A stretch of DNA of 64,000 bases from Variovorax fucosicus (GTDB lineage Bacteria; Pseudomonadota; Gammaproteobacteria; Burkholderiales; Burkholderiaceae_C): contig NZ_JASZYU010000001.1 in NCBI RefSeq assembly GCF_030316825.1, positions 806,001-870,000 of the forward strand, in the 5' to 3' direction. Numbering within the stretch: the stretch's first letter is position 1; every line of letters starts with the position of its first letter. Below are positions 1-64,000 of this stretch, in pieces. The notes beneath the pieces were generated by a model that was given only the letters and a program-made list of their open reading frames with translations, did not search any database and had not been told where the DNA came from. The translations under genes were made by a program, and so were the position numbers.

Positions 1-60
1 GAAATCGTGAAGCGTGGCAACGAGCAACTCGAACGCTTCCAGAAAGCCAACAAGGGCTGA
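1..60 (+). CDS. ugpB: UgpB C-terminus (glycerol-3-phosphate binding protein), partial
   Basis: The window opens inside a coding frame whose last 19 residues, ending in QKANKG, precede a TGA stop at 58-60. The tail alone carries no diagnostic motif. It is called UgpB from position, because it is followed in the same orientation by the two permeases, ATPase and phosphodiesterase of a ugp operon, where the periplasmic sn-glycerol-3-phosphate binding protein is normally first. The 5' part lies outside the window. Confidence 0.7.
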   Translation, partial: EIVKRGNEQLERFQKANKG

Positions 61-100
61 CGCCTTTTTGCCGCAGCAGTCATGCTGGCACCCCTCCCTG

Positions 101-123
101 CCCTCCCCGGCCGCCGGGGAGGG
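101..123 (+). repeat. Perfect GC-rich inverted repeat after ugpB
   Basis: CCCTCCCCGG and CCGGGGAGGG form 10-bp perfect arms around a 3-nt loop, 40 nt past the ugpB stop. There is no T-tract, so it is more likely an mRNA-stabilising or processing hairpin than a terminator. It is the first of two tandem hairpins between ugpB and ugpA. Confidence 0.6.
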
Positions 124-160
124 TGGCTGTGATGGCCCCGATGCAGCAGTAGACTCAGCC

Positions 161-197
161 GCCCGCCGAACGCAGAAGCCGGCGGGCTTTCTTTTTT
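161..197 (+). terminator. Intrinsic terminator/attenuator between ugpB and ugpA
   Basis: GCCCGCCG (161-168) pairs with CGGCGGGC (180-187), followed by a T-rich run ending just before the ugpA ribosome-binding site (GAGGGG, 198-203). This is a classic Rho-independent shape. Placed after the binding-protein gene, it would make UgpB more abundant than the membrane components, as is common for ABC importers (inference). Confidence 0.7.
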
Positions 198-207
198 GAG
201 GGGACTT

Positions 208-1089
208 ATGGAAAAACGCGTTGTATTCAGGTCGGGTTGGCTGCCTTGGCTGCTGCTCGTGCCGCAAATGGCGGTGATCCTGGTGTTTTTCTTCTGGCCG
301 GCGGCGCAGGCGATCCTGCAATCGCTGCAGCAGCAGGACGCGTTCGGAACCTCGATCGAGTTTGTCGGCTTCGACAACTTCAAGCAGCTCTGGGGCGACC
401 CGAGCTACGTCGAGTCCTTCAAGACCACCGCCATGTTTTCGGTGCTGGTGGCCGTCATCGGCATCAGCCTGTCGCTGATGCTCGCCGTGTTCGCCGACCG
501 CATCGTGCGCGGCGGCATGTTCTACAAGACCATGCTGATCCTGCCGTATGCGGTCGCGCCGGCCGTGGCGGCCGTGCTCTGGGTCTTCATGTTCTCGCCG
601 TCGCTCGGCGTCGTCGCCTATGCGCTCGGCAAGATCGGCATCGACTGGAACCACCTGCTCAACTCGAACCACGCGATGACGCTGATCGTCATGGCCGCGG
701 TGTGGAAGCAGATTTCGTACAACTTCCTGTTCTTCCTGGCGGGCCTGCAATCGATCCCCAAGTCGCTGATCGAGGCCGCGGCCATCGACGGCGCGCGGCC
801 GTGGCGACGCTTCTGGACGGTGCAGTTTCCGCTGCTGTCGCCGACCACCTTCTTCCTCTTGGTCATCAACGTGGTCTACGCCTTCTTCGACACCTTCGCG
901 ATCGTTGACGCGGCGACCCAGGGCGGACCGGGCAAGGACACGACCATCCTGGTCTACAAGGTCTATCACGACGGCTTCAAGGCGATGGACCTCGGCGGCT
1001 CCGCGGCGCAATCGGTGGTGCTGATGGTCATCGTTGTGGCCCTGACCGTGATCCAGTTCCGCTACGTCGAAAAGAAAGTGCAGTACTGA
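208..1089 (+). CDS. ugpA: sn-glycerol-3-phosphate ABC transporter permease UgpA
   Basis: A 293-residue inner-membrane permease of the MalF/UgpA type. It has about six hydrophobic segments and the EAA loop (EAAAIDGARPWRRFW, around residue 189) that docks on the ATPase. The start is set at ATG 208, preceded by GAGGGG at 198-203. An in-frame TTG at 196 lies inside the terminator T-tract and is less likely. The stop is 1 nt from the ugpE start, so the two permeases should be coupled. Together with UgpE it forms the channel for sn-glycerol-3-phosphate or glycerophosphodiesters delivered by UgpB. Substrate is inferred from the operon. Confidence 0.93.
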   Translation: MEKRVVFRSGWLPWLLLVPQMAVILVFFFWPAAQAILQSLQQQDAFGTSIEFVGFDNFKQLWGDPSYVESFKTTAMFSVLVAVIGISLSLMLAVFADRIVRGGMFYKTMLILPYAVAPAVAAVLWVFMFSPSLGVVAYALGKIGIDWNHLLNSNHAMTLIVMAAVWKQISYNFLFFLAGLQSIPKSLIEAAAIDGARPWRRFWTVQFPLLSPTTFFLLVINVVYAFFDTFAIVDAATQGGPGKDTTILVYKVYHDGFKAMDLGGSAAQSVVLMVIVVALTVIQFRYVEKKVQY

Positions 1090-1090
1090 A

Positions 1091-1942
1091 ATGGTCGAAA
1101 AACGCGGAACCCACGGCATCCTCGCCCATGTGGTGATGGTGCTCGGCGTCTTCATCGTCGCCTTTCCTCTCTACCTCGCGTTCGTGGCGTCCACGCACAC
1201 GGCGCAGGAAATCGTTCAGGCGCCCATGCCGCTGCTGCCGGGCGGCCACATGTGGGAAAGCTACAAGTCGGCCCTGTTCGGCAACGCGAACGCCGTCGGC
1301 TCGAACGCGCCGGTGGCCCACATGATGTGGGTCAGCCTGGTGACGGCGCTGGTGATCTCGATCGGCAAGATCGCGATCTCGCTGCTGTCGGCCTTTGCGA
1401 TCGTGTACTTCAAGTTTCCGTTCCGCAAGATCGTGTTCTGGATGATCTTCGTGACGCTGATGCTGCCGGTCGAGGTGCGCATCCTGCCCACCTACAAGGT
1501 CCTGTCGGATCTGAACATGCTGAACACCTACGCGGGCCTGACGATTCCGCTGATCGCGTCGGCGACGGCGACCTTCCTGTTCCGGCAGTTCTTCATGACG
1601 GTGCCGGACGAGCTCACCGAAGCTTCACGGATGGACGGCGCGAGCCCGATGCGTTTCTTCATCGACGTGTTGCTGCCGCTGTCGAAGACATCGATCGCGG
1701 CACTGTTCGTGATCCAGTTCATCTACGGCTGGAACCAGTACCTCTGGCCGCTGCTGGCCACCACCAACGAAGACATGTACCCGGTGGTGATCGGCATCAA
1801 ACGCATGATCGCCGGCGGCGACGGCCAGAACGAATGGAACGTCGTGATGGCGACCGCCATCCTCGCGATGCTGCCGCCCGCCATCGTGGTGGTGCTGATG
1901 CAGAAGTGGTTCGTCAAGGGCCTGGTCGATACCGAAAAATAA
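1091..1942 (+). CDS. ugpE: sn-glycerol-3-phosphate ABC transporter permease UgpE
   Basis: A 283-residue permease of the MalG/UgpE family. It has an N-terminal transmembrane segment, a large extracytoplasmic loop, a cluster of membrane spans and the EAA motif (EASRMDGASPMRFF, around residue 177). The length matches the family. It starts 1 nt after ugpA and is followed 18 nt later by the ATPase gene. It pairs with UgpA to form the transport pore. No anomalies are seen. Confidence 0.93.
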   Translation: MVEKRGTHGILAHVVMVLGVFIVAFPLYLAFVASTHTAQEIVQAPMPLLPGGHMWESYKSALFGNANAVGSNAPVAHMMWVSLVTALVISIGKIAISLLSAFAIVYFKFPFRKIVFWMIFVTLMLPVEVRILPTYKVLSDLNMLNTYAGLTIPLIASATATFLFRQFFMTVPDELTEASRMDGASPMRFFIDVLLPLSKTSIAALFVIQFIYGWNQYLWPLLATTNEDMYPVVIGIKRMIAGGDGQNEWNVVMATAILAMLPPAIVVVLMQKWFVKGLVDTEK

Positions 1943-1960
1943 GTTGGGACGAACGAAAAA

Positions 1961-2968
<1,008 letters not shown>

Positions 2969-2983
2969 GCGCCGCGCCGGGTA

Positions 2984-3010
2984 GCCCCCTGCAAGCTCGA
3001 GCGTGGGGGC
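2984..3010 (+). repeat. Intergenic hairpin between ugpC and ugpQ
   Basis: GCCCCC (2984-2989) and GGGGGC (3005-3010) flank a spacer holding the palindrome GCTCGAGC. The right arm ends 4 nt before the ugpQ ATG and covers the region where a ribosome-binding site would lie. It could restrain ugpQ translation (inference). Confidence 0.45.
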
Positions 3011-3014
3011 CAAC

Positions 3015-3752
3015 ATGACCCCCTGGCCCTACCCGCGTTGGATTGCCCACCGCGGTGCCGGCAAGCTGGCGCCGGAGAACACGCTGGCCGCGTTCCGACT
3101 GGGCGCGGCGCATGGCTACCGGATGTTCGAGTGCGACGTGAAGCTCAGCGCCGACAGCGTGCCGTTCCTGATGCACGACGCCACGTTGCAGCGCACCACC
3201 AACGGGGCTGGCACGGGCGGCGACACGTCCTGGGGCGAGCTGTCGCAACTCGACGCCGGCAGTTGGCATTCGCGCGCTTTCGCAGGCGAACCACTGGCGA
3301 GCCTTGAGAACGCGGCCCGGTTCTGCCTGCACAACGGTCACCTGCTCAACATCGAGATCAAGCCCACACCGGGCGTCGAGCGCCGCACCGGCGAAGTGGT
3401 GGCGCAGCACGCGCAGCGGCTGTGGGCCGGCGCGGCGGTGCCGCCGCTGCTGACATCGTTCCAGCCCGCAGCGCTGGCCGGCGCACGCGACGCGGTGCCC
3501 AGGTTGCCGCGCGGACTGCTGCTCGACACCCTGCGCGCGGACTGGCTCGACGCTGCACTCCAACTCGGCTGCGTGGCGATCGTCTGCAACCACGCGCTGT
3601 GGAATGCAGCCACCGTGGCGCAGGCGCAGGCGGCCGGCCTGCGCACGCTGAGCTACACGGTCAACGACGAGTGGGCCGCCGAGCGGCTCGTTGCGCTCGG
3701 CACCGACGGCATCATCACCGATCGCGTCGACCTCTTCGCCCCGGCCGGCTGA
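3015..3752 (+). CDS. ugpQ: Glycerophosphodiester phosphodiesterase UgpQ
   Basis: A 245-residue cytosolic GDPD-family enzyme that splits glycerophosphodiesters into sn-glycerol-3-phosphate and an alcohol. The family hallmarks are in order: AHRGAG with catalytic His12, PENT near 20-23, then ECDVKLSADSVPFLMHD (about 43-59), which supplies the metal-binding acids and the second His. The ATG at 3015 is preferred over the in-frame GTG at 3003, which lies in a hairpin arm. It is last in the ugp operon, so it can process imported diesters. Length and motifs are normal. Confidence 0.93.
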   Translation: MTPWPYPRWIAHRGAGKLAPENTLAAFRLGAAHGYRMFECDVKLSADSVPFLMHDATLQRTTNGAGTGGDTSWGELSQLDAGSWHSRAFAGEPLASLENAARFCLHNGHLLNIEIKPTPGVERRTGEVVAQHAQRLWAGAAVPPLLTSFQPAALAGARDAVPRLPRGLLLDTLRADWLDAALQLGCVAIVCNHALWNAATVAQAQAAGLRTLSYTVNDEWAAERLVALGTDGIITDRVDLFAPAG

Positions 3753-3775
3753 CCGCCGGGCTTGCGTCGGCCTTC

Positions 3776-3781
3776 TATGAT
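3776..3781 (+). promoter_or_regulatory. Candidate -10 box directly upstream of the MscS-type gene
   Basis: TATGAT (5/6 match to TATAAT) is followed by 6 nt and then the ATG at 3788. Transcription would start at or next to the initiation codon, giving a leaderless mRNA. No good -35 hexamer is visible at 16-18 bp. Confidence 0.4.
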
Positions 3782-3787
3782 GCGCCG

Positions 3788-6253
3788 ATGAGTCTGATTT
3801 CACGCTGCTGCGCGGCTTTCATGCTGGCACTGCTGCTGGGTTCGGCCTGCGCGCAGGGTCCTGCGCCCGCTGCGGCGGCTGCGTCCGATGCGCCAGCTGC
3901 TGCGACCGACACAACGCAGGCGCCGGCCCAGGCGACCGTGGCCGACCTGCGCGCCGCGTTCGCCAAGCTACCTGCCAAGGCCGAGAGCAACGAGGACATT
4001 CGCAGCCTGCTCAAGCAGCTCAACGCCATCGGGACGCAGGCCGATGCCTTCGTCAGCTCGCGCAGCGGGCCGCTGGCCGACCTCAACGCCCGGCTCGGCG
4101 AACTCGGCAACGCACCGACCGCGCCCGGCAGCACCGAAGACCCCGACATCACGCGCCAGCGCAGCACGCTGCTCAAGGAACGCAATGCGCTCGATGCCGA
4201 TGTGCGGCTCGCCAAGCTGTTGGCCGTCGATGCGCAGCAGCGCGGCAGCGACCTGCTGACCCAGCGGCGCAAGCTGTTCGAGGCGCAACTCACGGAGCGA
4301 GCGCCGTCGCCGCTGGGCCGCGAGTTCTGGCTCGATATTCGCGACGCCTGGCCCGACGACACGGCACGGCTGCATGCACTGGGCGCCGAGTTGCGCGACG
4401 GCCTGGCCGTCGTGCGCCAGCCGGCGCACCGCAACACCGTGCTGTTGAGCATTGCCGCCGCGCTGCTGGTGGCACTGCTCGGCAACTGGCTGGCGGAACT
4501 CGGCCTGGTGAAGCTGGCGGCCCGGGTGCTGCCGCCAGGGCGGCTGCGGCGCTCGTTGCTGGTGATCTGCATCGTCGGCACCAACGTGGTACTGGTCGGC
4601 ATGGCGGCGCAATGGCTGCACGCTGTCCTCGACACGCACGGCGCCTGGGGCCCTGCCACCCGCAAGGTGGCGCAGGCGGTGGTGGCGTCGAGCATCTTCA
4701 TTGCGTTCGTGGTCGGACTGGGGCGCGCGTTGCTGTCGATCCATCGGCCGTCATGGCGGCTGCCACCGATTCCCGACGCGATGGCGGCGCGGCTGGCGCC
4801 CTATCCCTGGCTGATCGCCCTGATCGGCACGCTGGTGTGGGCACCGGCCCAGGTCAACGCGGTGGTCGACGCCAGCTTCGCCGCGGTGGTTGCGACCCAT
4901 GTGGTCACAGCGCTCGCGCTCACTGCGCTGATCGCCGCGATCGTGCTGCGACTCGGCCCGGGCCAGCCGGCCGGCCGGCCCGCCAGCAGCGCCGAGTCCG
5001 GCGCCGACGCGCCGCCGGAACGCCCGATCTGGGTCGGCATGTTGTTGAGCGCCGTGGTCGTCATCGTCGTGGTCATCTGGGTGCTGGTGGCGGCCGGCTA
5101 CGTGGCGATGGCCAGCTTCCTGGCCGGGCAGCTGACCTGGGGCGGCATCGTGGCAGCGGCGTTCTACGTGCTGTTCAAGTTTGCCGACGACCTGTTCACG
5201 GCGGTGGTGTCGTCCAGGAGCAGCTTCGGTGCACGGCTGCAAAAGAGCTTCGGCTTCGCGCCGGCGACACTCGACCAGGCGGCGGTGGTGCTGTCAGGCC
5301 TGAGCCGGGTCGCACTGTTCTTCTACATGGTGATCGCGCTGGTAGCGCCGCTGGGCACCAGCCCGGGCGAGGTGTTCCAGCGCAGCGGGCAATTCGGCTC
5401 CGGTTTCAAGATCGGCGAGTTCGAACTGGTGCCGGGCGCGATCTTCAGCGCCATCGGCGTGGCGCTGGGCGGCTTCGTCGCGCTGCGCGTGCTCAAGCGC
5501 TGGCTGGAGCAGCGCTACCTGCCGAGCACCACGCTCGAGCCCGGCATGCAGAGCTCGATCACCACACTGCTGAACTATGCGGGCGGCATCCTGGTGGTGG
5601 CGTTCGCGCTGTCGGCGCTGGGCATCGGCATCAACCGCATCGCCTGGGTGGCGAGCGCGCTGTCGGTCGGCATCGGCTTCGGGCTGCAGGCGATCGTGCA
5701 GAACTTCATCTCGGGGCTGATCCTGCTGGCCGAACGGCCGGTGAAAGTCGGCGACTGGGTGGTGCTGGGCGCCACCGAGGGCGACGTGCGGCGCATCAAC
5801 GTGCGCGCCACCGAAATCCAGCTCGGCGACCGCTCGACGCTGATCGTGCCGAACTCCGAGTTCATCACCAAGACCGTGCGCAACATGACGCTGGCCAATG
5901 CCGAAGGGCGTGTGCTGATCCGGCTGCCGATGCCGCTGAGCACCGACGCGAAGAAGGTGCGCGAGCTGATGCTGGCCGCCTGCGGCGCACACGCGGGTGT
6001 GCTGGCCACGCCCGCGCCGTCGGTCACGCTCGAAGGCATCGAAGGCGGCACGCTGATCTTCCAGGCCATCGCCTATGTGCCGAGCCCGCGGCTGGCCGGC
6101 GGCGTGCGCAGCGACCTGCTGTTCGAGATCCTCGATGCGCTGCAGGCGGCCGACCTGCCACTGTCGGTGCCGACCATGCTGGTCGCGCCTGGCGGGGCCA
6201 CGCCGATGGCGACGCCGGGGGAAAGCCCGCCGGCTGCGCCGCTGCAGAGCTGA
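3788..6253 (+). CDS. Large MscS-family mechanosensitive channel with DUF3772-type periplasmic domain
   Basis: An 821-residue multidomain channel. A signal peptide (hydrophobic core after residue 5, cleavage near SACAQG) leads into an Ala-rich linker and a helical periplasmic region (about 40-210) resembling DUF3772. Many membrane spans follow (about 215-600). The pore-lining helix and beta-domain carry GIGFGLQAIVQNF (near 628), then the cytoplasmic MscS C-terminal domain. It should open on membrane tension to release osmolytes. The frame is open far upstream across ugpQ, but signal peptide, composition and the -10 box support ATG 3788. It resembles MscK/YbdG-like large MscS proteins; a specific symbol cannot be assigned. 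Confidence 0.87.
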   Translation: MSLISRCCAAFMLALLLGSACAQGPAPAAAAASDAPAAATDTTQAPAQATVADLRAAFAKLPAKAESNEDIRSLLKQLNAIGTQADAFVSSRSGPLADLNARLGELGNAPTAPGSTEDPDITRQRSTLLKERNALDADVRLAKLLAVDAQQRGSDLLTQRRKLFEAQLTERAPSPLGREFWLDIRDAWPDDTARLHALGAELRDGLAVVRQPAHRNTVLLSIAAALLVALLGNWLAELGLVKLAARVLPPGRLRRSLLVICIVGTNVVLVGMAAQWLHAVLDTHGAWGPATRKVAQAVVASSIFIAFVVGLGRALLSIHRPSWRLPPIPDAMAARLAPYPWLIALIGTLVWAPAQVNAVVDASFAAVVATHVVTALALTALIAAIVLRLGPGQPAGRPASSAESGADAPPERPIWVGMLLSAVVVIVVVIWVLVAAGYVAMASFLAGQLTWGGIVAAAFYVLFKFADDLFTAVVSSRSSFGARLQKSFGFAPATLDQAAVVLSGLSRVALFFYMVIALVAPLGTSPGEVFQRSGQFGSGFKIGEFELVPGAIFSAIGVALGGFVALRVLKRWLEQRYLPSTTLEPGMQSSITTLLNYAGGILVVAFALSALGIGINRIAWVASALSVGIGFGLQAIVQNFISGLILLAERPVKVGDWVVLGATEGDVRRINVRATEIQLGDRSTLIVPNSEFITKTVRNMTLANAEGRVLIRLPMPLSTDAKKVRELMLAACGAHAGVLATPAPSVTLEGIEGGTLIFQAIAYVPSPRLAGGVRSDLLFEILDALQAADLPLSVPTMLVAPGGATPMATPGESPPAAPLQS

Positions 6254-6256
6254 GCG

Positions 6257-6535
6257 TCAGCGCTTCCAGCCGCGGCCCAGCCACCACTGGGCGGTGCCGC
6301 AGACGACCACGAGCGCGCCATAGGTCAGCATCATTCCGTCGCGGCCGAAGTAGACGAGCCCGGCGCACAGCACGGCCACACCCGCTATCAAATTAATAGC
6401 GAACTGAGCCCACCGGCCGGGCGCCCCGGCCGCTTGCGGCAACAGGAATCGGGCCTGCAGGGCGAGCACCCCCGCCACGAAGAAGGCCGGTGCCGCGAAA
6501 TTCAGCAGGTGGTAGAGCAGGTCGAGCGCGGACAT
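6257..6535 (-). CDS. Small hypothetical inner-membrane protein
   Basis: A 92-residue protein with three predicted membrane segments (about 10-30, 42-63 and 68-85) and a basic C-terminus (GRGWKR). I do not recognise the family. It is convergent with the MscS-type gene (stops 3 bp apart) and divergent from hemA. No clear ribosome-binding site precedes ATG 6535. The second membrane segment is encoded partly by an AT-rich palindrome (6384-6400). Function unknown. Confidence 0.6.
   Translation of the reverse strand: MSALDLLYHLLNFAAPAFFVAGVLALQARFLLPQAAGAPGRWAQFAINLIAGVAVLCAGLVYFGRDGMMLTYGALVVVCGTAQWWLGRGWKR
6384..6400 (-). repeat. AT-rich palindrome inside the small membrane gene
   Basis: GCTAT and ATAGC arms flank a 7-nt AT-rich centre, in a GC-rich background. 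From memory, GCTAT-n-ATAGC elements are scattered through Comamonadaceae genomes. Only this copy is seen here, and it lies within a reading frame (encoding around INLIAG). Confidence 0.5.
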
Positions 6536-6567
6536 CTGGAAAGTTGGAAAGCGGGGTTTTGTGCCGC

Positions 6568-6586
6568 GCTATGGAGGTCATAGCGG
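6568..6586. promoter_or_regulatory. Inverted repeat upstream of hemA
   Basis: CGCTATG and CATAGCG are perfect 7-bp arms separated by 5 nt. They lie in the divergent region between the small membrane gene and hemA, about 30 bp upstream of the hemA -10 box. The position suits an operator; no regulator is identified. Confidence 0.35.
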
Positions 6587-6616
6587 CAGTGTCCTCCGGA
6601 GAGCCCCAGCAAATTT

Positions 6617-6622
6617 TATAAT
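6617..6622 (+). promoter_or_regulatory. hemA -10 box (leaderless arrangement)
   Basis: A perfect TATAAT in an AT-rich patch ends 6 nt before the hemA ATG at 6629, placing the predicted +1 on the start codon. No convincing -35 is seen, and no Shine-Dalgarno sequence fits between. Confidence 0.55.
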
Positions 6623-6628
6623 CCGGGA

Positions 6629-7909
6629 ATGTCAGTCTGGGCCCTTGGGTTGAACCACACGACCGCGCCGCTCGATCTGCGCGGTCGTTTCGCGTTCGCG
6701 CTCGACCAGATCGCCCCTACGCTTCACAGCCTGCGCAGTTCGTTCGAGGGCGCCGGCAGGGGCCGCCATCCGCAGGTCGAGGCCGCCATCATTTCGACCT
6801 GCAACCGTACCGAGATCTACTGCGCCGCCGATCACATGGCGCTCGACCACACGGTCGGCTGGCTGGCGCAAAGCGGCGGCGTCTCGCCTGCGCTGCTGCG
6901 CTCGCACGCCTACACGCTGCACGACGACGAGGCTGCGCGCCACGCCTTCCGCGTGGCCAGCGGACTCGATTCGATGGTGCTCGGCGAGGCGCAGATCCTG
7001 GGCCAGATGAAGGACGCGATCCGCGCCGCCGAAACCGCCGGCGCGCTTGGCAGCACATTGAACCAGCTGTTTCAGCGCTCGTTCGCCGTGGCCAAGGAAG
7101 TGCGCACCGCCACCGAGGTCGGCGCGCACTCGATCAGCATGGCAGCGGCCTCGGTGCGGCTCGCGGCCCAGCTCTTCGAAGACCTGCAGCAGACGCGCGT
7201 GCTGTTCGTCGGTGCGGGCGAAATGATCGACCTCGCCGCCACGCATTTCGCGGCAAGGCAGCCCAAGTCCATCGTCATCGCCAACCGCACGCTCGAGCGC
7301 GGCGAGAAGCTGGCTTCGCGCTTCGGCGGCGAGGCGATGCGGCTGGCTGAGTTGCCCGCTCGGCTGGCCGAGTTCGACATCGTCGTGAGCTGCACCTCAA
7401 GCACGTTGCCGCTGATCGGCCTGGGCGCCGTGGAGCGCGCGCTCAAGCAGCGCAAGCACCGCCCGATGTTCATGGTCGACCTGGCCGTGCCGCGCGACAT
7501 CGAACCGGAAGTCAAGAAACTCGAAGACGTGTACCTCTACACCGTGGACGACCTGGCCCAGGTGGTGCAGCAAGGCCAGGCCAGCCGCCAGGCCGCGGTC
7601 GCGCAGGCCGAGGTGATCATCGACGCCGGCGTGCAGAGCTTCATGCACTGGCTGGATCAGCGGGACTCCGTTCCATTGATCCAGCAGCTCAACGCACAGG
7701 CCGACGACTGGCGCGCGGCCGAACTCGCCCGCGCGCGCAAGATGCTGGCGAAGGGCGAAGACATCGACACGGTGCTGCAGGCGCTGTCGCGCGGCCTCAC
7801 CCAGAAGATGCTGCACGGCGCAATGGCCGAGTTGCACGCCGGCGACGCCGCAGCACGCGAGCAGACGGCGCAGACGCTGTCGCGCCTGTTCCTGCGCAAA
7901 GAGCGTTAG
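6629..7909 (+). CDS. hemA: Glutamyl-tRNA reductase
   Basis: A 426-residue enzyme reducing glutamyl-tRNA(Glu) to glutamate-1-semialdehyde with NADPH, the committed step of C5 haem synthesis. The N-terminal catalytic domain begins [17 protein letters not shown] and has nucleophile Cys58 in STCNRTEIY. The NADPH-binding domain holds VGAGEMIDL (about 191-199), and a helical dimerisation domain forms the C-terminus. The length is usual. It starts a co-directional run with prfA and prmC, the common Burkholderiales order. It is probably transcribed from its own -10 box as a leaderless message. Confidence 0.97.
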
Positions 7910-7929
7910 CGACGCCTGCCCGTCGCATG

Positions 7930-7959
7930 GCCCGCCGCTGCCGGCGGGCGCCCGTTTTT
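7930..7959 (+). terminator. Intrinsic terminator after hemA
   Basis: GCCCGCCG, loop CTGC, CGGCGGGC (7930-7949), then CCCG and five T. It lies 20 nt past the hemA stop and 32 nt before prfA, so it may reduce rather than abolish read-through into prfA-prmC. Confidence 0.65.
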
Positions 7960-7991
7960 CGCGCCCTCTTTCGCCCCCGTTCCGCCCTCCG

Positions 7992-9083
7992 ATGAAATCC
8001 TTTCTCCGCCAGCAACTCGACCGCTACGTGCAACGCCTCGAAGAGCTCGACTTCCTGCTCTCGCGCGAAGACATCATGGCCGATATGACGCAGTACCGGC
8101 TGCTGTCCAAGGAACATGCCCAGGTCACGCAGATCGCCGGGCGCTACCTGCGCTTCAAGCAGCGCGAAGCCGACCTGGCCGGTGCGCGCGAGATGCTGGA
8201 CGACCCCGACATGGCCGAGATGGCGCAGGAAGAAATCGCTTCCGCCGAGGCCGAACTGCAAAAGCTCGAAGACGAACTGCAACGCCTGCTGCTCCCCAAA
8301 GACCCGGATGACGCGCGCAATGCCTTTGTTGAAATCCGCGCCGGCACCGGCGGCGACGAATCGGCGCTGTTTGCCGGCGATCTGCTGCGCATGTACACGC
8401 GCTACTGCGAACGCGCGGGCTGGCGCTGCGAGATCGTGAGCGAATCGGAGAGTGAACTCGGCGGCTACAAGGAAGTTGTGATCCGCGTCGTCGGCGACGA
8501 TGTGTTCGGCCGGCTGCGCTTCGAGTCCGGCGGCCATCGCGTGCAGCGCGTGCCGGCGACCGAAACGCAGGGCCGCATCCACACCAGCGCCTGCACGGTT
8601 GCCGTGCTGGCCGAGCCGGACGAGGCGGTGGCGGTGCAGATCAACCCGGCCGACCTGCGCATCGACACCTACCGGGCATCGGGCGCCGGCGGCCAGCACA
8701 TCAACAAGACCGATTCGGCCGTTCGCATCACGCACATCCCGACCGGCATCGTGGCCGAGTGCCAGGACGATCGCAGCCAGCACCGCAACAAGGCCAAGGC
8801 GCTGCAGGTGCTGTCGGCGCGCATCCAGGAAAAGGATCGCAGCGAACGCGCGGCGAAGGACGCGGCCGAGCGCAAGGGGCTGATCGGCACCGGCGACCGC
8901 TCGGATCGCATCCGCACCTACAACTTCCCACAGGGCCGGCTCACCGACCATCGCATCAACCTCACGCTCTACAAGCTGCTGACCATCATGGAAGGCGACC
9001 TCGGCGAAGTGCTCGACGCGCTGCAGGCGGCGCGCGAGGCAGAGCAGCTGGCGGAGCTTGAGTCGTCGGCCCTGCCCGCGTGA
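7992..9083 (+). CDS. prfA: Peptide chain release factor 1
   Basis: A 363-residue class I release factor recognising UAA and UAG. The PAT tripeptide that reads the stop codon is in RVPATETQ (near 187). The GGQ loop that triggers peptidyl-tRNA hydrolysis is in [15 protein letters not shown] (GGQ near 233-235). PAT rather than SPF identifies RF1, not RF2. The last base of its stop codon is the first base of the prmC ATG, so it is coupled to the methylase that modifies its GGQ glutamine. Confidence 0.97.
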
Positions 9084-9916
9084 TGCCCACGACGCTGACG
9101 CAGGCACTGCGGGCCGCCACGGCGCTGGGCGTGGATCGGCTCGATGCCCAACTGCTCTTGCTGCGCGCACTGGGCCAACCGATCCACGAACGCGCCTGGC
9201 TGCTGGCCCACGACACCGACACGTTGCCCGACGGCGCCTGGCAGGCTTTTCAGGCCCTGTGCGGGCGCCGCGCCGCGGGCGAGCCGACCGCCTACCTGCT
9301 CGGCGAGAAGGAGTTCCATGGCCTGACGCTGCAGGTCGACCCGCGCGTGCTGGTGCCACGGCCGGACACCGAAACGCTGGTCGACTGGGCCCTGGCGCTC
9401 GCGGCCGGCCTCCAGGCCCCGCGCCTGCTCGACCTCGGCACCGGCAGCGGCGCCATCGCGCTGGCGCTGCAACAGGCGCGGCCGGACGCAACGGTCGATG
9501 CGGTCGACGGCAGCGCCGACGCGCTCGAGGTCGCCCGTGCCAATGCGCAACGGCTGGCGCTGCCCGTTCGCTTTGCCCAGGCTGACTGGCTCACCGGCGC
9601 TGGCGCCGGCTACGACCTGATCGTCTCGAACCCGCCCTACATCGCTTCCGGCGACGTGCACCTTGCCGCGTTGCGCCACGAACCGCTGGGCGCGCTGGCG
9701 TCGGGGCCAGACGGCCTGGCCGACCTGCGCCGCATCGTGCAGGACGCGCCCGCATATCTGGCCGAGGGCGGCTGGCTGCTGCTGGAGCACGGTTTCGACC
9801 AGGCGGCCGCGGTGCGCGCGCTACTGACTGCCCGCGGGTTCGCACAAGTTCAAAGCCGCGACGATCTCGCCGGCATCGCGCGCTGCTCCGGCGGAATCTG
9901 GCGCACGGTGAAATAA
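9083..9916 (+). CDS. prmC: Release factor glutamine N5-methyltransferase
   Basis: A 277-residue SAM-dependent methyltransferase that methylates the GGQ glutamine of release factors. A helical N-terminal domain is followed by a Rossmann fold with the SAM motif LDLGTGSGAIAL and the NPPY motif (near 183-186) diagnostic for amide-N methylation. ATG 9083 shares one base with the prfA TGA; an adjacent GTG at 9080 is less likely. Co-transcription with prfA fits the substrate relationship. Confidence 0.95.
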   Translation: MPTTLTQALRAATALGVDRLDAQLLLLRALGQPIHERAWLLAHDTDTLPDGAWQAFQALCGRRAAGEPTAYLLGEKEFHGLTLQVDPRVLVPRPDTETLVDWALALAAGLQAPRLLDLGTGSGAIALALQQARPDATVDAVDGSADALEVARANAQRLALPVRFAQADWLTGAGAGYDLIVSNPPYIASGDVHLAALRHEPLGALASGPDGLADLRRIVQDAPAYLAEGGWLLLEHGFDQAAAVRALLTARGFAQVQSRDDLAGIARCSGGIWRTVK

Positions 9917-9949
9917 TCCGCCCCAACCCACCCTTTTCAGGAGCCAGCC

Positions 9950-10276
9950 ATGAGCGACGCCCAGCAACGCATCGACGACCTCGTCAAATCCAACGACATC
10001 CTGCTCTTCATGAAGGGCAACGCCAGCTTTCCGATGTGCGGCTTCTCCGGCCGCGCGATCCAGATCCTCAAGGCCGTGGGCGTCGACACCCGGACGCTCA
10101 AGACGGTGAACGTGCTGGAAGACGACGGCATCCGCCAGGGCATCAAGGAATACAGCCAGTGGCCGACCATTCCGCAGCTCTACGTCAACGGCGAGTTCAT
10201 CGGCGGCTCGGACATCATGATGGAGATGTACGAGTCGGGCGAACTGCAACAGGTCGTCAACAGCAAAGCCGCCTGA
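9950..10276 (+). CDS. grxD: Monothiol glutaredoxin, Grx4 family
   Basis: A 108-residue monothiol glutaredoxin with the CGFS active site (Cys30 in FPMCGFSG) and the glutathione-binding motif WPTIPQLYVNGEFIGG. CGFS proteins bind a glutathione-ligated [2Fe-2S] cluster and act in iron-sulfur cluster trafficking more than disulfide reduction. ATG 9950 has CAGGAG at good spacing. The stop overlaps the ATG of the cupin gene by one base. Confidence 0.95.
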   Translation: MSDAQQRIDDLVKSNDILLFMKGNASFPMCGFSGRAIQILKAVGVDTRTLKTVNVLEDDGIRQGIKEYSQWPTIPQLYVNGEFIGGSDIMMEMYESGELQQVVNSKAA

Positions 10277-10737
10277 TGCCCGCCTGGCAGCACGACGGCG
10301 TGCGCGTGATTCCCGGCAACCAGCTCGACGGCAACACGGCGCAGACGCCGGGCATGGATCGCAAGGCGGCGATCAACTTCGCCCGCGTCGGCGCGCAGAA
10401 GCTCTGGGCCGGCACCGTCACCATCCATGCCAATGCCAAGACGGGCGCCCACCACCACGGCCACCTCGAGTCTGTGATCTATGTGGTGAGTGGCCGCGCC
10501 CGCATGCGCTGGGGCGAGCAGCTCGAGTTCACGGCCGAGGCCGGCCCGGGGGACTTCATCTATGTGCCGCCGTACGTGCCGCACCAGGAAATCAACGCCA
10601 GCAGCACCGAAGCGCTGCAATGCGTGCTGTGTCGCAGCGACGGCGAGGCCGTGGCGGTGAACCTCGACATCCAGCCGGTGGAAAAACCGGACACGGTGCT
10701 CTGGGTCGACCCCACACACCCCCATGGTGGCGTGTGA
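10276..10737 (+). CDS. Cupin-domain protein
   Basis: A 153-residue single-domain cupin. Metal-binding motif 1 is around GAHHHGHLE (His59-63, Glu65). Motif 2 is in PGDFIYVPPYVPHQE, with the usual Pro-rich strand and third His. It starts on the last base of the grxD stop, so the two are coupled. The substrate is unknown; cupins include dioxygenases, isomerases and binding proteins. Nothing in the sequence selects among them. Confidence 0.85.
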   Translation: MPAWQHDGVRVIPGNQLDGNTAQTPGMDRKAAINFARVGAQKLWAGTVTIHANAKTGAHHHGHLESVIYVVSGRARMRWGEQLEFTAEAGPGDFIYVPPYVPHQEINASSTEALQCVLCRSDGEAVAVNLDIQPVEKPDTVLWVDPTHPHGGV

Positions 10738-10844
10738 AAAGCCCGCTTTCCTGTCTCAAAAAACAAAAACCGTAAAGACCTGGACATCCACCGACTCCGG
10801 GCACGGCTTATGCTGTGTCCAAGTGTTCGAAACCGGAGGTGTCT

Positions 10845-11840
10845 ATGGATTCCCGCAGTCTCGTCCCCGCTTCCCCGCCTTTTCAGCTGCCGCTGGCCAA
10901 CCTGCGCAGCGTGTTCCAGACGCACGATGTCGAGCGCAAGCTCGCCAAGCTGCCCGATCGGGATCACGAACACCTCCGCACCACCTACGAACGCATGCTC
11001 GAACGCGGGCCCGACCGCTTCCAGGTCAAGCCGAGCGGCGTGCCCGAGATGGCCGCCCTCTATGCGCAGCTGCCCAACTTCACCCAGGTGCTCGACGACG
11101 TGCGCCGGCACGTCGCGCTGGCGCAGGACAGCCGCGACGGCCTCGAGGTGACGCCGATGCTGCTGCTTGGGCCGCCCGGCATCGGCAAGACCCACTTCGC
11201 AAAGAAGCTGGCCGAACTGCTGGGCACCGGCATGTCGCTGGTGCCGATGAACTCGATGACTGCAGGCTGGCTGCTGTCGGGTTCCTCCTCGCAATGGAAA
11301 GGTTCCAAGCCCGGCAAGGTGTTCGAAACGCTGGTCGACGGCCAGTACGCGAATCCGGTGATGGTGGTCGACGAAATCGACAAGGCCGGCACCGACAGCC
11401 AGTACGACCCGCTCGGCGCGCTCTACAACCTGCTGGAGCACGATACGGCACATGCCTTCATCGACGAGTTCGCAGAGGTGCCGATCGACGCGAGCCAGGT
11501 GATCTGGATCACCACCGCCAACGACGAGCGCAGCATCCCCGAGCCGATCCTGAACCGCATGAACGTGTTCGAGATCGAGGCGCCCTCGCCCGAAGCGGCG
11601 CGCCAGATCGCACGTCAGCTCTACACGTCGATCCGCGCCGAGCACGACTGGGGCCGGCTGCTGAACCCCGAGCCTGCCGACGACGTGCTCGATCACCTGT
11701 CCACCCTCGCACCCCGCGAAATGCGACGCGCCCTGATGACCGGGTTCGGCAATGCGCGCCTGGCGCAGCGCGACGAGGTTCGCGTCGACGATCTGCCCCG
11801 GGCGACGGGCGCGAGGAGCCGGATCGGATTCATGCAGTAG
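10845..11840 (+). CDS. Stand-alone AAA ATPase, Lon-like core without protease domain
   Basis: A 331-residue AAA+ protein. Walker A is GPPGIGKTH (about 109-116). Walker B VMVVDEIDKA is near 172. Sensor-1 WITTANDERSIPEPILNRM with an arginine finger follows, and then a small helical lid with PREMRRAL. The core resembles the Lon ATPase module, but there is no N-terminal Lon domain and no Ser-Lys protease domain. ATG 10845 has GGAGGT at 10835-10840, which rules against an in-frame GTG at 10815. It stands alone between the cupin gene and the CorC/HlyC gene. The role is unknown; a substrate-remodelling function is possible. Confidence 0.8.
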   Translation: MDSRSLVPASPPFQLPLANLRSVFQTHDVERKLAKLPDRDHEHLRTTYERMLERGPDRFQVKPSGVPEMAALYAQLPNFTQVLDDVRRHVALAQDSRDGLEVTPMLLLGPPGIGKTHFAKKLAELLGTGMSLVPMNSMTAGWLLSGSSSQWKGSKPGKVFETLVDGQYANPVMVVDEIDKAGTDSQYDPLGALYNLLEHDTAHAFIDEFAEVPIDASQVIWITTANDERSIPEPILNRMNVFEIEAPSPEAARQIARQLYTSIRAEHDWGRLLNPEPADDVLDHLSTLAPREMRRALMTGFGNARLAQRDEVRVDDLPRATGARSRIGFMQ

Positions 11841-11889
11841 GTAGCGGGCAGCCGTCCATGGCACCATCAAGGTCTGTGAAGACCGTGCC

Positions 11890-13188
11890 ATGAACCTGAC
11901 CCAAAGCCTGCTCGTCATCGCCTTGCTGATCGCGGCGAGCGCCTTTTTTTCCCTCGCCGAGATTTCGCTGGCGGCCTCGCGCCGTCTGCGCCTGCGCCAG
12001 ATGGCCGACGAGGGCGACATGCGCGCCGAGCGCGTGCTGCGCATCCAGGAGCAGCCGGGCCACTACTTCACTGTGGTTCAGATCGGGCTCAATGCCGTCG
12101 CGATCCTTGGCGGCGTGGTCGGCGAAGGCGCTTTTTCGCCATGGTTCCTGCGTCTTTTCGACCTCTGGCTCAATCCTGATGCTGCGAAGGCCTGGGCCTT
12201 CACGGGCTCTTTCGTCCTGGTGATTTCGCTGTTCCTGGTGTTCGCCGACCTGTTTCCCAAACGGCTCGGCATGAGCGACCCCGAGCGCCTCGCGGTGCGC
12301 ATGGTCGGACCGATGAACGTGCTGATCACAGCCTTCAAGCCGCTGGTCTGGTTCTTCACGCGCAGCACCGATGCCTTGTTCAAGCTGCTGGGCATCCCGC
12401 TGCAGCGTATCGACAAGATCACCTCGGCCGACATTCTGGCGATGACCGAGGCTGGCGCGCGCGCCGGCGTGCTCGCGGTGCGCGAGCAGCAGGTGATCGC
12501 CAACGTGTTCGAGCTCGATACGCGGCTGGTGAGCAGCGTGATGACCTCGCGCGACCGCGTCGCCTGGTTCCAGAAGGACGACCCCGAGTCCGTGCTGCGC
12601 GCACGCATCGTGGCCGAGCCGTTTTCGGCCTACCCGGTGTGCGACGGCGACATCGACCATGTGCTCGGCTACGTCGATGCCAAGGACATGTTCCAGCGCG
12701 TGCTGAGTGGCCAGCCGCTCGCGCTCGACCAGGGCGTGCCGCTGCACAAGGCGCTGGTGATTCCGGATCGGCTGTCGCTCACCGAGGTGCTCGAGCAGTT
12801 CCAGCAGGCGCACGAAGACTTCGCGATCATCGTCAACGAATACAGCCTGGTGGTGGGGGTGATCACGCTCAACGACGTGATGAGCACGGTGATGGGCGAC
12901 CTGGTGAGCGGGCTCGACGAGGAGCCGCAGATCGTCCAGCGCGACGAGAACTCCTGGCTGATCGACGGCGTGACGCCGATCCAGGACGTGCAGCGCGCGC
13001 TCGACATCGATCAGTTGCCGCACGCCGAAGAGTACGAAACGCTGGCCGGCTTCCTGATGGTGATGTTGCGCCGCGTGCCGCGCCGCACGGATCGCGTGAG
13101 TTGCGGCGGCTACACCTTCGAAGTGATGGACGTCGACAGCCACCGCATCGACCAGGTGATGGTCACCCGCGGCGGGGCCTCGAGCTAG
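11890..13188 (+). CDS. HlyC/CorC-family membrane protein (CNNM-CBS-CorC domains)
   Basis: A 432-residue protein of the DUF21/CNNM superfamily. N-terminal membrane spans (about 1-150, including the FFSLAEISLAASRRLRLRQ segment) are followed by paired CBS domains (about 195-330) and a C-terminal CorC_HlyC domain (about 345-430). Relatives include divalent-cation efflux factors of the CorB/MpfA type. The older haemolysin label is not supported by the sequence. Its TAG stop overlaps the opposite-strand TAG of the transglycosylase gene in a shared CTAG. Confidence 0.85.
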   Translation: MNLTQSLLVIALLIAASAFFSLAEISLAASRRLRLRQMADEGDMRAERVLRIQEQPGHYFTVVQIGLNAVAILGGVVGEGAFSPWFLRLFDLWLNPDAAKAWAFTGSFVLVISLFLVFADLFPKRLGMSDPERLAVRMVGPMNVLITAFKPLVWFFTRSTDALFKLLGIPLQRIDKITSADILAMTEAGARAGVLAVREQQVIANVFELDTRLVSSVMTSRDRVAWFQKDDPESVLRARIVAEPFSAYPVCDGDIDHVLGYVDAKDMFQRVLSGQPLALDQGVPLHKALVIPDRLSLTEVLEQFQQAHEDFAIIVNEYSLVVGVITLNDVMSTVMGDLVSGLDEEPQIVQRDENSWLIDGVTPIQDVQRALDIDQLPHAEEYETLAGFLMVMLRRVPRRTDRVSCGGYTFEVMDVDSHRIDQVMVTRGGASS

Positions 13189-13816
13189 GCTTGGGGCGGC
13201 CGCTCGGTGAAGGCCCAGAGACGCTGGTTGGCGAACACGGCATTGGGGTACGGCGCCTTGCCGCGGCTGCCGTTGTAGCGCCCGAGCGTGAGGAACAGGT
13301 CGCCGTCTTCACGGTTGAGGTAGTGCCGAAGAATCACGCAACCGAAGCGCAGATTGGTCTGCATGTGGAACAGCTTGGCCGAGTCGCCGTCGCCGATCAC
13401 GCGCGTCCAGAAGGGCATGACCTGCATCAGGCCGCGCGCGCCGGCGCTCGAAACCGCGTACTTGCGGAAGTTGCTTTCAACCTGGATCAGCCCCAGCACC
13501 AGGCTGACATCCAGGCCGGAGCGCTTGCTCTCGTACCAGACGGTCTGGAGGAAATCGATGCGCGGCTGCGGATCGACGATCTTCTTTTTCAGGCGCTCGC
13601 TCATTTCGCCGAGCCAGCGCAGGTAGGCCAGCCGCGAGGCGGTGTCTGGGAACTCGGGCCTCGGCGGCGCTGCACTGCGTATGGCAGAGCTCAGCGCGTT
13701 GCGCACCGAGTCGATCAGCGGCTCTTCGATCTGTGCACCCGCAAGTGCCACGCGCGGCAATGCGAGCGTCAGCGCGCCCGCTGCGGCGCCACTCAGATAC
13801 GAACGCCGCGACAGGC

Positions 13817-13820
<4 letters not shown>
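13185..13820 (-). CDS. Exported lytic transglycosylase (SLT domain)
   Basis: A 211-residue periplasmic muramidase-like enzyme cleaving the MurNAc-GlcNAc bond. The N-terminus [17 protein letters not shown] looks like a Tat or Sec signal, with twin Arg at 5-6. The SLT motif has catalytic Glu115 in [19 protein letters not shown], followed by GLMQVMPFW. Its ATG overlaps the proS stop by 4 bp, so it is coupled to prolyl-tRNA synthetase. If it is a Tat substrate, the window's tatABC would export it (inference). Confidence 0.88.
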
Positions 13821-15562
<1,742 letters not shown>

Positions 15563-15624
15563 CTTGCGCGCGCCAGAAACAGTGAGGGATTGACGAGGGC
15601 CGTGCTGGCCGTCGAACCGGTCGC

Positions 15625-15652
15625 TTGCCGTGCGTAACACGGCGTGCATAAT
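15625..15652 (+). promoter_or_regulatory. Candidate sigma-70 promoter for rppH
   Basis: TTGCCG (15625-15630), a 16-bp spacer and CATAAT (15647-15652) match consensus at 4/6 and 5/6. The predicted +1 is about 25 nt before the rppH ATG, in the region divergent from proS. Confidence 0.45.
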
Positions 15653-15684
15653 CGACTCAGTTCATTGAAATTTGGGGTTTGATT

Positions 15685-16341
15685 ATGCTCGACCGGGACG
15701 GCTTCAGGCCCAACGTCGGCATCATCCTGCTCAACCAGAGAAACCAGGTTTTTTGGGGCAAGCGCATACGCACCCACTCCTGGCAGTTTCCGCAGGGCGG
15801 CATCGATCGCGGCGAAAGTCCCGAGCAGGCCATGTTCCGCGAGCTGCACGAGGAAGTGGGCCTTCATCCGGAGCATGTGCGCATCGTGGCCCGTACCCGC
15901 GACTGGTTGCGCTACGAGGTGCCGGATCGGTTCATCCGCCGTGACGCACGCGGTCACTACAAGGGCCAGAAACAGATCTGGTATCTGCTGCAACTTACCG
16001 GCCACGATTGGGATCTGAATCTCCGGGCCACCGACCATCCCGAGTTCGATGCATGGCGCTGGCACGATTACTGGGTGCCGCTCGACGTGGTGGTCGAGTT
16101 CAAGCGCGGCGTCTACGAAATGGCGCTGACCGAGCTGGCGCGCTACCTGCCGCGCCAGGATTTCCGCAACCGCTTTCTGCGCAGCAATGTGCGTGGCCGC
16201 GAATTCGATCGCCATCCCTCCGATGGACACGAACCGCCGCCGTTCGAACTTCCGCCGGGTGCTTCCTTCGACCCGGATCCCAATGTCAAGCTTGCCAACG
16301 ATGCCGTTCCCACGCCAGATTCCTTTCCTGCACCACGCTAG
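15685..16341 (+). CDS. rppH: RNA pyrophosphohydrolase
   Basis: A 218-residue Nudix hydrolase that removes pyrophosphate from the 5' end of mRNAs to start decay. The start [17 protein letters not shown] and the Nudix box (about 38-60, with RELHEEVGL) match RppH. The core ends near 160. The remaining ~60 residues form a Pro/charged tail, common in Burkholderiales copies. ATG 15685 is chosen over a TTG at 15679. The 3' end overlaps the CNP1-like gene by 59 nt in another frame. Confidence 0.93.
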
Positions 16342-16873
16342 CCGCGCCGTCCTGTTCGCGGCCGGCTGCACCCTTGCCACGATCGCCGCCGCGCAGGCCA
16401 GCAACCCGGACTGGGCCCAGGCTGGATCGCCCCCGCCGCCGACCGTCACCGAGCAGGACCGGGAGTGGAAGGAAACCGAGGTTCCCCCGCCACCCACCTT
16501 CGCGGAAAGCCGGGTGGTTTCCATCCAGATGCCCCCCTACATGACGCTCAAGTTCGGCGTCGATCCCGGCACGATCGCGATCACGGGCGACGGCATCGTG
16601 CGCTATGTGGTCGTCGCCAGCCGGCCCGGCGGCGCGACCAACGCTTTCTATGAGGGCGTGCGCTGCTCTACCGACGAAGTCAAGACGTATGCCCGCTACA
16701 ACAGCGGCGCCTGGCAGCCGGTGAGCGATCCGCAGTGGAAGCGCTTCAGGGATCTGAACTCCAGCTATGTGCAACAGCTGGCGGGCCAGGGGCTTTGCCG
16801 CGGCCACGCCCCCCGCGAGACAGTGGGCGAAATAGTGAAGAACATTCGCGAGCCGGTGCGCGAAGTCCAGTAG
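16283..16873 (+). CDS. Exported CNP1-like family protein
   Basis: A 196-residue secreted or periplasmic protein. The N-terminal signal has the hydrophobic core [19 protein letters not shown] Pro-rich stretch ([20 protein letters not shown]) precedes a domain matching CNP1-like proteins, a betaproteobacterial family of unknown function first noted in Neisseria. GGA sits about 6 nt before ATG 16283; ATG 16301 is an alternative. It overlaps rppH by 59 nt and abuts proB tail to tail with a 3-bp gap. Confidence 0.75.
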
Positions 16874-16876
16874 GCT

Positions 16877-19098
<2,222 letters not shown>

Positions 19099-19107
19099 TT
19101 ACAAATG

Positions 19108-19132
19108 AAAAAAGCCCCGACCAGCGGGGCTT
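19108..19132 (-). terminator. Terminator between rpmA and obgE
   Basis: Read on the minus strand, AAGCCCCG and CGGGGCTT arms flank a 5-nt loop and run into a six-T tract. It lies 21 bp after the rpmA stop and 22 bp before the obgE ATG, so it would lower obgE-proB expression relative to the ribosomal proteins. Confidence 0.7.
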
Positions 19133-19153
19133 CGAGCAGATCGAAGTGACTGA

Positions 19154-19423
19154 TCAGGCTTGGGTGGCAGCCGGGGTCACGTTGACCGTGTGCTTGCTGA
19201 GCGCGCCCTTGACGGCAAACGACACGTGGCCGTCGACCAGGGCAAACAGCGTGTGGTCCTTGCCCACGCCGACGTTCACGCCGGGGTGGAACTGGGTGCC
19301 GCGCTGACGCACGATGATCGAGCCTGCGCTGATCAGTTCGCCGCCGAACGCTTTCACGCCGAGCATCTTGGGCTTGGAATCGCGCCCGTTTCGCGTGGAG
19401 CCGCCGCCTTTTTTCTGTGCCAT
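19154..19423 (-). CDS. rpmA: 50S ribosomal protein L27
   Basis: An 89-residue ribosomal protein with the L27 start [19 protein letters not shown] and the core [21 protein letters not shown]. Its N-terminal tail reaches the peptidyl-transferase centre. There is no cleavable Firmicute-type extension. It follows rplU by 12 bp, and the two are certainly co-transcribed. Confidence 0.98.
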
Positions 19424-19435
19424 GGTGTCCGCTCC

Positions 19436-19747
19436 TTAAGCAGCGATCGCGCCGATTTGCAGTTCGGTGAACTGCTGGCGATGGCCTTGACGTTTCTGAT
19501 AGTGCTTGCGACGGCGCATCTTGAAGATGTGCACTTTGTCGTGCAGGCCGTGTGACAGGACTGTCACCGTGACGGATGCGCCGGACACCAGGGGCGTGCC
19601 GACCTTGATCTCGGAGCCGTTGCCGACTGCAAGAACCTGATCGATCACGATTTCCTGGCCTACGTCCGCAGCAATCTGTTCTACTTTAATTTTTTCGCCG
19701 GAAGCAACGCGATACTGCTTGCCCCCGGTTTTTATGACCGCGTACAT
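19436..19747 (-). CDS. rplU: 50S ribosomal protein L21
   Basis: A 103-residue ribosomal protein L21: start [14 protein letters not shown], conserved GEKIKVEQI, and the C-terminal [16 protein letters not shown] that contacts 23S rRNA. It is the first gene of the rplU-rpmA-obgE-proB run. GAGGT precedes the start at suitable spacing. Its leader can fold into a hairpin (19768-19795). Confidence 0.98.
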
Positions 19748-19767
19748 GTTGACCTCTTGAATAAGAT

Positions 19768-19795
19768 GGCTCTACGGACGGATTTCCGCAGAGCC
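19768..19795 (-). promoter_or_regulatory. Hairpin in the rplU 5' leader
   Basis: GGCTCT (19768-19773) and AGAGCC (19790-19795) pair, with an inner CGG/CCG stem, between the rplU -10 and its ATG. It could be a ribosomal-protein leader structure, but similarity to a known L21 leader is not established. Confidence 0.35.
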
Positions 19796-19799
19796 CAAG

Positions 19800-19805
19800 A
19801 TTATA
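19800..19805 (-). promoter_or_regulatory. rplU -10 box
   Basis: A perfect TATAAT on the minus strand lies 52 bp upstream of the rplU ATG, in the region divergent from ispB. No strong -35 is visible. The predicted leader is about 45 nt. Confidence 0.5.
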
Positions 19806-19869
19806 GCCCGCTTTGCGCCGGCTCATGAACCGGCCGGCATGCGCAGCCGAAAGCGCATGGGCGGCTCCC

Positions 19870-19875
19870 TATAAT
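19870..19875 (+). promoter_or_regulatory. ispB -10 box
   Basis: A perfect TATAAT on the plus strand. The predicted +1 is near 19882, followed by a CCGGCC/GGCCGG hairpin (19885-19901). This argues that ispB starts downstream of here and not at the ATG 19813. Confidence 0.5.
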
Positions 19876-19935
19876 CGCGGCGTCCCGGCCGCTCTGGCCG
19901 GCCCTCTTTCTGTCGCGGCATCCGACGCTTCCGCT

Positions 19936-20925
19936 TTGTCAGCTTCCCCCTCCCAATCCCCCACCGCCACCGCGCTCGGCCTGGTCGCCGCCGACATGGA
20001 GCAGGTCGACCGCGTGATTGCGACGCGGCTCGACACCGGCGTTCCGCTCGTGAGCGAAGTGTCCCGCTACATCATTTCGGCCGGCGGCAAGCGTCTGCGC
20101 CCTGCCCTCCTGCTCTTGATGAGCGGTGCACTCGGCTGCACGGACGCGCAGCGCTTCAATCTGGCAGCGGTGGTCGAATTCATCCATACCGCGACTCTGC
20201 TGCACGACGACGTGGTCGACGAATCGACCCTGCGCCGTGGCCGCGCGACGGCCAACGAGTCCTTCGGCAACCCGGCCAGCGTGCTGGTGGGCGACTTTCT
20301 GTACTCGCGCGCTTTCCAGATGATGCTGGACGCCGACAACATGCGCGTGATGCAGATCCTGGCCGAGGCCACCAACGTCATTGCCGAAGGTGAAGTCCTG
20401 CAGCTGATGAACATGCACGATGCCACGCTCGACGAAGCCGCCTACCTGCGCGTGATTCGCTCCAAGACGGCCAAGCTGTTCGAAGCCAGCACGCGCCTGG
20501 CCGCCGTGCTGGCGGGCAGCACCCCGGCCGTCGAGGAGGCATGCGCCACTTACGGCCAGGCACTCGGAACGGCATTTCAGGTGATCGACGACGTTCTCGA
20601 CTATGCCGGGGACGCCAACGAAACCGGCAAGAATCTTGGCGACGACCTGCGCGAAGGCAAAACGACGCTCCCGCTCATCCTTGCGATGCAACGGGCCGAG
20701 CCGGCAGACAGCGCACTGATCCGCTGCGCCATCGAGGCCGGTGACACGTCACAACTGGCGGCCATCGTTGCGATCGTGCAACGCACCGGTGCGCTCGACG
20801 CCACGCGCGCAGCCGCAGCGGCGGAAGCGCAACGCGCAATCGATGCTTTGCGCGGCCTGCCCGCCAATTCCTACTCGCAAGGTTTGCTACAATTGGCGGC
20901 TCAGTTGCTTGAGCGCCGCACCTAA
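19936..20925 (+). CDS. ispB: Octaprenyl diphosphate synthase
   Basis: About 329 residues of a trans-polyprenyl diphosphate synthase making the ubiquinone side chain. The first Asp-rich motif is LLHDDVVDE (91-95), the second is DDVLDYAGD, and GGKRLRP binds the allylic substrate. The likely start is TTG 19936 (SASPSQSPT...), because the upstream ATG 19813 precedes the TATAAT promoter. ATG 19996 is a shorter alternative. No clear Shine-Dalgarno supports the TTG. tRNA-Pro follows 36 nt after the stop. Confidence 0.92.
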   Translation: MSASPSQSPTATALGLVAADMEQVDRVIATRLDTGVPLVSEVSRYIISAGGKRLRPALLLLMSGALGCTDAQRFNLAAVVEFIHTATLLHDDVVDESTLRRGRATANESFGNPASVLVGDFLYSRAFQMMLDADNMRVMQILAEATNVIAEGEVLQLMNMHDATLDEAAYLRVIRSKTAKLFEASTRLAAVLAGSTPAVEEACATYGQALGTAFQVIDDVLDYAGDANETGKNLGDDLREGKTTLPLILAMQRAEPADSALIRCAIEAGDTSQLAAIVAIVQRTGALDATRAAAAAEAQRAIDALRGLPANSYSQGLLQLAAQLLERRT

Positions 20926-20961
20926 GTTCTTCGAGGGTCGTTTCTCTTTTACTGCAACCAT

Positions 20962-21038
20962 CGGGGTGTAGCTTAGCCTGGTAGAGCGCTACGTTCGGGA
21001 CGTAGAGGCCGGAGGTTCGAATCCTCTCACCCCGACCA
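20962..21038 (+). tRNA. tRNA-Pro(CGG)
   Basis: A 77-nt cloverleaf with a CGGGGTG/CACCCCG acceptor stem and encoded CCA (21036-21038). The anticodon stem CTACG/CGTAG encloses loop TTCGGGA, with anticodon CGG at 20996-20998 reading CCG. The T-loop contains GGTTCGAATCC. It lies between ispB and pilB, in the same direction. Confidence 0.97.
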
Positions 21039-21044
21039 GCCTTT

Positions 21045-21101
21045 CATGGCTGTAATGCCAAATGCTACGCGGACTGTTGCATGGCCGCGATTTACAGCAT
21101 G
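21045..21101 (+). repeat. Nested inverted repeat after tRNA-Pro
   Basis: CATGGCTGTAA (21045-21055) pairs with TTACAGCATG (21092-21101) with a single bulged G. Inside it, CGCGG (21068-21072) pairs with CCGCG (21085-21089). It begins 7 nt after the tRNA CCA and lies before pilB. It has no T-tract. Confidence 0.5.
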
Positions 21102-21119
21102 GGGTCGATCAGCGATGAT

Positions 21120-21143
21120 CGTGAATCAATTTTTCACGTCTTT
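21120..21143 (+). terminator. Weak terminator-like hairpin before pilB
   Basis: CGTGAA (21120-21125) and TTCACG (21133-21138) form a 6-bp stem with a 7-nt loop, followed by TCTTT. It may end tRNA-Pro read-through 13 nt before the pilB ATG. The stem is short and AT-rich. Confidence 0.35.
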
Positions 21144-21155
21144 TACATTCTTTGA

Positions 21156-22886
<1,731 letters not shown>

Positions 22887-22907
22887 CACACGGCGCACAA
22901 GGATCGT

Positions 22908-24128
22908 ATGGCAACCGCAACATCCACTCGGAACATCAAGGAAACCGTCTTCGAATGGGAAGGCAGGGATCGCAACGGCAAGCAGGTGCGCGGCGAGATG
23001 CGCGCGGTCGGCGAAAACCAGGTGCAGGCGTCCCTTCGGCGCCAGGGCGTGCTCCCGACCAAGATCAAGAAGCGCAAGATGCGCGCCGGCAAGTCGATCA
23101 AGCCGAAGGACATCGCCATATTCACGCGCCAGCTCGCCACCATGATGAAAGCCGGTGTGCCGCTGCTGCAGGCCTTCGACATCGTCGGCCGCGGCAATGC
23201 CAATCCGAGCGTCGCCAAGCTGTTGAACGACATCCGGGGCGACGTTGAAACCGGTACGTCGCTGTCCGCGGCGTTCCGCAAGTTTCCCAAGTACTTCGAC
23301 AACCTGTACTGCAACCTAGTCGAGGCAGGCGAAGCGGCCGGTATCCTGGAAGAACTGCTGGATCGGCTGGCCACCTACATGGAGAAAACCGAGGCGATCA
23401 AGTCCAAGATCAAGTCGGCCCTGATGTACCCGACCTCGGTGGTGGTGGTCGCCTTCGTGGTGGTCGCGATCATCATGATCTTCGTGATCCCGGCGTTCAA
23501 GTCGGTGTTCAGTTCGTTCGGCGCCGACCTGCCGGCGCCCACCCTCATCGTCATGGCCATCAGCGAGTTCTTCGTCGCTTACTGGTGGCTGATCTTCGGG
23601 GTGATCGGCGGCGGCATCTATTTCTTCCTGCAAGCATGGAAGCGCAACGAAAAGGTTCAGCGGGTGATGGACCGGCTGCTGCTCAGGCTGCCGATCTTCG
23701 GCACGCTGATCGACAAATCCTGCATCGCGCGCTGGACGCGCACGCTGGCCACCATGTTCGCGGCCGGCGTGCCGCTGGTCGAAGCGCTCGATTCGGTGGG
23801 TGGCGCGTCGGGCAATTCAGTCTATGCCGATGCCACGACCAAGATCCAGCAGGAAGTCTCGACCGGCACCAGTCTGACGTCCGCCATGACCAACGCCAAC
23901 CTGTTCCCGTCGATGGTGCTGCAGATGACGGCGATCGGTGAAGAGTCCGGCTCCATCGATCACATGCTCGGCAAGGCGGCGGACTTCTACGAGTCCGAAG
24001 TGGACGACATGGTGGCGGGTCTGTCGAGTCTCATGGAGCCCATCATCATCGTGTTCCTCGGTGTCATCATCGGTGGCATCGTGGTGTCGATGTACCTGCC
24101 CATCTTCAAGCTCGGCCAGGTCGTCTGA
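22908..24128 (+). CDS. pilC: Type IV pilus inner-membrane platform protein PilC
   Basis: A 406-residue platform protein with two T2SSF repeats. The first is around IFTRQLATMMKAGVPLLQAF, the second around WTRTLATMFAAGVPLVEAL. Membrane segments are near 175-200, 220-245 and the C-terminus. It couples PilB to pilin insertion. It lies 21 nt after pilB, and the last base of its stop codon is the first base of the pilD ATG. Confidence 0.96.
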   Translation: MATATSTRNIKETVFEWEGRDRNGKQVRGEMRAVGENQVQASLRRQGVLPTKIKKRKMRAGKSIKPKDIAIFTRQLATMMKAGVPLLQAFDIVGRGNANPSVAKLLNDIRGDVETGTSLSAAFRKFPKYFDNLYCNLVEAGEAAGILEELLDRLATYMEKTEAIKSKIKSALMYPTSVVVVAFVVVAIIMIFVIPAFKSVFSSFGADLPAPTLIVMAISEFFVAYWWLIFGVIGGGIYFFLQAWKRNEKVQRVMDRLLLRLPIFGTLIDKSCIARWTRTLATMFAAGVPLVEALDSVGGASGNSVYADATTKIQQEVSTGTSLTSAMTNANLFPSMVLQMTAIGEESGSIDHMLGKAADFYESEVDDMVAGLSSLMEPIIIVFLGVIIGGIVVSMYLPIFKLGQVV

Positions 24129-25087
24129 TGTGGGTGTCGGCGGAAATCGACGCCGCACTGGCCGGCGTGCTGGGGCTATTGATCGGCAGCTTTCTCAATG
24201 TGGTGATCTACCGGATGCCGGCCGTGATCTACCGCGACTGGCTCACCGATTCGGTTTCCAGTTTGACGCCGGCAACCGACGGCCCGAGCCTGTGGACGAT
24301 GGTGTTCGGCAACAAGTCTGCCGCACCGCCCGCATTGGAGGCGGCCGCCGCCGCTGCGGCCGCGCAGCTTGAAAGCCTGCCGCCCCTGAGTCTTTCCAGG
24401 CCCCGTTCGCGCTGTGGCGCCTGCGGGGTTCCGATCGCGTGGTACCAGAACATCCCGGTGCTCAGCTACATCTTCCTGCGTGGCAAGTGTTCGGCCTGCA
24501 AGGCGCCCATCAGCATCCGCTACCCGCTGGTCGAACTCATCGTCGCGGCGCTGTTCGCGCTGGCCGGCCACCGCTTCGGCATCAGCCCGGTCGGCGCCCT
24601 CTGGGCCGCATTCGTTGCCTTGTTGGTGTGCCAGTTCCTGATCGATCTCGACACCCAGTTGCTGCCCGATCCGCTCAACTACGCCCTGCTGTGGCTCGGC
24701 CTGGTCGGCGCCGCGCTGGGGTGGACGGGCGTGCCGTTGAGCTCGGCCGTCTGGGGTGCGGTCGGTGGCTATCTGAGCCTCTGGGGGGTGTACCACGCCT
24801 ACCGTCTGGCCACCGGCAAGGAAGGCATGGGTTATGGCGATTTCAAGCTGCTGGCGGCGCTCGGCGCGTGGCTCGGAGCCGACTACCTGCTGGCCATCGT
24901 GCTCGTGTCGTCGCTGGTCGGCGCGGTGCTCGGGCTGACCCTGCTCTACATCGGCAAACTGGCTCACAAAGATATCCCGTTCTCGTTCGGTCCGTGTCTT
25001 GCGGGCACCGGTATCGTCTGTTTCGTGATCGGGCCGGAGACGGTTCGGCAACTCGTGCCGTTTGCGTTTCCGTTCGGCATGCACTGA
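24128..25087 (+). CDS. pilD: Prepilin peptidase/N-methyltransferase PilD
   Basis: A 319-residue membrane aspartyl protease that cleaves and N-methylates type IV prepilins. The N-terminal methylation domain has the zinc Cys pairs CGAC (96/99) and CSAC (about 121/124). The catalytic Asp residues are in the DLDTQLLPD segment and the GxGD motif GYGDFK (near 236). Residues ~37-90 are an unusually long Ala-rich linker between the first membrane segment and the Cys motif, making it longer than the usual ~290 residues. It is coupled to pilC and followed 12 bp later by coaE. Confidence 0.95.
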   Translation: MWVSAEIDAALAGVLGLLIGSFLNVVIYRMPAVIYRDWLTDSVSSLTPATDGPSLWTMVFGNKSAAPPALEAAAAAAAAQLESLPPLSLSRPRSRCGACGVPIAWYQNIPVLSYIFLRGKCSACKAPISIRYPLVELIVAALFALAGHRFGISPVGALWAAFVALLVCQFLIDLDTQLLPDPLNYALLWLGLVGAALGWTGVPLSSAVWGAVGGYLSLWGVYHAYRLATGKEGMGYGDFKLLAALGAWLGADYLLAIVLVSSLVGAVLGLTLLYIGKLAHKDIPFSFGPCLAGTGIVCFVIGPETVRQLVPFAFPFGMH

Positions 25088-25099
25088 GTTGCCAGCGGC

Positions 25100-25702
25100 A
25101 TGCAGCGCATCGGCCTCACGGGCGGCATCGGCAGCGGCAAGAGCACGGTGGCAGCGATGCTGGTCGAACAGGGCGCGGCACTGGTCGATACCGACGCCAT
25201 CGCCCGCGCGCTGACACTGCCGCAGGGCGAAGCGATGGCACCGATCGCGGCGCTGTTCGGCCTCGACGTCGTCGACGCGGATGGCGGCCTGGACCGCCCG
25301 CGCATGCGCGACATCGTGTTCAACAACCCGACAGCCAAACGGCAACTCGAGGCCATCCTGCATCCGTTGATCGGCGCGGCCTGCGAGCGTGAGGCCAACG
25401 CGGCGCAGGGCCGTGTCGTGGTGTTCGATGTTCCATTGCTGGTCGAATCGGGCCGCTGGCGTGCCAGGGTCGATCGCGTGCTGGTGGTCGACGCCAGTGA
25501 AGCGACCCAGCTGCAGCGTGTCATGGCGCGTTCCGGCTGGTCGGCCGAAGCAGTGCACGCGGTGATCGCTCAGCAGGCCTCGCGCACGGCACGCCGGGCT
25601 GCCGCGGATGCGGTCATTTTCAATGACAGTATGACGCTGCCGGAACTCGCTGCCGAGGTCAGGACTCTGTGGTTGGAGTGGGCCGCCGCCAGCACGCGAT
25701 AA
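25100..25702 (+). CDS. coaE: Dephospho-CoA kinase
   Basis: A 200-residue P-loop kinase phosphorylating the ribose 3'-OH of dephospho-CoA, the last step of CoA synthesis. The P-loop is GGIGSGKST (8-16), with DTDAIARAL next and the lid region RSGWSAEAVHAVI-AQQASR. It sits behind pilD, as in many proteobacteria, where the next gene is usually zapD. Here two extra genes intervene. Confidence 0.96.
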   Translation: MQRIGLTGGIGSGKSTVAAMLVEQGAALVDTDAIARALTLPQGEAMAPIAALFGLDVVDADGGLDRPRMRDIVFNNPTAKRQLEAILHPLIGAACEREANAAQGRVVVFDVPLLVESGRWRARVDRVLVVDASEATQLQRVMARSGWSAEAVHAVIAQQASRTARRAAADAVIFNDSMTLPELAAEVRTLWLEWAAASTR

Positions 25703-25789
25703 TCGACAGTTGTCCGGCGCAGCGTCTGCCACCATAAGCTGAGGCAAAGAGACGCGCCCACGGGCCCACCGGCAACGCCCCCCGATTCG

Positions 25790-27280
25790 ATGCTTTTCAA
25801 TTCCTACGCGTTCATCTTTGCCTACTTCCCGATCGTGCTGATCGGGTTCTTCCTGATCGGGAAGCGCAACGTCCGCGCTGCCGCCGGATTTCTGGCGCTG
25901 GCTTCGCTGTTCTTCTACGGCTGGTGGAGCGTCGAGGCGATGCCGCTGCTGCTGGCGTCGATCTGCTTCAACTACTGGGCCGGCCTGCGGCTCACGCCTG
26001 CGCCGGAGCGCACCGACCGGCAACGCAAACGCATGCTGGTGTTCGCGCTCACGGTCGACCTGGTGATCCTGGGCGTCTTCAAGTACGCCAACTTCTTCAT
26101 CGCCAACGTCAACGACGGCCTGGCGGCGGCGGGCGCCACGCCGCTGTCGATGCTGCATATCGCACTGCCGATCGGCATCTCGTTCTACACCTTCACCCAG
26201 ATCGCGTTTCTGGTCGACTGCTGGCAAGGCAAGGTGCATGAGCGCAGCTTCGTACATTACGCGCTGTTCGTCACCTACTTCCCGCACCTGATCGCCGGGC
26301 CGGTGCTGCATCACGCGCAGATGATGCCGCAGTTCGCCAATCCATCGACCTACCGCGTCGACGCCAATAAGGTGGCGCTGGGCCTGGCCATCTTCACCTT
26401 CGGCCTCGCCAAGAAACTGCTCATCGCCGACAAGATGGGGCAGTACGCCGACCTGATGTTCACCGGGGTGCACAACGGCACCCTGCCCTCGCTCTACACG
26501 GCGTGGTTCGGCGTGCTGGCCTATACGCTGCAGATCTACTTCGACTTCTCGGGTTACTCCGACATGGCGGTGGGCCTGTCGCTGTGCCTGGGCGTGCGGC
26601 TGCCGCTCAACTTCAATTCGCCCTACAAGTCAACCAGCATCATCGAGTTCTGGCGCCGCTGGCACATCTCGCTGTCCACCTTCCTGCGCGACTACCTCTA
26701 TGTGCCGCTGGGCGGCAATCGCAAGGGCGAGGCGCGGCGCTACATCAACCTGTTCCTGACGATGCTGCTGGGCGGCCTGTGGCACGGCGCGGCATGGACC
26801 TTCGTGATCTGGGGCGCGCTGCACGGCACCTTCCTGATGATCAATCACCTCTGGAACGCCAAGGTGCGCCGCAATGCCACGCCGGGCCGGCTGGCGCGGG
26901 TGGCCGGCTGGGCGCTCACCTTCCTGTGCGTGATGATCGCGTGGGTCGTTTTCAGGGCCGAGAGCGTCAACGCGGCCCTCGAAATCTACAAGGGCATGCT
27001 GGGTTTTCACGGTGCGCCGACTTCGGCCTTCAGCGAATTTGCCGTGCCCTATCGCAAGCCCGAGTTCTTCCACACGCTGCTGGTGGGCCTTTTCATCTGC
27101 CTGGCGCTGCCGCCGACGATTTCGCTCGAGCGCTGGGTGCCGCAGCCGGCTTTGCTGGCTGGCCAGCCCAGGATGGCCTGGACGGCCACCGCCGTGATTG
27201 CGCTGGCCACGGCTGTGCTGTTCGGGTTCTGCGTGTCCCAGCTCGGTTCGTACAGCCCGTTCCTCTACTTCCAGTTCTGA
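25790..27280 (+). CDS. MBOAT-family membrane O-acyltransferase (AlgI-like)
   Basis: A 496-residue polytopic protein of the AlgI/PatA/DltB superfamily, which moves acyl groups (usually acetyl) across the membrane to polysaccharides. The family segments are PIGISFYTFTQIAF, YFPHLIAGPVLHH, FDFSGYSDMAVGL, FWRRWHISLSTFLRDYLYVP and the catalytic-His motif LWHGAAWTF (His about 332). The C-terminus SPFLYFQF is typical. A gene for an SGNH partner starts 1 nt after its stop. It is inserted between coaE and zapD. The target polymer is unknown; no glycan-synthesis genes are nearby. Confidence 0.9.
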   Translation: MLFNSYAFIFAYFPIVLIGFFLIGKRNVRAAAGFLALASLFFYGWWSVEAMPLLLASICFNYWAGLRLTPAPERTDRQRKRMLVFALTVDLVILGVFKYANFFIANVNDGLAAAGATPLSMLHIALPIGISFYTFTQIAFLVDCWQGKVHERSFVHYALFVTYFPHLIAGPVLHHAQMMPQFANPSTYRVDANKVALGLAIFTFGLAKKLLIADKMGQYADLMFTGVHNGTLPSLYTAWFGVLAYTLQIYFDFSGYSDMAVGLSLCLGVRLPLNFNSPYKSTSIIEFWRRWHISLSTFLRDYLYVPLGGNRKGEARRYINLFLTMLLGGLWHGAAWTFVIWGALHGTFLMINHLWNAKVRRNATPGRLARVAGWALTFLCVMIAWVVFRAESVNAALEIYKGMLGFHGAPTSAFSEFAVPYRKPEFFHTLLVGLFICLALPPTISLERWVPQPALLAGQPRMAWTATAVIALATAVLFGFCVSQLGSYSPFLYFQF

Positions 27281-27281
27281 C

Positions 27282-28295
27282 ATGACGCCCGCCAAACTCT
27301 GGCTCCGGATCTTCCTGGCAGGCTTCGCCGTGGTCGTCGCGATGCTGCTCGTAACGCTGTTCACGCCGGTGCCTTACGGCGACCTGTCGCGCATCGGGCG
27401 CGTGTCGGATCACGAGTTCGGCTGGCGCCGCCAGCCCCCGCCCTTCCCGCCCGAGGCCAGCTTGCGCGCCGTGCCGATCGACCAGGCCGATATCGTGGTG
27501 ATCGGCGACAGCTTCTCGATGACCTACATGTGGCAGTCGGACCTGGTTCAGGCCGGCTACAAGGTCACCACCATCTACTGGGGCCAGTACAGCGAAACCA
27601 TGTGCGGCGACCTGCAGGCATGGTTGCAGCGCGCGGGCTTCCGCGGCAAGCTGGTGATCTTCGAAAGCGTGGAGCGGCTGCTGAAGGAGCGCCTGAAGAA
27701 GAGCACGGCATGCGAGCAGATGAGCAAGCCTTTTGCGTCGAGGCCCGCGCCGCTGCTCCCTGCGCTTTCCCACACGCCTCCATTCGAACTCAACAGCGGC
27801 GCCACGCTGATCAGTGGCCTCATCACCTGGGATCACACGCGCCGCGCGAAGAAATCGTCAGGTGATGCGGTGTTCGACGAAACCCAGGTGCGTGTCGTGC
27901 CCGATGGCTGCGCGCAGTTCAGCCACCGGCTCTGCAACAAGGCGCTTTTCTTCGACGAGGACGTGAAAAACGGCGAACTCGATCTGCAGGACTTCGACCG
28001 CATGACGCGGTTCAATGCCAGCCATGTCACGACCCCGTTCATTTGGATGGTGATTCCCGACAAAACCACCACCTACCTGGATCCGAACCACTCGAAGGCG
28101 TTCATGGATGCCTTCCGCGCCGCCCGCCTGGGTCCCGACCTGTATGCGATGACGGCCGAGAACCGCATGAAAGTGCAGGATCTCTACTTCCCCAACGACA
28201 CCCATTTGTCGATGCATGGGCAACGCATTCTCGGCCAGCGCATGCTCGCCGCAGTGCGCGAAAAGTTGCCCACACCACCCGCCCGATCACCGTAA
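27282..28295 (+). CDS. SGNH/AlgX-like periplasmic acyltransferase partner
   Basis: A 337-residue protein with one N-terminal membrane anchor (about 5-27) and an extracytoplasmic domain. VIGDSFSMTY (about 73-82) carries the GDS nucleophile motif, and NDTHLSMHG (about 305-313) carries the catalytic Asp-x-His pair of SGNH hydrolases and AlgJ/AlgX O-acetyltransferases. It starts 1 nt past the acyltransferase stop. The pair should work as a two-step acetyl relay: the MBOAT exports acetyl, this protein transfers it. It has at least four Cys and a mid-region I cannot assign. Confidence 0.82.
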   Translation: MTPAKLWLRIFLAGFAVVVAMLLVTLFTPVPYGDLSRIGRVSDHEFGWRRQPPPFPPEASLRAVPIDQADIVVIGDSFSMTYMWQSDLVQAGYKVTTIYWGQYSETMCGDLQAWLQRAGFRGKLVIFESVERLLKERLKKSTACEQMSKPFASRPAPLLPALSHTPPFELNSGATLISGLITWDHTRRAKKSSGDAVFDETQVRVVPDGCAQFSHRLCNKALFFDEDVKNGELDLQDFDRMTRFNASHVTTPFIWMVIPDKTTTYLDPNHSKAFMDAFRAARLGPDLYAMTAENRMKVQDLYFPNDTHLSMHGQRILGQRMLAAVREKLPTPPARSP

Positions 28296-28380
28296 CGCCG
28301 TGTGACGTTGCGGGCGGTATCGCCTTGAACGCGGCGCATGCACACCTTCGGGCTATGATCGATCGACTGAAAGCCGACGC

Positions 28381-29136
28381 GTGATCCTCTACGAGTACCC
28401 TTTCAACGAGCGCATCCGGACTTACCTCCGGCTCGAACATCTCTTTCGCCGCCTGGGCGAACTGGTTCCGGCCGACTCGGCGCTGTCGCACCACTACGCC
28501 CTGATCACGATCTTCGAGGTCATGGATGTGGCGGCGCGTGCCGACCTCAAGGCCGATGTGCTGCGCGACCTCGACAAGCACAAGAACGTCTTCAACAGCT
28601 ACCGCGGCAACCCCGCGATTTCTGAAGCCGTGCTCGACCAGGTGGTGGCGCAACTCGAGCGCAACTTTGCGACGCTCAACACGGTGCCGGGCAAGGCCGG
28701 GCAGGCGCTCACGGAGAACGAGTGGCTGATGAGCATCCGCAGCCGTGCCGGCATTCCGGGCGGCACCTGTGAGTTCGATCTGCCGGCCTACTACAGCTGG
28801 CAGCATCACAAACCCTCGGCGCGGCGCGCAGACCTCGAGCGCTGGTCGGCCACGCTGGCGCCGCTGGCCGAATCGATCTACCTGCTGCTGAAGTTGCTGC
28901 GCGATGCCGATGTGCCCTACAAGGTCATGGCCAGCGCCGGCCAGTTCCAGCAAACGCTGCCGCAGGGCCGAAGCTTCCAGTTGCTGCGGCTGCGCATCGA
29001 CCCCGCATTCGGCCTCGTGCCCGAGATCAGCGGCAACCGCCTGATGGTGTCGGTGCGGCTGATGCGGCAGGAAGCGGATGACCGGCTGCATCAGAGCAGC
29101 GAAGACACACCTTTTGAACTGACTCTCTGCGCATGA
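28381..29136 (+). CDS. zapD: Cell division protein ZapD
   Basis: A 251-residue cytosolic protein that crosslinks FtsZ filaments. It is recognised by the start [21 protein letters not shown] and the [17 protein letters not shown] segment. It starts with GTG at 28381. It overlaps yacG by 4 bp. In related genomes it follows coaE directly; here it is displaced by the acyltransferase pair. Confidence 0.95.
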
Positions 29137-29342
29137 GCGGCGAAGCGAATTTCGGCGAACGCATCGTTCGCTGCCCGGCCTGTGGCGAAGACAGCTACTA
29201 CGCGCCGCGCAACCCTTACCGTCCGTTCTGCAGCGCCCGCTGCAAGGGCATCGACCTCGGTGCCTGGGCCAGCGAATCGTTCCGCGTGGCGGCAGACGCA
29301 CCGCCAGACGACGAGCTGCCCGGCGATCCCAGACTGCAGTAG
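29133..29342 (+). CDS. yacG: DNA gyrase inhibitor YacG
   Basis: A 69-residue zinc protein with CPAC at the N-terminus and [15 protein letters not shown], giving the four-Cys zinc site of YacG. In E. coli it binds the GyrB C-terminal domain and blocks DNA binding. Its ATGA overlaps the zapD stop. It faces mutT tail to tail across 11 bp. Confidence 0.93.
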
Positions 29343-29353
29343 CAGGCCCGGTT

Positions 29354-29761
29354 CTACAGGCCGCGTTCCTGCGCCAGCCAGTCCAGCACGGGCAGCGCGC
29401 CCGGCAGCACCGGCGTCACGTCGAGCGGCAATTGCTGCCAGCACATCTGCTGACCTTCGCGCATCTCGAACTCGCCGCGCCAGTCGCGCACCTTGCACCA
29501 GTGCAGCCGCACCAGCGCGTGCGGGTAGTCGTGCTCGGTGACCTTCCAGGCCTCGGCGCCTGCGATCGTGATGCCGAGTTCTTCCTGCAGCTCGCGCCGC
29601 AGCGCCTGCTCCACCGATTCACCCGCCTCGATCTTGCCGCCCGGAAACTCCCAATAGCCGGCGTAGGCCTTGCCCTCGGGTCGAGTCGACAGCAACAGTG
29701 CGCCATCGTCGCGCAACAACACGCCGACCGCGACTTCGGTGTGCTGACGCGGCGCAGTCAT
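29354..29761 (-). CDS. mutT: Nudix hydrolase MutT (8-oxo-dGTP diphosphatase type)
   Basis: A 135-residue Nudix protein with the complete box from GGKIEAGESVEQALRREL to QEELGI (about 40-62) and the MutT-like start region TEVAVGVLLRDDGALLLSTRP. It is expected to hydrolyse 8-oxo-dGTP and prevent A:T to C:G transversions. It lies downstream of and overlaps (4 bp) the DUF815 ATPase gene. Placement beside zapD-yacG is the usual one for mutT. Confidence 0.9.
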   Translation of the reverse strand: MTAPRQHTEVAVGVLLRDDGALLLSTRPEGKAYAGYWEFPGGKIEAGESVEQALRRELQEELGITIAGAEAWKVTEHDYPHALVRLHWCKVRDWRGEFEMREGQQMCWQQLPLDVTPVLPGALPVLDWLAQERGL

Positions 29762-30633
29762 GCCACTGCCCGCCCGGCGTAGTCACGCGCGAACTGGTAG
29801 GCCACGCGGCCGCTGCGCGAGCCGCGTTCCAGCGCCCAGACCAGCGCGTCCGCGCGCGCCGCCTCGATCGCCACAGCGGTCACGCCGAACGACGAAAGCC
29901 ACTGCGCCACGATCGCGAGGTATTCGTTCTGGCTGAACGGATAGAAACTGACCCAGAGGCCGAAGCGCTCCGACAGCGAGATCTTTTCTTCGATGACCTC
30001 GCCCGGATGCACCTCGCCGTCATCCGTGTGCTTGTACGTGAGGTTGTCCTTCATGTACTCGGGCAGCAGATGGCGGCGGTTGCTGGTCGCATAGATCAGT
30101 ACGTTGGCGGTCGAGGCTGCGATCGAGCCGTCCAGGATCGACTTGAGCGCCTTGTAGCCCGGCTCGCCCTCGTCGAAACTCAGGTCGTCGCTGAACACGA
30201 TGAACTTCTCCGGGCGACCGGACACAACATCCACGATGTCCGGAAGGTCGGTCAGTTCGGCCTTGTCGACCTCGATCAGGCGCAGGCCCTGCGGCGCATA
30301 GGTCTGCAGGCAGGCCCGGATCAGCGACGATTTGCCGGTGCCGCGCGCGCCGGTGAGCAGCACGTTGTTGGCCGGCTTGCCCTCGACGAACTGGCGCGTG
30401 TTGCGTGCGATCTTTTCCTTCTGGAGGTCGATTTCCTTCAGGTCGTCGAGCGCCATCGCGGCCACATGCCGCACCGGCTCCAGCACGCCGTGGCCGGTGC
30501 TGCGCCGGCGATAGCGCCAGGCGATCGACGCGCCCCAGTCGGCCGGCGCCGAAAGCGGCTGCGGCAGCACCGATTCGATGCGGGTGATGAGTTGCTCGGC
30601 CCGCTCGATCAGCTTCTCAAACTTTTCATTCAT
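29758..30633 (-). CDS. DUF815-family ATP-binding protein
   Basis: A 291-residue P-loop NTPase. GARGTGKSS is at 95-103, [15 protein letters not shown] is a Walker-B-like acidic strand, and [13 protein letters not shown] is the sensor-1 region. This is the DUF815 family, related to AAA ATPases and common in proteobacteria, with no settled function. Start ATG 30633 ([13 protein letters not shown]) overlaps the argJ stop by 4 bp; its own stop overlaps the mutT start by 4 bp. Thus argJ, this ATPase and mutT form one coupled unit. Confidence 0.87.
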
Positions 30634-31859
30634 GACCTGTAGTCGGCATTGATCGACACGTAGTCGTGGCTCAGGTCGCAGGTCCACACGGTATCGCTCG
30701 CGTCGCCGCGGCCGAGGCCGATGCGCACCGAGATCTCGCTCTGCTTCATCACGCGCTGCCCGTCTTCCTCGCGGTACGAGGGATTGCGCCCACCCTTCAC
30801 GGCCACGTGCACGTCGTCGAGATACAGGTCGATGCCGGTCTGGTCGAGATCGTCGATGCCCGCATAGCCGACGGCGGCCAGGATGCGTCCGAGGTTCGGG
30901 TCGCTCGCGAAGAACGCGGTCTTGACCAGCGGCGAATGCGCGACCGCATAGGCGACCTGGCGGCACTCGGCCGCGTCGCGCCCGCCTTCGACGCGGATCG
31001 TGATGAACTTGGTGGCGCCTTCACCGTCGCGCACGATGGCCTGCGCAAGCAGGCGCGCGACATTGCGCATCGCTTCGAGCAGTGCGCGGCCGTCCGCCGA
31101 ATTGAGCGAGGTGACCGGAGCGTGCGCAGCTTTCTGCGTGGCGATGACCACGAACGAGTCGTTGGTCGAGGTGTCGCCATCGATCGTCACGCGGTTGAAC
31201 GAGGCATCGGCCAACGCCTTGGCCAGAGGATGGATCAGGGCCGGGTCGATCCTTGCATCGGTCGCCATGAAGCCGAGCATGGTCGCCATGTTGGGTCGGA
31301 TCATGCCGGCGCCCTTGCTGATGCCAGTGACGGTAACCGTCGCGCCGCCAACCTGCACGCGCTGGCTGAAGGCCTTGGGCACCGTGTCAGTGGTCATGAT
31401 GCCTTCGGCCGCGCGCGCCCAGTGGTCGGGCGATGCGTCGGCCAAGGCAGCGGGCAACCCCGCTTCGATGCGATCGACCGGCAGCGGCTCCATGATCACG
31501 CCCGTCGAAAACGGCAGGATCTGTTCGGGCGCGATGTCCAGCTCGCGCGCCAGTGCCACGCAGGTCTGGTGCGTGCGTGCCAGCCCGTCCTGGCCGGTGC
31601 CGGCGTTCGCGTTCCCGGTGTTGATCAGCATCGCGCGAATGCCGTAGTTCTTTGCAAGATGCTCGCGGCAGACCTGCACCGGCGCCGCACAGAAGCGGTT
31701 CTGTGTGAACACGCCGCCGACCGCTGCGCCTTCGTCGATCAGCACGACCGTCAAGTCCTTGCGATTGGCTTTGCGCACGCCGGCTTCGGCCACGCCGATG
31801 CGCACGCCGGGCACCGCGAACAGCGCGGCAGGATCAGGAGCAGTGAGGTTGACGGGCAT
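30630..31859 (-). CDS. argJ: Bifunctional ornithine acetyltransferase/N-acetylglutamate synthase
   Basis: A 409-residue Ntn-type enzyme that moves acetyl from N-acetylornithine to glutamate in the cyclic arginine pathway. [15 protein letters not shown] contains the Ala-Thr bond cleaved autocatalytically, leaving Thr193 as the nucleophile of the beta chain. [12 protein letters not shown] is also conserved. It is downstream of secA by 21 bp and coupled to the DUF815 gene. Confidence 0.96.
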
Positions 31860-31880
31860 GGATGAGGTTTCTCGCTCGGG

Positions 31881-34661
31881 TCAGGACAACTTGCCGTGGC
31901 AATGCTTGAATTTCTTGCCGCTGCCGCAGGGGCAGGCATCATTGCGGCCGACCCGCGCGAACGCGGCGGCACCGACGCTCAGGCCGCCACCGACCGCTGC
32001 GCGGCGCAGGCTCTCCTCGTCGACGCGCGTTTCGGCCTCGCCGGTTTCGGTCGGTGCGGTGTAGGTGATGTTCGAGATCGCGTCGGCACGGTTCTCCAGG
32101 GCTTCGGCCGCCTCGTCGAGCTGTTCGCTCGACTGCACGCGCACCGTCATGAGCTGGCGCGTCACCTCGTTCTTGACCGAGTCGAGCAACTGGCCGAACA
32201 GCTCGAACGCCTCGCGCTTGTATTCCTGCTTGGGCTGCTTCTGCGCATAGCCGCGCAGGTGAATGCCCTGGCGCAGGTAGTCGAGCGAGGACAGGTGCTC
32301 GCGCCAGTGCGTGTCGATGCTCTGCAGCAGCACCATGCGCTCGAACTGGGTGAAGTTCTCCGGCCCGATCAGTTCGACCTTGGCCGCAAAGGCCGCGTTG
32401 GCAGCCGCGACCACCTTGTCGACGATGTCGTCGTCCGACACCGCGGTCGCGCTCTCGACATCCTTGACCAACGGCAGCTCGAGGCCCCAGTCGCTGGCCA
32501 GCACTTTCTCGAGGCCCGGCAGATCCCACTGTTCTTCGACCGATTCGGCAGGCACGTACTGGCGCACCAAGTCCATGAAGCAGCCTTCGCGCAGCGCTGT
32601 GATCTGCGCACCGAGATCGGTCGCGTCGAGGATGTCGTTGCGCTGCTGGTAGATCACCTTGCGCTGGTCGTTGCTCACGTCGTCGTACTCGAGCAATTGC
32701 TTGCGCACGTCGAAGTTGCGCGCCTCGACCTTGCGCTGCGCGCTTTCGATGCTCCGCGTGACGATGCCGGCTTCGATCGCCTCGCCGTCCGGCATCTTGA
32801 GGCGCTCCATGATCGCCTTGACGCGGTCGCCCGCGAAGATGCGCATCAGCGGGTCGTCCAGGCTCAGGTAGAAGCGCGAAGAGCCGTTGTCGCCCTGCCG
32901 GCCCGAACGGCCACGCAGCTGGTTGTCGATACGGCGTGATTCGTGGCGCTCAGTGGCGATGATGCGCAGGCCGCCCTGCGCCGTGACGAACTCATGTTCC
33001 TTCGCCCAATCGGCGCGCAGTCGGGCAGCCTCGGCTTCGCGTGCCGCCTCGTCGACTTCGGGATTGGCCTCGAGCGCCTCGATCATCTTCTCGACGTTGC
33101 CGCCCAGCACGATGTCGGTGCCGCGGCCGGCCATGTTGGTCGCGATGGTGATCATCTTCGGCCGACCGGCCTGCGCCACGATGTCGGCCTCGCGTGCGTG
33201 CTGCTTGGCGTTCAGCACCTGATGCGGCAGGCCCGCCTCGTTCAGCAGGCCGTCGATGATCTCGGAGTTCTCGATCGACGAGGTGCCGACCAGCACCGGC
33301 TGGCCGCGCTCGTAGCATTCGCGGATGTCTTCGATCGCCGCCTGGTACTTCTCGCGCGTGGTCTTGTAGACCCGATCCAGCTGATCGTCGCGCTTGCTGA
33401 TCCGGTTGGGCGGGATGATGACCGTCTCGAGCCCGTAGATTTCCTGGAACTCGTAGGCCTCGGTGTCGGCCGTGCCGGTCATGCCCGACAGCTTGGCGTA
33501 CAACCGGAAGTAGTTCTGGAACGTGATCGAGGCGAGCGTCTGGTTCTCAGCCTGGATCTCGACGCCTTCCTTGGCTTCGACCGCCTGGTGCAGGCCGTCG
33601 CTCCAGCGCCGTCCGCTCATGAGACGGCCGGTGAATTCGTCGACGATGATCACCTCGCCCTCTTGCACCACATAGTGCTGGTCGCGGTGGTAGAGGTGGC
33701 GTGCACGCAGTGCTGCATTCAGGTGGTGCATCAGCGTGATGTTGGCCGGATCGTAGAGCGACGCACCTTCGGGCAGCAGCTTGAAGTCCGACAGGATCTG
33801 CTCGGCCTTCTCGTGGCCGTCTTCGGTCAGGAACACCTGGTGCGTTTTCTCGTCGACCGTGAAGTCGCCCGGCGTGACGACACCCTCGCCGGTGCGCGGG
33901 TCGGCCTCGCCCTCCTGCTTTTTCAGCAGCGGCACCACCTTGTTGATGGCGAGGTAGGTCTCGGTGTGGTCTTCGGCCTGGCCGCTGATGATCAGCGGCG
34001 TGCGCGCCTCGTCGATCAGGATCGAATCCACCTCGTCGACGATTGCATAGTTGAGCCCGCGCTGCACGCGATCCTGCGTCTCGTACACCATGTTGTCGCG
34101 CAGGTAGTCGAAGCCATACTCGTTGTTGGTGCCGTAGGTGATGTCGCAACGGTAGGCCTCCTGCTTGGCCTCGCGCGGCATGTTCGGCAGGTTGATGCCG
34201 ACGGTCAGGCCCAGGTAGTTGTAGAGCCGGCCCATCCACTGCGCATCGCGGCTCGCCAGGTAGTCGTTCACGGTGACCACATGGACGCCCTTGCCCGAAA
34301 GGGCATTCAGGTAGACCGACAGCGTCGCGGTGAGCGTCTTGCCTTCACCCGTGCGCATTTCCGAGATCTTGCCGTTGTGCAGCGCCATGCCGCCCAGCAA
34401 CTGCACGTCGAAGTGGCGCATCTTCATGATGCGCTTGGAGCCCTCGCGCACCACGGCGAAGGCTTCGGGCAGCAGGTCGTCGAGCGACTCGCCGCGTCCA
34501 AGCCGATCCTTGAACTCCTGGGTCTTGGCTTTCAGCGCCGCTTCGTCGAGCTTCTCGAAGACGGGCTCGAGGGCATTGATGCGATCGACCGTCTTGCGAT
34601 ACTGCTTGAGAAGACGGTCGTTGCGACTGCCGAAAAGTTGGGTGAGAAAGTTGGTGGCCAT
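31881..34661 (-). CDS. secA: Preprotein translocase ATPase SecA
   Basis: A 926-residue motor driving proteins through SecYEG. NBD1 Walker A is RTGEGKTL (103-110), with helicase motif [15 protein letters not shown]. The preprotein-crosslinking and NBD2 regions include [10 protein letters not shown] and the [11 protein letters not shown] motif. The C-terminal zinc SecB/lipid-binding tail is [17 protein letters not shown]. The length is usual for betaproteobacteria. There is no secM upstream; instead a hairpin lies in the leader. It is divergent from dciA. Confidence 0.98.
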
Positions 34662-34678
34662 GAGTGGAGGATCGACGG

Positions 34679-34699
34679 GCGCCTGACAGGTTCAGGCGC
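34679..34699 (-). promoter_or_regulatory. Inverted repeat in the secA leader
   Basis: GCGCCTGA (34679-34686) and TCAGGCGC (34692-34699) are perfect 8-bp arms with a 5-nt loop, 17 nt upstream of the secA ATG. CCTCC follows on the mRNA rather than a Shine-Dalgarno. It is a candidate translational control element. Confidence 0.4.
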
Positions 34700-34847
34700 T
34701 GCGACCGAAATCCTAAGATATGGTGAATGCAGGTGGGCGCGCTTTGCGCGTTTGCAAGAATCGCAAGAATGCAGGCGAGGCCCCGCTGGCGCGAACGCCG
34801 GCAAACCGCAGATTTTAGCCGTCTTGATCCGCTCCGATTGCCCCTCC

Positions 34848-35153
34848 ATGAACCGTCGATTCAACCCCGTCACACTGCAGCAGGCGACCGAGGGCTCGCC
34901 CACCCTGGCCAGCCTGGCCGCCCGTGTGCGCGACACCAATGAGCGGCTGCGCGTGGTGCTCGAAGGCATTCCGCCGGAGATGCGTGGCGCGATCCAGGCC
35001 GGGCCGGTCGAAGGCGACGTGTGGTGCCTGCTGGTGCAAGGCAGCGCCGCAGCCGCCAAACTGCGCCAGTTGCTGCCGGCGCTGCAGGCTCGGCTGCGCA
35101 GCAAGGGTTGGGAGGGCGCGACGATCCGCATCAAGGTGCAGACCCGGCGTTGA
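34848..35153 (+). CDS. dciA: DciA-family protein (DUF721)
   Basis: A 101-residue protein of the DUF721 family, start MNRRFNPVTLQQATEGSP, with the core WCLLVQGSAAAAKLRQLLPAL. DciA loads replicative DnaB helicase in bacteria lacking DnaC. It lies divergent from secA, a frequent location in beta- and gammaproteobacteria. The frame is open upstream across secA, but ATG 34848 matches the family start. Confidence 0.82.
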   Translation: MNRRFNPVTLQQATEGSPTLASLAARVRDTNERLRVVLEGIPPEMRGAIQAGPVEGDVWCLLVQGSAAAAKLRQLLPALQARLRSKGWEGATIRIKVQTRR

Positions 35154-35165
35154 GTGAAGAGAAGA

Positions 35166-35241
35166 TGGTGCCGCTTGTCGGAATCGAACTGACGACCTAC
35201 CGCTTACAAGGCGGTTGCTCTACCAACTGAGCTAAAGCGGC
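35166..35241 (-). tRNA. tRNA-Thr(TGT)
   Basis: A 76-nt cloverleaf on the minus strand with a GCCGCTT/AAGCGGC acceptor stem and encoded CCA. The anticodon stem ACCGC/GCGGT encloses CTTGTAA, anticodon TGT, reading ACA. It is downstream of sspB and convergent with dciA. Confidence 0.96.
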
Positions 35242-35251
35242 GTGGCTGTGA

Positions 35252-35257
35252 ATTTTA
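35252..35257 (-). promoter_or_regulatory. Candidate -10 box for tRNA-Thr
   Basis: TAAAAT on the minus strand, 10 bp upstream of the mature tRNA 5' end, in a 42-bp gap after sspB. No -35 is convincing. Confidence 0.35.
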
Positions 35258-35283
35258 GCGGGCTGGCCCCAAGGGGCTGCGGC

Positions 35284-35832
35284 CTACTTGATGCGCTTGA
35301 GCGCGGGGCGCGAGCCGCCGCCGGCCGGTGGCCGCGGCGGTTCCTCGCCCGGATCAACAGGCTCGGCTGGCGTCTCGGTACCTTCATCAGAGACCAGATG
35401 CACCACCTTGCCCGCGTCACCCTCGGTACCGCGCGAAGCATCGCGCAGCGGTGAGCGAGCGGGGGCGGAAAGGGCCGGCTGCGCCGCCGACGACGCGCCT
35501 TCGGCCGGTGCCGGCGCGGGAAACGCCATGCCCTGCCCATTCTCGCGCGCGTAGATTGCAATCACGCGACCGACCGGCACGCTGATCTCGCGTGCCGTGC
35601 CCGCAAAGCGTGCCTTGAACTCGATGAAATCGTTGCCGAGCTTGAGCGAGCTGGTCGCGTCGAAGCTGATGTTCAGCACGATCTCGCCGTTCTTCACGTA
35701 CTCGCGAGGCACCTGCACCGACTCGTCGACCTGCACCGCGACATAGGGCGTAAACCCGTTGTCGGTGCACCATTCATACAGCGCCCGGATGAGGTACGGG
35801 CGGGTGGAAGACGACTCGAGCGCGTTGATCAT
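35284..35832 (-). CDS. sspB: ClpXP protease specificity-enhancing factor SspB
   Basis: A 182-residue adaptor that delivers ssrA-tagged peptides to ClpXP. The conserved fold (about 1-110) includes STRPYLIRALYEWCTDNGFTP, VNGE-like KNGEIVLNIS and ISVPVGRVIAIYAREN. A long acidic, Pro-rich linker leads to a C-terminal basic ClpX-binding tail (ALKRIK). It pairs with upstream sspA, separated here by the 94-bp hairpin repeat. Confidence 0.94.
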   Translation of the reverse strand: MINALESSSTRPYLIRALYEWCTDNGFTPYVAVQVDESVQVPREYVKNGEIVLNISFDATSSLKLGNDFIEFKARFAGTAREISVPVGRVIAIYARENGQGMAFPAPAPAEGASSAAQPALSAPARSPLRDASRGTEGDAGKVVHLVSDEGTETPAEPVDPGEEPPRPPAGGGSRPALKRIK

Positions 35833-35893
35833 GAAAATTTTCTACCGTGCAATCGCAACACTGTGGCCCGAAACAGCCTCTGCCTCTTCGCAA

Positions 35894-35987
35894 AACACCG
35901 CGGAACCGGCTCCGCCGGGCCGCAGGTGTTGCCCCCGGTAGGGGGTTGGCGAAGCGACACGAAGTGCGCGAAGCCTGGGGGCGAGCC
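35894..35987 (-). repeat. Dispersed intergenic hairpin repeat, copy A (sspA-sspB gap)
   Basis: A 94-bp element with three hairpins: AACACC-GCGG...CCGC-GGTGTT enclosing CCGGC/GCCGG; CCCCC/GGGGG; and CAC-gaa-GTG. It lies 2 bp past the sspA stop. It differs from copy C at four of 94 positions. It has no reading frame of its own. Confidence 0.85.
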
Positions 35988-35989
35988 TA

Positions 35990-36601
35990 TTATTTGCGCA
36001 TGACCTTTTCGGACGGCGTCAGTGCCTCGATATAGGCCGGGCGCGAGAAGATCCGCTCGGCGTACTTGAGCAGCGGCGCAGCATTCTTGCTGAGGTCGAT
36101 GCCGTAGTAGTCAAGACGCCAGAGCAGTGGCGCGATCGCCACATCGAGCATCGAGAAGTTGTCGCCCAGCATGTACTTGTTCTTGAGGAACACGGGTGCG
36201 AGTTGCGTGAGGCGGTCGCGGATGTGCGCACGTGCCTTTTCGAGCGCCTTCTCGTTGCCCTTGGCGGTGCGATTCTCGAGCGTCGACACGTGCACGAACA
36301 GTTCCTTCTCGAAGTTGAGCAGGAACAGGCGCACGCGCGCGCGGTCGACCGGGTCGCCGGGCATCAATTGCGGATGGGGGAAGCGCTCGTCGATGTACTC
36401 GTTGATGATGTTCGACTCGTACAGGATCAGGTCGCGCTCGACCAGAATCGGCACCTGGCCGTACGGGTTCATCACGCTGATGTCTTCGGGCTTGTTGTAG
36501 AGATCGACGTCGCGGATCTCGAAGTCCATGCCCTTCTCGAACAGCACGAAGCGGCAACGATGGGAGAAAGGGCAGGTCGTTCCTGAATACAAAACCATCA
36601 T
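35990..36601 (-). CDS. sspA: Stringent starvation protein A (GST-like)
   Basis: A 203-residue glutathione-S-transferase-fold protein that binds RNA polymerase and acts in stress and stationary phase. The thioredoxin-like N-terminus is MMVLYSGTTCPFSHRCRFVL, with VPILVERDLILYESN near 50-64 and an all-helical C-terminal domain. TAGGAG precedes ATG 36601. It follows petC, separated by a strong terminator. Confidence 0.93.
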   Translation of the reverse strand: MMVLYSGTTCPFSHRCRFVLFEKGMDFEIRDVDLYNKPEDISVMNPYGQVPILVERDLILYESNIINEYIDERFPHPQLMPGDPVDRARVRLFLLNFEKELFVHVSTLENRTAKGNEKALEKARAHIRDRLTQLAPVFLKNKYMLGDNFSMLDVAIAPLLWRLDYYGIDLSKNAAPLLKYAERIFSRPAYIEALTPSEKVMRK

Positions 36602-36614
36602 GGCGAAAGGCTCC

Positions 36615-36654
36615 TAAAAATCAAAAAGAGTGGGTCGCGTTTGCAACCCACTCT
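36615..36654 (-). terminator. Intrinsic terminator after petC
   Basis: On the minus strand AGAGTGGGT and ACCCACTCT arms (36627-36654) are followed by TTTTTGATTTTT. It separates the cytochrome bc1 operon from sspA-sspB, 36 bp past the petC stop. Confidence 0.8.
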
Positions 36655-36690
36655 GCGGGATCGGGCGCGGCGCACCCGATCGGCGTTGAA

Positions 36691-37446
36691 CTACTTGACG
36701 TCTTTCCAGTACGACGCATTCAGGCGCCACACGAAGACCACCGCCATCGCCAGGAAAAGAAGCACCCAGACGCCGATGCGCACGCGCGTGTTCTGCGCCG
36801 GTTCGGCCATCCACTGCAGGTAGTTGACGAGGTCGCCAACGGCCTGGTCGAATTGCAGCGGCGTCATGGCGCCAGGGGTGATCTGCTCCCAGCCCTTGAA
36901 CACCTCGGTCGCGTGGCCATGCGCTTCGACCTTCTCATAGACCGGGCGACGGTCGCCCTGCAGTTCCCACAGCACGTGGGGCATGGCAACACTCGGAAAT
37001 GCGAGGTTGTTCCAGCCGGTGGCCTTGGTGTCGTCGCGGTAGTACGTACGCAGGTAGGTGTAGAGATAGTCGGCACCGGTGCCGCCATGGCCGGCGCGCG
37101 AGCGTGCCACCAGCGTCAGGTCGGGCGGCACGGCGCCGAACCATTCCTTGGCCTGGCGGGGCTCGATATTGGCCTTCATGGTTTCGCCGACCTTGTCGGT
37201 CGTGAACAGCAGGTTGTCCTTGATCTGCTGTTCGGTGATCCCGATGTCCTGCAGCCGGTTGTAGCGCATGAACGCCGCCGAATGGCAGTTCAGGCAGTAG
37301 TTGACGAACAGCTTGGCGCCGTTCTGCAACGAGGCAACGTCGTTGGTCTTGTTGGGCGCCTTGTCCCAGGCAATGCCTTCTTCGTTCGCCTGGGCACCGC
37401 CGATCAGGGCGAAGGCGGTCATCAACGTGAGGATGAGTTTTTTCAT
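36691..37446 (-). CDS. petC: Cytochrome c1 of the bc1 complex
   Basis: A 251-residue membrane-anchored cytochrome c1. The signal peptide is MKKLILTLMTAFALIGGAQA, haem-binding CLNCH is at 51-55, and a C-terminal membrane anchor (RIGVWVLLFLAMAVVFVW) precedes a short basic tail. It passes electrons from the Rieske centre to soluble cytochromes. Start ATG 37446 agrees with the signal peptide. It is last of petA-petB-petC, 16 bp after petB. Confidence 0.96.
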   Translation of the reverse strand: MKKLILTLMTAFALIGGAQANEEGIAWDKAPNKTNDVASLQNGAKLFVNYCLNCHSAAFMRYNRLQDIGITEQQIKDNLLFTTDKVGETMKANIEPRQAKEWFGAVPPDLTLVARSRAGHGGTGADYLYTYLRTYYRDDTKATGWNNLAFPSVAMPHVLWELQGDRRPVYEKVEAHGHATEVFKGWEQITPGAMTPLQFDQAVGDLVNYLQWMAEPAQNTRVRIGVWVLLFLAMAVVFVWRLNASYWKDVK

Positions 37447-37462
37447 TCTTGTGTGCTCCCGC

Positions 37463-38899
37463 TCAGTGCGCCGCGAAAACAACGCGCTCGGGAACGGTCT
37501 TGAACTCGCCCAGCCGGCTCCACCAGGGCATCAGCAGGAAGAAGCCGAAGTACAGCAGCGTGCCGATCTGCGAGACGGTCTGTGCGATGTCGAGCGCGAA
37601 CGACCCGATCACCAGGTTGCCCCAGACGCCCGGCGCCTGGATGCCAAGGTAGCCCAGGATCAGGAAGAAGAACACGAACACGCCGTAGACATACTTGTGC
37701 CAGCTCGGGCGATACCGGATCGACTTGACCAGGCTGTGATCCAGCCAGGGCAGGAAGAACAGGATGATGACCGAGCCGCCCATCACGACCACGCCCCAGA
37801 ACTTGGCGTCGAAGGTCTTGAGCAGGAGGATCGCGATGGCCGCCACGACAACGGCCGCGATCTTGAGCGCCATGCCCGACTTGCCCCTGACGAAATTGAA
37901 GATGGCCGCCAGCGCGACGATCAGCGCGAACACGTTGACCATGTCGTCGGTGGTCGCACGCAGCATCGAATAGAACGGCGTGAAATACCAGACCGGCGCG
38001 ATGTGGTTCGGCGTTTTCAGCGAATCGGCCGGAATGAAGTTGTTGTACTCGAGGAAGTAGCCGCCTGCTTCCGGCGCGAAGAAGATCACGGCCGAGAAGA
38101 TGGTCAGGAACACCACCACGCCGAAGATGTCGTGCACCGTGTAGTACGGGTGCGAAGGGATGCCGTCGACGGGATGGCCGTCGGGGCCACGGTTCGCCTT
38201 GATCTCGATGCCGTCGGGGTTGTTCGAACCCACTTCGTGCAGCGCGATCAGGTGGGCCACCACCAGGCCGAGCAGCACCAGCGGCACGGCGATCACGTGG
38301 AAGCTGAAAAAGCGGTTCAGCGTCGCATCGCTCACCACATAGTCGCCGCGGATCAGCAGCGCCAGATCCGGGCCGACAAAGGGGATGGCAGCGAACAGGT
38401 TCACGATGACCTGGGCACCCCAGTAGCTCATCTGGCCCCAGGGCAGCAGGTAGCCCATGAAGGCTTCGGCCATCAGGCACAGGAAGATCGCACAGCCGAA
38501 CACCCAGATCAGCTCGCGCGGCTTGCGGTAGCTGCCGTACATGAGCCCGCGGAACATGTGCAGGTAGACGACGATGAAGAAGGCCGAGGCGCCGGTCGAG
38601 TGGATGTAGCGGATCAGCCAGCCCCAGGGCACGTCGCGCATGATGTACTCGACCGAAGCAAACGCCTGGTTCGCGTCGGGCTTGTAGTGCATCACGAGGA
38701 AGATGCCGGTGACGATCTGGATCACGAGGACCAGCATCGCCAGCGAGCCGAAGATGTACCAGAAGTTGAAGTTCTTCGGTGCGTAGTACTTGCCCCACTG
38801 GTCGTTCCAGAGCTTGGTCAGCGGGAAGCGGTTGTCGACCCAGTTGAGCAGCTTCTCGCCGGCCGGCGCGTTGGGCGAGATTTCCTTGAATTCAGCCAT
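37463..38899 (-). CDS. petB: Cytochrome b of the bc1 complex
   Basis: A 478-residue full-length cytochrome b (fused b6 and subunit-IV parts) binding both b haems and the Qo/Qi quinone sites. The start is MAEFKEISPNAPAGEKLLNW, with PWGQMSYWGAQV, the His pairs on helices B and D, and the Qo-site motif PEAGGYF (the usual PEWY region is PEAG here). It lies 11 bp after petA. Confidence 0.96.
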   Translation of the reverse strand: MAEFKEISPNAPAGEKLLNWVDNRFPLTKLWNDQWGKYYAPKNFNFWYIFGSLAMLVLVIQIVTGIFLVMHYKPDANQAFASVEYIMRDVPWGWLIRYIHSTGASAFFIVVYLHMFRGLMYGSYRKPRELIWVFGCAIFLCLMAEAFMGYLLPWGQMSYWGAQVIVNLFAAIPFVGPDLALLIRGDYVVSDATLNRFFSFHVIAVPLVLLGLVVAHLIALHEVGSNNPDGIEIKANRGPDGHPVDGIPSHPYYTVHDIFGVVVFLTIFSAVIFFAPEAGGYFLEYNNFIPADSLKTPNHIAPVWYFTPFYSMLRATTDDMVNVFALIVALAAIFNFVRGKSGMALKIAAVVVAAIAILLLKTFDAKFWGVVVMGGSVIILFFLPWLDHSLVKSIRYRPSWHKYVYGVFVFFFLILGYLGIQAPGVWGNLVIGSFALDIAQTVSQIGTLLYFGFFLLMPWWSRLGEFKTVPERVVFAAH

Positions 38900-38910
38900 G
38901 TTCTTGTGCC

Positions 38911-39525
38911 TCAGGCTTTCTTGTCTTCGCCGATGAGGAGGCGCGTGTCGGAGAGGTACATGTGCGGCGGCACCGGCAGGTTGTCGGGCGCAGGCTTGTT
39001 CTTGAACACGCGACCCGCCAAGTCGAAGGTCGAGCCGTGGCAAGGGCACAGGAAACCGCCTTCCCAGTCGCTCGGCAGCGAGGGTTGCGGGCCGGACTGC
39101 AGCCGGTCGACCGGCGAACAGCCGAGGTGGGTGCAGATGCCGACCACGACCAGCACTTCGGGCTTGATCGAGCGGTTTTCGTTCTGCGCGTATTTGGGAG
39201 TGAAGTCGTCAGGGTGGCGCTTCGACTGCGGATCGGCCAGTTGCGAATCGAGCTTGGGCAGCTGCGCGACCTGCGCGGGCGTGCGCTTGAGGATCCAGAC
39301 CGGCTTGCCGCGCCATTCGACCGTCATCTTCTCGCCGACCTTGAGCCCGCTGATGTCGACCTCGACCGGCGCACCGGCCGCCTTGGCTTTTTCCGACGGT
39401 TGAAAGGTGCTCACGAACGGCACGGCAACGGCCACACCGCCCACAGCGCCAGCGCAGCTGGATGCGATCAACCATGTCCGCTTGCTGGCGTCGATCCTGG
39501 GGCTGCCGACGGGGATGTCACTCAT
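38911..39525 (-). CDS. petA: Rieske iron-sulfur subunit of the bc1 complex
   Basis: A 204-residue Rieske protein. The N-terminal Tat-type signal-anchor is [19 protein letters not shown] (a KR pair rather than RR). Cluster ligands are in CTHLGC (131-136) and CPCHGS (160-165). It receives electrons from ubiquinol. Export of folded Rieske protein normally needs Tat, whose genes are 5 kb away. Start ATG 39525 has GAGG at good spacing. Confidence 0.96.
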
Positions 39526-39569
39526 GGGGGTCCTCAAATCTTCTACGCGGGGGCTTGGGTCAACCGCGG

Positions 39570-39599
39570 ATTGTAGCGGAGCGTAAGAGGCGGATTCAA
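39570..39599 (-). promoter_or_regulatory. Sigma-70-like promoter of petABC
   Basis: On the minus strand TTGAAT (39594-39599), an 18-bp spacer and TACAAT (39570-39575). The predicted +1 is about 37 nt before the petA ATG. The promoter region is shared with divergent mscL. Confidence 0.55.
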
Positions 39600-39689
39600 C
39601 GGCACGGAGCCTCTGCGCGCAGGTGCCGCAAGCCCGCGCGCGACCTATACTCGGCCACTTTTGCGCAACCATCACAAGGGGTCGTCGCC

Positions 39690-40121
39690 ATGAGCGTGCT
39701 TAAGGAATTTCGCGAGTTCGCGGTCAAGGGCAACGTGATCGACCTGGCGGTCGGCGTGATCATCGGCGCTGCCTTCGGCAAGATCGTCGACTCGCTGGTG
39801 ACCGACATCATCATGCCGCTCGCTGGCCTGGTGTTCGGCAAGCTCGACTTCTCCAACCTGTATGTTGTGCTCGGCACTGCGCCGGCCGGCGTCGCCAACA
39901 ACCTCGCCGACCTCAAGAAGGCCGGCGTGCCCGTGCTGGCTTATGGCAACTTCATCACCATCGCCGTCAACTTCGTGATTCTGGCCTTCATCATCTTCAT
40001 GATGGTCAAGCAGATCAACAGGCTGCGCCACACCGAAGAGGCGGCTCCCGCAGCCCCGCCCGAGCCGACCGAGGACGTTGTGCTGCTGCGCGAGATCCGC
40101 GACAGCCTCAAGCGGCCCTGA
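39690..40121 (+). CDS. mscL: Large-conductance mechanosensitive channel MscL
   Basis: A 143-residue channel with the amphipathic start [19 protein letters not shown], first pore helix [15 protein letters not shown], a periplasmic loop and second helix [15 protein letters not shown], then a charged cytoplasmic bundle. It opens near lytic tension. AAGGGG precedes ATG 39690, and a TATACT hexamer lies at 39646-39651. Its 3' end overlaps pdxA by 14 bp, tail to tail. Confidence 0.97.
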
Positions 40122-41142
40122 AGTGCGGCGCAGCGGATAGCGCTCGCGCCATCCGGATCGCAGCCAGCAGGCTCGCCGGATCGGCGATTCCCTGTCCGGC
40201 GATGTCGAAGGCCGTGCCGTGGTCGGGACTGGTTCGCACCAGTGGCAGCCCCAGCGTCACATTGACGCCCTGTTCGACGCCCAGATACTTCACCGGGATC
40301 AGGCCTTGGTCGTGGTACATCGCGACCACCGCATCGAATTCGCCGGTGCGAGCCCGCATGAACACCGTGTCGGGCGCATAGGGCCCCAGGGCGTCGATGC
40401 CCTCGGCACGCGCCGCCGCAATCGCCGGTCCGATGATCTCCCGCTCCTCCGACCCGAACAAGCCGCCCTCGCCCGCATGCGGATTGAGGCCGGCCACCGC
40501 GATCCGGGGCGCGCGGCCGAGCGCCTTTCCCAACGCCTGCTGCGTGATGCGTAGCGTCTGCAGCACGCCATCGAAGTTCACCGCTTCGATTGCCTGGCGC
40601 AACGACAGGTGGATGCTGACCAGCACGGTGCGCAACTCGTTGTTGGCCAGCATCATGCGAACCGGCACTTCGCCGGGCGGACGGCCGAGGTGGGCCGCCG
40701 ATTCCGCCTGCAGCAGTTCGGTGTGGCCGGGAAAGTCGAAGCCCGCCGCGTGCAGCGCCTCCTTGTGCAACGGTGCGGTCACGATCGCGGCCAGTTCGCC
40801 GCGCAGTGCCGCACGCGCGGCCCAGATCACCGCGTCGCCGGCCGCACGGCCTGCGGCCGCGCTGATCCGGCCCACCACCACGCCCTGCGGCGGTGCAATC
40901 GCCTGCAGAACCGGCACGCAGCGGGGAGGCACGCCGTCGAGTTGCTGCAGCGATTCGATCAGCGCGACCGGCAGCGCGGGTCGTCCAGGCGCCGCCAACG
41001 CCTGGCTGGTCTGACGCAGGGTCTCGACGTCGCCGGCCACGAAGCAGCCGCGCGTGAGTTCGGTCTCGTCGCGAAACGCCTTGACGATGATCTCGGGCCC
41101 GATGCCGGCCGGGTCGCCGAGCGTGATGGCAACAGGTTTCAA
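40108..41142 (-). CDS. pdxA: 4-hydroxythreonine-4-phosphate dehydrogenase
   Basis: A 344-residue NAD-dependent oxidoreductase of pyridoxal-phosphate synthesis. The start is [18 protein letters not shown]; other conserved parts are [15 protein letters not shown], the metal-binding [19 protein letters not shown] and [13 protein letters not shown]. It is downstream of and overlaps (4 bp) the NIF3-family gene. Confidence 0.96.
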
Positions 41143-41912
41143 GCGGGGTTGTCGATGTCAATGAACTCGTGCTTCAGCCCGAGCTGCGCGGCCACGTGGG
41201 CGGCCACCGCCGGTGCGCCGTAGCGCTCGGTCGCGTGGTGGCCGCAGGCCAGGAAGGCCACACCCATCTCGCGCGCGTAGTGCGCCTGCGGCTCCGAGAT
41301 CTCGCCGGTGATGAACGCGTCGGCCCCCGCGGCGATCGCGGCTTCGAAGTAGCCCTGCGCGCCGCCGGTGCACCAGGCGATGTTCTTGACCGGGCGGTGC
41401 GCCGTGTCCAGCAGGGTCACCGGCCGTTTGAGCACCTTTTCCGCATGCGCTGCGAGGGCCGCGGCGCTGGCGAATCCCTCCCCATCCCTGCGCCCGCCGA
41501 AAAATCCCAGTTCCTGTTCGCCGAAGCGCCCGGTCGACCCGGCGTGCGCCACCAGCCCCAGTTGCAGGCCGAACTGCGCGTTGTTGCCCAGTTCGGGATG
41601 CGCGTCCAGCGGCAGGTGGTAGGCAAAAAGATTGACATCGTCACCGAGCAGCAGGCCGAGCCGCTGCCGCATCCAGCCCGTCACGCGCCCGTCCTGGCCG
41701 CGCCAGAACAGACCGTGGTGCACGAAGATGGCGTCGGCTTCGGCATGAATCGCCGCTTCGATCAGCGCCCGGCTGGCGGTCACGCCCGACACGATCTTGC
41801 GCACCGTGGTGCGGCCCTCCACCTGCAGGCCGTTCGGACCGTAGTCCTTGAAACGGCCGGGGGCCAGCAGGACATCGAAGGCAAGCAGCAGTTCGTGGCG
41901 CGTGGTGCTCAT
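41139..41912 (-). CDS. NIF3-family metal-binding protein (YbgI-like)
   Basis: A 257-residue protein of the NIF3/YbgI family. The start is STTRHELLLAFDVLLAPGRF, and the dinuclear metal ligands lie in IFVHHGLFW and FAYHLPLDAHPELG, with FITGEISEPQAHYARE and ACGHHATERYG near the C-terminus. The exact function is not settled; the family includes GTP cyclohydrolase I type 2-like proteins. ATG 41912 is preceded by CACAAT 6 nt upstream, suggesting a leaderless start. It is coupled to pdxA. Confidence 0.88.
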   Translation of the reverse strand: MSTTRHELLLAFDVLLAPGRFKDYGPNGLQVEGRTTVRKIVSGVTASRALIEAAIHAEADAIFVHHGLFWRGQDGRVTGWMRQRLGLLLGDDVNLFAYHLPLDAHPELGNNAQFGLQLGLVAHAGSTGRFGEQELGFFGGRRDGEGFASAAALAAHAEKVLKRPVTLLDTAHRPVKNIAWCTGGAQGYFEAAIAAGADAFITGEISEPQAHYAREMGVAFLACGHHATERYGAPAVAAHVAAQLGLKHEFIDIDNPA

Positions 41913-41918
41913 GTCGTG

Positions 41919-41924
41919 ATTGTG
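41919..41924 (-). promoter_or_regulatory. Candidate -10 box of the NIF3-family gene
   Basis: CACAAT on the minus strand is 6 nt from the ATG, so +1 would coincide with the start codon. The region is divergent from the DegS-like gene. Confidence 0.35.
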
Positions 41925-42024
41925 GCCCCGGCGCGGACTGCTGGCGAGACGCGTTGGGGGACAATGGTGGTTTGGTCGCGCAACCGCCATGGTCGCGCGC
42001 CTCGCAACCTTCTCTGGCCTTTTC

Positions 42025-43194
<1,170 letters not shown>

Positions 43195-43202
43195 GAGCCC
43201 GC

Positions 43203-44012
43203 TCAGGGCTTGGCGGAATCGGCGCTGGTGTCGGCGTCTTCGCCCGGCGCCTTGCTGTGCCGCACGAAGTACTTCGCCGCGACGATGCCGATTTCGTAGA
43301 GCAGGCACATCGGGATCGCCAGCGCCAGTTGCGACACCACGTCAGGCGGCGTCAGCACCGCGGCGACGATGAACGCGACCACGATGAAGTAGCCACGGAA
43401 CGCGCGCAACTTCTCGATGGTGACCATCTCGAAGCGCACCAGCAGCATCACCACGATCGGCACCTGGAATGCCACGCCGAACGCGATATAGAGGGACAGG
43501 ATCGCCTCCACGTACGACGAGATGTCGGGCGTCGCCGACACCGAGGCCGGGGTGAACTTCTGGATGAAGCCGAACATCTTGTCGAGCACGAAGAACTGCA
43601 CGAACGCGATGCCGCCGTAGGCCAGCATGCTGCCGAAGAAGATCAACGGCAAGGCAAACCGCTTCTCGTGGCTGTAGAGCCCGGGCGCCACGAACATCCA
43701 GATCTGGTACATGAGCCAGGGCAAGGCCAGCAGCACCGCCGTCATGCCCAGCACCTTGAGCGGCACGAAGAACGGCGAGAAGACGCCAATGGCGATCAGC
43801 TTGGCGTCGGCCGGCATGTGGGCGCGGATCGGCACAGCGATCAGGTCGATCAGCCCGCTCGGGCCGGGCCAGATCGCCAGCAGCGCCGCCGCCACGGCCA
43901 GGCCATAGCAGCAGTAGAGCAGGCGGTCGCGCAACTCGACCAGATGCTGCACGAAGGGCTGCTCCGTGCCTGCGAGCTCGTCTTCTTTGTTGTTGTTCGG
44001 GGATTCGGCCAT
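43203..44012 (-). CDS. tatC: Sec-independent translocase TatC
   Basis: A 269-residue six-span membrane protein that recognises twin-arginine signals. Conserved parts are FVQHLVELRDRLLYC, the PF-rich first periplasmic loop, ALPWLMYQIWMFVAPGLYSHEKR and a final PPDVVSQL region. It is the last gene of tatABC, 59 bp after tatB. Confidence 0.97.
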   Translation of the reverse strand: MAESPNNNKEDELAGTEQPFVQHLVELRDRLLYCCYGLAVAAALLAIWPGPSGLIDLIAVPIRAHMPADAKLIAIGVFSPFFVPLKVLGMTAVLLALPWLMYQIWMFVAPGLYSHEKRFALPLIFFGSMLAYGGIAFVQFFVLDKMFGFIQKFTPASVSATPDISSYVEAILSLYIAFGVAFQVPIVVMLLVRFEMVTIEKLRAFRGYFIVVAFIVAAVLTPPDVVSQLALAIPMCLLYEIGIVAAKYFVRHSKAPGEDADTSADSAKP

Positions 44013-44071
44013 GGGGAAAAGTAATTGGCCGGTGCGAAGTCCGGCGCGCGAGGGCGCTCAGTAACCCGGGT

Positions 44072-44533
44072 TCAGTTGATCTTGTGGGGCCGGAAGCGCG
44101 CCACGCGCGCCGCGCCCGACAGCGCCTTGGTGCGCACGCCGTTGCGCGACTTGTACCACTGCGGCGTGGCGCCCTGCTTCAGGCGCCAGTTCTTGCGTGG
44201 ATGCTTGTACTCGGGGAAGGTGGGCACGACATCCGACAAGGCGGTGTAGCCGCCGTCGCCGGTGTCCTTGAAGCTCTTTTCGATCGCGTTCGCCTCGTTG
44301 TGGATGCTGTGCTCCACATCGCGCGCCGCTTCTTCGACGGTGCTCTTCATCTTGCGAAGCTCGTCGAGCTCCATCGAGCGGTTGACCTCCGCCTTGACGT
44401 CGTTCACGTAACGCTGCGCCTTGCCGAGCAAGGTGCCGACGGTTCGCGCCACGCGCGGCAGCTTTTCGGGCCCGATGACGATCAGCGCCACCACGCCGAT
44501 CAGCGCCATCTTTTCGATGCCGAGGTCGAGCAC
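44072..44533 (-). CDS. tatB: Sec-independent translocase TatB
   Basis: A 153-residue protein with one N-terminal membrane helix ([20 protein letters not shown]), the [13 protein letters not shown] hinge, an amphipathic helix and a long charged tail. It forms the receptor complex with TatC. It lies 6 bp after tatA. Confidence 0.95.
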
Positions 44534-44539
44534 GAGCGC

Positions 44540-44779
44540 TTAGGACTTCTGACGGGCTTCGACGTCGATCGTCGACTTGTCGGCAGCGGGGTTGCCGCTC
44601 ACCTGCGCCGGCGGGGTGGTGGTCGCGGTGTCGCTGGTGGCACCGTCTTTCATGCCGTCCTTGAAACCCTTGACGGCGCCGCCGAGGTCACCGCCCATGT
44701 TGCGCAGTTTTTTGGTGCCGAACACCATCACCACGATCAGCAGCACGATCAGCCAGTGCCAGATTGAAAATGAACCCAT
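44540..44779 (-). CDS. tatA: Sec-independent translocase TatA
   Basis: A 79-residue pore-forming subunit. The start [19 protein letters not shown] forms the membrane helix, followed by the [21 protein letters not shown] hinge and amphipathic helix (TatA hallmark), then a Thr/Ala-rich tail. CAGGAG precedes ATG 44779. Confidence 0.96.
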
Positions 44780-44804
44780 GGATGACTCCTGAAGAATGTA
44801 TCGA

Positions 44805-44810
44805 ATTTTA
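44805..44810 (-). promoter_or_regulatory. Candidate -10 box for tatABC
   Basis: TAAAAT on the minus strand in the 45-bp gap between hinT and tatA. The predicted +1 is about 20 nt before the tatA ATG. No clear -35, which would lie inside hinT. Confidence 0.3.
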
Positions 44811-44824
44811 GTCGGGCGGCGAAG

Positions 44825-45184
44825 TCAGCCACGCAACCAGGGTCGGGGGCCGCCCATGACGTGAACATGGAGATGATGGACTTCCTGTCCGCCCTCGGCG
44901 CCTGTGTTCACCACCACGCGAAAACCGCCTGCGGGATACGGGTTGCAGCCGGCCTCGACCGCGAGCTTCGGCGCCAGCGTCATGATCTTGCCCATCAAGG
45001 CGGCGTCGTCGGGCGTCAGTTGCGCCATCGAGGGAATATGGCGCTTGGGCACCAGCATGAAATGCACCGGCGCCCAGGGCGCGATGTCGTGGAAGCCGAA
45101 CAGCTCGTCGTCTTCGTAGATCTTGCGCGAGGGAATCTTGCCCTCGACGATCTTGCAGAAAATGCAGCTCGGATCAGACGACAT
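44825..45184 (-). CDS. hinT: HIT-family purine nucleoside phosphoramidase
   Basis: A 119-residue HinT-like hydrolase of nucleoside 5'-phosphoramidates. The start has CIFCKIVEGKIPS, and the histidine triad is HHLHVHVMGG near the C-terminus. In betaproteobacteria it often sits between the his and tat genes, as here. It overlaps the upstream membrane-protein gene by 11 bp. Confidence 0.94.
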   Translation of the reverse strand: MSSDPSCIFCKIVEGKIPSRKIYEDDELFGFHDIAPWAPVHFMLVPKRHIPSMAQLTPDDAALMGKIMTLAPKLAVEAGCNPYPAGGFRVVVNTGAEGGQEVHHLHVHVMGGPRPWLRG

Positions 45185-45563
45185 TGGCAGGCTCCATCGG
45201 TCGACCGGCGTTCATGCGAACCATTCCTTTGATGATGCGATAGAGAAACCACAGCGAAATCAGCGCCCATGCGATCCAGCCCGGCGCCAGCAGCAGCAGC
45301 CAGAGGGGCGAGGTCACCACGTACAGCACGCCAGCCCACAGCACCGAGCGGATGCGCCAGCTGAAGTGCGAGGCCTGCCAGGTGCCGGCCGCGTCGTCGC
45401 GCTTGACCAAGTCGATGACCAGCGCAATCAGCAGCAGTGCGATGGACGCCTGCGCGCCCGGCAGCACCGCGCCGATCGCGACGATCAGGTGCATGAAGTA
45501 GCTGATCCAGCCGATCGTCTTGAGCGACTCGTTCGGCGTCACGTCGATGATTTCGTTGGCCAT
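45174..45563 (-). CDS. Small membrane protein, DUF4870-like
   Basis: A 129-residue protein with about three membrane segments (near 20-52, 75-105 and 105-118). The pattern TIGWISYFMHLIVAIG ... IALLLIALVIDLVKR resembles DUF4870/YjfC-like small membrane proteins. Function unknown. It lies 16 bp after hisE and overlaps hinT by 11 bp, so it is expressed with them. Confidence 0.75.
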   Translation of the reverse strand: MANEIIDVTPNESLKTIGWISYFMHLIVAIGAVLPGAQASIALLLIALVIDLVKRDDAAGTWQASHFSWRIRSVLWAGVLYVVTSPLWLLLLAPGWIAWALISLWFLYRIIKGMVRMNAGRPMEPANVV

Positions 45564-45579
45564 GGCTTTTTCTTCCCGT

Positions 45580-45957
45580 TCAGTCGTTGGAAGCTTCGCG
45601 ATCCTGCGCCTTGCGCAGGGCCTTTTCCTCGATGCCGCTGGTGCCCTCTCGGCGCTCCAGCTCGGCGATCACCTGGCGCGGCGTGAGTCCGTAGTGGGCC
45701 AGCGCCACCATGCTGTGGAACCACAAATCTGCCACTTCGTTCACTATTTTTGCGCGATCGCCGCCGTGGTCGGCGTCCTTGGCGGCCATCACTACCTCGG
45801 TGGCTTCCTCGCCGATTTTCTTCAGGAATGCGTCGGGGCCCTTGTGCAAAAGGCGCGCCACATAGCTCTTCTCGGGGTCGCCGCCGCGCGCCGGAAGGCG
45901 GGTCTCGATGATCGCCGCCAGGCGATCCAGGGCGTCGGTACTCAGGGTTTCCGTCAT
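45580..45957 (-). CDS. hisE: Phosphoribosyl-ATP pyrophosphatase
   Basis: A 125-residue all-helical enzyme for histidine step 2 (PR-ATP to PR-AMP). Metal-binding acidic residues lie in [16 protein letters not shown] and [10 protein letters not shown]. It is a separate protein, not fused to HisI as in enterics. The ATG overlaps the hisI stop by 4 bp. Confidence 0.95.
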
Positions 45958-46346
45958 GACTTGTAGATCGCCTCGGGGTCTTTCAAGACCGGTTCGACCA
46001 CTGTCCACTGGCCGTTTTCGTATTTGCTGAAAAAGCAGCTGTGCCGGCCGGTGTGGCAGGCGATGCCCGGCTCGTGGCCCAGTTGGCTCACCTTGAGCAA
46101 CACCACGTCGTTGTCGCAATCGAGCCGGATCTCGTGCACGGTCTGCACGTGGCCGGACTCCTCGCCCTTGAACCAGAGCTTGTTGCGCGACCGGCTGAAG
46201 TACACGGCCCGGCCCAGCTCGGCCGTCTTGGCGAGCGCTTCCCGGTTCATCCAGGCGAACATCAGCACGTCGTTGCTGCCCTGCTCCTGCGCGATCACCG
46301 GCACCAGGCCGCTCGCGTCCCATTTCACTTCGTCAAGCCAGTTCAT
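45954..46346 (-). CDS. hisI: Phosphoribosyl-AMP cyclohydrolase
   Basis: A 130-residue metalloenzyme for histidine step 3, opening the adenine ring of PR-AMP. Conserved are [26 protein letters not shown], the Mg ligands DCDNDVVLL and zinc site [10 protein letters not shown]. It lies 14 bp after hisF and overlaps hisE by 4 bp. Confidence 0.96.
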
Positions 46347-46360
46347 CCGGCGATTGTCCG

Positions 46361-47161
46361 CTACAGCCGGACCGGAATGCCGCGCGCCGCCATGCGCGCC
46401 TTGGCCTCGCCTACCGTGTGATCGCCGTAGTGGAAGATGCTGGCCGCCAGCACCGCGTCGGCGCCGCCCTGCTGCACGCCGTCGGCCAGGTGGTCGAGAT
46501 TGCCGACGCCGCCCGAGGCGATTACCGGCACGCTGACCGCGTCGCTCACCGCGCGGGTCAACGCCAGGTCGAAACCGCTCTTGGTGCCGTCGCGGTCCAT
46601 GCTGGTCAGCAGGATCTCGCCGGCACCGCGGCGCACCATCTCGACGGCCCACTGCACCGCGTCAAGGCCGGTGTTCTTGCGGCCGCCGTGGCTGTAGACG
46701 TCCCAGCCCGGGCCGGCGGCCTTGCCGTCCGCGCCGATGCGGGTTTCGTCTTCTGCGGTGCGGCGCTTGGCGTCGATGGCCACCACGATGCACTGGGCAC
46801 CGTACTTGTGCGAGGCCGCCTCGATCACCTGCGGGTCTGCGATGGCGGCCGAGTTGAAGCTGGTCTTGTCGGCGCCCGCATTGAGCAGCCGGCGCACGTC
46901 GGCCACGGTGCGCACGCCGCCGCCGACCGTGAGCGGAATGAACACCTGCGAAGCCACCGCTTCGATGATTGGCAGGATCAGGTCGCGCCCGTCGCTGGTG
47001 GCGGTAATGTCGAGGAAAGTGAGTTCGTCGGCGCCCTGTGCGTTGTAGCGCGCGGCAATTTCCACCGGGTCGCCGGCGTCGCGCAATTCGAGAAAATTGA
47101 CGCCCTTGACGACACGGCCGCCGGTGACGTCGAGGCAGGGAATGATGCGTTTGGCCAGCAT
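46361..47161 (-). CDS. hisF: Imidazole glycerol phosphate synthase, cyclase subunit HisF
   Basis: A 266-residue TIM barrel that, with glutaminase HisH, makes imidazole glycerol phosphate and AICAR. The start [20 protein letters not shown] holds catalytic Asp11, and the second catalytic Asp is near 130 in the barrel. Its usual neighbour hisA is 3.3 kb away; the mutarotase gene lies 11 bp upstream on the same strand. Confidence 0.97.
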
Positions 47162-47172
47162 GGGGTTGTTGT

Positions 47173-48003
47173 TCAAAGGACGGTGAGTTGTTGCCAGGCC
47201 TGCCATTGCGCGCCCGGCGCCAGCAGCACGTTCTCATCGATGCGCGCAGCCTCGACACAGAGCATGTGGCGCCAGCCGTCATCCGGCAGGTCGGCCAGTT
47301 TGGCGCTGAGCGCTGCGCCGGGGTTCCAGATTACGGTTTCGGTGCAGCCCGCGCTCTGGGCGATCTGCAAGGTGCCCGACGGCTGCACCAGTTTCAGCGG
47401 GCCCGACGGCGCGGCATAGACGCTGTCGAATTCGGTGTCGAAGCGCAGGGCCTCTGCCATCTCGACATGGCGGTCGTCGCGCACCGCATCCCAGCGATTG
47501 GCGCCCCGAAGCCCTTCGAGCCGCGCCTGCGCGATGTCGTCGACGCGCAAGTAGCTGTGCAATGCCAGCGCAAAACTCATCGGCGCGCCGCCGGTGTTGG
47601 TCACGTCGATCGCCACCCGCAGCTGGCGCGGCGCCAGCGCCACCGTCAGTTGCAGGCGAAACGCGTGCGGCCAGAGGGTGCGCGTGGCTTCGTCGTCGCG
47701 CAGGGCCAGAGCGAGCTGCCCCTCCTTGCCGGGCACCGCCTGCCACGGCAGGTTGCGCGCAAAGCCGTGCTTGGGCAGCGCGCCGCGCTGGTTGAACTGC
47801 GGCCAGCAGACCGGCACGCCTCCGCGAATGGCGCTGCGGCCATCGAACAGCGCATCGGGGCTCAGATAGATGCGCTCGACACCGTCGGCCGTGGTCCACG
47901 AGAGCAGCTGCGCACCGTGCAGCGAGACCACCGCACGGCCGCCCTCCGGCAGGGTCAAGGCCAGCGCCGGCTGGCCACGGAATTCAAGGGACTGGGTCGG
48001 CAT
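47173..48003 (-). CDS. D-hexose-6-phosphate mutarotase (aldose-1-epimerase family)
   Basis: A 276-residue protein of the YeaD/galactose-mutarotase-like fold. Conserved parts are [39 protein letters not shown], the catalytic-His region ALHSYLRV, and the acid near TVIWNPG. It likely interconverts anomers of hexose-6-phosphates. It sits between hisA and hisF, transcribed into hisF. ATG 48003 is preceded by TAGAAT 7 nt upstream. Confidence 0.88.
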
Positions 48004-48010
48004 GGGGTCG

Positions 48011-48016
48011 ATTCTA
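48011..48016 (-). promoter_or_regulatory. Candidate -10 box of the mutarotase-hisFIE unit
   Basis: TAGAAT on the minus strand, 7 nt before the ATG at 48003. If real, it gives hisF-hisI-hisE a promoter separate from hisGD-hisCBHA, with a leaderless first gene. Confidence 0.35.
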
Positions 48017-48158
48017 GGGAGCGCCGCGCCGCCGTTCGAAGCCGCCCGCATAACGGCAGGCACGATTTGCATGGCCGCCCATTGGCGCGGGCACGGATTT
48101 GGCATGAAATCGCTGCCGGACGACAACTCCCGAATTTCTTTCAACAAAAGGGGCTCAG

Positions 48159-49466
48159 ATGAAAAAGAAATTGCCACCCGCCATCTGGATCCTGATCGCC
48201 ATGGTGATCGGGATCGTGCTTGGCTACATGATCTTCATCAGCTTTCCCGACAAGAAGGCTGCGTCCCAGATCGCAGGCTACATCTCGATCATGTCTGACG
48301 TGTTTCTGCGGCTGATCAAGATGCTGATCGGCCCGCTGGTGTTCTCGACGCTGGTGGTCGGCATCGCGCACATGGGCGACGCCGCTTCGGTGGGCCGCGT
48401 GTTCGGCAAGGCGCTGGGCTGGTTCGTCACCGCCTCGCTGATCTCGCTGATTCTGGGCCTCATCATGGCCAACTTGCTGCAGCCGGGCCACAACCTGGGG
48501 CTGCCATTGCCCGATATTGGTGCCTCGGCCAACCTGGCCACCTCCAAGTTCACGCTGAAGGACTTCGTGAGCCACCTGGTGCCGAAGTCGTTCGCCGAAG
48601 CCATGGCCAACAACGAGATCCTGCAGATCGTCGTGTTCTCGATGTTCTTCGGGGTGGCGCTGGCATCGCTGGGCGACAAGGCCAAGACGCTGGTCGCCGC
48701 GATCGACGAGCTGTCCCACGCGATGCTGAAGATCACCGGCTACGTGATGAAGCTGGCCCCCCTGGCCGTGATGGCCGCCATGGCCGCCACCGTGGCCGTC
48801 AATGGGCTGGAGATCCTGCTCAAGTTCGCCGTGTTCATGGGCGACTTCTACCTCGGGCTGTTCGTGCTGTGGGCGGTGCTGATCGGTGCCGGCTTCCTGT
48901 TCCTCGGCCCGCGCGTGTTCAAGCTGCTGGTGCTGATCAAGGAGGCTTTCCTGCTGTCTTTCGCCACGGCCAGCTCGGAAGCGGCCTACCCGAAGATTCT
49001 CGACGCGCTCGACCGTTTCGGCGTGAAGCGCAAGATCTCCAGCTTCGTGATGCCGATGGGCTACTCGTTCAACCTGGACGGCTCGATGATGTATTGCACC
49101 TTCGCGGTGCTGTTCATCGCACAGGCCTACAACATCGAGCTGCCGCTCGGCACCCAGATCACGATGCTGCTGATCCTGATGCTCACCTCCAAGGGCATGG
49201 CCGGCGTGCCGCGCGCCTCGCTGGTGGTGATCGCCGCCACGCTGAACCAGTTCAACATTCCCGAAGCCGGCTTGCTGCTGATCCTCGGCGTCGACACCTT
49301 CCTCGACATGGGTCGCTCGGCCACCAACGCGGTGGGCAACTCGATCGCCACCGCCGTGGTCGCCAAGTGGGAAGGCGAGCTGATGCCGGAATCCGAGGCC
49401 GCCGCCAATGCCCGCGCGATCGACGCCGAGCTCTCAGCCACGCTGGCCCATCCGGCGCACGCCTGA
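48159..49466 (+). CDS. Dicarboxylate/amino acid:cation symporter (DctA/GltP family)
   Basis: A 435-residue DAACS-family transporter of C4-dicarboxylates or glutamate/aspartate with H+ or Na+. It has eight or more membrane spans. Substrate and cation motifs include SSEAAYPKILDAL, MPMGYSFNLDGSMMYCTF and DTFLDMGRSATNAVGNSIA. AAGGGG precedes ATG 48159. It is on the opposite strand to the his genes and is followed 8 bp later by a solute-binding protein gene. Confidence 0.92.
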   Translation: MKKKLPPAIWILIAMVIGIVLGYMIFISFPDKKAASQIAGYISIMSDVFLRLIKMLIGPLVFSTLVVGIAHMGDAASVGRVFGKALGWFVTASLISLILGLIMANLLQPGHNLGLPLPDIGASANLATSKFTLKDFVSHLVPKSFAEAMANNEILQIVVFSMFFGVALASLGDKAKTLVAAIDELSHAMLKITGYVMKLAPLAVMAAMAATVAVNGLEILLKFAVFMGDFYLGLFVLWAVLIGAGFLFLGPRVFKLLVLIKEAFLLSFATASSEAAYPKILDALDRFGVKRKISSFVMPMGYSFNLDGSMMYCTFAVLFIAQAYNIELPLGTQITMLLILMLTSKGMAGVPRASLVVIAATLNQFNIPEAGLLLILGVDTFLDMGRSATNAVGNSIATAVVAKWEGELMPESEAAANARAIDAELSATLAHPAHA

Positions 49467-49474
49467 GTACGGCC

Positions 49475-50410
49475 ATGAACTCCGCACGTTCGGCATGGAG
49501 ACTGGCCCGCAGGCTGGCGGCCGCGGGGCTGCTGGCCTCGGGGCTCGGTGTGGCGGTGGCACAGACGCAGACCGATGCGTCGCTCACCGGCACGCTCGCC
49601 AAGGTGCGCAATGCCGGCGCCGTAACCATCGGCTACCGCGAGTCGTCGATTCCGTTCTCGTACCTGTCGGCGCGCAAGGAACCGATCGGCTACTCGATCG
49701 AGCTCTGCAAGCAGCTGGTCGACGCTATCGGCGACGCGGTGCACAAGACCCTGGCCATCAAGTGGGTGCCCGTGACCCCGGCCTCGCGCATCGACGCGGT
49801 GGCCAATGGCCAGGTCGACCTGGAATGCGGCTCGACCACCAGCAACCTGGAGCGCCAGAAGCGCGTGGCCTTCTCGCCCACGCTGTTCGTCTCGGGCACC
49901 AAGCTGCTCGTCAAGAAGGGCTCGCCCGTCAAGACCTTCCGCGACCTGGCCGGCAAGACGGTGGCCGTGACTGCCGGCACCACCAACGAAAAGACCATGA
50001 AGGACTTGTCGGAGCGCTTCAAGCTCGGGCTGAACATCGTGGTGTCGGCCGACCATGCCGAATCGTTCGGACTGGTGAAAGCCGGCAAGGCCGAGGCGTT
50101 CGCCACCGACGACGTGCTGCTCTATGGCTTCATCGCCGAAGACAAGGCGGCGTCGCAGGGACAGAGCGCCTACGAGGTGGTCGGCGACTTCCTTTCATAC
50201 GACCCGTACGGCGTGATGTACCGCAAGGACGATCCGCAGATGGCCCGCGTGGTGAACGAGACCTTCCAGATGCTGGCGCAGGACGGTGAGATCGAGCGTC
50301 AGTACAAGCGCTGGTTCCTGCGCAAGCTGCCCTCGGGCACGAGCATCGACCTGCCCATGAGCCCGCAGCTCGAAACCATCCTGCAAACCATGGCGGTCAA
50401 GTCGGAATAG
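49475..50410 (+). CDS. Amino-acid ABC transporter substrate-binding protein (GltI-like), orphan
   Basis: A 311-residue periplasmic binding protein of family SBP_bac_3. A signal peptide ends near GVAVAQ. The ligand-binding start AGAVTIGYRESSIPFSY, DLECGSTTSNLERQKRVAFS and the C-terminal DPQMARVVNETFQ fit glutamate/aspartate-type proteins. No permease or ATPase gene accompanies it; it is 8 bp behind the dicarboxylate symporter. It ends at a bidirectional terminator facing hisA. Confidence 0.9.
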   Translation: MNSARSAWRLARRLAAAGLLASGLGVAVAQTQTDASLTGTLAKVRNAGAVTIGYRESSIPFSYLSARKEPIGYSIELCKQLVDAIGDAVHKTLAIKWVPVTPASRIDAVANGQVDLECGSTTSNLERQKRVAFSPTLFVSGTKLLVKKGSPVKTFRDLAGKTVAVTAGTTNEKTMKDLSERFKLGLNIVVSADHAESFGLVKAGKAEAFATDDVLLYGFIAEDKAASQGQSAYEVVGDFLSYDPYGVMYRKDDPQMARVVNETFQMLAQDGEIERQYKRWFLRKLPSGTSIDLPMSPQLETILQTMAVKSE

Positions 50411-50415
50411 GAAAG

Positions 50416-50443
50416 GCTTCAGCGCGCCTCAGCGCGCTGAAGC
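50416..50443. terminator. Bidirectional terminator between the binding-protein gene and hisA
   Basis: Perfect 12-bp arms (GCTTCAGCGCGC / GCGCGCTGAAGC) with a 4-nt CTCA loop lie between two convergent stop codons. There is no long T-tract on either side, so termination may need Rho, or the hairpin may protect both 3' ends. Confidence 0.65.
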
Positions 50444-50445
50444 GC

Positions 50446-51192
50446 CTACTGCGTGTTGGCGAGTTCGTCGGCCCTGGCCTGGGCTGCGGCGAAGTCGAGG
50501 TCGCCCGAATAGATCGCGCGGCCGCAGATCACGCCTTCGACGCCGTCGGATTCGACTGCGCAGAGGCGTTCGATGTCCGCCATGTTCGACAGGCCGCCCG
50601 ACGCGATCACCGGGATCGTGAGCGCCTGCGCGAGCTTGACCGTGGCCTCAATGTTGATGCCCGACAACATGCCGTCGCGGCCGATGTCGGTGTAGATGAT
50701 CGATTCGACGCCGTAGTCCTCGAACTTCTTGCCGAGGTCGGCCACCTCGTGGCCGGTGAGCTTGCTCCAGCCGTCGGTCGCGACCTTGCCGTCTTTCGCG
50801 TCCAGCCCGACGATGATGTGGCCGCCGAAAGCGCTGCACGCGTCTTTCAGGAAGCCCGGGTTCTTGACCGCGGCGGTGCCGATGATCACGTAGCGCAGGC
50901 CGTCGTCGATGTAGCGCTCGATCGTGTCGAGGTCGCGGATGCCGCCGCCGAGCTGCACCGGGATGTCGTCGCCCACCGCGCGCAGGATCGCCTTGATGGC
51001 GGCATGGTTCTGCGGCTTGCCGGCGAAGGCGCCGTTCAGGTCGACCAGGTGCAACCGCCGCGCGCCGGCTTCAAGCCACTGGAGCGCCATCGCGGCCGGG
51101 TCTTCACTGAAGATGGTGGACTGGTCCATGTCGCCCTGCTTGAGGCGAACGCAGTGACCGTCCTTGAGATCGATGGCGGGAATCAACAGCAT
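50446..51192 (-). CDS. hisA: ProFAR isomerase HisA
   Basis: A 248-residue TIM-barrel isomerase for histidine step 4. The start [20 protein letters not shown] has catalytic Asp8, and [14 protein letters not shown] and [12 protein letters not shown] (second Asp) are conserved. It lies 28 bp after hisH and is the last of the hisGD-hisCBHA run before the inserted transport genes. Confidence 0.97.
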
Positions 51193-51220
51193 GGCGAGGC
51201 AAGGCAACCCGAAGGCGGCT

Positions 51221-51871
51221 TTAAGGGTTCCAGTGGAGAAAATTGCGGTAGAGCTGCAACCCGTGCTCCGAACTCTTTTCGGGATGGAACTGGGTCGCAA
51301 AAATATTATCGCGCGCGATCGCTGCGCTGAACGGCGCGCCGTAGTCGGTTTCGCCCACGCTGTGCTTGGCGTCGGCAGGCCGCGCGTAGAAGCTGTGCAC
51401 GAAATAGAAGTAGCTGCTGTCGGGAACGCCCGCCCACACTTGGTGCGGCCGGGCCTGCCGAACCTGGTTCCAACCCATCTGCGGCACCTTGTAGCGGCTG
51501 CCGTCGGGCTGCATGCGGCCCGCAAGCTCGAACTTGACCACCTGGCCCGGAATCAGCCCGAGGCCGTCGGTCGGGCCTTCGTCGCTGGCCGACAGCAGCA
51601 TCTGCATTCCGACGCAGACGCCGAACAGCGGTTTGTTGGCAGCGGCTTCGAGCACCGATTCCTGCAGGCCCGAATCGCGCAGTTCGCGCATGCAGTCGGG
51701 CATCGCGCCCTGGCCCGGCAGCACCACGCGCGTGGCCTTGCGCACCACGTCAGGGTCGGACGTGACGAACACCTGCACGCCAACCTGGTCGGCCGCATGC
51801 TGCACCGCCTGCGAGACCGAGCGCAGGTTACCCATGCCGTAGTCGACGACCGCGACAGTGTTATTTGTCAG
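51221..51871 (-). CDS. hisH: Imidazole glycerol phosphate synthase, glutaminase subunit HisH (CTG start)
   Basis: A 216-residue class I glutamine amidotransferase that feeds ammonia to HisF. Catalytic Cys is in [10 protein letters not shown], and the His/Glu pair is in FHPEKS. Family members begin just before [10 protein letters not shown]. The only in-frame initiators nearby are CTG 51871 ([12 protein letters not shown]), which overlaps the hisB TGA by 3 nt and has GAAGGG 6 nt upstream, or GTG 51970 deep inside hisB. CTG is preferred here. Function is secure; the start is uncertain. Confidence 0.93.
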
Positions 51872-52497
51872 AGGGAACCCTTCGTCGATGGAATGACGCC
51901 CGCGGAACGCGGATCGAGTTCGAGCGCGCCACGCAACGCGCGGGCAAAGGCCTTGAACACCGTCTCGCACTGGTGGTGCGCGTTCACGCCCTTCAGGTTG
52001 TCGATGTGCAGCGTGACGAAGGCGTGGTTCGCGAAGCCCTGGAAGAACTCGTAGGTGAGCTGGCTGTCGAAGGTGCCGATCATTCCGCTTGTGAACGGCA
52101 CGTGCATCTCGAGGCCGGGGCGTCCGGAGAAGTCGATCACGACGCGCGACAGCGCCTCGTCGAGCGGTACATAGGCATGGCCGTAGCGGCGGATGCCCTT
52201 CTTGTCGCCCACGGCCCGGGCTACCGCCTGGCCCAGCGTGATGCCGACGTCTTCCACGGTGTGATGGCCGTCGATGTGCAGGTCGCCCTGACAGTCGATC
52301 TCGAGGTCGATCAGCCCGTGGCGGGCGATCTGGTCGAGCATGTGGTCGAAAAAGCCGATGCCGGTGGCGAGCCGCGCCCGTCCGGTGCCGTCGAGGTTGA
52401 CGCTGACGGTGATTTTCGTCTCGGCAGTGTTGCGCGTGACCGAGGCCGTGCGCGCGCCGGCCGCAACGACTGCTTCAGGTGCCGTGGGGGTGTTCAT
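51868..52497 (-). CDS. hisB: Imidazoleglycerol-phosphate dehydratase
   Basis: A 209-residue Mn-dependent dehydratase for histidine step 6. Metal motifs include [12 protein letters not shown] and [10 protein letters not shown], with [12 protein letters not shown] near the start of the domain. It is monofunctional, with no fused phosphatase. ATG 52497 overlaps the hisC stop by 4 bp; its own stop overlaps the proposed hisH CTG. Confidence 0.97.
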
Positions 52498-53597
52498 AAG
52501 GAGTCTCGAAGCGCCGCGAGCATCTGCGCATTTTCGTCGGCCGTTCCGACGGTCAGGCGCAGGCAGTTCGCCAGCAGTTCGTGCATTTTAGAAACGTTCT
52601 TCACCAGCACGCCGCGCGCCCGGAGTCCGTCGAAGGCCTTTGTGGCATCCGGAACACGCACCAGCACCATGTTGGCGTCGCTGGGCCAGACTTTCAGCCC
52701 CGGCAGCTGTGCCAGTCCGGCCAGAAGTTTCGCGCGTTCGGCGCGGATGGCCTCGGCCTGCGCTTCGAACACCGCCGCATGCTCCAGCGCGAACAGCGCG
52801 CACTCGCAGTTCAGCACGCTGATGTTGTAGGGCGGCCGCACCTTGTCGACTTCGGCGATCAGCGCAGCGGGCCCCATCAGGTACCCCAGCCGCACGCCGG
52901 CCAGGCCGAATTTGCTGAGAGTGCGCATCAGGAGCACGTGGCGATGGCGCTGGATGCGGTCGATGTAGCTGCGCGCCGCGAAGGGCTGGTAGGCCTCGTC
53001 CATCACGACCAGGCCACCCTGCGCGCCCTGCGCTTCGACGATCTTCTCGATGACCGCGTCGTCCCACAGGTTGGCGGTCGGGTTGTTCGGGTAGGCGAGG
53101 TAGACGATGGCCGGCTTGTCGCGCGCGATCGCCGCCAGCATCGCGGCGCCGTCGAGTTCGAAGTCGGCAGTCAGCGGCACGCCGGTGAACTTCAGGCCCT
53201 GCAACTGCGCGCTCATCGCATACATGACGAAACCCGGCACCGGCGCCAGGACGCCGGCCCCTGGGAGGTCGCAGGCCATCGCGAGCAGCGAGATCAGCTC
53301 GTCGGAGCCGTTTCCCAGCATCAGCGCGAAGCCTTGGGGCATGCATGCGTGCGCGGCCAGTGCGCGCTTGAGATCGTTGCCGCGGTCGCCGGGGTAGCGA
53401 TTGAGCGCCAGCGCACCGAGGCGCGCGCCCAACTCGGCCTGCAACGCGGGGGGCAGGCCGTGCGGGTTCTCCATCGCATCGAGCTTGAGGAGGCCGCGCG
53501 CATCCTGAACGGCATAGGCGTGCATCGACTGCACATCGGCGCGGATGCGGCCCAGCGCGGGGTTGGCGGGAGCAGTGATGTCGGCAGCAGCGTTCAT
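52494..53597 (-). CDS. hisC: Histidinol-phosphate aminotransferase
   Basis: A 367-residue PLP-dependent class I/II aminotransferase for histidine step 7. PLP Lys lies in [15 protein letters not shown]. Also conserved are [22 protein letters not shown] and [10 protein letters not shown]. It overlaps hisB by 4 bp and follows the small exported-protein gene by 16 bp. Confidence 0.96.
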
Positions 53598-53613
53598 GAG
53601 GAGAAAAAGCGGT

Positions 53614-53961
53614 TCAGCGTGTGCAACGAAAGCTGTTTTGCAGTGCGCCCGACATCACCAGCTGCACCGGCATGTCGGCCTCGTAGCTGCTGGCATTGCG
53701 CGCGAGTTCGCCCTGGTAGAGCGAGCGGGCCATCGCCGGTTCGAGCCTGCGGCCTTCGATGCAGAACAGCGGCTTCTGGCCGGTGCGCTTCTCCGCTTCG
53801 CTGGCTTCGCGCAGGCCTTCCATCACGCCGACCAGGTAGTAGCTGGCGTAGGCCTTCCCGTCTTTCTCGTTGGCTTCGAGCGTGCGCAGTTCGCGGATGG
53901 TCATGGCCTGGGCAGAGGCGCAGGCGGCTGCTACGACGAGCAAAGCAATGAGGCGGTTCAT
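53614..53961 (-). CDS. Small exported protein, Rap1a/Tai-like, inside the his operon
   Basis: A 115-residue protein with a signal peptide ([19 protein letters not shown]). The mature part has a [13 protein letters not shown] helix, a Cys in [15 protein letters not shown] and a C-terminal SFRCTR Cys. The spacing resembles the Rap1a/Tai immunity-protein fold, but this is a pattern impression. Its ATGA overlaps the hisD stop by 4 bp and it is 16 bp from hisC, so it is co-expressed with histidine enzymes. No matching toxin is nearby. Function unknown. Confidence 0.72.
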
Positions 53962-55289
53962 GCCAGGGATTCCTGCTTGATCCGCAGCCGTGCGGCTTCG
54001 GCGTGCGCCTGCAGACCCTCGCCTTCGGCCAGGGTCACCGCGATAGGGCCGAGCACCTGCGCGCCCGCTTCGCTGACCTCGATCAGGCTCGAGCGCTTCT
54101 GGAAGTCGTAGACGCCGAGCGGCGAGCTGAAGCGCGCCGTGCCGCTGGTCGGCAGCACATGGTTCGGTCCGGCGCAGTAGTCGCCGAGGCTTTCGCTGGT
54201 GAAGGCGCCGAGAAAGATCGCGCCGGCATGCCTGAGCAGCGGCTCCCAGCGGTGCGGGTCGCTGCTGCTGACTTCCAAATGTTCGGGCGCGATGCGGTTG
54301 CTGATCTCGCAGGCCTCTTCCATGCTGCGGGTGTGGATCAGTGCGCCGCGGCCGTTGAGCGAGGCTGCGATGATTTCGGCGCGCGGCATGGTGGGCAGCA
54401 AGCGGTCGATTTCGGCCTGCACCCGGTCGATGTAGGCCGCGTCGGGGCACAGCAGGATGCTCTGCGCGAGTTCGTCGTGCTCGGCCTGGCTGAACAGATC
54501 CATCGCCACCCAGTCGGGCGGCGTGCTGCCGTCGGCCAGCACCAGGATTTCGCTCGGGCCGGCAATCATGTCGATGCCCACCGTGCCGAACACGCGGCGC
54601 TTGGCCGCGGCCACGTAGGCGTTGCCGGGGCCGGTGATCTTGTTGACCGGCGGCACGGTCTCGGTGCCATAGGCCAGCGCCGCCACGGCCTGCGCGCCGC
54701 CGATGGTGAACACGCGCGTGACACCGGCGATGTAGGCGGCCGCCAGCACCATCGCATTTTTTTCGCCACGCGGCGTGGGCACGACCATGATGATTTCGCC
54801 GACACCGGCCACGTGGGCCGGCAATGCGTTCATGAGCACCGACGACGGATACGTTGCCTTGCCGCCCGGCACGTAGATGCCGACACGGTCGAGCGGCGTG
54901 ACCTTCTGGCCCAGCAGCGTACCGTCGGCATCGCGGTAGCTCCAGCTTTCGCCCGAGGCCTTCTTCTGCGCCTCGTGGTAGCTGCGCACCCGGCGCGCGG
55001 CCGCGTCGAGCGCGTCGCGCTGCGCCGCCGGCAAGCCGTCGAAGGCGGCCTTGAGCGCGTCCTGCGTGAGTTCCAGCTCCGCAACCGAAGTGGCACTCAG
55101 GCCGTCGAAGCGGTTGGTGTACTCGAGCACCGCCAGGTCGCCGCGCTTTTGCACATCGGCCAGGATGTCGGCCACCACCTGCTCGATCGCCGCATCGGCC
55201 TCGGCCGACCAATGCAGTCGCGCCTTGAATTCAGCGTCGAAGCTGGCTGATGTGGTTGAGAGGCGAGAGGGAGTAGCTTTCATGGTCAT
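53958..55289 (-). CDS. hisD: Histidinol dehydrogenase
   Basis: A 443-residue Zn enzyme that oxidises histidinol twice to histidine. Conserved are [38 protein letters not shown], and the metal/catalytic region IAPEHLEV with [14 protein letters not shown]. Two ATGs are possible (55289 or 55283); neither has a clear ribosome-binding site. The upstream gap to hisG is filled by the 92-bp hairpin repeat. Confidence 0.96.
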
Positions 55290-55296
55290 TTCGGGG

Positions 55297-55388
55297 AACA
55301 CCGCGGAACCGGCTTTGCCGGGCCGCTGGTGTTGCCCCCGGCGAGGGGGTTGGCGGACCACACGAAGTGGGGGAGCCTGGGGGAGAGC
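55297..55388 (-). repeat. Dispersed intergenic hairpin repeat, copy B (hisG-hisD gap)
   Basis: A 92-bp relative of copies A and C. The AACACCGCGG...CCGC-GGTGTT stem is kept, with a TTT loop and a changed bulge base. CCCCC/GGGGG and CACGAAGTG are also kept. It begins 1 bp after the hisG stop and ends 7 bp before the hisD ATG. It is the most diverged of the three. Confidence 0.8.
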
Positions 55389-55389
55389 T

Positions 55390-56025
55390 TCATATCGCGG
55401 ACGCGAAGGCGTCGATGATGCGGCGGATCGGCTCGCGCTTGAGCTTGAGCGCGGCCTGGTTCACCACCAGGCGGGCGCTGATGTCCATGATGCGTTCGAC
55501 CTCCACCAGGTGGTTGGCCTTGAGCGTGTTGCCAGTCGAGACGATGTCGACAATGGCGTCGGCCAGCCCGGTCAGCGGCGCAAGTTCCATGCTGCCGTAG
55601 AGCTTGATCAGGTCGACGTGCACACCCTTGGCGGCGAAGAAGTCGCGCGCGATGGCGACGAACTTGGTCGCAATCTTGAGCCGCGCACCCTGGCGCACTG
55701 CGTAGGCGTAGTCGAAATCGGCGCGCGCCGCCACGCTCATGCGACAGGCCGCGATTTTCAGGTCGAGCGGCAGGTAGAGACCCGCCGTGCCGTGCTCGAG
55801 CATGGTGTCGAGCCCGGTCACGCCGAGGTCGGCACCGCCCCACTGCACGTAGGTCGGCACGTCCGACGGACGCACCAGCAGCACGCGCACATCGGGCTGC
55901 GTGGTCGGCAGGATCAGCTTGCGTGATTTTTCCGGATCTTCGGTGACCTCGATGCCGGCGGCGGCAAGCAGCGGCAGGGTCTCGTCGAAGATCCTGCCTT
56001 TGGACAGAGCGATCGTGATCGTCAT
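55390..56025 (-). CDS. hisG: ATP phosphoribosyltransferase, short form HisG
   Basis: A 211-residue catalytic subunit for histidine step 1 (ATP + PRPP to PR-ATP), the pathway's feedback point. The start is [20 protein letters not shown], with [14 protein letters not shown] and the PRPP loop [13 protein letters not shown]. It lacks the C-terminal regulatory domain, so it needs HisZ, which is not in this window. ATG 56025 overlaps the murA stop by 4 bp. Confidence 0.96.
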
Positions 56026-57290
56026 GCGCTCACCCGTTCGATGTCGGCACCGATGCCGCGCAGCTTGGCTTCCATGCGGTCGTAGCCCCGGTCCAGGTGG
56101 TAGATGCGGTCGACCAGCGTTTCGCCATCGGCCACGAGGCCCGCAATCACGAGGCTCGCCGAAGCGCGCAGGTCGGTCGCCATCACGGTGGCGCCCGAAA
56201 GCTGCGGCACGCCTTCGACCACGGCCACCTTGCCGTCGGTCTGGATGCGGGCGCCCAGGCGCAGCATCTCGTCGACGTGCATGAAGCGGTTCTCGAAGAT
56301 GGTTTCGGTCACGGTCGAGGTGCCTTGCGAAATCGCATTGAGCGCCATGAACTGGGCCTGCATGTCGGTCGGGAAACCGGGGTATTCGGTGGTGCGGAAG
56401 CTTTGGGCCTTGAGCCGGCCCGTCGATTTCACGTGCACCCCGCCCTCCACGGCCGTCACCGTGGCACCGGCTTCGCGCAGCTTCTCGACCACCGCATCCA
56501 TGTGGTCGGCACGGCCATGCCGCAGCAACACGTCGCCGCCGGCCGCAGCCACGGCACATAGAAAGGTACCGGCCTCGATCCGATCCGCCACCACCTGGTG
56601 CTTGCAGCCATGCAGGCGTTCGACACCCTGGATGCGGATGCGGCTGGTGCCATGGCCTTCGATCTTCGCGCCCATGGCGATCAGCATCTCCGCCAGGTCG
56701 GGAATCTCGGGCTCCTGGGCCGCGTTCTCGAGTACGGTTTCGCCTTCGGCCAGCGCCGCGGCCATCAGAAAGTTTTCGGTGCCGGTGACGGTAACCATGT
56801 CGGTGGTGATGCGCGCGCCATGCAGCCGTTTGGCGCCGTTGCGCAGGCCAGCCACCATGTAGCCGTGCTCGACCGTGATCTCGGCCCCCATCGCCTGCAG
56901 GCCCTTGATGTGCTGGTCGACCGGCCGCGAACCGATCGCGCAGCCACCCGGCAGCGACACGCGCGCCTTGCCGAAGCGCGCGAGCAGCGGGCCCAGCGCG
57001 AGCACCGAGGCGCGCATGGTCTTGACCAGCTCGTAAGGCGCCTCCGGATTGCTGAGCGCACCGGCATCGATGTTCACCGTGCCGTTGTCGTCGCGCTTGG
57101 CGGTCACGCCCATGTTGCGCACCAGTTGCAGCATGGTCGCCACGTCCTGCAGGCGCGGCACGTTGTGCAGCGTGACCGGCTCGGCCGTCAGCAGTGCCGC
57201 GCAGAGCTCGGGCAAGGCGGCGTTCTTGGCGCCGGAAATCAACACCTCGCCGCGGAGCGTGCGCCCGCCGCGAATCAACAATTTGTCCAT
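56022..57290 (-). CDS. murA: UDP-N-acetylglucosamine 1-carboxyvinyltransferase
   Basis: A 422-residue EPSP-synthase-fold enzyme adding enolpyruvate to UDP-GlcNAc, the first committed peptidoglycan step. Catalytic Cys117 is in [13 protein letters not shown]; Cys here predicts fosfomycin sensitivity of the enzyme. [13 protein letters not shown] and [12 protein letters not shown] are also conserved. It overlaps hisG by 4 bp. Confidence 0.97.
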
Positions 57291-57330
57291 CTGGAGTCCA
57301 GCGAGTGGTGGTGGCCAAAAGGGCCGCTTG

Positions 57331-57573
57331 TTATTTTTCCGCCGCTGCCCATTCGGCAGGGGTGTAGGTCTTCATCGACAGTGCATGCACCTCGTCGGTA
57401 TGCATTTTCGCACCCAGGGTCGCGTAGACCTTCTGGTGTCGCCGGATCGCACGCTGGCCCTCGAACTCGGCCGAGACGATGGTGGCATACCAGTGCCGCC
57501 CATCGCCCTCGAGCGCAATGTGCTCGCACGGCAGCCCGGCGGCGATGATGGCTTTGAGCTCTTCAGCGGTCAT
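57331..57573 (-). CDS. BolA/IbaG-family protein
   Basis: An 80-residue BolA-like protein. The start is [25 protein letters not shown], with [21 protein letters not shown] and the conserved His and terminal [13 protein letters not shown]. These proteins bind Fe-S clusters with CGFS glutaredoxins; grxD at 9950 is a plausible partner. The position next to murA matches IbaG/YrbA of E. coli. Confidence 0.9.
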
Positions 57574-57595
57574 AGAAGTACTTATTCATGGGGGA

Positions 57596-57689
57596 AACAC
57601 CGCGGAACCGGCTCCGCCGGTCCGCCGGTGTTGCCCCCGGAAGGGGGTTGGCGAAGCGACACGAAGTGCGCGAAGACTGGGGGCGAGCC
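57596..57689 (-). repeat. Dispersed intergenic hairpin repeat, copy C (permease-bolA gap)
   Basis: A 94-bp element differing from copy A at four positions, all in loops, bulges or unpaired bases in my pairing. It lies 4 bp after the ABC permease stop and 22 bp before the BolA-family ATG. Confidence 0.85.
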
Positions 57690-57693
57690 ACAT

Positions 57694-58458
57694 TCACCCG
57701 CGAATCTTGTAGCCGATGCGCAGCAAATGCACGGCAACGGCACTGACGACCAGCCAGGCCGTGCCGACGATGCCGAGGCTCAACCAGGGAGAGGCATCGC
57801 TGATGCCGAAGAAGCCGTAGCGAAAGCCGTCGATCATGTAGAAGAAGGGGTTCAGGTGGCTCACGGTCTGCCAGAACGGCGGCAACGAGCTGATCGAATA
57901 GAACACGCCCGACAAGAAGGTCATGGGCATGATCAGGAAGTTCTGGAACACCGCCATCTGGTCGAACTTTTCGGCCCAGAGCCCGGCGATGAGCCCGAGC
58001 GTGCCGAGCATGGCCGCCCCCAGAAACGCGAACACGACGATCCACAGCGGCGCCACGAAACCCGGCATCGCGAAGAACACGGTGACGACGAACACGCCGA
58101 GCCCGACCGCCAGCCCGCGGATCACCGACGAGCCCACGTACGCCAGGAACCAGCCCCAATGCGACAGCGGCGTGAGCAGCACGAACACCAGGCTGCCCAT
58201 GATCTTGCTCTGGATGATCGACGACGAGCTGTTGGCAAAAGCGTTCTGCAGCACGCTCATCATCACCAGCCCCGGCACCAGGAACGCGGTGTAGCTCACC
58301 GTGCCGTACACCTTCACATGGTCTTCGAGCACATGGCCGAACACCAGCAGGTAGAGCACGGCCGTCAGCACCGGCGCACCGACGGTCTGGAAGCCGACCT
58401 TCCAGAAGCGCAGCGTTTCCTTGTAGAGCAGCGCGTGCCAGCCGGTGACGTTGATCAT
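57694..58458 (-). CDS. ABC-2 type permease (YadH-like)
   Basis: A 254-residue permease of the ABC-2 exporter family with about six membrane spans (SYTAFLVPGLVMMSVLQNAF and LIMPMTFLSGVFYSISSLPP are typical). It pairs with the upstream ATPase, whose stop overlaps its start by 4 bp. The pair resembles E. coli YadGH, located near mla/murA genes in many proteobacteria. The exported substrate is unknown. Confidence 0.9.
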   Translation of the reverse strand: MINVTGWHALLYKETLRFWKVGFQTVGAPVLTAVLYLLVFGHVLEDHVKVYGTVSYTAFLVPGLVMMSVLQNAFANSSSSIIQSKIMGSLVFVLLTPLSHWGWFLAYVGSSVIRGLAVGLGVFVVTVFFAMPGFVAPLWIVVFAFLGAAMLGTLGLIAGLWAEKFDQMAVFQNFLIMPMTFLSGVFYSISSLPPFWQTVSHLNPFFYMIDGFRYGFFGISDASPWLSLGIVGTAWLVVSAVAVHLLRIGYKIRG

Positions 58459-59402
58459 CGGGCGACCTCCAATGGCGTCTGTTCACCCGCCATGAGGTCG
58501 AGGAACACGTCTTCGAGATCGGCCTTGCGCATTTCGACGTCTTCCACCGCCACGCCGGCTTCGCGGATCGACGCCAGCAGTTGTTCGACTTCGAGCGCAT
58601 TGCGCGCGGGCAACTGCACAATGCGGCCCGTGATACGGGCGTTCTGCGCAATGGCCCAGGGCAGACTGGCATCGGTCTTGAAGCGCAGCACATTGCTTGC
58701 GGCCGAACTCAGCAAGGCGCTGGTGCTGTCGAGCGCGATCACGCGGCCCTGTTTCAGCATTGCGATGCGGTTGCACAGCGCCTCGGCTTCTTCGAGGTAG
58801 TGCGTGGTCAGCAGCACGGTGCTGCCCTGCTTGTTGAGTTTGGCGACGAACTGCCAGAGCGTTTGCCGCAGTTCGACGTCGACACCAGCGGTCGGCTCGT
58901 CGAGCACGATCACCGGCGGCTTGTGCACCAGCGCCTGCGCCACCAGCACACGCCGCTTCATGCCGCCCGAGAGCTGGCGCATGTTGGCCGTGGCCTTGTC
59001 GGTGAGCCCCAGGCTGTGCAGCAGTTCGTCGATCCAGGCATCGTTGTTCTTGATGCCGAAGTAGCCCGACTGGATGCGCAGGGACTCGCGCACATTGAAG
59101 AACGGGTCGAACACCAGCTCCTGCGGCACGATGCCGAGCTGGCGCCGGGCCTCGGCATAGTCGCGCTGCACATCGAAGCCGTGCACGCTGATGGCGCCGG
59201 CCGTGGGCCGCGAAAGGCCGGCGAGCATGCTGATCAGGGTGGTTTTGCCGGCGCCGTTGGGGCCGAGCAGGCCGAAGAATTCACCCTCTTCGATCTGGAA
59301 GCTCACCTCGTCGACCGCGCGCAAGCCCGGCTTGCCCAGGGAGCGTTGCTGACGTGAGGGGGGATAGGTCTTGCAGACCGACTGGAACGAGATCGCGGGC
59401 AT
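58455..59402 (-). CDS. ABC transporter ATPase (YadG-like)
   Basis: A 315-residue ATPase. Walker A is LGPNGAGKTTL (near 48-56), the signature LSGGMKRRV, and Walker B VIVLDEPTAGVD; a C-terminal extension of about 80 residues follows. Energises the YadH-like exporter. TAAAAT on the minus strand lies 11 nt before ATG 59402, so a promoter may lie after mlaB. Confidence 0.92.
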   Translation of the reverse strand: MPAISFQSVCKTYPPSRQQRSLGKPGLRAVDEVSFQIEEGEFFGLLGPNGAGKTTLISMLAGLSRPTAGAISVHGFDVQRDYAEARRQLGIVPQELVFDPFFNVRESLRIQSGYFGIKNNDAWIDELLHSLGLTDKATANMRQLSGGMKRRVLVAQALVHKPPVIVLDEPTAGVDVELRQTLWQFVAKLNKQGSTVLLTTHYLEEAEALCNRIAMLKQGRVIALDSTSALLSSAASNVLRFKTDASLPWAIAQNARITGRIVQLPARNALEVEQLLASIREAGVAVEDVEMRKADLEDVFLDLMAGEQTPLEVAR

Positions 59403-59435
59403 GGGAGCCCACGATTTTATGCGGCGCCGGGTTTT

Positions 59436-59708
59436 CTAGGGCGCGGCGGGCAAAAGGCCTGCGACGCCATACAGCGCCGCAAGCTCGCGAAGCCGCGGCG
59501 GCAGGCCCTTGACCGCAAAACCGCGGCCCGCCGAACTGGCCTCGCGGCGGCACTCGAGCAGCACCGCGATGGCCGATGAATCGAACTGGGTCAGCGCACT
59601 GGCATCGACCACCGTGGACGACTCCGACGCTGCCGCCAGCCCCTGCTGCAGCATGCGCAGGCAGGCCGGGGCGTCATCGTGCAGCAGGCGGGTCGGCAAT
59701 ACGAGCAT
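59436..59708 (-). CDS. mlaB: STAS-domain protein MlaB
   Basis: A 90-residue STAS-domain protein that stabilises the MlaFE ABC complex. STVVDASALTQFDSSAIAVLLE carries the conserved DSS segment of the STAS loop. ATG 59708 is chosen, 1 nt after the mlaC stop; ATG 59723 inside mlaC is an alternative. It is the last mla gene. Confidence 0.88.
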   Translation of the reverse strand: MLVLPTRLLHDDAPACLRMLQQGLAAASESSTVVDASALTQFDSSAIAVLLECRREASSAGRGFAVKGLPPRLRELAALYGVAGLLPAAP

Positions 59709-59709
59709 C

Positions 59710-60363
59710 TCAGCCCTTGGCATTGCCCTTGTTGCGCGCGGCCAGCGTGGCGATCAGGCCGTCGATGCCCTTGGTGTTGATTTCCTGCGAAAACTGGGTG
59801 CGATAGGTATCGACCAGCCAGACGCCGAGCACGTTCAGGTTGTAGATCTTCCAGCCGGCGCCTTCGCCGGGCGTCTTTTCGAGCCGGTAATCAAGTTGCA
59901 CCGGATCGCCGTTGCCCTTGATTTCGGTTCGGACCAGCACTTCCTTCTCATCGGCCGAGCCCCGGAACGGGCGCACCGTGACAGTCTGGTCGGTCACCTG
60001 GTCGAGCGCGCCGGCATAGGTGCGCACCAGCAGGATCTTGAACTCGTCCTGCAGGCGCTTTTGCTGCTCCGGCGTGGCCTGGCGCCAGGCCGGGCCGACT
60101 GCCGACGCCGTCATGCGCTGGAAGTTGAGGTTCGGCATGACCTTGGTGTCGACCAGCACCATGATCTTGTTGATGTCGCCGGCCTTGATCGACTTGTCGG
60201 CACGGATGGTGTCGAGCACGTCGCCCGAAATCCGCTTGACCAGCGCGTCGGGTGCTTCGTCGGCCGCGCGTGCGGGGCTCACGAAAACAGCAGCAGCGCT
60301 GAACAGCAGCGCGCCGGCCAATGCGAAACGGCCAAGCGAGCGGCGTTGCAGGATCTGGTTCAT
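59710..60363 (-). CDS. mlaC: Periplasmic phospholipid-binding protein MlaC
   Basis: A 217-residue soluble lipid carrier shuttling phospholipid between MlaA in the outer membrane and MlaFEDB. The signal peptide (hydrophobic core FALAGALLFSAAAVFVSPARA) precedes the MlaC/Ttg2 domain with NFQRMTASAVGPAWRQATPEQ and WKIYNLNVLGVWLVDTYR. GGAAGGA precedes ATG 60363. It follows mlaA after a terminator-like hairpin. Confidence 0.94.
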   Translation of the reverse strand: MNQILQRRSLGRFALAGALLFSAAAVFVSPARAADEAPDALVKRISGDVLDTIRADKSIKAGDINKIMVLVDTKVMPNLNFQRMTASAVGPAWRQATPEQQKRLQDEFKILLVRTYAGALDQVTDQTVTVRPFRGSADEKEVLVRTEIKGNGDPVQLDYRLEKTPGEGAGWKIYNLNVLGVWLVDTYRTQFSQEINTKGIDGLIATLAARNKGNAKG

Positions 60364-60381
60364 CGAATAAGTCCTTCCAAT

Positions 60382-60407
60382 CAAAAACAAAACGGGCCTT
60401 CGGGCCC
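60382..60407 (-). terminator. Attenuator hairpin between mlaA and mlaC
   Basis: On the minus strand GGGCC and GGCCC arms with a tetraloop (60394-60407) run into GTTTTGTTTTTG. It is a compact intrinsic terminator within the mla operon, 18 bp before the mlaC start. Confidence 0.65.
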
Positions 60408-60488
60408 TAACGTGTCAGAGCGAGGCCCGGGGGACACGGTTCCCGCAACACGTGCCCCGCATGCAACCGAATGCAAGCGCCGGGAGCC

Positions 60489-61229
60489 TTACTGGCCGCC
60501 CTCGCCCGGCGGGTCGCCGTTGTAGATTTCGTTGGCCCGGCGCTGCAGGTACACATCGCGCGTGAAGGAGTATTTGTCGAGCGCCGCGTCGCCAAGCAGT
60601 TGGGTGGCGCGCAGGAAGTTGGAGCGCATATCGACGACGCGCAGCACATACATCGAGTTGCGCACCGGGATGTCGTGGACAGCCCACACCAAATCGCCCT
60701 TGCTGTCGATCGGCAACGCCGCGGCGTCGCGCACGGTCGACGATCCGAGCACCGGCAACACGAGATACGGCCCCGAAGGCACTCCCCAGCGACCCAGCGT
60801 CTGCCCGAAGTCTTCCTTGTGGCGGTCGATACCCGCTTCGGTGGCGATGTCCAGCAAGCCGCCCAGACCGAACAGCGTGTTGACGTTGACCCGCATGAAG
60901 GTTTCGGCACTGTTCTGCAGGCGCAGTTGCATCACGCTGTTCGCGAAACTCCACACATCGCCGAGGTTGCCGAAGAAGTTGTTGACGCCCGTGCGCACCG
61001 GCGACGGGAGCACGTTGCGGTAGGCCGTGGCGGCGGGAATCAGCACGGCCTCGTCTACCCCGTCGTTGAAGCGGGAGATGCTGCGGTTGAGCGGTTCGAG
61101 CGGGTCGGCCGGATTCGCGTAGGGGCCGGTGGCGCAACCGGTCATCAATACAAAAGCGGTTGCGGCGCCGATCCAGCGGAAATGGTTGGCGAGCTTCTGG
61201 ATGGAGAGGAAAGTGAGGGGCGGTTTCAT
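60489..61229 (-). CDS. mlaA: Outer-membrane lipoprotein MlaA (VacJ)
   Basis: A 246-residue lipoprotein that removes misplaced phospholipids from the outer leaflet. The lipobox LMTGC gives lipidated Cys near 32; then DPLEPLNRSISRFND and LPVLGSSTVRDAAALPID are family signatures. It sits inside the mla operon between mlaD and mlaC, unlike the separate locus of E. coli. It overlaps mlaD by 4 bp. Confidence 0.95.
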   Translation of the reverse strand: MKPPLTFLSIQKLANHFRWIGAATAFVLMTGCATGPYANPADPLEPLNRSISRFNDGVDEAVLIPAATAYRNVLPSPVRTGVNNFFGNLGDVWSFANSVMQLRLQNSAETFMRVNVNTLFGLGGLLDIATEAGIDRHKEDFGQTLGRWGVPSGPYLVLPVLGSSTVRDAAALPIDSKGDLVWAVHDIPVRNSMYVLRVVDMRSNFLRATQLLGDAALDKYSFTRDVYLQRRANEIYNGDPPGEGGQ

Positions 61230-61717
61230 TTTTTCGTGGGGGTCCCTGCGGTGCTGCTGCCACCTTCGGCCGCCTTGCTGTACAGGAACTGACTGATCAG
61301 GTTTTCCAGCACCACGGCCGATTGCGTGGCGGTGATGGTGTCACCAGCCTGCAGTGTCTTTTCTTCGGCGCCCGCTTCGATCCCGATGTACTGCTCGCCG
61401 AGCAAGCCGCTGGTCAGGATCTTGAGCGAGCTGTCCTTCGGGAAACTGTAACGGTTTTGCAACGCGAGCGTGACGCTGGCCTGGAAATTCTTGTCGTCGA
61501 ACGTGATCGATTCGACACGGCCGACCACCACGCCCGCGCTCTTGACGGCCGTTTGTGGTTTCAAACCACCAATGTTGTCGAAACGGGCCGTGACCGCATA
61601 GGTCTTCTGGAAGTTCAGGCTCAGCAGATTGGCGGACTGCAGTGCGAGAAACAGCAGCGCGGCCGCGCCGATGAGCACGAACAGACCGACCCAGATGTCG
61701 TTGTTGGAACGTTGCAT
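61226..61717 (-). CDS. mlaD: MCE-domain protein MlaD
   Basis: A 163-residue inner-membrane protein with one N-terminal anchor (about 9-28) and an MCE domain (about 38-120; GLKPQTAVKSAGVVVGRVESI, GLLGEQYIGIE). It forms the hexameric lipid channel of MlaFEDB. It lies 22 bp after mlaE. Confidence 0.95.
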   Translation of the reverse strand: MQRSNNDIWVGLFVLIGAAALLFLALQSANLLSLNFQKTYAVTARFDNIGGLKPQTAVKSAGVVVGRVESITFDDKNFQASVTLALQNRYSFPKDSSLKILTSGLLGEQYIGIEAGAEEKTLQAGDTITATQSAVVLENLISQFLYSKAAEGGSSTAGTPTKK

Positions 61718-61739
61718 GGTTGATTGCGTCCTTGTTGTT

Positions 61740-62522
61740 CTAGATGCTGAACATCATTGCGGTCAGCAGAAAGTCGAGCCCTAGCACGGCCAGCGAAGCC
61801 ACCACGACGGTACGGGTGGTGGCGCGCGAGACGCCTTCGGGCGTCGGCTGCGCCGCAAAGCCCTGCAACAGCGCGACAAAGGTGACGGTAAAGCCGAACA
61901 CGATGCTCTTGACGACGCCGTTGCCGACGTCGCGCCAGACATCGACGCCGTTTTGCATCTGGCCCCAGAACGCGCCGGGGTCGACACCGAGCATCACCAC
62001 GCCGACCACGTAGCCGCCGACCACGCCGACCGCGCTGAACACCGCCGCCAGCAGCGGCATCGTGATCACGCCGGCCCAGAAACGCGGCGCGAGGATGCGG
62101 CGAACTGGGTCGACCGCCATCATCTCCATCGCGCTGAGCTGCTCGCCGGCCTTCATGAGGCCGATCTCGGCGGTCAGCGACGTGCCTGCACGGCCTGCGA
62201 ACAGCAGCGCAGCAACCACGGGGCCGAGTTCGCGCACCAGGCTCAAGGCCACCAGCAGGCCCAACGCCTCCGACGAGCCGTACCGCTGCAAGGTGTAGTA
62301 GCCCTGCAGGCCCAGCACGAACCCGACGAACAGGCCCGAGACAGCGATGATCGCCAGCGAGTAATTGCCGAGGAAATGGATCTGGTCGCGCACCAGGCCG
62401 AAGCGACGCAAGCTCTTCGCGCCGGGACCGACGAGCTGCACAAACAGGCGCGCTGCGCTGCCGATATCGCCCAGCTTGCTGCGCACCGCGAACCCGACAT
62501 CGGCCGGACGCCACCAACTCAT
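61740..62522 (-). CDS. mlaE: Phospholipid ABC transporter permease MlaE
   Basis: A 260-residue permease of the MlaE family with about five membrane spans; [25 protein letters not shown] and [21 protein letters not shown] are signatures. Its ATG overlaps the mlaF stop by 4 bp. Confidence 0.96.
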
Positions 62523-63340
62523 GCCCGACCCCCGTCAGAATTGCCGAAATCGTCTTCCACGCTCACGCCCGGATAGTGAAAGTGCACGGGGCCATCGGGC
62601 AGCGCATTGACGAACTGGTGCACCAGCGGGTCGACGCTTTCGCGCACCTCGCCGGGCGTTCCCTGGGCCGCGATGCCGCCGTTGGCCAGGATGATCACGT
62701 GGTCGGCGATGCGGAAGGTTTCTTCCAGATCGTGCGACACGATGATGCTGGTGAGGCCGAGCGTGTCATTGAGCCGGCGAATCAGCCGCGCCGCCGTTCC
62801 GAGCGAAATCGGGTCTAGGCCGGCGAAGGGCTCGTCGTACATCACCAGGTCGGGGTCGAGCGCGATCGCGCGCGCAAGTGCCACGCGCCGCGCCATGCCG
62901 CCCGACACCTCGCTCGGCATCAGGTCGCGGGCACCGCGCAGACCGACCGCATCGAGCTTCATGAGCACGATGTCGCGCACCAGCGCTTCGGGCAACAGGG
63001 TGTGCTCGCGCAACGGAAAGGCAACGTTGTCGAGCACGCTCATGTCGGTGAACAAGGCGCCGAACTGGAACAGCATGCCCATGCGCCGCCGTGCTGCGTA
63101 GAGCGCCGGCTGCGCCATCTGGCCGACGTTCTGGCCGTCGAACAGCACTTCGCCGCGCTGGGCGCGCAATTGCCCGCCGACCAGGCGCAACACCGTGGTC
63201 TTGCCCCCGCCCGAGGCGCCCATGAGCGCCGTGACCTTGCCGCGCGGCACGCTGAAAGAGACACCGTCGAGAATGGCGCGCGCGCCGTAGCCGAACGTGA
63301 CGTTCTTGAACTCAACCAGCGGTGGAGGTGCTTTGTCCAT
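62519..63340 (-). CDS. mlaF: Phospholipid ABC transporter ATPase MlaF
   Basis: A 273-residue ATPase. Walker A is GASGGGKTT (about 41-49), the signature [13 protein letters not shown], and Walker [15 protein letters not shown]. It powers MlaFEDB. ATG 63340 lies only 2-3 nt after the T-tract of the gltD terminator, leaving no room for a Shine-Dalgarno; a TTG at 63343 is no better. It is the first gene of mlaFEDACB. Confidence 0.95.
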
Positions 63341-63342
63341 CA

Positions 63343-63379
63343 AATAAAAAAGCCGGGCACCTTTTCAGGCATCCCGGCT
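63343..63379 (-). terminator. Intrinsic terminator after gltD, abutting mlaF
   Basis: On the minus strand AGCCGGG and CCCGGCT arms (63351-63379) with an inner CCT-GAAA-AGG stem, then TTTTTTATTTG immediately before the mlaF ATG. Confidence 0.8.
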
Positions 63380-63435
63380 CAGGGGTTTCCCCAATAATAA
63401 GGGAAGCACAGGACGTGCCCGCGCGCCCTGCTCGT

Positions 63436-64000
63436 TCAGCGCGGCAGGTCGCTGTATCCCATGAGGAATTCGTCCACGGCGCGTGCAGCCTGACGGCCCT
63501 CGCGGATGGCCCAGACCACCAGCGACTGGCCGCGCCGGATGTCGCCGGCAGCAAACACCTTGGGCACGCTGGTCGCATAGCCACCGGTGAATTCAACCGT
63601 GGCCCTGGCGTTGCCGCGGGCATCCTTCTCGACGCCGAAGGCATCGAGCACGCTCGCCACCGGGCTCACGAAGCCCATGGCAAGCAGCACCAGGTCGGCC
63701 TTGAGGACTTGCTCGCTGCCCGCCACTTCGACCATCTTGCCGTCCTTCCATTCGACGCGAACGGTCTTCAGGCCGGTGACTTTCTTGCCGTCGCCGATGA
63801 ATTCCTTGGTCGAGATCGCGAACTCGCGCTCACAGCCTTCTTCATGGCTGGAGCTGGTGCGCAGCTTGATCGGCCAGTAAGGCCAGGTCATCGGCCGGTT
63901 CTCTTCTTCCGGCGGCTGCGGCATGACCTCGAACTGCGTGACGCTGACCGCACCGTGGCGGTTGCTGGTGCCGACGCAGTCGGAGCCGGTGTCGCCGCCG
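63436..64000 (-). CDS. gltD: Glutamate synthase small subunit GltD, partial (C-terminus)
   Basis: The last ~187 residues of an FAD/NAD(P)-linked oxidoreductase. [17 protein letters not shown] (at the window edge) is the second dinucleotide site of GltD, and [31 protein letters not shown] is the FAD-binding end of the family, here cited in part. It supplies electrons to GltB for glutamine-dependent glutamate synthesis. The 5' end lies beyond the window. Confidence 0.93.

Follow-up and report, generated by a model that had tools for sequence, protein, structure and literature searches.

A hairpin repeat of Comamonadaceae lies mostly in one orientation directly past stop codons and may be retained as an element of the transcript

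Why does a hairpin-forming sequence of 94 bp recur three times within 64,000 nucleotides of the Variovorax fucosicus genome (the whole stretch analysed here, hereafter the window), and is it, as an initial annotation proposed, under selection for RNA structure? The three copies lie where that annotation had placed them, and its letter-by-letter description of them was confirmed. The strand that it described is antisense to the flanking genes, the sense strand of the repeat being the minus strand of the window, and it overlooked both the stop codons 2 to 6 nt away and an extension (antisense TTCSNGR ahead of AACACC) that makes the conserved unit ∼7 nt longer. Copy A occupies 35887–35985 on the minus strand (core 35894–35985 plus a conserved 7-nt tail at 35887–35893) in the spacer between sspA and sspB, and starts 4 nt past the TAA stop codon (35990–35992, minus strand) of the sspA-like gene (35990–36601), which encodes a GST-fold protein. 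Copy B (55290–55387, minus strand; core 55297–55387 plus tail) lies between hisG and hisD, 2 nt past the hisG stop codon TGA (55390–55392, minus strand). Copy C (57589–57687, minus strand; core 57596–57687 plus a tail that fits the tail consensus poorly) separates an ABC-2 permease gene from a bolA-like gene and begins 6 nt past the TGA stop codon of the permease gene (57694–57696, minus strand). Read on the minus strand, the copies precede sspB, hisD and the bolA-like gene. Neighboring genes were named by protein family matches, and sspA by its GST fold together with its position ahead of sspB.

Read in the sense direction, the unit consists of the stop codon, 0 to 8 nt, G-CTCG-CCCCC, the hairpins S1 (core CAC-TNC-GTG), S2 (CCCCC/GGGGG) and S3 (AACACC-GCGG-CCGGC/GCCGG-CCGC-GGTGTT), and the tail YCNSGAA, that is, a 92-nt core plus tail with a GC content of 0.62 to 0.79. 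In copy A, on the minus strand throughout, a conserved CCCCC run adjoining the stop codon (C1) lies at 35977–35981, S1 (GCGCAC-TTC-GTGTCGC, with a bulged T) at 35954–35969, the almost invariant S2 at 35932–35945, and S3, which shows the strongest covariation of all parts, at 35894–35930. The S1 stem also covaries, and the second base of its loop is free. Judged by eye, a G precedes the repeat at position −1 in 78% of copies and the right end, YCNSGAA, is sharp; past it, letters are random save for three or four purine-rich positions. Exactly 4 of 94 positions distinguish copy A from copy C (26, 31, 46, and 81 on the plus strand), all unpaired in the model structure, and GGTGTT is preceded by A in copy A, T in copy B, and C in copy C, as the initial annotation had reported. 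With 40 of 92 positions unpaired, four unpaired changes are weak evidence alone, and the genome-wide set decides.

Assembling that set showed that the family is far larger than three copies, both in this genome (5.8 Mb, 16 contigs) and in its relatives. By blastn we found at least 40 copies (40 of 162 candidates scored), 29 of which were used to build a covariance model, R1; with this model, 120 copies were detected at E ≤ 0.001 (150 candidates scored). A degenerate core pattern allowing up to two mismatches gave 133 matches, 84 of them exact, and the pattern read backwards gave 65. The copies used for model building, like those taken from relatives, came from the best-scoring ends of the lists, and weak copies are therefore undersampled. 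Among 108 distinct copies of this genome aligned with MAFFT, 1,607 of 1,620 S3 cells were paired, the outer six pairs occurred in 21 forms, and compensated double changes numbered 97, compared to 13.4 ± 3.2 in 500 shuffles (maximum, 24) and 6 to 15 in slid controls. These counts exclude 9 of 117 copies with another right arm, a truncation, or a misalignment. S2 had no double changes and no covariation in the same genome. At the outer pairs of S1, 22 of the 26 unpaired cells, at two pairs, were paired insertions split by the alignment; variation in S1 takes the form of compensated substitutions and of paired insertions (GCGGCAC/GTGTCCGC). In the relatives, 99.3% of the cells of all helices were paired, with 243 double changes compared to 49.0 ± 5.6 in shuffles and 13 to 30 in slid controls, in an alignment (94 distinct of 101 copies) that was fitted to the model and leans on it. 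Non-majority letters were rarer at paired than at unpaired positions of the own-genome copies (0.049 versus 0.160), so that the equal frequencies which would speak against structural selection are absent. Selection on base pairing through compensating changes is thus well supported.

The plan of the unit is kept more than its sequence: besides the S1 insertions, S1 is swapped for an unrelated hairpin in some genera, and other parts are exchanged as well. Four own-genome copies (C1:502518, C7:872768, C8:155326, and C11:258239) retain the left half and carry at the right end another GC-rich hairpin, whose loop is TTCG; this is a right-arm exchange. In the hisG-hisD spacers of three Variovorax genomes (L215, L216, and L217), an element that shares the plan but few of the letters lies close past the hisG stop codon. 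Folding was mildly better than that of shuffled sequence as RNA (z = −1.5 to −3.2, six strands) and somewhat better as DNA with the tail (z = −3.0 to −3.6, four strands); since such values are expected of GC-rich hairpins, we do not use folding energy as an argument. The DNA fold suggested a closing helix between the TTCG tail and an internal TTCGCC, which covariation does not support: among pattern-fitting copies, its covariation total was reached by 75 of 1,000 shuffles for 90 own copies and by 23 of 1,000 for 41 related ones.

We then related the copies to genes, which were predicted with a purpose-written codon-usage caller (93% of the window called coding) rather than taken from curated annotation, except at four plasmid sites. 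Position was analyzed for 117 of the 120 copies; three lacked 1-kb flanks in the loci retrieved. The upstream gene was on the same strand in 109 of the 117 copies, and one copy lay inside a called gene. The stop codon was found at −5 to +8 nt from the repeat in 104 copies and at −5 to +15 in 106, with a median distance of 2 nt among the 109, and a random intergenic place and strand, drawn within the window, falls within 12 nt past a same-strand stop codon in 6.7% of cases. Divergent genes flanked a single copy of the 117. The downstream gene was on the same strand in 87 cases and facing in 30, and in 75 of 117 a same-strand gene began no more than 100 nt downstream, from which we infer that transcription continues through the repeat into the next gene. 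Terminator-like signals within 60 nt past the repeat were detected in 4 of the 86 copies that precede a same-strand gene, and the repeat usually sits in what looks like a transcription unit. In relatives, the upstream gene was on the same strand in 91 of 101 copies and the stop codon lay at −5 to +8 in 72 of 101, a set in which two places are counted twice because loci L127 and L148 overlap; for other genera, the count was 56 of 78. At the four of seven plasmid hits with public annotation, the orientation agreed in all four, at distances of ∼0, 32, 5, and 7 nt. There were exceptions: for 7 of 117 own copies and 9 of 101 related ones, the gene on the stop side was on the opposite strand, and for another 5 own and 19 related copies it was on the same strand but had its stop codon outside −5 to +8. 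The latter include copies that come second or third in a tandem array, distant from any stop codon. In some cases the repeat itself provides the stop codon (CTGACCCCC and CTAACCCCC). Carrier genes end in TAG (35 of 106) and TAA (24 of 106) more often than the other called genes (64 and 41 of 367; Fisher P = 0.001 and 0.004, respectively).

Strong GC hairpins directly past stop codons, with a facing gene downstream in 24 of the 110 own copies that have a same-strand upstream gene, are what transcription terminators would look like. However, the downstream consensus YCNSGAA contains no T run, and the repeat sits inside the hisG/hisD and sspA/sspB spacers. Separate terminator-like signals were moreover detected past the repeat in 7 of the 24 facing-gene cases. 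It is therefore very unlikely that the repeats are terminators.

All 21 Variovorax genomes searched contained the repeat, in 16 to at least 150 copies each (150 scored), and within the family the covariance model matched 98 of 150 genomes and 92 of 141 genera. A class-wide draw, run with stricter filters under which weak matches can be lost, gave matches in 2 of 274 genomes, both of the same family. Polaromonas, Curvibacter, Rhodoferax, Pseudacidovorax, Xylophilus, and Hylemonella are named carriers among the matches listed, and seven plasmid records from Variovorax and a Comamonadaceae bacterium carry the repeat as well. No copies were found in phages, nor in viral contigs, the latter searched with one exact pattern. 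Rfam models detected only two tRNAs in the window at gathering cutoffs; the region of copy A had no match up to E = 1, and six related loci had none at gathering cutoffs. Mean identity was 0.775 to 0.873 within genomes compared to 0.68 to 0.78 between genera (6 to 20 copies each, chosen by score), in favor of amplification specific to each lineage. Tandem copies occur in the related loci L204, L154, and L152, with three copies 96 nt apart in L204. We also observed four tandem copies with a 132-bp spacing in V. paradoxus 110B (C3:340806, 340938, 341070, and 341202), possibly a variable-number locus.

Two sites of the window were compared with their orthologs, in both cases in 30 loci that were the best scoring of 61 genomes, a choice that favors filled sites. 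Between sspA and sspB, the repeat was present in 10 of 30 loci (spacer, 137 to 157 nt) and absent in 20 (16 to 44 nt); between hisG and hisD, it was present in 2 of 30, the divergent element of the same plan in 3, and neither in 25. A given site thus holds the repeat in some species and lacks it in others, which shows that the repeat spreads. Of nine orthologous sspA-site copies from other species, two were nearest to the sspA-site copy of this genome and seven to its other copies, a split that leaves room both for vertical descent and for replacement or repeated gain. Filled and empty sites were too diverged to display a target-site duplication, and by eye the alignment revealed no overall terminal inverted repeat.

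A candidate mover was sought among Y1 transposases, as the initial annotation had advised for REP-type enzymes. The genome has a single Y1 transposase gene, whose score of 77.4 bits falls just under the 80-bit cutoff of the NCBIfam model for REP-associated transposases. Among 22 other genomes, 20 have one Y1_Tnp gene (in one case below the Pfam cutoff), one has two, and one, although it carries the repeat, has none. In 13 Y1_Tnp loci of ∼3.3 kb each, we obtained no model match up to E = 1. The RAYT-like gene itself lies ∼6 kb beyond the right end of the window (L031, 1171–1866, on contig C1), and in several Variovorax genomes it is found ∼15 kb from hisG; given this shared location, it looks vertically inherited. 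Its own 3.3-kb locus contains no copy of the repeat. To find an autonomous partner between closely spaced copies, 8 of the 21 genes enclosed by 13 close pairs were scanned; seven were ordinary (a peptidase, binding proteins, transporter parts, a GTPase, and an aminotransferase), and one had no Pfam match. Integron attC sites likewise follow stop codons in a fixed orientation. The core-site letters of attC were not seen in the repeat, which makes this assignment unlikely.

The main rival to a cellular role is a selfish single-stranded-DNA element, whose one-strand fold would serve its own copying, as in REP/RAYT and IS200/IS605, and which would gather past stop codons either through the loss of insertions elsewhere or through a target site that looks like a stop codon. 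The enrichment of TAG and TAA at carrier genes and the sharp right end both suit such an element, and so do details of S1. Counted with the fixed pattern CACnnnGTG, because a simple loop finder misplaced many S1 loops, the antisense S1 loop reads CAC-GNA-GTG in 107 of 117 own copies (83 GAA and 24 GCA) and in 61 of 101 related ones (44 GAA, 16 GCA, and 1 GGA), that is, G and A are kept and the second loop base is free; the bulged S1 base is invariant in own copies. By the simple loop finder, the antisense S2 loop is often GGNA or T-GCA-A. As DNA, loops of the C-GNA-G and C-GNNA-G types have unusual stability, and the antisense GNA loop thus suggests that the strand antisense to the gene folds as DNA, or that an antisense RNA is made. 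On the other hand, purging from bad sites alone predicts many other intergenic copies in both orientations, which we did not see, and no cognate transposase was recognized, since none of the 13 Y1_Tnp loci scanned contained a model match. We consider purely selfish copying possible, if tentatively so.

We attempted to call the folding strand by the balance of G-U and A-C wobbles in S3, and this was abandoned because the two sets contradict each other: own copies have 2 G-U (one of them at the outermost pair, tallied under S2) and 11 A-C, and relatives have 10 G-U and 3 A-C. Of the claim that structure is selected at the RNA level, the part concerning pairing therefore stands, with double changes far exceeding shuffles and slid controls in two alignments, and the folded molecule may be RNA or single-stranded DNA.

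The C-rich runs raise a further possibility, a translation-controlled switch in which C1, by the stop codon, and a second run in S2 (C2) compete for one G run. C1, C2, and the G run are CCCCC, CCCCC, and GGGGG, respectively, in 105 of 117 own copies, and in three related copies C2 and the G run have changed together (TCCCC/GGGGA), where the C1 of L202 would still fit. However, the C1 of L205 no longer fits fully, L140 has no recognizable C1, and C1 shows single changes that the G run does not follow. These changes weakly disfavor the two-C-run switch, which we regard as most unlikely.

Among described repeats, the closest is the Beta-proteobacterial repeat element BRE, which is ∼90 bp long with 69% GC, forms tandem copies a few nucleotides apart, and occurs in Bordetella and mostly in Comamonadaceae, with Polaromonas sp. 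JS666 the richest host at 29 copies (Hot et al. 2011, PMC3110155). None of the 13 Bordetella loci listed there lies between divergent genes; candidate regions were identified with RNAz, and the authors state that no function can yet be suggested (PMC3110155). Size, GC content, tandem arrays, host range, and the near absence of divergent flanks are thus common to BRE and the repeat described here, and JS666, with 29 reported BRE copies, gave 102 model matches under our different search settings. The available text of that paper differs from the present account in presenting no analysis of compensatory changes across copies and no stop-codon rule (PMC3110155). The two are probably members of one superfamily, compared by description and not by letters, and for this reason we do not file the repeat as BRE. 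In Bordetella, the transcript bprJ contains BRE and is antisense to the genes on either side (Hot et al. 2011, PMC3110155); by the same descriptive likeness, our repeat could encode small antisense RNAs. Its strand would then be fixed relative to the upstream stop codon for no obvious reason, and we think such RNAs quite unlikely as its explanation.

The REP/RAYT systems offer a second comparison, having many dispersed palindromic copies near coding ends, with GTAG REPs often supplying a TAG stop (PMC2817692, PMC3733652). As far as those accounts describe them, REPs resemble our repeat in being palindromic, extragenic, and numerous (here, 120 copies, with 1 of 117 inside a called gene) and in the usually single Y1 transposase gene per genome. 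They differ in length, at 20 to 40 bp, whereas here three different hairpins occupy ∼100 bp; in addition, our repeat has a fixed orientation, shows no GTAG/GTGG or CGTC head where its ends were read by eye, and does not flank the Y1_Tnp genes in the 13 loci scanned. The Bor repeats of Bordetella are likewise hairpin repeats near coding regions but are 26 to 30 bp long (PMC1590033). We found no stop-codon rule or compensatory pattern for the repeat in the portions of the literature consulted, and an earlier description may exist in the genome paper on Polaromonas JS666, cited for MITEs in a review. A text search with a fragment of the repeat listed papers that were unrelated by title.

Taken together, the strict one-way placement past stop codons and the apparent transcription units make an element of the 3′ untranslated or intercistronic RNA the best explanation in our judgment. 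Specifically, a repeat with the copy number, cross-genus spread, filled and empty sites, fixed orientation, stop-codon anchor, and pairing conservation observed here would be a non-autonomous, ∼100-bp, REP-like dispersed element of Comamonadaceae that is retained as such an RNA, a reading that we hold with even confidence. The repeat would be copied around genomes and kept where it begins the 3′ untranslated or intercistronic RNA, and would be transcribed along with the upstream gene. The chain of S1, S2, and S3 would then lie inside or just ahead of the terminating ribosome and could protect the upstream message against 3′-to-5′ decay. It may also delay termination or recycling, in the way described for E. 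coli REPs near stop codons: those no more than 15 nt away reportedly stall ribosomes (PMC12306157, citing another study), and 446 of 4,072 REP calls, or 260 of 496 in an earlier study cited there, lie that close (PMC12306157). From the parts of that report at hand, the likeness lies in a hairpin within reach of the terminating ribosome; the difference is that here 106 of 117 own copies sit at −5 to +15 and in one orientation. Since in-frame stop codons can hardly be marked by DNA sequence alone, insertion or retention might itself be read out from translation termination, either by copying through mRNA or a ribosome-exposed R-loop, or by cellular selection of the repeat as a general modulator of termination and message 3′ ends at more than 100 genes; we regard this stronger version as doubtful.

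Although short hairpin repeats often occur near gene ends, most of them have no explanation; what is new here is the stop-codon anchor. The repeat unites strict orientation, an anchor within a few nucleotides of the stop codon, heavy compensatory change, and more than 100 natural copies per genome. With it, the old question of whether repeats of this kind work on the mRNA or simply shelter behind genes becomes directly testable, and our data point to a spreading element that acts on gene ends or is tolerated there alone.
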